In this document: one piece after another, positions 1 through 34,676 of the stretch
Layout: each line of letters begins with the position of its first letter
How positions within the stretch are numbered: the first letter of the stretch is position 1
DNA from: Geobacteraceae bacterium
Lineage (GTDB): Bacteria > Desulfobacterota > Desulfuromonadia > Geobacterales > Geobacteraceae
DNA: 34,676 bases
Reading direction: 5' to 3'
Assembly: GCA_017861285.1 (NCBI GenBank)
Contig: JAGFXO010000004.1
Coordinates: forward strand, 1-34,676
Made by a program: the position numbers and the translations under genes
Notes under the pieces: model-generated
Told to the model about the DNA's origin: nothing
The model's database searches: none
The model's input: only the letters and a program-made list of their open reading frames with translations

Positions 1-131
1 GTCCGCGTCCTCGATGCCGGCTTCGCGCCAATTTGGAACTGAACTTGTAAACCCGCGTCACGCAGGCTCTCAGTCTTCCCGCTTTTACCATTATATACAG
101 CAATCCCTGGAATTTCCGGTATCATATTTCT
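1..131. other. Non-coding or gene-end sequence upstream of rel
   Basis: No supportable gene was found here. One plus-strand frame stays open from base 2 to beyond the rel start, but its translation has no recognisable character. A short palindrome GGAATTTCC lies at about 109-118, just before the rel start. No convincing -35/-10 pair was found, so rel may be transcribed from further upstream, outside the window. Confidence 0.4.
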
Positions 132-2282
132 ATGATTCGATTAAATGACATCCTTGACAAGGTTGTTTCATACAACCCGGCAGCCAACCTTGATATGATA
201 AGGAAGGCCTACGTGTACTGTGCCAAGGTGCATCAGGGGCAGACGCGCCTCTCTGGAGAGCCGTATCTTGTCCACCCCATGGAAGTGGCCGCCATACTTG
301 CGGACCTGAAACTCGACGTTGCCACGGTAGTTACCGGTTTGCTGCATGACACGCTGGAAGACACCCTTACGACATATGATGAACTTGTCCAGATATTCGG
401 GGCTGAAGTTGCCAACCTTGTCGATGGTGTAACGAAGATCAGCAAGATTTATTTCAAGACCAAGGAAGAAAGCCAGGCAGAGAACTTCCGAAAAATGCTC
501 CTCGCCATGGCAAATGACATCCGCGTCATCCTGGTCAAGCTCGCCGACAGACTGCACAACATGAGAACCCTTCAATACCAGCCGGAAACAAAACAGCGCA
601 GCATCGCCAAGGAAACCCTTGATATCTATGCACCCATGGCTCACAGGCTGGGGATAGCCTCGGTAAAAAGCGAACTCGAAGACCTCTCTTTCCGCTATCT
701 GAATACCGAACTTTACTACGACCTTGCCTCCAAGGTCACCAAGAAGAAAAAAGAACGGGAAAGCTATGTGGAGGATGTCAAAGAGATAATTGCGCAGAAA
801 CTTTCGGAGCACGGTATCAAGGGCGAAGTCTCCGGACGCAGCAAGCACCTTTATTCCATCTATAACAAGATGCAGAGCCGCAACGTCGATATCGACGAAA
901 TTTATGATCTGGTTGCGATACGCATTCTCGTCGAAGATATTCGTGGATGCTATGAAGTCCTTGGCATCATCCATTCCACCTGGAAGCCGATACCAGGGCG
1001 CTTCAAGGATTATATAGCCATACCCAAGGGTAACATGTACCAGTCTCTTCATACCACGGTCATCGGCCCTCATGGTGAACGGATGGAAGTCCAGATACGG
1101 ACGCTGGAGATGCACCGGGTTGCTGAGGCGGGGATTGCCGCACACTGGCAGTACAAGGAGGGTAAAGGGTATGACGAACGGGATGTGAAAAGGTTTGCCT
1201 GGCTCAGGCAGCTTCTCGAATGGCAGCAGGAACTCCAGGATTCGCAGGAATTCATGAACACCGTCAAGGTGGAGCTTTTTCCCGAAGAGGTTTATGTCTT
1301 TACCCCCAATGGTGACGTGAAAGGTTTTCCCAAAGGGGCAACCCCCATTGACTTCGCCTACAGCGTCCATACAGATGTCGGCCATCGCTGCGTGGGCGCG
1401 AAGGTTAACGGAAAGCTGGTGCCGCTGAAATATGAAATGAAGACCGGCGACATCATCGAGATCGTCACCTCGCCACACCACACCCCGAGCAAGGACTGGC
1501 TGAAAATTGTCAAAAGTACGAGGGCCAGGAACAAAATACGTGCCTGGATCAAAACCGAGGAGCGAAAGCGGAGCGTTACCCTGGGCAGGGAAATTTGCGA
1601 GAAGGAATTCCGCCGTTATAACCTGAACCTGGGCAAGCTGCAGAAAAGCGGTGAAATAAAAAGGGTCGCGGTCGAGTTCGGTTTTGTCGGCGAAGAAGAC
1701 CTGATGGCGGCTGTCGGCTACGGTAAGCTCTCCTGCAACCAGATACTCGGCAAGCTCCTGCCCGAACAGAAACTGGAGGAACACAGGGAGCGCAAGGAGA
1801 CGAGGCTTACCAAGGTCATCGACAAACTGACGCGCAAATCCTCCAGCGCCATTCAGATCAACGGTGTCGAAGATGTCCTGGTGCGTTTCGGCAAATGCTG
1901 TAATCCCGTGCCGGGGGATGAAATCGTGGGTTTCATTACCCGTGGGAGAGGCGTTACCGTTCATGCCGCGGACTGTCCGATTGCCCTGTCGAACGATCCG
2001 GACCGGCGCATCGACATTGCCTGGAACAGGAACAAGAGCACGGCGCTTCCGGTTAAAATCAGGGTTTCCTGCTATGACCAGAAGGGAATGCTGGCAAACA
2101 TAACTCAGGCCATAACCAATTGCGAGGCGAATATTGCATCCGCTTCGGTTCACAGCACTGTCGACAAGAGGGGAGAGAACATCTTCCAGGTTGATGTGAC
2201 CGACCTCGATCATTTGAACAGGGTCATAAGCAGTATCATGAAACTCAAGGGAGTGATAAAGGTTGACAGGTTGAAGAGCTAA
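132..2282 (+). CDS. rel: Bifunctional (p)ppGpp synthetase/hydrolase (Rel/SpoT family)
   Basis: This 716-aa protein has the full length and domain order of long RSH enzymes that make and degrade the stringent-response alarmones pppGpp/ppGpp in the cytoplasm. The N-terminal HD hydrolase domain is intact, with HDxxED at residues 72-77. The synthetase domain carries RFKD at 290-293, the basic RxKD form typical of bifunctional Rel/SpoT rather than the acidic form of synthetase-only RelA. The EVQIRT motif with the catalytic Glu is at 319-324. A TGS domain follows at about 390-450 and a C-terminal ACT domain at about 645-716. The start is the ATG giving MIRLND; its ribosome site is weak. ridA follows after 80 bases on the same strand. 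That this is the cell's only long RSH is inference from the bifunctional motifs. Confidence 0.95.
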   Translation: MIRLNDILDKVVSYNPAANLDMIRKAYVYCAKVHQGQTRLSGEPYLVHPMEVAAILADLKLDVATVVTGLLHDTLEDTLTTYDELVQIFGAEVANLVDGVTKISKIYFKTKEESQAENFRKMLLAMANDIRVILVKLADRLHNMRTLQYQPETKQRSIAKETLDIYAPMAHRLGIASVKSELEDLSFRYLNTELYYDLASKVTKKKKERESYVEDVKEIIAQKLSEHGIKGEVSGRSKHLYSIYNKMQSRNVDIDEIYDLVAIRILVEDIRGCYEVLGIIHSTWKPIPGRFKDYIAIPKGNMYQSLHTTVIGPHGERMEVQIRTLEMHRVAEAGIAAHWQYKEGKGYDERDVKRFAWLRQLLEWQQELQDSQEFMNTVKVELFPEEVYVFTPNGDVKGFPKGATPIDFAYSVHTDVGHRCVGAKVNGKLVPLKYEMKTGDIIEIVTSPHHTPSKDWLKIVKSTRARNKIRAWIKTEERKRSVTLGREICEKEFRRYNLNLGKLQKSGEIKRVAVEFGFVGEEDLMAAVGYGKLSCNQILGKLLPEQKLEEHRERKETRLTKVIDKLTRKSSSAIQINGVEDVLVRFGKCCNPVPGDEIVGFITRGRGVTVHAADCPIALSNDPDRRIDIAWNRNKSTALPVKIRVSCYDQKGMLANITQAITNCEANIASASVHSTVDKRGENIFQVDVTDLDHLNRVISSIMKLKGVIKVDRLKS

Positions 2283-2294
2283 CCGGGGGATCGG

Positions 2295-2330
2295 TGAGAA
2301 GTGAGAAGTGAGAAGTGAGAAGTGAGAAGT
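2295..2330 (+). repeat. Five tandem copies of a 7-bp unit (TGAGAAG)
   Basis: Five perfect copies of TGAGAAG plus one extra T lie between the rel stop and the ridA ribosome-binding site. The array is non-coding in the chosen annotation. A longer ridA reading could begin at a GTG inside the array, but the good Shine-Dalgarno nearer ridA argues against that. Seven-base arrays like this change copy number by replication slippage. Confidence 0.9.
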
Positions 2331-2362
2331 CCGGTTATGAAACGGTGGAGGTGAGGGATACA

Positions 2363-2746
2363 ATGGCAAAAGAGATTCTGGCTACCGAAATGGCGCCGAA
2401 GGCAATTGGGCCGTACTCACAGGGTGTGAAAGCTGGCGGGTTTATCTTTTTCTCCGGCCAGATTCCCCTTGATCCTGTTTCCGGAGAGTTTACGGGCGGA
2501 TCCATACGGGAGCAGGTCGAACAGGTCATGGAAAATATTGCCGGTCTGCTCCATGCAGCCGGACTCGATTTCAAAAATGTGGTAAAAAGCACGATTTACC
2601 TGACCGACCTTGCGGATTTCGCAACCGTCAACGAGATTTACGGCAGAAGATTTCCTTGCGATCCCCCCGCCCGATCGACGGTTGAGGTAAGAAGCCTCCC
2701 GAGGGGCGCCGCTGTTGAAATCGAGGTAATCGCACTCTGCCCATAA
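2363..2746 (+). CDS. ridA: RidA family 2-iminobutanoate/2-iminopropanoate deaminase
   Basis: The 127-aa product has the usual length of RidA (YjgF/YER057c/UK114), a cytosolic trimer that hydrolyses reactive enamine/imine intermediates released by PLP enzymes such as threonine dehydratase. The family landmarks are present: GPYSQ near residue 16, SGQIP at 31-35, the substrate-binding Arg in PPARSTVEV (R104) and the acidic pair near residue 120. The start is the ATG preceded by GGAGGTGAGG with good spacing. An upstream GTG within the heptamer array would add 16 residues of low-complexity sequence and is unlikely. It probably reads through from rel, since no terminator is visible between them. 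Confidence 0.93.
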   Translation: MAKEILATEMAPKAIGPYSQGVKAGGFIFFSGQIPLDPVSGEFTGGSIREQVEQVMENIAGLLHAAGLDFKNVVKSTIYLTDLADFATVNEIYGRRFPCDPPARSTVEVRSLPRGAAVEIEVIALCP

Positions 2747-2773
2747 GCTGCAGGGGTATCGGTAAAACAAAAA

Positions 2774-2796
2774 GCCGCCGGGGAAGCCCCGGCGGC
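2774..2796 (-). terminator. Intrinsic terminator of rpmB, possibly bidirectional
   Basis: A perfect 10-bp GC-rich stem (2774-2783 with 2787-2796) encloses a 3-base loop between the convergent ridA and rpmB genes. On the minus strand the stem is followed by TTTTTGTTTT, a proper U-rich tail for rpmB. The plus-strand tail is less U-rich, so termination of ridA is less certain. Confidence 0.85.
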
Positions 2797-2826
2797 CTTC
2801 TGTCAAAAAGTTGTCAGGTTTCGCGG

Positions 2827-3018
2827 CTACAGAGCCTTGGTTACATGCCCTGAACGGATGCAGCGGGTACAGACCTTTATGGTCTTCACACTTCCGTTCC
2901 GCACTGCCTTGATCTTCTGCAGATTCGGATACCACGTTTTTGACGTCTTGTTGTTTGCGTGGCTGACATTATTCCCGGTGCTCGGCCCTTTGCCGCAAAT
3001 TTCGCATATTTTTGCCAT
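2827..3018 (-). CDS. rpmB: 50S ribosomal protein L28
   Basis: This 63-aa ribosomal protein L28 begins [10 protein letters not shown]. It is the zinc-binding (C+) form, with CxxC near the N terminus and a second CxxC near residues 50-53. The start is the ATG preceded by GAAGGGGAT on the minus strand. An in-frame upstream codon would add 23 residues unlike any L28. The gene is alone on this strand, with its own candidate promoter upstream and a strong terminator downstream. The intact cysteines imply it is the zinc-requiring version; whether a Cys-free paralogue exists elsewhere cannot be seen here. Confidence 0.95.
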
Positions 3019-3058
3019 ATTATTATCCCCTTCCGAGTTGGTTAGTCCAAAAGCTATT

Positions 3059-3087
3059 TTTGTAACAAATAGTTGGGTTATATGCAA
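3059..3087 (-). promoter_or_regulatory. Candidate sigma-70 promoter of rpmB
   Basis: On the minus strand TTGCAT (3082-3087) is followed after 17 bases by TACAAA (3059-3064), about 40 bases before the rpmB start. Spacing is ideal but the -10 match is only moderate. Confidence 0.5.
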
Positions 3088-3135
3088 GAGAAATCTTGAG
3101 TGTCGCGAAAAGATCCTGAAAGAGGTATTCCCGAA

Positions 3136-3735
3136 GTGTCATTTATCAAAGGTATTACGTTTTTACTGTTTCTTTTTCTGCTGGTGGCGGTCGGCCTGTT
3201 CGTGGATTTTGCCTACCAAACCTTTTCTTTTCGGCCGCGGGACACGAAGACTGATGCAATCGTGGTTCTCACCGGCGGCCGGGGACGTGTCGAAGAGGGG
3301 ATCAAGCTCTACCGTGAGCACCGTGCCGTCTGGCTTTTTCTTATCGGGGTGGACCCGTCGGTACGAAAGGCCGATCTTTTCAGGGAAAGCAGGGGACAAA
3401 GGGGGGGGGAAGGGGTTTACCTGGAGAAGGTTTCGCGCAATACCCTGGAGAATGCGCTGCAGGCAAAGGAGTTCATTGTCAGGAAGAAGATAGGTTCCAT
3501 CAAATTGATAACCTCACGGTATCATATGAAACGTGCTATCCTGATTTTCGAAAATGTTCTGCCGAAGAATATCGCCATCTACCCGCATCCGGTGGACAGC
3601 AAGAACCTGAAGGAAGAGTGGTGGAGCCACCGGGGCAGCACCCGCCTGCTTCTGGGGGAATTCTACAAATACTGCCTTTTCCGGGCATTCTTTCTTTTTG
3701 CGCCAGGGGAATTGCGATCGGGACCCGCATCGTAG
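3136..3735 (+). CDS. YdcF/SanA-like DUF218 membrane-anchored protein
   Basis: This is about 199 residues with one N-terminal membrane segment (roughly residues 5-25) followed by a DUF218 domain outside the membrane. Family-typical blocks are visible: DAIVVLTGG with a nearby Arg/Glu-rich helix, SRNTLENAL, and [11 protein letters not shown]218 proteins (SanA, YdcF, ElyC) act in envelope integrity in enterobacteria, and the biochemical reaction is not established. The chosen GTG is preceded by AAAGAGG. An upstream GTG at 3100 would add 12 residues and cannot be excluded. A run of nine G at 3401-3409 lies mid-gene; the frame is open as sequenced, but a one-base slip would truncate the protein. 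It is convergent with metG. Confidence 0.8.
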
Positions 3736-3771
3736 TGCAACGCACAGGGGCGCGGTCCGCCTGATTTTCAA

Positions 3772-3794
3772 AGGGCAGACTCGGGGTCTGCCCC
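3772..3794. terminator. Hairpin between the convergent ydcF-like gene and metG
   Basis: An 8-bp perfect stem (3773-3780 with 3786-3793) with a 5-base loop abuts the metG stop codon. On the minus strand it is followed by TTTGAAAATC, so only a short U stretch. It may be a weak terminator. Together with 3745-3770 it also resembles a palindromic extragenic repeat unit, which a genome-wide count would settle. Confidence 0.4.
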
Positions 3795-5326
3795 TATAGA
3801 TCATCCTTCTCTTCGATCCTCGGGAAAAGAGGCTCCGCTTTCGTGACCTTTGTCCCGGGCTGCAGACAACCCCACTCCAATTGATCGGACGTCGGCTTCC
3901 GGTCGCATCCGAGATATTTCAACCCCTTTTCGGCCGTATCGGGCATGAAGGCCGAAAGGAGGGTGTAGACTACCCGCTGCGATTCAAGAACACAGAACAT
4001 TACCGTACCCAGACGCTCCCTCCGTGAAGGATCCTTGGCAAGGGTCCACGGGGCAGTTTCGTCAATATACTTGTTGCCGGCCGAGATGACCTCCCATATT
4101 GCCTGCAGGGCTTTGCTGAAGGCAAGGTCATCCATGCAGCCGTCAACCTGTCGTAGCATTTCTTCTGTCTTTGCCCGATAGACTTTGTCGAGATCCTCAA
4201 GCTCCGCTGGTTCCTGAACGATGCCACCGAAATATTTGTTGATCATGGCCGTGGACCGGTTCAGTAGGTTGCCGAGGTCATTGGCCAGGTCCGAATTGAT
4301 GCGGTGAACAAGCGCCGAGTGTGAAAAGTCCCCATCCAGGCCGAATGGCACCTCGCGCATCAGGAAGTAGCGGATTGCATCCACACCGTACCTGTCGATC
4401 AACATATTGGGCTCGACGACGTTTTGCAGGCTTTTGCTCATCTTCTGACCTTCGACTGTCCACCAGCCGTGGGCAAACACCTTCTCCGGCAGGGGCAGTC
4501 CCGCGGAAAGGAGGAACGTCGGCCAGTATACCGTGTGGAAACGGAGGATGTCCTTTCCGATAAGATGAACGTTCGCGGGCCAGAAATCCTGGAGCTTGTC
4601 GGTCTGCTCAGGGTAACCCAGTGCTGTTATATAATTTGCGAGTGCATCAAACCATACGTAAACCACGTGATCGTCGTTGCCGGGTACCGGGATGCCCCAC
4701 CTGAATGTAGTGCGGGAAACGGAAAGGTCCCTCAAGCCCTCTTTCACGAACGCAAGAATCTCGTTCCTCCTCGACTTCGGCTGGATGAAATCAGGGTTCG
4801 CTTCAATGTGGGCCAGCAGGGCTTGCTGGTACTTGCTCATTCTGAAGAAATACGATTCCTCCTTCAGTTTTTCAGTCGGTCGATTGCAGTCTGGACACTT
4901 GAAATCGATGAGTTGGGTTTCGGTCCAGAATGTCTCGCACGGGGTACAATACCAGTCTTCGTACTCGCCCAGATAGATGTCACCCTTTTTCATCACCTGT
5001 TCAAAAAGGTGGGCAACGCCTTTTTTATGCCTCTCCTGCGTGGTGCGGATGAAGTCGGTGTAGGAGATGTTGAGTTTTTCCCAGAGAGCCTGAAACCGCT
5101 TGACAACCCTGTCCGCCAGTTCAAGAGGGGTTTCCCCCGCGGTATTTGCGGCCTTTTCAACCTTCTGCCCATGTTCATCGGTTCCGGTAAGAAAAAAAAC
5201 ATCATATCCCTGCATTTTTTTGTAGCGTGCCAGCACGTCGGCTGCCAGGGTCGTGTAGGCATGGCCTATGTGAGGAACATCGTTCACATAATAAATGGGC
5301 GTCGTAACGTAAAAGGTGCGGCTCAT
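3794..5326 (-). CDS. metG: Methionyl-tRNA synthetase, short form
   Basis: This 510-aa class I synthetase charges tRNA-Met in the cytoplasm. HIGH is at residues 19-22, KMSKS at 295-299, and a zinc knuckle with CxxC pairs lies at 127/130 and 144/147. The anticodon-binding helical domain occupies the last 150 or so residues. The protein ends there and lacks the C-terminal tRNA-binding dimerisation domain of E. coli MetG (about 670 aa), so it is the short architecture. The start ATG has AAGGAG upstream and overlaps the ricT stop as ATGA, implying translational coupling. It is the last gene of tmk-holB-ricT-metG. No T-box-like leader is present. Confidence 0.96.
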   Translation of the reverse strand: MSRTFYVTTPIYYVNDVPHIGHAYTTLAADVLARYKKMQGYDVFFLTGTDEHGQKVEKAANTAGETPLELADRVVKRFQALWEKLNISYTDFIRTTQERHKKGVAHLFEQVMKKGDIYLGEYEDWYCTPCETFWTETQLIDFKCPDCNRPTEKLKEESYFFRMSKYQQALLAHIEANPDFIQPKSRRNEILAFVKEGLRDLSVSRTTFRWGIPVPGNDDHVVYVWFDALANYITALGYPEQTDKLQDFWPANVHLIGKDILRFHTVYWPTFLLSAGLPLPEKVFAHGWWTVEGQKMSKSLQNVVEPNMLIDRYGVDAIRYFLMREVPFGLDGDFSHSALVHRINSDLANDLGNLLNRSTAMINKYFGGIVQEPAELEDLDKVYRAKTEEMLRQVDGCMDDLAFSKALQAIWEVISAGNKYIDETAPWTLAKDPSRRERLGTVMFCVLESQRVVYTLLSAFMPDTAEKGLKYLGCDRKPTSDQLEWGCLQPGTKVTKAEPLFPRIEEKDDL

Positions 5327-6285
5327 GGTTTCTCCTTTTTCTGGGATTCCTTTTCCTTTGAGGCGGTTCGCTGTCTCCCTTGTTCGCCGGTGTGCGCCTT
5401 CTGTGGTTTCTGTGATTTTTGTGGACCCCTGTGCCTGGATTCTGCCTCTTTGGCCTGTTTTTTCGGACGTTCGGTTTTGTCGCTGATGTTTTCAGGCCTG
5501 ATGTTTTCTCCCTTTACCTGTATCTCCAGATCGTCATCGGTCTTGACTGTAACCGTTCCTTCCAGGATATTCAGCTTGATGACTTCACCCTCGACATCCC
5601 CGCATTGCACGCGCTTGCCGCATTTGGGCAGGCATTTTTTCAGGCTGCAATAGGTTTCGAATTCATATCCGAGACAGCAGAGCAACCGGCCGCATTGGCC
5701 GGAAATCTTAGAAGGGTTGAGGGCCAGGTTCTGCTCTTTGGCCATCTTTACTGACACGGGCTCAAATTCGCGCAAAAATGACGCGCAGCAAAGCTCCCGT
5801 CCGCAGACCCCCAGTCCTCCAACCATCCCCGACTCGTCCCTGACCCCTATCTGGCGCATCTCTATCCGGGTATGGAACGCATGGGCAAGGTCTTTCACCA
5901 GTTCACGAAAATCGATCCTGCCATCGGCGGTGAAGTAGAAGATCGCCTTGCTTCCGTCAAAGAGGTATTCAACTTTCACCAGTTTCATGTCCATGCCCCG
6001 TTCCTTGATCCTGGTCAGACAGAATTTGAAGGCCTCCTTTTCCTTGGCGGCATTCCCCGCGATTGCCTTGAGGTCCTCGGGTTGAGCCTTCCTGATAATG
6101 CTTTTGAAAGACTCGGGGAGATCCGCCTGCTCAATATCGATCGGTCCCTTGACCACGGTGCCGATGCTCTTGCCCCGCTCAGTTTCGACAATCACCTTGT
6201 CTCCAGGGTGAACGTCTATACCTCCCGTGCCGAAATCGTACAGCTTGCCGGCGGTCTGGAACTGGATTTTTACTGCCTTTGTCAA
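5323..6285 (-). CDS. ricT: PSP1-domain protein RicT (YaaT-like)
   Basis: This 320-aa protein has a PSP1 C-terminal domain (about residues 60-210) with the family's cysteine blocks GVCGRELCC and GQCGRLLCC. In Bacillus, RicT works with RicA and RicF as an Fe-S-binding complex that assists RNase Y in mRNA maturation. The function in Gram-negatives is not established, and no ricA or ricF is in this window. The last 55 or so residues are a Lys/Glu/Gln-rich, probably disordered tail. The start is TTG, chosen because CGGAGG sits six bases upstream and MTKAVKIQ fits the family. It lies 57 bases after holB and overlaps metG by four bases. Its place next to holB and tmk matches Bacillus. Confidence 0.88.
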   Translation of the reverse strand: MTKAVKIQFQTAGKLYDFGTGGIDVHPGDKVIVETERGKSIGTVVKGPIDIEQADLPESFKSIIRKAQPEDLKAIAGNAAKEKEAFKFCLTRIKERGMDMKLVKVEYLFDGSKAIFYFTADGRIDFRELVKDLAHAFHTRIEMRQIGVRDESGMVGGLGVCGRELCCASFLREFEPVSVKMAKEQNLALNPSKISGQCGRLLCCLGYEFETYCSLKKCLPKCGKRVQCGDVEGEVIKLNILEGTVTVKTDDDLEIQVKGENIRPENISDKTERPKKQAKEAESRHRGPQKSQKPQKAHTGEQGRQRTASKEKESQKKEKP

Positions 6286-6342
6286 TGTTGCCTCCGTGCT
6301 GCTATGTGAACTGCCGTTCGTTTACATGATTGAAGAAGATTG

Positions 6343-7305
6343 TCATTTGCCTGCAAGCCCCATGAAAAGGACTTCCAATGCAAGCCGGGGATTGACGTTT
6401 CTTTGCAGTGCCTTCCGGGACCGCGAAATGCTGTCGATTTTCTCGATGGTCATGTCCGGAGTCGACTGCTCGGCCTCTTTTCGCAGCAAAGGAAAGGTAC
6501 CGGCGTTTGCGGGTGTAGAAGCGTCGCTTTGGATAAAAAGAACGTCCCTCCAGAATATCGTCAGTACATCGAGAACCTCAAGGGCTTTGTCCCGGTCGCT
6601 CCCCAGTTCTTCCGCGAGTGCGAACAGCGGCGTGATATCATGGAGTGAAAGGGAGCCAATCCTCTCAAGGATATCTCCGCGTTTCCGCAAAGTGCCTTCC
6701 GACGCAACTTCAAGGGCTTTTTTCAGGCTGCCCTCGGCCAACGACGCGGCTATTCGCGCTGTCTCCCCAGGCACCCCCCGGTTGCGGAGGCATTCTTCGA
6801 TCGCTTCTAGGGGAAGGGGAGAAAAGGACAGCCGCTGACAACGTGACTGGATTGTCGGCAGAACCGCTCCGATGTTTGCAGTCAGTAATATCAGCAGCGA
6901 GTCTCCGGGAGGTTCCTCGAGGGTTTTCAGGAATGCATTGGCGGCGGCCGTATTCATGCTTTCGGCGGCTTCCATGATGCAGACTTTTTTGCGTGCCTCG
7001 AAAGGCCGGTATGACAGGTTTTTCTGCAGATCGCGTATCTGGTCGATTTTTATGAAGGCGCCTTCAGGTTCTACAAGATGCAAGTCGGGATGCTGAAGAG
7101 CTGCTACCTTCCGGCAGGAGGGGCATTCGCCGCAGCCGTCCTCCCTGCCGCAGAAAATTGCTGCGACGAGAGCCATGGCGGCCTTTTTCTTGCCGCACCC
7201 TTCCGTGCCTTCGAAAATATATGCGTGGGCCAGCTTTCCGGCGGCAAGCGAGCGCCTGAGTACCGATACAGGTCCACTCTGGCCGAGGATGTCGGAAAAA
7301 GACAT
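6343..7305 (-). CDS. holB: DNA polymerase III delta-prime subunit
   Basis: This 320-aa clamp-loader subunit belongs to the AAA+ complex that loads the beta clamp at the replication fork. The P-loop region reads GTEGCGKK (33-40), so Lys replaces the Thr/Ser that follows the P-loop Lys. This fits delta-prime, which does not need to hydrolyse ATP. A four-Cys zinc module lies at 52, 58, 61 and 64, and the SRC motif appears in IQSRCQ at about residue 155. The C-terminal collar region is helical. The start ATG has GAAGGG upstream and begins six bases after the tmk stop, so the two are co-transcribed. Confidence 0.93.
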   Translation of the reverse strand: MSFSDILGQSGPVSVLRRSLAAGKLAHAYIFEGTEGCGKKKAAMALVAAIFCGREDGCGECPSCRKVAALQHPDLHLVEPEGAFIKIDQIRDLQKNLSYRPFEARKKVCIMEAAESMNTAAANAFLKTLEEPPGDSLLILLTANIGAVLPTIQSRCQRLSFSPLPLEAIEECLRNRGVPGETARIAASLAEGSLKKALEVASEGTLRKRGDILERIGSLSLHDITPLFALAEELGSDRDKALEVLDVLTIFWRDVLFIQSDASTPANAGTFPLLRKEAEQSTPDMTIEKIDSISRSRKALQRNVNPRLALEVLFMGLAGK

Positions 7306-7311
7306 AATCTG

Positions 7312-7953
7312 TCACCCTTCGGAGAGTCTGGGGAGAACGGCTTCCCTTACCGCCGCTTCCACATCCCCCATGCTCCGGTTTCCGTCTATCACGATGAACC
7401 TTTGCGGATTTTCCGCGGCAAGACGAAGGTATCCCGCCCGTACTTTCCGGTGGAATTGAAAGGATTCAAGTTCGAAGCGCTCTTCCCTGGCTCCCGCGGT
7501 AGCGTCTATCCGGGAAAGGGCGCGACCCAGCCCGATTTCAACCGGGCAATCGATCAGAATGGTCACGTCAGGCTGAAGCCGGCCGGTTGCCAACCTGTTC
7601 AGTTCCTCGATAAGGGTGATGTCCAGTTCCCTGCCGAACCCCTGGTATGCTGTCGTTGCATCGGTAAAACGGTCACACAGCACAATTTTCCCGGAGTCCA
7701 GCGCCGGATGTATGATTTCCGCCACGTGCTGGGCGCGGGCGGCCGCATACAGGAACAATTCCGCAAGTGGGACCATGTTGCTGTTGACCGCGTCAAGGAG
7801 TATATCCCTTATTTTCAGAGATATGGGACATCCTCCCGGTTCCCGCGTGATGACAACCGGAAAACCCTTTTCGGCAAGGTGCTCGGAAAGGATTTTCATC
7901 TGGGTGGTTTTGCCGCATCCCTCGATTCCTTCGAATGTTATGAAACATGCCAT
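7312..7953 (-). CDS. tmk: Thymidylate kinase
   Basis: This 213-aa enzyme phosphorylates dTMP to dTDP in the cytosol. Its P-loop is EGIEGCGKTT (8-17), the DRF motif is at 94-96, and TTAYQG follows at 100-105. The LID region carries few basic residues beyond the Arg pair in REERFE. The start chosen is the ATG giving MACFITFEG, with AGGGG eight bases upstream. An in-frame GTG at 7974 would lie only about 8 bases from the predicted transcript start and has no Shine-Dalgarno. First gene of the tmk-holB-ricT-metG operon, driven by a near-consensus promoter at 7989-8017. Confidence 0.95.
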   Translation of the reverse strand: MACFITFEGIEGCGKTTQMKILSEHLAEKGFPVVITREPGGCPISLKIRDILLDAVNSNMVPLAELFLYAAARAQHVAEIIHPALDSGKIVLCDRFTDATTAYQGFGRELDITLIEELNRLATGRLQPDVTILIDCPVEIGLGRALSRIDATAGAREERFELESFQFHRKVRAGYLRLAAENPQRFIVIDGNRSMGDVEAAVREAVLPRLSEG

Positions 7954-7988
7954 CAGCAGCGCCCCTGATTCCACTCGTAAAATAAAGA

Positions 7989-8017
7989 ATTATATGGGAG
8001 CGCGGTGAATATATCAA
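7989..8017 (-). promoter_or_regulatory. Sigma-70 promoter of the tmk-holB-ricT-metG operon
   Basis: On the minus strand TTGATA (8012-8017), a 17-base spacer and a perfect TATAAT (7989-7994) are found. Transcription should start near 7982, giving a leader of about 30 bases to the tmk ATG. Confidence 0.85.
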
Positions 8018-8046
8018 GTCAAAAATCCTTTCAAGTCGCATATATA

Positions 8047-8075
8047 TTGATAAAATCCGATTACTCCGGTATACT
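8047..8075 (+). promoter_or_regulatory. Sigma-70 promoter of the rnc-era-der operon
   Basis: TTGATA (8047-8052), a 17-base spacer and TATACT (8070-8075) form a strong promoter pointing right. Its -35 hexamer is identical to that of the divergent tmk promoter, and the two -35 boxes are 29 bases apart. Confidence 0.82.
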
Positions 8076-8124
8076 CGAAAACCGGTGAAGATGGGCATTG
8101 CAGCGTGAAACATACAGGCCGTTT

Positions 8125-8850
8125 ATGAAAATCGTCAATGACAATCATATTCCAGAAGTTGAAGATTCAATCGGCTACCGTTTCGGTAAAAAAGAGCTTC
8201 TGGTAGAGGCCTTGACCCATTCTTCTTTCGTCAATGAATCCGCGGACGTCGGCGTCAGGGACAACCAGCGACTCGAGTTCTTCGGCGATGCCGTACTCGG
8301 CTTTTTTATCAGTTGGAAGCTGCTGGAGCTTTTTCCTGCAGCCGGTGAAGGCAACTTGTCCAGGATCAGGGCGTCTCTTGTCAATGAAAAAACCCTGGCA
8401 AACCTTGCCGACTGCATACACCTCGGGAGATACCTGCGCCTCGGGCGCGGTGAGGAGAAAACCGGGGGCAGGAAAAAGCATTCCTTGCTTGCCGATGCCT
8501 ATGAAGCGCTGGTCGCCGCCGTATATCTCGACGGAGGTGCTTCGGCAGCCCAGAGCCTTGTGGTAAGGCACTTCGAGTCCCTCATGAGGCAGAGCTCCGA
8601 AACTATCAGCGGAAGGGACTATAAGACCCGGCTGCAGGAAGCGATGCAGGAAATGCACGGAAAGCCGCCACGTTACGTCCTGGAAAGTGAATCAGGCCCC
8701 CCCCATGACCGGATTTTCACCGTTGCGGTCTTCGCCGACGACATGTGCAGGGGGAAGGGGACGGGCAAAAGCAAGAAAGAGGCGGAGCAGGCCGCTGCGC
8801 GGGAAGCCCTGGACAGATTGGCACGGAACGCCGTGGTGGGTAAGCCGTGA
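8125..8850 (+). CDS. rnc: Ribonuclease III
   Basis: This 241-aa double-strand-specific endoribonuclease processes rRNA precursors and structured mRNAs. The signature block NQRLEFFGDAVL is at 47-58, and the second metal-binding block ADAYEALVAA follows near residue 125. A C-terminal double-stranded RNA-binding domain spans about 165-235 and ends in the GKSKKEAEQAAA helix. Where E. coli has Glu38 this protein has Gln, a substitution I recall in other bacteria; the remaining acidic ligands are present. The start is the first ATG. An in-frame TTG at 8098 would add nine residues and lies about 16 bases from the predicted transcript start. The stop overlaps the next start as GTGA. Confidence 0.95.
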   Translation: MKIVNDNHIPEVEDSIGYRFGKKELLVEALTHSSFVNESADVGVRDNQRLEFFGDAVLGFFISWKLLELFPAAGEGNLSRIRASLVNEKTLANLADCIHLGRYLRLGRGEEKTGGRKKHSLLADAYEALVAAVYLDGGASAAQSLVVRHFESLMRQSSETISGRDYKTRLQEAMQEMHGKPPRYVLESESGPPHDRIFTVAVFADDMCRGKGTGKSKKEAEQAAAREALDRLARNAVVGKP

Positions 8851-9926
8851 AGAGGTGTACGGTCCCGTTTTTCATAGCACACCGAGGGTGTCCGCACAAA
8901 TGCGTTTTTTGCGATCAGGTGAAAATTTCCGGTTCGTCCGGACAACTTCCCGGTGAAACCGATGTTGCTGGAAAGATTGCGCAATATCGGGAAACCGCCG
9001 GCAGGGGTTCCCTGGAAGTTGCCTTTTTCGGCGGGAGTTTTACCAGCCTGCCGCAGGAGGTGCAGGAGCAGTTGCTTTCCCCGCTGCAGCCGCTTATGGA
9101 ATCCGGAGAAGTGGGGGCGGTGAGGATTTCCACCCGTCCCGATTCCGTCGATTCCGTTTCCGCCGCTTTTTTGAAGAAAATGGGTGTTGCTACGGTCGAA
9201 GTCGGTGTCCAGTCCATGGATGATGATGTTCTGGAACTTTCCGGACGCGGGTATGAAAGCAGGCAGGTTGTGCAGGCCGTGCACTGCCTCAAAAATGAGG
9301 GTTTGGCCGTCGGGGCCCAGCTTATGCCCGGGCTTCCAGGTGACAGCCCCGCTAAGTCTCTCGATTCACTCGGGTCCGTTCTCGACATGAAGCCCGACTT
9401 CCTGCGCATCTATCCGACGGTGGTTATTTCAGGGACATTGCTGGAAGAACTGTATCGATGCGGCTCATACGGTCCCATGACTCTCGACGGGGCAGTCCGC
9501 CTCTGCAAGATCATGCTCCACAAGTGCTTGTTGTCTGACGTGCCGGTGATCCGCATGGGGCTGCAGCCCACGAATGAGCTGCTGACAGATGGCGTGATCG
9601 TTGCCGGGCCCTATCACTCCGCGTTCAGGCAACTGATCGAGTCGGAGCTTTGCTTTGATCTCATGGCGGGCATGATCGGGACGGCCGCTCCGGCCGACGG
9701 CACGACAACCGTATTCTGCTCACCTTCTAGAATTTCTGATGTTATCGGGCAAAAAAAGGCAAATGTAGAACGACTGTGGCAACAATTCGGCGTACGGCTT
9801 GCCGCGGTCAGGCCCGACCCGCTCATGTCCCCCCAGGAACTGACCATGGTTTCGGGCGGCAGGTCGCGAACGGGAAATATGCTGCATGATATACAGTATG
9901 GCCGGGAGGTTATTGAAAATGAGTGA
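8847..9926 (+). CDS. Elp3-like radical SAM protein of unknown function
   Basis: This 359-aa protein has the radical SAM cluster motif CxxxCxxC at 15, 19 and 22. It also has the family's glycine-rich strand [11 protein letters not shown] (about 58-68) and a [10 protein letters not shown] segment. It resembles the Elp3/HemN-side radical SAM proteins often encoded beside rnc, but lacks the acetyltransferase domain of true Elp3. The substrate is unknown. The GTG start overlaps the rnc stop, with GGTGGG upstream. The end overlaps era by eight bases. The tight position between rnc, era and der suggests a role around RNA or ribosome maturation, which is inference from context only. Confidence 0.85.
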
Positions 9927-10815
9927 AAATCCGTTCCGTTCAGGTTTCGTTTCGATTATCGGGCGTCCGAACGTTGGCAAGTCGACCCTGTTGAATCGCA
10001 TGCTGGGCGACAAGATCGCCATCACCTCGGACAAGCCCCAGACTACGCGAAACCGTGTCCACGGGATCTGTAACAGGCATGATGCCCAGGTGATTTTTAT
10101 CGACACCCCGGGTATCCACCAGGCCAGGTCGAGCTTGAACAGATACATGGTGGAGACCGCCCTGACGTCCCTCAACGGGGTGGATCTCGTTCTGTTTCTC
10201 GTGGAGGCGGACAGTTCCTCGGTCGGTCGGGAGACGCCTATTCTCGATATTCTGAAAGAAACGGAAGTCCCGGTGATCCTTGTCCTCAACAAGATCGACA
10301 GGACGGAAAAAGAGAAACTTCTCGAATTGATTGCCTCCTTTGCCCCGCTCTATCCTTTCAGGGAAATCATTCCCGTCTCCGCGCTGCAGGGTGACGGCGT
10401 CGAGCGGTTGATCGATCTTGTCTGCCGCTATCTGCCGGAGGGGCCCCGTTATTTTCCCGAGGACATTCTCACCGATCAGCCGGAAAGGTTCATTGTCGCG
10501 GAGATTATCCGTGAAAAAGTGTTCAGGATGACCCGCGACGAGGTTCCCTATTCGGTGGCGGTTACGATAGAAAGCTTCAAGGAGCGCGATGACGGACGAT
10601 TGATCTCAATTGCCGCCGTAATCAATGTGGAAAGAGACTCCCAGAAAGGTATCATCATCGGAAAAAGGGGAGATATGCTGAAGAAGATAGGCATGCAGGC
10701 CCGCAAAGATATTGAGCAGCTTCTCGGTTCCAGGGTTTTTCTCGAACTGTTCGTCCGGGTGACCAGGGACTGGAGCGAGAGCAAAAAGATGCTGAAGGAG
10801 TTCGGATACGAATGA
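9919..10815 (+). CDS. era: GTPase Era
   Basis: This 298-aa essential GTPase binds the 3' end of 16S rRNA and assists 30S assembly. The G1 box GRPNVGKS is at 15-22, DTPG and NKID boxes follow, and the C-terminal KH domain carries [15 protein letters not shown] near residue 245. The start is the ATG giving MSENPF, preceded by GGGAGG. An upstream ATG at 9886 would add 11 residues inside the radical SAM gene. It overlaps that gene by eight bases and der by four (ATGA), so the block is translationally coupled. Confidence 0.97.
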
Positions 10816-12125
10816 AACCTGTCGTAGCGATAGTTGGAAGGCCGAACGTGGGCAAGTCCACCCTGTTCAACCGGCTTTATGGACGGCGCAAGGCGATAGT
10901 CGACGACATGCCGGGAGTTACCCGTGACCGGAATTACGCTGAGGTGCGCCGGTTTGATGTGCCGTTCACCCTTATAGACACCGGCGGTTTCGAGCCGGCA
11001 AGCAGCGATCGGCTTCTGCAGCAGATGCGGGAACAGTCAAGACTTGCAATGGAGGAGGCGGACGTAATCCTGTTTGTGATGGATGCCCGGCAAGGTCTCA
11101 CTCCGGCGGACCGCGAGGTTGTCGACATGCTGCGCAAGGTGGAAAAACCGGTTTTTTACTGCGCAAACAAGGTGGAAAGCGAAAAACAGCTGGCGGACCT
11201 GAGTGATTTCTACGCACTGGGAGTCGACCGCATCTACCACCTTTCCGCTGAACACAACAGGGGTGTTGACGACCTGATGGAAGACGTTATCGCCCTCTTT
11301 CCGAAGGCCGATACCCCGAAGGATGAAGATGATCTCACCAGGATTGCAGTCGTGGGGCGGCCGAATGTGGGCAAGTCGTCACTGGTGAACCGGCTTCTCG
11401 GATATGAGCGGGTTGTTGCCAACCCCACTGCCGGAACGACCCGGGATTCCGTCGATACCCATTTTACCTGCCACCGGAAAAGTTATGTGCTGATAGATAC
11501 GGCAGGCATACGGCGCAAGGGAAGGATAAGTCTCCAGATTGAAACATACAGCGTGGTGGATGCACTGCGCTCTATCGAGCGGGCAGATGTGGTGCTCATC
11601 GTTCTCAATGCCGAAGAGGGGGTCGTCGAACATGACGCAAAAATTGCCGGTTATGCATACGAGGCGGGCAAGGCCTGTATCTTTGTCGTTAACAAGTGGG
11701 ATACCCTGAAAAAGGACAATGCGACGACCGGAAAATTTATCGACCAGATCCGGATCCAGTTCAAATATCTCAGCTTTGCCCCCATCGTGTTTGTTTCCGC
11801 GCTTTCGGGGCAGCGTACCGGCAAGATCATGGCGGAAGTGGAAAACGTTATGGAGCAGTACACCAAACGCGTCTCGACATCGGCACTGAACAAAATGCTC
11901 AAGGAGTCGGTCGAACTTCACCATCCGCCCCTCGCCCACGGTAGACGGGTCAAGTTTTACTTTGCTTCCCAGGTCGGCACGAAGCCGCCCGCATTTGTCC
12001 TTTTTACCAATAGCCCCGAAGGGATACATTTTTCATACGAGCGTTACCTGATGAACAAGTTGCGGGAATCCTTCGGCTTTTCCGGTACCCCCTTACGTCT
12101 TCTGTTCAAGGGCAGAGAGGCGTGA
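10812..12125 (+). CDS. der: Double-domain GTPase Der (EngA)
   Basis: This 437-aa protein has two tandem Era-like GTPase domains, each with GRPNVGKS (residues 9-16 and 182-189). DTGG lies in the first and DTAG in the second, with two NK-type G4 boxes (CANKVE, VNKWD). It ends in a KH-like domain. It acts in 50S ribosome assembly. The start overlaps the era stop. Last gene of the rnc-radical SAM-era-der block; no clear terminator follows. Confidence 0.97.
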
Positions 12126-12367
12126 TCGGGATGCAAATTGCTTTACTTGAACTCATGAATGGTTTAAGATAAGTGCGTTTTTCTTCATGTTTTTACGTAA
12201 TCGGCTGGTTCGGCCGTACCTTTGTTCCGGTTTGTACTTTCCGGGTTCAGCACGTCAATGCGGCCGGGGTTTCCGGTGCAGTGGCTTCCGCGAAAACCCG
12301 GACTGCAACAAGTTGCGTACGGTAATGGCATCTTGTATTCAATCTTTTTGGTGAGAGTTCGACGCAT
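12126..12367 (+). other. Intergenic leader before the chemosensory cluster, with possible RNA structure
   Basis: This 242-base gap is the longest in the window. A 7-bp inverted repeat pairs CCGGGTT (12241-12247) with AACCCGG (12295-12301) around 47 bases. Just downstream, GCAAC-AA-GTTGC (12305-12316) is a compact palindrome. No riboswitch class was recognised, including the cyclic dinucleotide classes common in Geobacter. No convincing small gene was found. A regulatory leader is possible but unproven. Confidence 0.35.
12142..12170 (+). promoter_or_regulatory. Candidate promoter of the chemosensory cluster
   Basis: TTTACT (12142-12147), a 17-base spacer and TAAGAT (12165-12170) give a moderate sigma-70 match. 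If real, the leader before the first gene is about 190 bases. No sigma-54 or sigma-28 motif was recognised. Confidence 0.35.
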
Positions 12368-14062
12368 ATGAGTCTTGTCGGTAATCTCGAAGATCTTGGT
12401 CTCGGTGAAATCCTGCAGATAGTGAGTCTCAGCAGGAAATCCGGTTCTCTCTCCCTCTACAGCAGGGGGCGTGAGGGGAAGATCGTTTTCCGCCATGGGC
12501 AGGTTGTCCGTGCTTCTTCCAGCTGCTTTCAGCAAAACCTGGGAGAAATCCTGGTTCAAAAAGGGATTATTGATGTACATTCCTTGAAAAAGGCGGTGGC
12601 CATCCAGCAGCAGTTGAACTGCAAGGAACGGCTCGGCTCGATATTCACCAGGCAGTTCAACATTCCCCATGATGTTATTGAGGATGTGGTCCGGGAACAG
12701 ATCGAGAAGGTGGTCTATTCGCTTTTCGCGTGGGCGGAAGGTACTTTCGATTTCGAACTTCAGGATAATGATGACAATCTCGATGTAACCCACCTGGATC
12801 CGATGCAATTCAGGCTGGAGCAGGGCCTGAATCCACAGTTCCTTGCCATAGAGGGTTCCAGGATTATCGATGAAATGAGGCATCGCGGCGAGCTTGACGC
12901 AGAAGGGGCGCCTGATGCGCTTGAAGCCGATGACTGCAGCTCTGAAGCGAATATCGATCTCGCTTTTGATCTCCTGCAGCAGCAGGAAGCTCCGGAGCCG
13001 CCGGCTCCCGAAGTGGAGCTGGGTGTCGTTGTGGTGGATGACGATTCCCTTACGAGGGAGGTTCTCGAACGGCTCCTCTCCGGTGAAGGATATGCGGTCT
13101 CTTCCTTTGAAAAAAGCGAAGATGCGCTGATATATATCGACACCCTGTATCGTGCCGGCAAACGGCCGTCCATGCTCATCGACCTGATCATGCCGAGAAT
13201 GGACGGTTCGGGAATCCTGGGGGGACTGGAACTGCTGGAGCTCGTCCAGACCAATTTCGGCGACCTGCATGTTCTCGTCATGGCGGACTACAATAATACC
13301 GATGCGGAGCGGACAGTCAGGCAAATGGGGTATCCTTTCCTGATCAAGCCGCGCAAATCGAATTTCACGGATACCGGTGCAACGAATGAGTTCGGCCGCA
13401 ACCTCCTCGCAAAGCTGAAAAGTTTCCATGTCGGTTCTGCCCCCGGAAGTTCCGGAGACACAATTAATCTTGGCGATGAATTGCGCCTTGAAATGGGCGA
13501 GGAAATGGCCCCGGCCCCCGAACCTGACGGCCGGAGCACCGGCATCAGCCTCCTGCGCGGAATCCTGGAAGAACTGAATAATCCCTCGCTCGGAGGGGGG
13601 ATTATTCTCCTGGTGCTTCGCTTCGCCTCCGAATTCATGAACCGTGCAGTCATATTTACTGTAAAGCGCGGTCTGGTAGTCGGACTGGGTCAATTCGGCA
13701 TCGTCGATATTGCGGGGAAAGCAGATGCGAAGGTCAGAAACATCCGTATTCCGGTAGACGAGGACTCCCTGTTCCGGCAGGTCCTTGATGGTCATATGGC
13801 TGTCAAGGCCGTGCCTGACGGATCGTCCTGGAACGGATATCTGTTCGACCAACTCGGTGAAGGAGTTCCCGGCGAGTTTTTCCTCGCCCCGATTATCAGT
13901 GAAGGCAAGGTTGTGGCCCTTTTATACGGGGATAATCTGCCGGAGAACAGGAAGATAGGGGATACCGATTCTCTTGAAATCTTTATCTCACAGGCTGGCA
14001 TGGCTATGGAAAGAGCTCTTCTGCAACGCAAACTCAATGAGAAAAGTCTGGAGGGGGCGTGA
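12368..14062 (+). CDS. PATAN/DUF4388-receiver-GAF-like regulator
   Basis: This 564-aa cytoplasmic protein opens the cluster. Residues 1-115 are a DUF4388/PATAN domain (GNLEDLGLGEILQIVSLSRKSG type), followed by a helical part to about 170 and an acidic linker. A receiver domain follows at about 218-350: acidic triad DDD 224-226, phosphoacceptor D272 in LIDLIMPRMDG, and Lys327. The usual Thr/Ser is replaced (Met305 or its neighbour), so the phosphorylation switch may be atypical. The last 170 residues look like a GAF-type fold. PATAN-receiver proteins in cyanobacteria act as output regulators of type IV pili; that role here is inference. The stop overlaps the next gene as GTGA. Confidence 0.8.
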   Translation: MSLVGNLEDLGLGEILQIVSLSRKSGSLSLYSRGREGKIVFRHGQVVRASSSCFQQNLGEILVQKGIIDVHSLKKAVAIQQQLNCKERLGSIFTRQFNIPHDVIEDVVREQIEKVVYSLFAWAEGTFDFELQDNDDNLDVTHLDPMQFRLEQGLNPQFLAIEGSRIIDEMRHRGELDAEGAPDALEADDCSSEANIDLAFDLLQQQEAPEPPAPEVELGVVVVDDDSLTREVLERLLSGEGYAVSSFEKSEDALIYIDTLYRAGKRPSMLIDLIMPRMDGSGILGGLELLELVQTNFGDLHVLVMADYNNTDAERTVRQMGYPFLIKPRKSNFTDTGATNEFGRNLLAKLKSFHVGSAPGSSGDTINLGDELRLEMGEEMAPAPEPDGRSTGISLLRGILEELNNPSLGGGIILLVLRFASEFMNRAVIFTVKRGLVVGLGQFGIVDIAGKADAKVRNIRIPVDEDSLFRQVLDGHMAVKAVPDGSSWNGYLFDQLGEGVPGEFFLAPIISEGKVVALLYGDNLPENRKIGDTDSLEIFISQAGMAMERALLQRKLNEKSLEGA

Positions 14063-14424
14063 AAACGATCCTGATAACCGAAGACTCTCCAACTACGCGT
14101 TCAATGCTTGCGTCGACAATCGAATCCCTGGAAGGTTACCAGATTATCGAGGCTGCCAGCGGTTTTGAAGCGTTGCGCCTGTTGCCGCGTGAGAGGGTCG
14201 ACCTGATCATAACCGATATCAATATGCCCGATATAAACGGGCTGGAATTGATCAGCTTTGTCAAAAACAATCCTAATTACAGTTTGATACCGCTCTTTAT
14301 CATTTCTACGGAGAGCGGTGAAAAAGACCTGGAAAGGGGGCTTTCGCTGGGGGCAGACGAGTACCTGGTGAAGCCCTTCAAACCCGAACAGCTTCTCGAG
14401 CTTATACGCAGATACCTTGGATAG
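14059..14424 (+). CDS. Stand-alone CheY-like response regulator
   Basis: This 121-aa single receiver domain has all phosphorylation residues: E8/D9, phosphoacceptor D53 in TDINMPDINGLE, Ser83/Thr84, and K105 in LVKPF. No output domain is attached, so it probably acts by protein binding after phosphotransfer from the CheA encoded next. The GTG start overlaps the preceding stop, with GGAGGGGG upstream. It is closely similar in sequence to the second CheY at 24676-25053, suggesting duplication within the cluster. Confidence 0.92.
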   Translation: MKTILITEDSPTTRSMLASTIESLEGYQIIEAASGFEALRLLPRERVDLIITDINMPDINGLELISFVKNNPNYSLIPLFIISTESGEKDLERGLSLGADEYLVKPFKPEQLLELIRRYLG

Positions 14425-14497
14425 GCGCGAGAGCATGTCCGCCGTTTGTGCGGATTCCCTGCCATGGCTTTGAATTCAACGGGACAGAGATATACGG

Positions 14498-16549
14498 ATG
14501 ACCTTGACAGACAACCCCTCAAGTAAGGCGCTCAAGGATTTTCTCGCTGAGAGCGAGGAGATTATCAACCAGTTGAGCCTGGATCTGATAACCCTTAGCG
14601 ATTCAGCGGAGAGGGGCGAGTGCGATCCGGATGTGGTCAATTCAATTTTCCGCAGCGCCCATTCGCTGAAGGGCCTTGCTGGAATGTTCGGGTTTGCCGA
14701 TATTGCGGAGCTTGCCCATAATCTTGAAAATCTGCTCGATCGCCTCCGGCTCGGCAAAATTCCCATCAATCATTTAACGACAAGCATACTTTTCGACTCC
14801 ATGGAGCTCCTCGGTGCCCTGGTGCGTTCGGCCGGAACTGACGGTTCCAAGCCGGCCGACATATCGGCTGCAGTGGAGAGGATCAATGCCTGTATCAATA
14901 CCCCCGGGGATGGTTCGGGAACAGCGTCGATTGAAAGCCTGGGACTTCCGGAGAAGGTACTCCATGCGCTTACCGAGTATGAAGAGCACAGGTTGCGGGA
15001 GAATTTACTAAAAGGCCGCAGCATCTACTCCATTTCTGTTTCATATGGTCTGGACACGTTTGACCGCGAGTTGGGAGCGCTCTTCGATGCCCTGAAAAAG
15101 GGGGGTGAAGTAATCAGCACGCTGCCGAGTTCGTCCGGGGATATGGAAACATCCATATCCTTTGAAATTTTGTTCGGATCGTCCCATGAAACAAGCGCTG
15201 TTAGCCTAATCTGCAATAATGCGGATATCGTTATAACCCGGCTTGGCCCTCATGTGAATGAGGGACTGCCTTCCTGCCATACGCTTCAGTCCGCTGCACT
15301 TTCCGTGAAGGTGTCCCCGGGCAATTCTTCCCCCATCGACGAACCGGTCCTGACCGCCAAGAGTCTCAGCCGTTCCATGCGTGTCGATATGGGCAAACTC
15401 GACGAACTCATGAATATCGTCGGAGAATTGATCCTGTCGCATTCAACGATAGCCGACCTTTCCGCCCGTTTACGCAGTCATGGGTTTTCCGGGTTGGCGA
15501 TGGAATTGACAAAGGCAGCCAAAGGTCTGGAAAGAAAGCTGAACGAATTGCAGAAGGGGGTTATGGAGATCCGGATGACTCCCGTCGGGCAGCTGTTCGA
15601 AAAGATGGCCCGAATTGTGCGGAAGATATCCATGGATCAGGGGAAAAAGGTCGAGCTGAAGATTTTCGGTGCAGATACTGAACTGGACAAGGTGATTATC
15701 GAAGACATATCAGATCCGCTCATGCATATCATTCGAAACTCCATCGATCACGGGATAGAAACTCCCGAAGAGCGGGTCCGGCAGGGAAAGAGCGAATCGG
15801 GCGTCATACGGCTCTCTTCGTATCAGAAGGGGAACCATGTTGTCATAGAAGTTGAAGATGACGGTAAGGGGATAGATATCGAGAAGGTGAAGCGAAAGGC
15901 GGTCGAGGCGGGTTATGTCGGGGAAGGCGGGGATCTCTCCGACAAGGAGGCAATTGATCTTCTCTTCCTGCCCGGCCTTTCCACCGCGGAGCAGGTGAGC
16001 GAAGTATCCGGTCGCGGCGTAGGCATGGATGTCGTGAGAAATAACATCCAGGCCCTTTCCGGGATGGTCGATATTGAAAGCGAAGCCGGCCGTGGTACCC
16101 GGGTCGTCATTACCCTTCCCATTACCCTTGCCATTATCAAGGTGCTGCTTATTTCAGCGTCAGGGCGCTCCTATGCCGTTCCCATAACCTCTGTGCAGGA
16201 GACGCTCTCTCTCGAAAGCAGGCATATTATTACTGTCGAGAGGAAGGAGGTCATGCGGCTTCGCGACATGACTCTGCCGCTGCTGCGCCTTTCCAGGTTT
16301 TTCGGTGCCGATGACAGTTCCGGGTCCATGGACTGTTACTATGTGATCGTGGTCGGCCTGGCGGAGAAACGTGTCGGGATACTGGTGGATGATCTGCTCG
16401 GGCAGCAGGACATTGTCATCAAGCCCCTTGGCGATACATTCAAAGGTGTACGGGGTGTTTCGGGGGCTGCCGACCTGGGTGACCAGCGAACCATTCTTGT
16501 GCTGGATACCGGTGGAATAATCAGCGAGGCAGTGAGGAACGGAGCATAG
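14498..16549 (+). CDS. cheA: Chemotaxis-type histidine kinase CheA
   Basis: This 683-aa hybrid-free CheA has an HPt domain with phosphorylated H55 in AHSLKG, then a middle region (about 150-280) that does not match the classical CheY-binding P2 by eye. Dimerisation helices start at about 295 (MGKLDELMNIVGEL). The ATPase domain has the N box HIIRNSIDHG (410-419), G1 DDGKG (454-458) and G2 GRGVGMD (505-511). A CheW-like coupling domain ends the protein (about 545-680). It phosphorylates the cluster's CheY proteins and CheB. It begins 73 bases after cheY, which leaves room for a small hairpin (14438-14454), and ends one base before the ATPase gene. Confidence 0.95.
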   Translation: MTLTDNPSSKALKDFLAESEEIINQLSLDLITLSDSAERGECDPDVVNSIFRSAHSLKGLAGMFGFADIAELAHNLENLLDRLRLGKIPINHLTTSILFDSMELLGALVRSAGTDGSKPADISAAVERINACINTPGDGSGTASIESLGLPEKVLHALTEYEEHRLRENLLKGRSIYSISVSYGLDTFDRELGALFDALKKGGEVISTLPSSSGDMETSISFEILFGSSHETSAVSLICNNADIVITRLGPHVNEGLPSCHTLQSAALSVKVSPGNSSPIDEPVLTAKSLSRSMRVDMGKLDELMNIVGELILSHSTIADLSARLRSHGFSGLAMELTKAAKGLERKLNELQKGVMEIRMTPVGQLFEKMARIVRKISMDQGKKVELKIFGADTELDKVIIEDISDPLMHIIRNSIDHGIETPEERVRQGKSESGVIRLSSYQKGNHVVIEVEDDGKGIDIEKVKRKAVEAGYVGEGGDLSDKEAIDLLFLPGLSTAEQVSEVSGRGVGMDVVRNNIQALSGMVDIESEAGRGTRVVITLPITLAIIKVLLISASGRSYAVPITSVQETLSLESRHIITVERKEVMRLRDMTLPLLRLSRFFGADDSSGSMDCYYVIVVGLAEKRVGILVDDLLGQQDIVIKPLGDTFKGVRGVSGAADLGDQRTILVLDTGGIISEAVRNGA

Positions 16550-16550
16550 C

Positions 16551-17363
16551 ATGTTCAGAAGGTTCTACGGCCTCCGGGAGAAGCCTTTCAGCAAAACGCC
16601 GGATCCGCGTTTCCTCTACTTGAGTCGCGGGCACCAGGAGGCCCTTGCCAGGCTCCAGTATGCCGTCGAAGAGCGTGAACTTGCCTTGCTGACCGGCGAA
16701 ATCGGGAGTGGCAAGACTACTATCTCCAGGGCTTTGATGGATTCACTCGATGACTCCTGCCGTTTCTGTTTCGTATTCAACCCGGTCCTCTCTCCCCTCG
16801 AGTTCATGAGAGTCGTCGCGAGGGGCCTGGGAATAGAAAATCCAGCCGGAGACAAGGATAATCTTCTGTATGAGATAACAGGGGAACTGTACAGGGTTCA
16901 CAATCAGGGGGGGTGCCCGGTTGTCGTGATAGATGAAGCCCAGTTGATACCGGGAAGGGAAATGCTTGATGAGATACGGTTGTTGACCAATTTTCAACTC
17001 GATGACAACAATCTCCTCTGCATCATTATCATGGGGCAGCCGGAGTTGCGGAAAAAACTCATCGACCCCGTATTTGAGCCTTTGCTCCAGCGGATCGGGG
17101 TCCAATATCATCTGCAGCCCCTCGGCCTGGAAGAGACGATGGAATATATCGATTTCCGGCTGATGGTAGCAGGGGGGAAACCGGGCCTTTTTTCTCCGGA
17201 GGCTGTCCAGATGATTTTCGAACTTTCCGGCGGGGTACCGAGACGCATCAATGCCATTGCGACAACGGCCCTTCTGGTAGGATACGGAAGAGATACCGCC
17301 TGGATAGATGACGAGATGATCGAAGAGGCCGGTAGAGAACTGGCTATCCGGGGGTTACCATGA
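16551..17363 (+). CDS. ExeA/GspA-type AAA ATPase
   Basis: This 270-aa soluble ATPase has the hallmark N terminus FYGLREKPFSKTPDPRFLY, Walker A GEIGSGKTT (49-57), Walker B VVVIDEAQ (124-131) and the sensor segment IIIMGQPELRKKL. This is the ATPase module of ExeA/GspA (type II secretion assembly), also used in exopolysaccharide and transposition (TniB) systems. No membrane segment and no peptidoglycan-binding or SPOR domain follows, so it is the bare ATPase. The ATG lies one base after the cheA stop, with GGAGC upstream, and the end overlaps cheW by four bases. Co-translation with CheA and CheW ties it to the signalling complex. Its role there is unknown. Confidence 0.88.
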   Translation: MFRRFYGLREKPFSKTPDPRFLYLSRGHQEALARLQYAVEERELALLTGEIGSGKTTISRALMDSLDDSCRFCFVFNPVLSPLEFMRVVARGLGIENPAGDKDNLLYEITGELYRVHNQGGCPVVVIDEAQLIPGREMLDEIRLLTNFQLDDNNLLCIIIMGQPELRKKLIDPVFEPLLQRIGVQYHLQPLGLEETMEYIDFRLMVAGGKPGLFSPEAVQMIFELSGGVPRRINAIATTALLVGYGRDTAWIDDEMIEEAGRELAIRGLP

Positions 17364-18085
17364 ATCTTGCCGAGATCAGGAAGAAGGCACAAAAAGAGAA
17401 AAGCCTTTCCGTTCCCGTTGCCACTCCGGGGCGGCTGCAGGTTGATAGAGAGCTATCAGATGTTGTCCATTCCCCTGATCAACCGACAGCGCGACAGCCG
17501 GCATCTGCCGACGGTCAGGAGGCACCGCCATGCGGGGAACCGTTTCTCCCTGAAGAATTTGATCCGGTAGCAATCCTGATGGCCGGGCGCCGTGATGCTG
17601 ACAGTGACGGCGTGTCGATGCCGATGGACGGAGGCAGGATTTCCGTGGATCAGGACACTTCGCAAAAATATCTCTGTTTCCGTATCGGTGACGAGGAATA
17701 TGCGGTAAACCTCATGGATATCAAGGAGATTATCAAGCCTCGTGAAATTACCGAGGTTCCCCACGTCCCCGATTTTGTCAAGGGCATTATTTCTCTGAGA
17801 GGAATGGTCCTGCCGATTTTTGACATGCGTATGAGGCTCGGTTTCCCCGAAACTGCGCAAACCGGCAGGGAGAGGTTTGTCATCGTAAAAAACGGAGAGG
17901 GATTTTGCGGGCTGCTAGTGGATGAGGTCTACCATGTTATTTCTTTGGCCAGGAAGCCCATCGAAAGGCCTCCCGCCGTTCTTGAGGGTAAGGACCGTGC
18001 ATTCGTCAGCGGGATAGGCAGGCATGGAGACCGTATTTTCATTTTGATGGATCTGGAGAAAGTGCTTGATATTCTGCTGCAGTGA
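17360..18085 (+). CDS. cheW: CheW adaptor with long N-terminal extension
   Basis: This 241-aa protein has a C-terminal CheW domain (about 103-240) that would couple CheA to chemoreceptors. It is preceded by about 100 residues of Pro/Ala/Asp-rich, probably disordered sequence that begins with a charged helix (MNLAEIRKKAQKEK). Classical CheW is about 150-165 aa, so the extension is unusual and may bind another component, for example the ATPase encoded just upstream. The ATG overlaps the ATPase stop (ATGA). Confidence 0.9.
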   Translation: MNLAEIRKKAQKEKSLSVPVATPGRLQVDRELSDVVHSPDQPTARQPASADGQEAPPCGEPFLPEEFDPVAILMAGRRDADSDGVSMPMDGGRISVDQDTSQKYLCFRIGDEEYAVNLMDIKEIIKPREITEVPHVPDFVKGIISLRGMVLPIFDMRMRLGFPETAQTGRERFVIVKNGEGFCGLLVDEVYHVISLARKPIERPPAVLEGKDRAFVSGIGRHGDRIFILMDLEKVLDILLQ

Positions 18086-18144
18086 AGATCGCACGTTTTG
18101 ATTTCATGGGATTGGCTGCAAACGCAGCAATCCGGGATTGGGCC

Positions 18145-18615
18145 ATGAGTGGTGAAATGCAGGAAATAAAGGTAATCTGTTTCCGGCTTGGCGAGGATTT
18201 GTACGCCGCTGATATCATGCGGGTCAAAGAGATTGTAAAACCGTTGAAGCCGGCCGGTTTGCCGAATGCTCCGGAGTTCATCGACGGGATGATCAATCTT
18301 CGAGGCGCAGTCATACCGGTTTTGAATCTGCACAAAAGGTTCGGAATTTCTCCGCCGGTTTCCGGAAGGAATGCGAGATTTTTGATTGTCTCAATTTCCG
18401 GACAGCCTTTCGCCATTCTGGTGGATGAAGTGACCGAGGTTATCACTGTGCCGGTAAAGGACTTGCGCCCGCCTCCCCATGTGGTGAATGGGATGGGGAC
18501 AGAACATCTTATTGCTGTCTGTCTTGTCAAAGGTGCACTCGTCATGTTGCTGAACATCGACACGATTTTGCATTCCCGTGAAGTTGAAGAGGTAAGGGAG
18601 ATGGAAGCACCCTAG
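18145..18615 (+). CDS. cheW: Second CheW adaptor
   Basis: This is a compact CheW of about 156 aa, essentially a single domain, carrying MRVKEIVKP and the FIDGMINLRGAVIPVLNL block typical of the family. The start is uncertain. The ATG giving MSGEMQEIKV fits CheW length. A GTG at 18082 overlaps the previous stop (GTGA) and would add 21 residues without CheW character. Two CheW proteins in one cluster may bind different receptors or make mixed arrays. Confidence 0.88.
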   Translation: MSGEMQEIKVICFRLGEDLYAADIMRVKEIVKPLKPAGLPNAPEFIDGMINLRGAVIPVLNLHKRFGISPPVSGRNARFLIVSISGQPFAILVDEVTEVITVPVKDLRPPPHVVNGMGTEHLIAVCLVKGALVMLLNIDTILHSREVEEVREMEAP

Positions 18616-18656
18616 CTGATTCGATGTCGGTAATTCCCGAACCGGAGAGGATTTGT

Positions 18657-19637
18657 ATGCTTGTCGGTTGCCCGAAATGCAGAACGAAATACAGAGTCAG
18701 CCATGAAAAGCCCGGAAATGAACAGGTAGTGCTCAGATGCATCAAGTGCCACTGCCTGTTCCGCGTGGCAGGCAGGCCCTGTTCTTTGCCTGCAGCAACG
18801 GATGGCGACGGCCGTTCGAAACGCAGGATCAGAGTAGTTGTGGCAAACGAAAGCAATGTTTTCTGCCAGGCGGTGGCGAAGGTGCTTTCGTCGGAACCCA
18901 TTGATGTTTTTACGTTCAATGACGGCAAGTCGGCCCTGGCGGCGATTGAAAGAATGATCCCCGATGTGGTGCTCCTCGATGTTGCTCTCCCGCTGATGTA
19001 TGGTTTCGAGGTCTGCGATGCGATAAGAAAAAACCCGGCTGCGGCATCGGTGAGGATCATCCTGATAGCTGCCATTTATGACAAGACACGGTATAAAAGG
19101 GAACCGAATTCGCTGTACGGGGCTGACGATTATATCGAAAAACATCATATCCCCGACTTTCTTGCCTCGAAGATCTATCAGCTTGTTTCCGGGGACAGAC
19201 GATTTGATGGTTCGGATAATGCATGCCTTCCCGGGGAAGATGCTCCCCAGCAGTTTGCGCAGCAACTTTCCGCCGGGGAAATGGCCGAACTGAAAAGCAC
19301 ACGTATGACGATCCGGCATGATGAAGAGCGGGTGACCGTGGCGAAAGCCGACCGGGGAGACAGCGAGGCACACGTAAAAGCAAGGCGGCTTGCCCGGCTG
19401 ATCGTGTCCGACATTGCCCTTTACAATCAGGAATATGTGGAAGAAGGGGTGCTGAATGATACTTTCTATAAACTCCTCGAAGTAGATGTCCGGGACGGGA
19501 GGTCTCTGTATGAAGGGCGCATCCCCGTGGAAGTAAGGAATGGCACGTCCTATCTGGATGATGCTTTTGAAGAACTGATTGCGCAAAAGAAGCGGGAATT
19601 GAATATTCTCAAAGAACCGGGAGTTGGTAGTGTATAA
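18657..19637 (+). CDS. Zinc-ribbon/degenerate receiver/unknown C-terminal domain protein
   Basis: This 326-aa protein starts with an MJ0042-type zinc ribbon (Cys5, 8, 28, 31). A receiver domain follows at about 57-180. The phosphoacceptor D108 is present (LLDVALP), but the acidic pair is Asn64-Glu65 and the Thr/Ser position is Ala138, with K162 in an unusual EKHH context. Phosphorylation may therefore be weak or absent. The last 75 residues (ARRLARLIVSDIALYNQEY onward) form a compact charged helical domain I cannot name; similar tails are known to me from other deltaproteobacterial regulators. The start is set by GGAGAGG six bases before the ATG; an earlier ATG at 18624 lacks this. It overlaps the HEAT gene by eight bases. 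Confidence 0.78.
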   Translation: MLVGCPKCRTKYRVSHEKPGNEQVVLRCIKCHCLFRVAGRPCSLPAATDGDGRSKRRIRVVVANESNVFCQAVAKVLSSEPIDVFTFNDGKSALAAIERMIPDVVLLDVALPLMYGFEVCDAIRKNPAAASVRIILIAAIYDKTRYKREPNSLYGADDYIEKHHIPDFLASKIYQLVSGDRRFDGSDNACLPGEDAPQQFAQQLSAGEMAELKSTRMTIRHDEERVTVAKADRGDSEAHVKARRLARLIVSDIALYNQEYVEEGVLNDTFYKLLEVDVRDGRSLYEGRIPVEVRNGTSYLDDAFEELIAQKKRELNILKEPGVGSV

Positions 19638-21633
19638 GCTGCAAAACCTGAAAGACGCCCTTTTTTCGCCTGATGAGGAAACACGCAGGCTTGCGGTAAT
19701 CGGTCTGTCCGAATATCCTATTGCGAAGACAAAGGGATCTCTTTTCCAGGCACTCGGAGATGCGAGTTGGCGTGTTCGCAAGGAGGCGGTCGAATTGCTC
19801 TCCCGAATTGACTTTTCTCCCGGAATGACGGAAGAACTGGTCACGTTGCTCAGATCCCAGGATAATGCAGGGATGCGCAATGCCGCGGTGGAGGTGCTGG
19901 TGAGGTTGGGTGAGAAGGCCGTTCCGGTGCTTCATCCTTACGTGAAAGATGCTGATCATGATGTGCGTAAATTCATTATTGACATCATGGGAAGTATTGG
20001 CAATGCTTCTTTCGTTCCCCTCCTGATCGATGCTCTCGATGACCCGGATGCGAATGTCAGCGTGGCAGCGGTCGAAAATCTCGGGAAGATCGGGGATCAT
20101 AGAGCAGTTGACCCCCTGTTGAACTTGCTGGATAAACCCGATGTCTGGCTGCAGTACGCCATTCTCGAAGCGCTGGGAAGGATTGCCGTTCCGGTGCAGG
20201 TTTCAGCAATAGCCCCGCTTGCAGCCCATGGCCTGTTAAAAAAAGCTGCGTATGAGTGCCTGGGGGCGGTCGGCGGGATTGAAGCAGTTCCCATCCTGCT
20301 GTCCGGTCTGGGGGAAAAGGCGAAGAATGCGCGCCGGGCCGCTGCTTTTGCACTGGATAAGATCCGTGACACGATGCCTGCCCGCATAGCCGAGGAGGCC
20401 GTTGATCCGGGATTGCGCGAACTGCAAGGTACTCCGGTGGTGGAACTGCTGCTGGAATGCCTGTCCACACCGGACACAGCGGTGCGAAAGGCTGTGGTGA
20501 AGATTCTCGGGGTAATTGGGGATAAAAGAGCTGCCGGAGAGCTTTTGCGGGGGTGCGGTGATTATCGCCTACGCAGTTGCTGTCTCCAGGCTTTTCAAGC
20601 CATGGGGGAGATCATTACTCCCTTTCTGGAAAAAGAATATTATGACGCCGATGAGGGAGAGCGCTGCATTATTACCTATCTGTGTGGTGAGATGGGCCTG
20701 CAGGGCTGTACTTCGCTCCTTGCGCAGGGAATGCTCGATGCTTTGCCTGCTGTCCGCAAAGAGGCCGTGGTCGCATGCGGCAAACTGGGCCTGGTCGATT
20801 TCATACCCGACATTATCGATCTGCTCGACGATTTCGACGAAGATGTGAGGGAGGGCGCTGTCGTTGCCCTTGCACGTCTGGCCGAGTTGGACAAGGAGGC
20901 CGTTGAAGGGGTGGCCGAGGTGCTCGCCTTTGACAAAGACCCTGAAAAGAGACGTGATGCCGCACATTTGTTTGGGGCATTGAAAGATACTGAAAGGTTG
21001 TCGCTCCTGATGAAGGATGAGGACGTCACTGTCCGGAAGACTGCAGTCAGCACGCTTGCAGACCTGAAAAACAAGGCAAGCACGGGCCATCTGCTGATGG
21101 CACTGGTTGATGAAGACCCCGAGGTCCGCATCTCCGCCGCCCTGGCTCTCGGCGAGACCGCGGGCGCCGATGCCGTGGATTCGCTGCTCCTGCTTCTGAA
21201 AGACGAAAACCCGTGGGTCCGGTGCGCCGCACTGAAAAGTCTCGGAAAACTCAAAGGCCGGAAAGCTCTTCATGCCGTAGAGACAATACTTGAAAATGCT
21301 GAAGGGGCGGTCATGATTGCCGCAATCGAAGCCCTTGGCGAAATGGGTGGCGGCAGAGCCCAGGGTCTCCTGGAAAGGGCGCTGAGAAACGAAGATGAAG
21401 AGGTGGTAAAGACCGCTATGAGTCTGCTTGCCCGGAATGGGGAGCAATGGCTTGGAAAATACAGGGAAGCCCTGATTCTTCACCCGAACTGGGGTGTCAG
21501 AAATCACTTTGTCAAGCTGATGGCTGATCTGATGGGTAAAGAGGCTGGGCCGTATCTCAGGAAGGCGCTTGAAAGGGAAGTTGATGATCTGGTCAAAGGG
21601 CAGATAAGAGATCTGCTGGAAAGATACGAATGA
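19630..21633 (+). CDS. Large HEAT-repeat protein
   Basis: This 667-aa protein is built almost wholly of HEAT-like helical repeats of about 30 residues (pattern D..VR..A...LG..G). It has no enzymatic motif, signal peptide or membrane segment. Such superhelical solenoids act as protein-binding scaffolds. The GTG start overlaps the preceding gene by eight bases and has GGGAG upstream. The end overlaps cheR as ATGA. Being translated between the zinc-ribbon receiver and CheR suggests it holds or localises the signalling complex, which is inference. Relation to phycobilin lyases (which also use HEAT repeats) is unlikely given the context. Confidence 0.88.
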   Translation: MYKLQNLKDALFSPDEETRRLAVIGLSEYPIAKTKGSLFQALGDASWRVRKEAVELLSRIDFSPGMTEELVTLLRSQDNAGMRNAAVEVLVRLGEKAVPVLHPYVKDADHDVRKFIIDIMGSIGNASFVPLLIDALDDPDANVSVAAVENLGKIGDHRAVDPLLNLLDKPDVWLQYAILEALGRIAVPVQVSAIAPLAAHGLLKKAAYECLGAVGGIEAVPILLSGLGEKAKNARRAAAFALDKIRDTMPARIAEEAVDPGLRELQGTPVVELLLECLSTPDTAVRKAVVKILGVIGDKRAAGELLRGCGDYRLRSCCLQAFQAMGEIITPFLEKEYYDADEGERCIITYLCGEMGLQGCTSLLAQGMLDALPAVRKEAVVACGKLGLVDFIPDIIDLLDDFDEDVREGAVVALARLAELDKEAVEGVAEVLAFDKDPEKRRDAAHLFGALKDTERLSLLMKDEDVTVRKTAVSTLADLKNKASTGHLLMALVDEDPEVRISAALALGETAGADAVDSLLLLLKDENPWVRCAALKSLGKLKGRKALHAVETILENAEGAVMIAAIEALGEMGGGRAQGLLERALRNEDEEVVKTAMSLLARNGEQWLGKYREALILHPNWGVRNHFVKLMADLMGKEAGPYLRKALEREVDDLVKGQIRDLLERYE

Positions 21634-22511
21634 TTTTTAGCGCGGAATCTGAAATCTCGATGTCAGATGAGGAATTCCGGCTCATAAGGGATCTCATTCA
21701 CTCCCATTGCGGGATTTTCTTTGATCATGACACGAAATACCTGCTGGAGAAAAGGCTGTGCAAGAGGCTTGCTCTCCTGCGGATTGGAAGTTTCAGGGAA
21801 TATTACCATTTTTTGAAATACAACAGGGGCAGTGATCATGAACTTTCCGACCTCATGGATGTCCTCACCACGAATGAAACCTATTTCTTTCGGGAATCCT
21901 TTCAGCTCAAGGCATTCACGGATGAGATTATACCGGAAATAAAGGCGCGCAAGGAGAAAATCGGGGATCGGGAACTGCGTATATGGAGTGCCGGGTGTTC
22001 CACCGGCGAAGAGCCATACACGATTGCAATGCTTCTTCTCGATATGCAGTGCTTCAACGACTGGAGAATCGAGATTGTCGGCACCGATATCAGCCACAGG
22101 GTTTTGCACCATGCGCGAAAAGCCGTTTACGGAAGGTCTTCCTTCAGAACTACCCAGAGCTACCATGTCAGGCGCTATTTTACGGAACAGGATGAATGCT
22201 TCCGGATTGCCGATCAGGTAAAGCGGCTGGTTACAGTCAGTCACCTGAACCTTTTCGATGAAAACCGCGTTGTTCTCCTCGGGAAAATGGATGTTATTTT
22301 CTGCCGTAACGTGATTATCTATTTTGACCAGATTGCAAAAAAGAGGGTTGTGGAGACATTCTATAAGACACTACGTGAAGGAGGGTATCTTTTGCTCGGG
22401 CATGCCGAATCGCTGCTGAATACATCAACAGCATTTGCGCTCCGCCATCTGAAGAACGATATGGTGTACCAGAGACCATACACCGGCGAAAAATCCGGGA
22501 GTCGCTTGTGA
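21630..22511 (+). CDS. cheR: Chemoreceptor glutamate methyltransferase CheR
   Basis: This 293-aa SAM-dependent methyltransferase modifies receptor glutamates during adaptation. The N-terminal helical domain contains NETYFFRE (82-89). SAM-binding motif [11 protein letters not shown] is at 120-130, GTDIS at 151-155 and [10 protein letters not shown] at 224-233. No TPR domain or CheR-binding pentapeptide adaptor is fused. The ATG overlaps the HEAT stop. An internal ATG at 21660 is possible but has a weaker ribosome site. Its presence implies methyl-accepting receptors exist, yet none is in the window. Confidence 0.95.
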
Positions 22512-23581
22512 GGAAGATTCGTGTTGTAGTCATTGACGATTCAGCCTACAATCGCAGGGCCATTACCAGAATGCTGGAAAGTCTTCCCGAGATTGAGGTC
22601 GCGGGTTACGCGGTCGACGGCGAAGAAGGTATCCGTGCCATCCTGGATCTGAAACCCGATCTGGTCACACTGGATATCGAAATGCCGAAGATGGACGGCT
22701 TTACCCTCCTGCGCATAATCATGAGCCGCTGTCCCACGCCCGTGATAGTTGTCAGTTCCAAGGGGGGGGATGACCGGGTTTTCAAGGCTATGGAGCTGGG
22801 GGCACTGGACTTCATCGTCAAGCCGACCACGGGTATATCCGACGAGCTTCTGAATATCCGGGAAAGCCTCCATGAAAAGGTCCGAAGCGTTCTGAAACTC
22901 AATATGGCCGGCATCAGGATGAGGGAGTCCCTCATAGCCGAGGGAATGTTCGCCGGAAAAAAGAAAAGGGTTCCACCGTTGCCGGATACATCCCGCGCAA
23001 CGGGCATACGCTTAATAGCCATAGGGTCTTCCACGGGAGGTCCCCCGGCCCTGCAGAGCATCTTTTCCTCTTTCAATGAAAAACCCCCGTTCTCGGTTGT
23101 CGTCAGCCAGCATATGCCACCGGGGTTTACCCGGACCTTTGCCGAAAGGTTGAACAGGTTGTCAGTTTTCGACATAAAGGAGGCCGGGAATGGTGATCTG
23201 CTTGAGCCTGGAAAGGTCCTTGTCGCGCCGGGAGGCCGCAACATGATTTTCCATGCCTTGGCGGACCAGGTGGCGGTGAGGATTGTCGACCCTGAGCCGG
23301 GCGAAAACTATATTCCCTCTGTTGACAGGATGTTCTCCTCCTGTTCGGAGATATTCGGTCCCCATCTTCTGGGAATTGTGCTTACCGGCATGGGAAATGA
23401 CGGGGCCAGGGGGGTCAGGGCGATAAAGGCCGCGGGAGGCCAGGTGCTGGCAGAATCGGAAGATTCAGCCGTCATTTTCGGTATGCCGAGGGAAGCGATT
23501 GCCACGGGAGCAGTGGATAAGGTCATATCCCTTGACAGGATAGCCGATGAGATCATGATGCGCTGCGGAATTTATAGTTAA
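22508..23581 (+). CDS. cheB: Chemoreceptor methylesterase/deamidase CheB
   Basis: This 357-aa two-domain response regulator has an N-terminal receiver with D10/D11, phosphoacceptor D56, Ser83 and K105. After a linker comes the methylesterase domain with catalytic Ser175 (GSSTGG), His202 (QHMPPGF) and Asp298 (GNDGARG). Phosphorylated by CheA, it demethylates receptors and opposes CheR. The GTG start overlaps the cheR stop (GTGA) with GGGAG upstream. A run of eight G at 22762-22769 lies in the receiver-coding part. Last gene of the tightly overlapping run; a 155-base gap follows. Confidence 0.95.
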
Positions 23582-23669
23582 GCAGTCTCTCCCTTGCCGC
23601 AGAAAGGGGAAGTGGCCGGATTCTGATGGTTTTTCTGGTGCCGGGGTGCCGCGAATGGTCCGCCGGCAA

Positions 23670-23698
23670 TTAGTCTGTCACACATATATATTTATATT
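23670..23698 (+). promoter_or_regulatory. Weak candidate promoter of the GAF-cheY pair
   Basis: TATATT (23693-23698) is a good -10 match. The hexamer 17 bases upstream (TTAGTC) is a poor -35. The surrounding A/T-rich patch contrasts with the G+C-rich neighbourhood. Activator dependence or read-through from cheB are alternatives. Confidence 0.3.
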
Positions 23699-23736
23699 CA
23701 TTCATATCCGTTGCCGAATCCAAACAGGAGCAGAGT

Positions 23737-24561
23737 ATGTCGACAGAAGAAGAGAAGGCAGTTTCCAGCAGGGCCGAAGAGTTCATGCAGGTCTTCAAAA
23801 AGGGGGCTGAGTTTACCCAGGAGCTGTTGAAAGAGAATGAGCGGCTCCGTTACCAGGTGATTCAGCTGCAGGAAAAATTGCGTGTCGATCCTGAACCGGT
23901 TTTATCTTCAACAGAAGACATCCAGCTGCGGGAGCGGATTGCGGAGCTGGAGAGGGAGAAGGAGGAGATACTCAACCGGATCAGGCAGGTTGAGAAGGAG
24001 AACCAGGACTTTGCGGCACGCTACGTCGAGATAGAGACGGAGAACAATAACCTGGCCAATCTCTATATTGCCAGCTACCAGCTCCACTCGACACTCGATT
24101 TCAAGGAAGTCCTGCAGATCATTATCGAGATTATTATAAATCTTATCGGAGCGGAAGAGTTTGCCATACTGCTTCTTGATGAGAAGACCAGCGAACTGAC
24201 GGCCGTTGCCACCGAAGGAGTCTCCCGCGAGGAGATTCCCGCAGTGAGGTATGGCAAAGGGATAATCGGTACTGTCGCCAAGACGGGTGAAAATTATTTT
24301 ATTGATGATATCTCCACTTACAAGCGCGATTTTCTAAGCCCGATGGTGTGTATCCCCCTGAAAATAAAAGATCATGTAATCGGGGTCATTGTCATTTATG
24401 CCTTGCTGCTCCAGAAGAAAAGCTTTGCCGAACTTGACTACGAACTCTTCACACTGCTGGCGGGGCATTCCGCTACGGCAATTTTCAGTTCCAAGCTCTA
24501 TTCCGAATCGGAACGCAAGCTTTCGACAATACAGGGGTTCATTGACTTGCTGATCAAGTGA
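23737..24561 (+). CDS. Coiled-coil/GAF domain protein
   Basis: This 274-aa cytoplasmic protein begins with a long heptad-rich coiled coil (about residues 15-112) and continues into a GAF domain (about 118-268) with the family's IIGTVAKTGE and FLSPMVCIPL segments. No kinase, cyclase or DNA-binding domain is attached, so it is a sensor or dimerising adaptor rather than an enzyme. The ligand is unknown. The start ATG has CAGGAG upstream. It stands between cheB and the second cheY, so it may report to the same pathway. Confidence 0.85.
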   Translation: MSTEEEKAVSSRAEEFMQVFKKGAEFTQELLKENERLRYQVIQLQEKLRVDPEPVLSSTEDIQLRERIAELEREKEEILNRIRQVEKENQDFAARYVEIETENNNLANLYIASYQLHSTLDFKEVLQIIIEIIINLIGAEEFAILLLDEKTSELTAVATEGVSREEIPAVRYGKGIIGTVAKTGENYFIDDISTYKRDFLSPMVCIPLKIKDHVIGVIVIYALLLQKKSFAELDYELFTLLAGHSATAIFSSKLYSESERKLSTIQGFIDLLIK

Positions 24562-24594
24562 AACCGGTCTGGAATCCATGCCGGGCTACTGAGT

Positions 24595-24639
24595 TTCCGC
24601 CTCCCGTGAAAAGAAACGGGGGGTGAGCCCTGGGCGGAA
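24595..24639. other. Two-tier inverted repeat between the GAF gene and cheY
   Basis: An outer stem TTCCGCC (24595-24601) / GGCGGAA (24633-24639) encloses an inner stem CCCGT (24603-24607) / ACGGG (24616-24620). No U tract follows on the plus strand, so it is more likely an attenuator, RNA-stability element or protein site than a simple terminator. Confidence 0.45.
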
Positions 24640-24675
24640 CCGGCTGTCTGCAACATTTTGGGAGGGTATATTGAA

Positions 24676-25053
24676 ATGCCGGAACACAAGATACTGATAA
24701 TTGAAGATTCCCCGACAATGCGGCAACTGATCTGCTTTGCCCTCAAAAGACTTCCGGGAGTCCGGATTGTTGAGGCGAGCGATGGTGTTGACGGGTTGAA
24801 GAAGTTATCCGCCGACAAATTCGATCTCATCCTGACCGATATAAATATGCCGATTATGGATGGCCTCAAACTGGTCAGTCTTGTTCGTAATGATGCAAAT
24901 TACAAGGATACGCCGATCGTCATGATCACTACGGAAGGCGCGCAGGAAGACAGGGAAAGGGCTATCGCCCTTGGGGCCAACGATTATATAACCAAGCCGA
25001 TCCAGGCCGGCAGGATCCTCGATATGGCGAAAGCTATGCTGAAGAAACCGTGA
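24676..25053 (+). CDS. Second stand-alone CheY-like response regulator
   Basis: This 125-aa receiver domain has every phosphorylation residue: E10/D11, D55 in TDINMPIMDGLK, Thr85/Thr86 and K107 in ITKPI. The start is the ATG giving MPEHKILI, with GGGAGGG about nine bases upstream; a TTG six codons earlier lies inside that ribosome site. It closely resembles the cheY at 14059-14424 (shared EDSPT, TDINMP, LGA). It probably competes for the same CheA phosphate, as output or as a phosphate sink. leuS follows after 95 bases. Confidence 0.92.
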   Translation: MPEHKILIIEDSPTMRQLICFALKRLPGVRIVEASDGVDGLKKLSADKFDLILTDINMPIMDGLKLVSLVRNDANYKDTPIVMITTEGAQEDRERAIALGANDYITKPIQAGRILDMAKAMLKKP

Positions 25054-25148
25054 CCCGTGTCAGGTTTTTCGTATCCGTATCAGAAGTGTAACCACGGATG
25101 GCGAAAAAGTCACGGATAACGCGTAAAGAATCTACCCGGAGGTATGAC

Positions 25149-27623
25149 GTGGAGGAGAGATATAACCCCCAGAAAGTTGAAGAGAAGTGGCAGGGAATCT
25201 GGGACAGCGGGAAAAAGTTCAAGGCGACGGAAGACAGGGGACGGGAAAAATATTACCTGCTGGAGATGTTTCCCTATCCGTCGGGACGCATCCACATGGG
25301 ACACGTTCGCAACTATTCCATTGGCGACGTGATGGCACGCTTCAAGCGGATGCGGGGGTATAACGTCCTTCACCCAATGGGTTGGGACGCTTTCGGAATG
25401 CCTGCGGAAAATGCCGCCATCCAGCACAAAAGCCATCCGGCCAGATGGACATTCGAAAATATCGAATACATGCGCAGCCAACTGAAAAAGATGGGTTTTT
25501 CCTATGACTGGGACCGTGAAATCGCAACATGCGAAGTGGATTATTACAAGTGGGAGCAGCTGATTTTCCTGCGGATGTTCAGGGAGGGGATTGCATACAA
25601 GAAGACCTCTTTCGTGAATTGGTGTCCGAAATGCGCGACCGTTCTCGCCAATGAACAGGTCGAAGACGGCTGCTGCTGGCGATGCGACAGCGGTGTCGAG
25701 CAGAAAGAACTTGACCAGTGGTTTTTCCGTATAACCAAGTACGCGGAAGAACTGCTGGATTATACCGAAAAGCTTCCCGGGTGGCCGGAGCGCGTCCTCA
25801 CCATGCAGCGAAACTGGATCGGCAAGAGCAGCGGCTGCGAAATCGATTTTCCCGTTGAAGGGAGCTTGACGGCGGTGAAGGTTTTCACCACCCGCCAGGA
25901 CACTCTTTTCGGAGCCACGTTCATGTCGCTCGCGCCGGAGCATCCCCTGGCCATGGAACTCACGACGGATGAAAATCGGGAAAAGGTTGAAGCCTTTATT
26001 GCAAGGGTTAAATCAACCGACAAGTCGAAACGAACCGCCGAGGATATGGAAAAGGAGGGTGTATTCACCGGTTCGTACTGCATCAATCCCGTTACCAATT
26101 GCCGCATGCCGGTTTATCTCGCCAATTTTGTGCTGACCGATTATGGGACCGGTGCGGTTATGGCCGTGCCAACCCACGACCAGCGCGATTTCGAATTCGC
26201 AAAAAAGTATGTCCTTCCACTCCAGGTAGTAATCCAGCCCCCAGGCGAGGTTCTTGATCCCGCCACCATGGGGGCCGCTTTTACCGAAGAGGGGATCATC
26301 ACCAATTCGGGAAAATTCGACGGGTTGAAGAGCAGTGACGCCAAGGAGCAGATTGCCGATTATCTCGAAAGCAAAGGGATCGGCAAGAAGACGGTTACTT
26401 TCAGACTGCGCGACTGGGGTATCTCGCGCCAGCGCTACTGGGGCAATCCGATCCCGATCATATACTGCGAAGTATGCGGTGTCGTGCCGGTTCCCGAAAA
26501 GGATCTGCCGGTCGTCCTGCCTAAAGATGCTACCTTTACGGGGGAAGGGGGCAACCCCCTGGCGAAGGTGCCGTCCTTCGTGAATGCCCCCTGCCCGCTA
26601 TGCGGTATCATGGCCCGCCGGGAAACGGATACCATGGATACCTTTGTCCAATCCTCCTGGTATTTTCTCCGCTACTGCTGTCCCGATTTCGCTGCGGGCC
26701 CGCTGGACAAGTCCGAAACCGGGTACTGGATGCCCGTTGATCAGTACATCGGCGGGATTGAGCATGCGGTTCTCCATCTGTTGTATGCCCGTTTTTTCAC
26801 CAAGGTTCTCCGTGATCTCGACTATGTGGATATGGATGAACCATTCGCCAATCTTCTCACTCAGGGGATGGTTATCAAGGACGGGGCGAAAATGAGCAAA
26901 TCCAAGGGAAACGTGGTCGATCCGGATGCGCTCATCAGTGCCTATGGGGCAGATACTGCGCGACTTTTTTCCCTTTTCGCCGCCCCCCCGGAAAAAGATC
27001 TTGACTGGAGCGACCAGGGAGTAGAAGGAAGCTTCCGCTTTCTCAACAGGATATGGAAACTGGTTTATGAAGCAGGACCTTTTATCGTGGCAGCGGGGAC
27101 GGTTCAGCGGCAATCGGTTTCGGAAGAGGGTAAGAAACTGAGGCGCGCCGTGCACAAGACCATAAAAAAGGTAGTGGAGGACGTTGAAGAGCGTTTCCAT
27201 TTCAATACCGCCATTGCCGCGGTCATGGAACTGGTCAATTCCATAAACGCCTTCGAACCGAAAAATCACCCATCCAACGCACCGGTCCTGAAAGAGGCCG
27301 TGGAGAGCGTGGTATTGCTTCTCGCGCCTTTTGTCCCGCATATCTCCGAGGAATTGTGGGAATGCCTCGGCCATCGTGAAGGCATCGAGAAGGCGGGATG
27401 GCCGGTCTACGATCCGGCTGCTGCGGAAGAGGATGAACTGCTTATTGTCGTGCAGGTAAACGGCAAACTGCGCGGTAAGATTACCGTTGCGGCATCAGCC
27501 GCCGAAGAAGATGTCAAGGCGTATGCCCTTGCAGATGACAAGGTGCAGTCGTTCACAGCCGGAAAGTCGGTAAAAAAGGTGATTTATGTCCCGGGCAAAC
27601 TGGTCAATATTGTCGTATCCTGA
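25149..27623 (+). CDS. leuS: Leucyl-tRNA synthetase
   Basis: This 824-aa class I synthetase has the HMGH form of the HIGH motif at 49-52, KMSKS at 581-585, an inserted CP1 editing domain (about 220-410), and a zinc-like cysteine region near residue 165. The C-terminal domain ends in the usual VNGKLRGKI segment. I chose GTG because GGAGG lies six to seven bases upstream and the product then begins [15 protein letters not shown] as expected. An in-frame ATG at 25098 has no ribosome site and would add a basic 17-residue tail. First gene of leuS-lptE-holA. Confidence 0.95.
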
Positions 27624-27678
27624 GCAAAATCATCCGTTGGCGGCCCCGGTAGCCGGGTGCTCGACAAGGGGTCTTGCG

Positions 27679-28194
27679 TTGAAGAACCTGTTCGTTTATT
27701 TATTATTGGGGATTATTTGCTGTAGTCTCTCCGGATGCGGGTACCATGCAGCCGACTGGACATCGAGCCCACACGCCAGCGCAGGGAAAACGGTTGCTAT
27801 CCCGCTTTTTGCCAACAAGACTTTCAAGCCGAACCTGGAAGCTGTGCTGGCGAATGCTCTGATCGACGAGTTTGCCAAAAGAAGCGGACTTTCAGTGGTA
27901 CCGTCCGGTGCCGACCTGACCCTTTCCGGGGAAGTTGTTTCTTACAGCCTGACGGCGATTTCCTTTTCGTACGATGATACGGTCAAGGAATATTCCGCCG
28001 CAATGAGAATTACTGCAACCCTGCGAAAAAACAGTAACAGGCAAATCCTTTGGAAAGGGGAACTGTCGCGCGAACAGGTTTTCCCGGCAAATACCGATAT
28101 TGCCCTGCAACAGAATGCCGAAGACGAGGCCATCGGTGAGATTTGCAGCAAGCTTGCTCAGCAGGTATACGTGAACCTTGTGGAGGACTTTTAG
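27679..28194 (+). CDS. lptE: LPS-assembly outer-membrane lipoprotein LptE
   Basis: This 171-aa protein has a lipoprotein signal with lipobox LSGC, the lipidated Cys being residue 20. The mature part has the family pattern GYH near the start and VAIPLFANKTFKPNLE. LptE plugs the LptD barrel that inserts lipopolysaccharide in the outer membrane. The start is TTG, preceded by AAGGGG about nine bases upstream. An upstream ATG-less extension into leuS is rejected because it destroys the signal peptide. It sits in the leuS-lptE-holA order known from E. coli. Confidence 0.88.
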   Translation: MKNLFVYLLLGIICCSLSGCGYHAADWTSSPHASAGKTVAIPLFANKTFKPNLEAVLANALIDEFAKRSGLSVVPSGADLTLSGEVVSYSLTAISFSYDDTVKEYSAAMRITATLRKNSNRQILWKGELSREQVFPANTDIALQQNAEDEAIGEICSKLAQQVYVNLVEDF

Positions 28195-28220
28195 GCGAAT
28201 TGAGCCAGGAACGGGTTAGC

Positions 28221-29228
28221 ATGAAAGCCGAAGATTTTTCAAAATCGATTGACAGGGGGGACATAGGTCCCCTCTATTTTCTTTATGGAGACGAGTCTTA
28301 TCTCGTCGCGAGGGCGGCGAAACTGGTGCTTGACCGGCTTGTTCCCTCAAATATGCGCGACTTCAACCTGAATGTTTACTACGGGAATGAGTCTTCAGGG
28401 GAGGAGATTGCCGCGGCTTCCCAGACTCTGCCGATGTTTGCGGAGTGGCGCGTTGTGCAGGTAAAAAATGCCGACAAGCTTTCCGCTGCTTCCCTGGAGA
28501 TGCTCATCCCCTATGTACAGGATCCGTCTCCATCCACATGCCTGGTTTTTTTAGGGGAAAAGGTCGATCAGAGAAAGAAATTCTTCTCGGAATTCAAGAA
28601 AAAAGGCCGGTTGGTCGAGTTCAGGCGTCTTTATGAAAACCAGCTCCAGCCTTTTCTCAGGAATGAGGCTGCGTTCCACGGCAAAAGGCTTCAGCCTGCC
28701 GCCGCGGAACTGCTGGTTAACCTTTGCGGAAACAACCTGCAGGAACTTGTATCACAATTGGGAAAGACGGCTCTCCATGCCGGCAACAGGGACACAATCG
28801 ACTTGGCTGATATAAAAGCGGTCGTTTCAGAAACCAGGGTGGACAGCGTTTTCGAGTTGGCAAACTCTCTCGGAGAAAAGAATATCAGCAAGGCTTTACG
28901 GAATCTTCATGCCCTGCTGGGTGATGGGGAGGCCCCACTACTGCTGCTTGCAGTCCTTTCGCGTCACTTCCGCCAGATTTGGAGGGTAAGGGAGCTTCTG
29001 GAAAATAAGATGCCGGTACAGAATATAGGGAAAATTGTCGGCATCAACCCCTATTTTCTCCAGGGGATAATCCGGCAGGCGAAAAACTATGCGGTTCCTG
29101 AACTCAAGGGAGTTTTCGAAAAGTTCTTCAATCTGGATCTGGCGCTCAAGTCTGGTGGAGGGAAACCGGCATTGCTCCTGGAGAAGGTTTTGATGGATCT
29201 CTGCGATAAAAGCCGTGGAACCGGGTAG
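28221..29228 (+). CDS. holA: DNA polymerase III delta subunit
   Basis: This 335-aa delta subunit is the clamp-loader 'wrench' that opens the beta ring. The N terminus GPLYFLYGDESYLV is typical. The middle carries the degenerate AAA+ fold without Walker motifs. The C-terminal collar helices (PLLLLAVLSRHFRQIWRVREL) match the family. The start ATG gives MKAEDFSKS with AGGAACGGG upstream; longer readings would run into lptE. The gene ends at a strong terminator. Together with holB (6343-7305) two of the clamp-loader genes lie in this window. Confidence 0.92.
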   Translation: MKAEDFSKSIDRGDIGPLYFLYGDESYLVARAAKLVLDRLVPSNMRDFNLNVYYGNESSGEEIAAASQTLPMFAEWRVVQVKNADKLSAASLEMLIPYVQDPSPSTCLVFLGEKVDQRKKFFSEFKKKGRLVEFRRLYENQLQPFLRNEAAFHGKRLQPAAAELLVNLCGNNLQELVSQLGKTALHAGNRDTIDLADIKAVVSETRVDSVFELANSLGEKNISKALRNLHALLGDGEAPLLLLAVLSRHFRQIWRVRELLENKMPVQNIGKIVGINPYFLQGIIRQAKNYAVPELKGVFEKFFNLDLALKSGGGKPALLLEKVLMDLCDKSRGTG

Positions 29229-29230
29229 AA

Positions 29231-29262
29231 AAAAAGGAACTTCCTGACGAAGTTCCTTTTTT
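29231..29262. terminator. Bidirectional intrinsic terminator between holA and rpsT
   Basis: A 13-bp perfect stem (29231-29243 with 29249-29261) has a 5-base loop and A/T-rich flanks. It gives a U-rich tail on both strands. It lies 2 bases past the holA stop and 54 bases past the rpsT stop. Confidence 0.92.
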
Positions 29263-29316
29263 GGCCTATGGAAATGAGGTCCCCGCAGGGGTCTCGAATA
29301 ATGGACAGGGTTTTTT

Positions 29317-29580
29317 CTAGCCCAGCGTGCTTACCAGTTTGGTCAAGCGGGAAATATTGCGCGATGCATTCGAACGGTGGATTACACCCTTCGATGCGGC
29401 GGAATCGATAACCGGAATAGCGGCGGACAGGGTTTCTTTTGCCCTGCTGCCGTCTTTGGCCTCGACAGCCTCACGCACCCTCTTTATGAAAGTCCGCAGA
29501 GTCGAGCGGACATGCTTGTTTCTTTCGCATTTCTTTTTGTTCTGTTTAATCCTTTTGATTGCCGATTTGTGGTGTGCCAC
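29317..29580 (-). CDS. rpsT: 30S ribosomal protein S20
   Basis: This 87-aa basic helical S20 begins [17 protein letters not shown] and carries the family's [10 protein letters not shown] segment and Ser/Asn-rich NASRNISRL. It binds 16S rRNA early in 30S assembly. The start codon is GTG, set by GGAGG six bases upstream. A non-ATG start is notable because E. coli rpsT uses UUG as part of autogenous control; whether the same holds here is inference. Single gene with its own promoter and a shared terminator. Confidence 0.95.
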
Positions 29581-29638
29581 AACGAACCTCCGAGTATTTT
29601 AAATGTCTATATGTGATCAATGATTTTGGAAAGTTAAC

Positions 29639-29668
29639 TATTTACCATCAGCAGGGCTCTTATGTCAA
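29639..29668 (-). promoter_or_regulatory. Candidate sigma-70 promoter of rpsT
   Basis: On the minus strand a perfect TTGACA (29663-29668) is followed after 18 bases by TAAATA (29639-29644). The -35 is excellent and the -10 modest. The predicted leader is about 50 bases. Confidence 0.6.
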
Positions 29669-29698
29669 GGGAAATTTGTCCTTGCGGAATGGCGGCGG

Positions 29699-29733
29699 AA
29701 AAAACCGGCGACCGTTTCTCGCGGTTTGCCGGT
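29699..29733 (-). terminator. Intrinsic terminator of the MFS-to-polyferredoxin operon
   Basis: The stem ACCGGC (29704-29709) / GCCGGT (29728-29733) extends inward with ACCG/CGGT. On the minus strand it is followed by six T. It lies eight bases past the polyferredoxin stop, as expected for an operon end. Confidence 0.85.
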
Positions 29734-29741
29734 ATGTTCAG

Positions 29742-31277
29742 TTAGGGCTCTGCCCCTTGGAAATAGCCGTTTTCCAGGGGGGTTCTTTCTCCCGTTGCCG
29801 TGATTTCGATCCCCGCTTTACCGTCAACCGGGCAGATATATTCGCATATGCCGCAGCCGTTGCATAGTTCATCGACTACGTAAGGCTTTTTAAGGGATAC
29901 CTGCTTCCCGGACATGTCCGCCTCCATGACTTCCTCGAAGCGGATTGCCTTTTTCGGTATGGGACAGTGTTCTTCACAAACGATGCAGTTTGTCTTTTTT
30001 GCGAAAGGGAGGCACCGGTTTTTATCCAGTACCGCCTTGCCGATCACTTCCATCCTCTTTTGCTGAGGCGGCAGGTTGGGAATAGCACCGGTAGGGCAGA
30101 CCTGCCCGCACAGGGTGCAGTTATACTCGCAGTACCCCAGACGCGGAATCATTACCGGCGTGAATACCCCCGCGGCACCGGCATTGAGCACTGCGGGATA
30201 GAGTGCGTTTTTCAGGCACACCTTCATGCATTCACCGCATCTCACGCACGTCTTCAGGAATTCCTCCTCGTCCCTGACACCCGGAGGTCGAAGCAAGCGG
30301 GCCTGAGCGTCGGGAGTTCTGAACCGAAACAGGCGCACAAGAAGAAATCCCGAGAGCAGGCTGCCGATGAAAATCCGCCTTTCGGGGAAGTACGGCTGCC
30401 TGTCTGCTGCCAAGGGGGCAAACCGGAATGCCGCCCTGCTGAATGTGCACTTGAGCGAACATTCCATGCAGCGGATACAGTCTTGCTGCTGCAAAATTTC
30501 CCGGTCGAAGGCGGTAGGGCACAGTTGCCCGCAGGCCTGACAGTCAGGGCACAGCCTGTCCGGAATACGTTTGAACAGGGAAAAACGGCCTGCCAGCCCC
30601 AGGAGAGTGCCTAACGGGCAGATATTGCGGCACCAATTGCGCGTTTCGTATCGTTCCAGAAAAAGTATTACAAGGAGGAACAGCGCCGACATGAATGCAA
30701 GCGGATAGAAGGTCTCCCTGAAAGGCAGGAGATAGTCGCGCACGATGCCGTAAGCCGGGGCAAGGACGTCCCGTTTGTCACCCATGATGCCGTACAGGCC
30801 GACCCAGCCCTGGCGAATGGTGTCGCCGAGCAGGGGATAGAAAAAAAATGTCAGCGCCCTGGTCAGGACAGCAATCGGGTCGAATATCCCCGCCAGGTTG
30901 ATGTTGAAAAGTGATGCCGATAACAGGGGAAAGAGAAGCCAGTATTTGAAGTTTCCCTTGAAATACCTGACGGGGGCCGTTTTTCTGATCCGTTTCGCGG
31001 CAAGGTCAAGCAGGGTGCCGAGGGGACATATCCAGCCGCAGAAAAAGCGGCCGAGAAGGAGTGTGGAGAAAAGTACCAGCACGGCGGGGAGAAGAAGCCA
31101 GGTGAAAGATTTTGCCGCGAGCACATAAGCGGCCAATACCAATGGATTGCCGCGAAAGAAGCTATTCACGGCAAAAGATATTTCGTCTTTTCCCCGATAT
31201 TCAGTCAGGACAAAAAGAAAAAGGAACAGGAGCAGAAAAAGCAGCTGGCTGACTCGTGCGACCGTTAATTTCCTCAT
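29742..31277 (-). CDS. NapH-like membrane polyferredoxin
   Basis: This 511-aa protein has about five membrane segments in its first 210 residues and one near 303-317. Two membrane-edge CxxxCP motifs (C80/84 and C216/220) are typical of the NapH/NosR/CcoG group. Six four-Cys sets follow, starting at 243, 267, 344, 383, 422 and 472, each suited to one [4Fe-4S] cluster. This is an electron wire linking the membrane quinone pool or a partner to another protein; the partner is unknown. NapH has two such clusters, so this is a much extended form. The ATG lies seven bases after the DUF362 gene. Last gene of the operon before a terminator. Confidence 0.87.
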   Translation of the reverse strand: MRKLTVARVSQLLFLLLFLFLFVLTEYRGKDEISFAVNSFFRGNPLVLAAYVLAAKSFTWLLLPAVLVLFSTLLLGRFFCGWICPLGTLLDLAAKRIRKTAPVRYFKGNFKYWLLFPLLSASLFNINLAGIFDPIAVLTRALTFFFYPLLGDTIRQGWVGLYGIMGDKRDVLAPAYGIVRDYLLPFRETFYPLAFMSALFLLVILFLERYETRNWCRNICPLGTLLGLAGRFSLFKRIPDRLCPDCQACGQLCPTAFDREILQQQDCIRCMECSLKCTFSRAAFRFAPLAADRQPYFPERRIFIGSLLSGFLLVRLFRFRTPDAQARLLRPPGVRDEEEFLKTCVRCGECMKVCLKNALYPAVLNAGAAGVFTPVMIPRLGYCEYNCTLCGQVCPTGAIPNLPPQQKRMEVIGKAVLDKNRCLPFAKKTNCIVCEEHCPIPKKAIRFEEVMEADMSGKQVSLKKPYVVDELCNGCGICEYICPVDGKAGIEITATGERTPLENGYFQGAEP

Positions 31278-31284
31278 AGCCGGC

Positions 31285-32166
31285 CTACACCTTCAAAATT
31301 CTGACCTTGCCGAGGTCCATTTCACCAAGCCCCTTTCTGTATGCGGCCACCGTTGTGGATATGTCGGCCGGTTTCAGGCCGAACAGTGTTGTTGCATAGG
31401 CGTCCGCGGCAACGATGTCTGCCGAGGCGATGACCTTGTTCACTATTCTGACGTCTCTCAGGTCACCACCCTGCGGGCCGTGACCGGTCAAAATGCGTGT
31501 GGCGTCGATGACGACAAGGCGACTTTTCAGCGCACCGTTGATATCGGCGAGGGCGGGGCCGATATTCCGGTGAATTTTGCCGCGGTTGCCCCCCATGACC
31601 CCCATGATGTTCTTGATGCCGAGCGACACTCCTGTCAGGCCATGATGCTTGGCTATCGGGACATTGATGAAGACGTTCGCCGTGAGGGCCTCACCGTACA
31701 GTTCCCATTCCTTCAGCACCGTGCCGTTTATTGCCACTTTACGGAAACGCTCGTTCTCGATGTATTTCACCTCGACATTTTTCAGCTCTTTCAGGGCGGC
31801 ACTTATGCCGCTGTTCACATAACAGCGCCTCTCGTCATTGCAGGTCCGGTCAAAGACCTTGACTTTTCCTGCCCCGGCGCGCAGGCATTCCTCAACTATC
31901 GCCCGTACGACGAGGGGATGGGTGTTGGCGGCCTGTTCAGGAGTCCTGTCCCACCCGATGTTCGGTTTGACGACGACCAGGTCACCTTTCCGGACAAATT
32001 TGCCCATCCCCCCTATTGCTCTGATGGCATTCCTGGTTATGGCTGAATAATCCTTCCCTTCAGCTGCCGCCAGGAGCGGTCTCTCTGTCGCAGCTGCATC
32101 GCGAAGCATACGGTGATAGAATAGGGAAGTCATGCCAAGAAACTTGAGAAATGTCCTCCTGTTCAT
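31285..32166 (-). CDS. Tat-type DUF362 protein
   Basis: This 293-aa protein begins MNRRTFLKFLG, a twin-arginine motif followed by a hydrophobic stretch, so export by Tat to the periplasm is likely. The rest is a DUF362 domain with VVKPNIGW, VPIAKHHGLTG and SLGIKNIMG segments. Unlike many DUF362 proteins it has no ferredoxin domain of its own; the next gene supplies one. Tat export hints at a cofactor inserted before export, which is inference. The start is set by a perfect AAGGAGGT seven bases upstream; an earlier in-frame codon at 32196 is rejected. The biochemical function is not established. Confidence 0.85.
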   Translation of the reverse strand: MNRRTFLKFLGMTSLFYHRMLRDAAATERPLLAAAEGKDYSAITRNAIRAIGGMGKFVRKGDLVVVKPNIGWDRTPEQAANTHPLVVRAIVEECLRAGAGKVKVFDRTCNDERRCYVNSGISAALKELKNVEVKYIENERFRKVAINGTVLKEWELYGEALTANVFINVPIAKHHGLTGVSLGIKNIMGVMGGNRGKIHRNIGPALADINGALKSRLVVIDATRILTGHGPQGGDLRDVRIVNKVIASADIVAADAYATTLFGLKPADISTTVAAYRKGLGEMDLGKVRILKV

Positions 32167-32188
32167 GCCGTTACCTCCTTCCCTGCAG

Positions 32189-32743
32189 TCATTCACTGTC
32201 TGTTGGAAGAGATTGCCCCTCTTTTTCCTGATGCGTGGCGGGCCCGGATTTTTTATAGTGCTTAAAGAATATCAGAATTATCAGGACAAATACCAGGAAG
32301 AATATTGCCAGTGAAACAAGGATTGGCGTCAATTGCGACGCTCCGTTTCCCGTCTTTGCCTCCGCCGTGGAAGGATTTGCCGCTGTGCGCCTGACTGCTG
32401 CGGTGGTGATGGGGATCTCATGCGGTTCAGGCGAGGCCGGAGTGGCTATGTACATGGTGCCGCAATTTTCCCCGTATGCCCGGACCATGAATATTTCTGT
32501 CTCGGGATCAATATTCATTTTCTCATAGATTACGATAACCTGATCGGGCGGCGCAAAGGCCGTGCCGCTCAACTGGTCGGGATATTTTCCGTTGACGGAG
32601 TAATAGCCCTGCAATGAATTTACGGCATTCCGGACGGTTTCCCTCACCCCTGTGCAGATATCGGCAGTGGCCGCAGGGGTGATAGTCGCGGAAAACAGAA
32701 ACAAAACTGTTGCGATAATGGACCAAAGAATGTGCCTGTTCAT
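32189..32743 (-). CDS. Hypothetical signal-anchored protein
   Basis: I do not recognise this 184-aa protein. It has an N-terminal signal peptide (about 1-27), a periplasmic part of about 110 residues, a Thr/Ala/Pro-rich linker, one membrane helix at about 139-160 and a short Lys-rich cytoplasmic tail. The segment VNSLQGYYSVNGKYPDQLSG resembles the start of the globular part of type II secretion pseudopilins (GspG-like), though no prepilin peptidase site is present. Cys30 and Cys94 could form a disulfide. The ATG overlaps the RDD gene stop (ATGA). Confidence 0.7.
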   Translation of the reverse strand: MNRHILWSIIATVLFLFSATITPAATADICTGVRETVRNAVNSLQGYYSVNGKYPDQLSGTAFAPPDQVIVIYEKMNIDPETEIFMVRAYGENCGTMYIATPASPEPHEIPITTAAVRRTAANPSTAEAKTGNGASQLTPILVSLAIFFLVFVLIILIFFKHYKKSGPATHQEKEGQSLPTDSE

Positions 32744-33333
32744 TTTTTTTCCTCGTTTCCGGGTAAAATCCTCACGTTACAAATCACCAGCGAATCTGCG
32801 AGCATGTCATGGAGGGCCTGTTTTTTGCGGGTGAAGCCGGCCATGAGGAAGCCTATGCCGAAGATGAGTGCCGATAGAAGTTTACCGAAATATCTGCCGT
32901 TCGCCCTGAGAAATGATAGTCTCCGTCCATCACCGGTGGTTACAATGATGCCGATTGCCATCTTGCCGAGAGTCGCCTGTCGTGGGGAACTTTCCATGAG
33001 CGTGAAATAAAGCCAGTGGACAAGAAGGCTGAAAATATTGCTGCCGAGAGCGGTTACCTTGACGGATTCCATATCCGGACCGGACCTGATGGTCAGCAGG
33101 TATGAAGTGGAAAAAACAAGAGCAACGGCAGAGAGGATCAATTCATCGACAAAAAGGGCAAGGAACCTTCTCCAGAATCCAGCGTAGCGTGGCTCCTCAT
33201 TCTGGTCCCGGACCATGTTAACCGAAGGTGCCGTCGAGGTTGCCCCTGCACTTCCGTAAGTCAGTTTTTGGCCGCAAAACCCGCAGATTTGCGCTTGCTG
33301 GTCATTTTCCCTGCCGCACGTTAGACAAATCAC
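32740..33333 (-). CDS. Zinc-ribbon RDD family membrane protein
   Basis: This 197-aa protein has an N-terminal zinc ribbon (Cys3, 6, 17, 20), a short linker, and an RDD domain with about three membrane segments. The RDD signature is present: GFWRRFLALFVDELIL at the first helix and QATLGKMAIGIIV after the second. RDD proteins are poorly characterised; a few have been linked to ion or solute transport. The GTG start is set by AGGAGGT six bases upstream. It lies 48 bases after the MFS gene and overlaps the next gene. Confidence 0.85.
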   Translation of the reverse strand: MICLTCGRENDQQAQICGFCGQKLTYGSAGATSTAPSVNMVRDQNEEPRYAGFWRRFLALFVDELILSAVALVFSTSYLLTIRSGPDMESVKVTALGSNIFSLLVHWLYFTLMESSPRQATLGKMAIGIIVTTGDGRRLSFLRANGRYFGKLLSALIFGIGFLMAGFTRKKQALHDMLADSLVICNVRILPGNEEKK

Positions 33334-33381
33334 CGTATTACCTCCTGAAAATGGTCACTCAACTTTTCCCGCCCATTCGGG

Positions 33382-34554
33382 TCAGGCTTTGGCGGGGGCA
33401 TCCTGCCTGATCAATAAGGCCAGCAGCAGGGCCGAAACCGCGGCCAGCGAGGCGCCGATCCCAAAGGCAACCTGAGGACCGAATTTCTGCCAGACAATGC
33501 CAAAGACGAAGCTGGCCGGGAGAGCTCCTATGCCCATGGCGAAATTGTACCAGCCGAAAGCGCTTCCCCGTTCGGCGGGATTGGCGATATCGGCAAGGAA
33601 GGCCTTCTCCACACCCTCCGTGAGGCCGTAAAAGAGCCCGTATAAAGCGAATAGCAGCCATACATGGATTTCCTGCGTCGCCTGGGCGAAGCCGATATAT
33701 GCCAGGGCATAGACACCCCATCCCGAGATGATGATGCTGCGCCTGCCGATGCGGTCGGAGAGGGCGCCGAACGGCATGGACGAAACCATTTTCACCCCGT
33801 GGAAAAATGCCCAGAGCAGGGGGATGCGCACTTCTGAGACACCCAGTTGTCCAGCCCTCAGCAAAAGGAACGTATCCGATGAATTGCCGAGGGTAAAAAT
33901 AAGCAGGATGACGAGGTATGTCCTGAGCCTTCCTTTCGGGAAAATTCCCAACATTCTGCCATCGCTTGGAGACTTTTTGCGTTCCACCTCCTTGACCTTG
34001 AAGACAATAAGCAGAATCGTCAGGATACCCGGAATGGCTGAAAGCCAGAAAATGGTGCGCAAGTCCGTCGTGATGTATGCGAGCAGCAGAGCTGACGCCA
34101 GCGGTCCGACAATGGCCCCGGCATGGTCCATGGAGCGGTGGAAGCCAAATGCCTTGCCACGAATCGAAGGGTCGGTGGAGTCGGCAATCAGGGCATCGCG
34201 GGGCGAGGTCCTGATACCTTTGCCGATTCGATCGGCAAAGCGGATCAACAAAACCGCCATCGGGCCGGTTGCGGCGGCAATCAGGGGGCGGACGCAGGAG
34301 GAAAGGCCGTATCCGGACAATACCAGCTTCTTCCGGTCGTCGATCCGGTCGGAAACAATTCCCGAAACCAGTTTCAAAAGAGACGCCGTCGATTCGGCCA
34401 CTCCCTCGATAATCCCGAGAAAAGCAGGCCCTGCCCCGAGAACGGCAGTCAGGAACAGCGGCAGGAGCGGATAGATCATTTCGCTGGAAAAATCCGTCAG
34501 AAAACTGACCAGCCCGAGAATCAGGATGTTTCCGCTAATTCCCTTGAAAAGCAC
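33382..34554 (-). CDS. Major facilitator superfamily transporter
   Basis: This 390-aa inner-membrane protein has about 12 predicted segments and the MFS loop motif twice (GIVSDRIDDRKK and GALSDRIGRRS). A conserved RFADRIGKGIRTSPRDALIAD segment lies in the first half. The substrate cannot be told from sequence alone. The GTG start is set by AGGAG seven bases upstream. First gene of the minus-strand run MFS-RDD-unknown-DUF362-polyferredoxin. Whether the transporter works with the redox genes or simply shares the transcript is open. Confidence 0.88.
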   Translation of the reverse strand: MLFKGISGNILILGLVSFLTDFSSEMIYPLLPLFLTAVLGAGPAFLGIIEGVAESTASLLKLVSGIVSDRIDDRKKLVLSGYGLSSCVRPLIAAATGPMAVLLIRFADRIGKGIRTSPRDALIADSTDPSIRGKAFGFHRSMDHAGAIVGPLASALLLAYITTDLRTIFWLSAIPGILTILLIVFKVKEVERKKSPSDGRMLGIFPKGRLRTYLVILLIFTLGNSSDTFLLLRAGQLGVSEVRIPLLWAFFHGVKMVSSMPFGALSDRIGRRSIIISGWGVYALAYIGFAQATQEIHVWLLFALYGLFYGLTEGVEKAFLADIANPAERGSAFGWYNFAMGIGALPASFVFGIVWQKFGPQVAFGIGASLAAVSALLLALLIRQDAPAKA

Positions 34555-34676
34555 GTTTCACTCCTGTCGCGAAATTCAGGAGGGCCAAGCACGCCTTGCA
34601 GACGATCTCACGGTGGCACGCTGTTTCCGGCCCGGTTTTTTCATTATATTGTACTCGATATCCGCAGATTGGGAAG
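34555..34676 (-). promoter_or_regulatory. Upstream region of the MFS operon with a candidate -10
   Basis: On the minus strand a perfect TATAAT lies at 34643-34648, about 90 bases before the MFS start. No good -35 was found 16-18 bases upstream, so an activator may be needed or the match is chance. Confidence 0.35.

Follow-up and report, generated by a model that had tools for sequence, protein, structure and literature searches.

A conserved AAA+ ATPase encoded between CheA and CheW as a candidate output-side component of a beta-group (Esn) chemosensory system

The AAA+ ATPase encoded between CheA and CheW in a Geobacteraceae chemosensory operon is, in our preferred though still tentative reading, a dedicated, soluble and probably active part of the beta-group/Esn system, a system probably associated with receptors of the 40H class, and it may work on the output side, toward c-di-GMP and exopolysaccharide. 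The operon lies in a 34,676-nucleotide stretch of contig JAGFXO010000004.1 (the window; Table 1) and is the known beta-group/Esn cluster, since it encodes CheA, CheW, CheR and CheB in the absence of a local MCP, the combination by which such clusters are recognised. Its counterpart in Geobacter sulfurreducens is cluster 5 (EsnB, GSU2220; EsnC, GSU2222), for which the published annotation gives the same CheA-ATPase-CheW order and which has a biofilm and electrode output (PMC2577667, PMC5585712). Going by this annotation and by gene order, rather than by alignment, the window ATPase is likely to be the orthologue of GSU2221.

The ATPase gene is open from ATG to TGA, and its product matches the Pfam family AAA_22 (PF13401) at 80.7 bits, against a cut-off of 27. 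As initially annotated, the cheA gene stops one base ahead of the ATPase start codon, and the end of the ATPase gene shares four bases with the start of cheW1; both details proved exact in a reading-frame check, which showed that cheA ends in TAG and that the shared bases are ATGA. The initial annotation took them to mean that synthesis of the ATPase is locked to that of the core signalling complex. The CheA side is in keeping with this, as 74 of the 80 loci found by ATPase sequence have a spacing between -11 and +18 bases there; the CheW side is not, since the spacing ranges from -1 to +202 bases (n = 50) and the genes overlap only once. Because the one spacing is tight and the other loose, the CheA-ATPase link can be regarded as conserved and the cheW overlap as a local detail. 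A special coupling through the four-base overlap was rejected, as this overlap is not conserved across loci and such overlaps are common within the window's Che operon.

Table 1. Features of the chemosensory operon in the window
Feature	Coordinates	Strand	Basis
DUF4388 - receiver - GAF-like protein, first Che gene	12368..14062	+	domain search
CheY1, stand-alone receiver	14059..14424	+	domain search
CheA (EsnC-type), 683 aa, conserved P2-like region ~residues 156-215	14498..16549	+	
Che-linked AAA+ ATPase, 270 aa	16551..17363	+	GSU2221 family by synteny; AF2 pLDDT 91.6
CheW1, 241 aa	17360..18085	+	domain search
CheW2, 177 aa	18082..18615	+	domain search
Zinc ribbon - receiver protein	18624..19637	+	domain search
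HEAT-repeat protein, 669 aa	19624..21633	+	domain search
CheR	21630..22511	+	domain search
CheB	22508..23581	+	domain search
Coiled-coil/GAF-like protein, kept in many homologous clusters	23737..24561	+	
CheY2, start within ORF uncertain	24658..25053	+	

The operon is compact, with leuS following CheY2 at its end. The window CheA carries the Pfam domains Hpt, H-kinase_dim, HATPase_c and CheW, and its P2-like region (LTEYEEHRL...GEVISTLP), which lies between P1 and P3, is strongly conserved. The DUF4388 protein of the window contains an MshE-type c-di-GMP motif at 28 bits, below the NCBI cut-off of 38; homologues in two Nitrospirota ATPase operons score above it (49.5 bits for L102:5753-6982 and 44.4 bits for L111:2684-3853). 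The same two loci encode receptors (L102:11709-14573 and L111:10344-13142) in which the MCP signalling domain is followed, on its C-terminal side, by a phosphonate-type periplasmic-binding domain; this order is unusual. In many relatives (among L033-L112), cheW1 and cheW2 are separated by an additional gene for a stand-alone receiver, which is absent in the window.

The CheA-ATPase-CheW arrangement is not a product of chance. An orthologue of the ATPase at 59-71% identity occurs in most of 58 related genomes, the other relatives listed in those genomes all being at or below 44% identity, and the order CheA-ATPase-CheW1 was found in all of the first 29 loci (29/29). When an ATPase-only alignment was run independently against 84,980 species genomes, 80 loci were returned, each of them (80/80) with CheA immediately before the ATPase and CheW after it. 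Among them are two records with Nitrospirae in the title and one with Acidobacteriota, and distant ATPase loci of three phyla show the same order where they are readable. In loci with a full-length CheA, the identity of the ATPase to its window homologue equals or exceeds that of CheA, and it is clearly greater than that of CheW1.

In samples of whole phyla scored at E <= 1e-85, the family was detected in 26 of 395 genomes of the window's own phylum, in 22 of 297 drawn from the phylum to which the Acidobacteriota record belongs and in 47 of 198 from that of the Nitrospirota record, the weakest matches being three non-Che relatives and one divergent Che member. Within the window's class, scored at 1e-90, the family is present in 111 of 146 genomes. 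This CheA occurs in 116 genomes of the class, 110 genomes have both proteins, and one has the ATPase only, with its match 513 bases from a contig end. For Nitrospirota, 46 genomes have both and 19 have CheA only; the one ATPase-only case is also near a contig end, and its truncated CheA is visible in the locus (L143). Fisher values for this co-occurrence serve as description alone, because of the shared ancestry of the genomes. Because the ATPase is accompanied by CheA in 110/111 and 46/47 genomes, and CheA often stands alone, the dependence is one-way: the ATPase needs this CheA, while CheA often occurs without the ATPase.

Che-linked ATPases form one clade (SH-aLRT 96) against the paralogues of their own order, and this clade spans Thermodesulfobacteriota, Nitrospirota and Acidobacteriota, which points to a single old family that accompanies this kinase in each of three phyla. 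The nearest non-Che relatives (L160-L162 and L182) are stand-alone ATPases. Those of L160-L162 resemble the Che-linked proteins in standing alone and in size (264-267 aa), but they adjoin OPX/Wzz/Wzy or low-molecular-weight phosphatase genes, with no Che genes found; polysaccharide loci (OPX/Wzz/Wzy) house two of the three nearest. The Walker A motif (G49-T57), the Walker B residues D128 and E129, R143, Q180, R181 and R231 are common to the paralogues, and 95% or more of 154 homologues keep K55, D128, E129, R143, R181 and R231; Che-specific positions include D64, Q149, L150, N154 and A237. As far as can be judged from these residues and from the lack of membrane segments, the ATPase is probably soluble and catalytically active.

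The ExeA/GspA label of the initial annotation fits in part. The AAA_22 domain is shared, and the window ATPase is ~41% identical to the ExeA-like paralogue of its own genome; yet the Che-linked proteins form a separate clade, have neither a transmembrane segment nor PG_binding_1 nor an ExeB/GspB-like neighbour, and adjoin CheA and CheW in all 80 loci. The accompanying statement that the protein has no membrane or peptidoglycan-binding domain was borne out, since none was found and the Kyte-Doolittle maximum is 1.38. The window genome itself encodes, at L163, an ExeA-type protein that carries PG_binding_1; at L164 it has a 389-aa ATPase, the neighbours of which, judged by sequence in place of a domain scan, are O-acyltransferase- and flippase-like. 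The XrtA/PEP-CTERM-associated ATPase (TIGR03015) was also considered, and the match spans the full length; it was rejected with 226.8 bits against a curated cut-off of 324.5 and no exosortase locus.

Repeated absence of the ATPase is informative as to which side of the system it serves. On the CheA tree, its presence and absence cost eight changes by parsimony, at least six of them forced by well-supported branches; CheA and CheW persist across the ATPase-less lineages, and CheR and CheB do so in several. Within the genus of the window, the gene was lost rather than never gained. A genome of this genus (G001; L113, G001:C83:70000-89000) has open frames for the DUF4388 receiver protein, CheA, CheW1, CheW2, CheR and CheB, and between CheA and CheW1 it retains a mere remnant, IFRRFHGLREKPF, to be compared with MFRRFYGLREKPF in the window ATPase, with the start codon altered. 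This deletion scar excludes, for that lineage only, a history of multiple gains rather than losses. A further remnant upstream of CheA, LLELIRRYP, resembles the end of CheY1; CheY1 is lost too, as are the zinc ribbon-receiver and HEAT proteins and CheY2, so the loss of the ATPase is not isolated there. The G001 cluster has shrunk by several separate deletions. Another genome, G950, has no ATPase and keeps CheY, HEAT, CheR and CheB. Values of dN/dS between two genomes of the genus were mostly saturated, with ~0.10 obtained for one neighbouring gene only.

Nine ATPase-less rows from Nitrospirota form one clade on the CheA tree, and in five of these loci (L186-L189, L192) the slot between CheA and CheW1 is occupied by a REC-GGDEF protein of the diguanylate-cyclase type. 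No GGDEF frame was found in the slot in any of 97 ATPase-bearing loci (0/97), three of which have such a frame at another place within the stretch retrieved. Other ATPase-less Nitrospirota slots contain a MerR-like helix-turn-helix frame, judged from the translation only (L191, L193, L195, L197), or nothing recognised.

Published phenotypes place the system, and perhaps the ATPase with it, in biofilm formation. The cluster corresponds to what Tran et al. (2008) describe as the beta group, for which unpublished results cited there indicate regulation of the extracellular matrix (PMC2577667). In a Tn-Seq study of electrode growth, three neighbouring genes all proved important; the log2 values were -2.1 for GSU2221, listed as 'ATPase', -2.4 for the CheW GSU2220 and -2.8 for the CheA GSU2222 (Chan et al., 2017; PMC5585712). 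The authors argue that polarity was alleviated in their library, and they deleted CheA and CheW, not the ATPase (PMC5585712); the GSU2221 value by itself is compatible with residual polarity on CheW. A c-di-GMP synthase, EsnD, acts in the same Esn network (PMC6456294, PMC8835794). The role of the ATPase is essentially unstudied: the literature found, with subscription journals mostly outside the search, holds no functional study and no scarless GSU2221 deletion, and GSU2221 appears in published work as 'ATPase' with a Tn-Seq value.

A comparison with Myxococcus xanthus is also instructive. Its Che7 and Che8 systems share the CheY-CheA-CheW-CheR-CheB content and 40H receptors, all MCPs of this species being 40H except DifA and McpK. 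Unlike in the window, the locus tags of CheA and CheW are consecutive (6964-6963 and 4758-4757), hence no ATPase gene lies between them, as can be deduced from the table in that work (PMC3945109). An Mcp40H-20 sensor receptor is encoded inside the Nitrospirota operon L102.

Taken together, the tight coupling to CheA, the one-way dependence, the retention of the CheA-CheW core without the ATPase, the diguanylate-cyclase-type protein in the slot of a sister clade and the kinase-like Tn-Seq value argue that the ATPase works between CheA and the output. We suggest that CheA or its phosphorylated partners may recruit the ATPase, whose ATP use would drive the switching or remodelling of a target; this target would in turn relay the signal to c-di-GMP-dependent biofilm or exopolysaccharide behaviour. 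The MshE-type motif in the two Nitrospirota operons, the action of EsnD in the Esn network and the polysaccharide loci of the nearest non-Che relatives also speak for this reading. Against this reading, some ATPase-positive loci have no local HEAT and zinc ribbon-receiver genes, and one is also without a recognised CheY1, so that no fixed output partner emerges.

The main rival, which we consider rather unlikely, is a role on the kinase side: the ATPase would contact CheA, either at P5 or in the P2-like region, or else CheA together with CheW, and would use ATP as an adaptor or to regulate the activity of the kinase. The tight CheA-ATPase and loose ATPase-CheW spacing would suit this role as well, and so would a Tn-Seq value for GSU2221 similar to those of CheA and CheW. 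In addition, near-invariant columns of the P2-like region of CheA are lost about twice as often in ATPase-less as in held-out ATPase-bearing lineages (0.093 versus 0.045), with a loss ratio of 1.3 for P5 and of about 1 or less for the other CheA domains. The P2-like effect, however, is a weak signal of ~1.7 SD on which we do not lean, confounded with CheY1 loss in some of the same lineages, and CheA remains intact after the ATPase is lost.

Known array positioners, namely ParC, ParP and PpfA, link an NTPase to a chemosensory system. The initial annotation proposed that the ATPase could likewise position the array, or else remodel or recruit it. Remodelling or recruitment in a broad sense may still apply; a positioning or assembly factor functionally like ParC or PpfA is disfavoured and, in our view, improbable. 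The ATPase is dedicated to one chemosensory system, and its confident AlphaFold2 model has a soluble AAA+ fold near those of the ring and filament formers MuB, TnsC and Orc1/Cdc6 in Foldseek and VIA searches (8xvc: Z 20.6, rmsd 3.2, 231 aligned; 7plh: Z 19.6, rmsd 3.5, 240 aligned; 1fnn: Z 20.8, rmsd 3.7, 253 aligned), a resemblance that identifies fold, not function; a sequence search of the PDB gave just two marginal P-loop matches. Set against this are the forced state changes with CheA and CheW kept, and in several cases CheR and CheB too, the G001 scar and the REC-GGDEF protein in the slot. As the annotation had recognised, the family also differs from the ParA-like superfamily of ParC, ParP and PpfA: a ParA/MinD type was rejected, as the ATPase has a classical GxxGxGKT in place of a deviant Walker A and an AAA+ fold with a C-terminal helical part. 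Binding to DNA or the nucleoid is unlikely because the homologues are acidic, with averages of 5.4 for pI and -8.6 for net charge over 154 proteins. A similarly doubtful proposition is that the ATPase acts directly on envelope machinery, either exopolysaccharide export or pili, as its relatives do, and is only co-expressed with the Che genes: the sister clade sits mostly in polysaccharide-export loci, ExeA relatives assemble secretins (PMC4098917) and the beta-group cluster is said to regulate the extracellular matrix, but the ATPase is without a membrane part and essentially never occurs without this CheA.

Chemosensory systems are known to signal through response regulators, diguanylate cyclases and regulators of a similar kind. 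It is tempting to speculate, although we think this probably goes too far, that here a chemosensory kinase passes its signal on to an AAA+ machine, such that an ATPase derived from polysaccharide export would have become a CheA-bound output motor across three phyla, evolutionarily interchangeable with a diguanylate cyclase. The ATPase is widespread and conserved at least as well as the neighbouring kinase, and the electrode-biofilm phenotype in G. sulfurreducens is still unexplained. With a dedicated AAA+ ATPase, the chemosensory repertoire would gain a new type of component.
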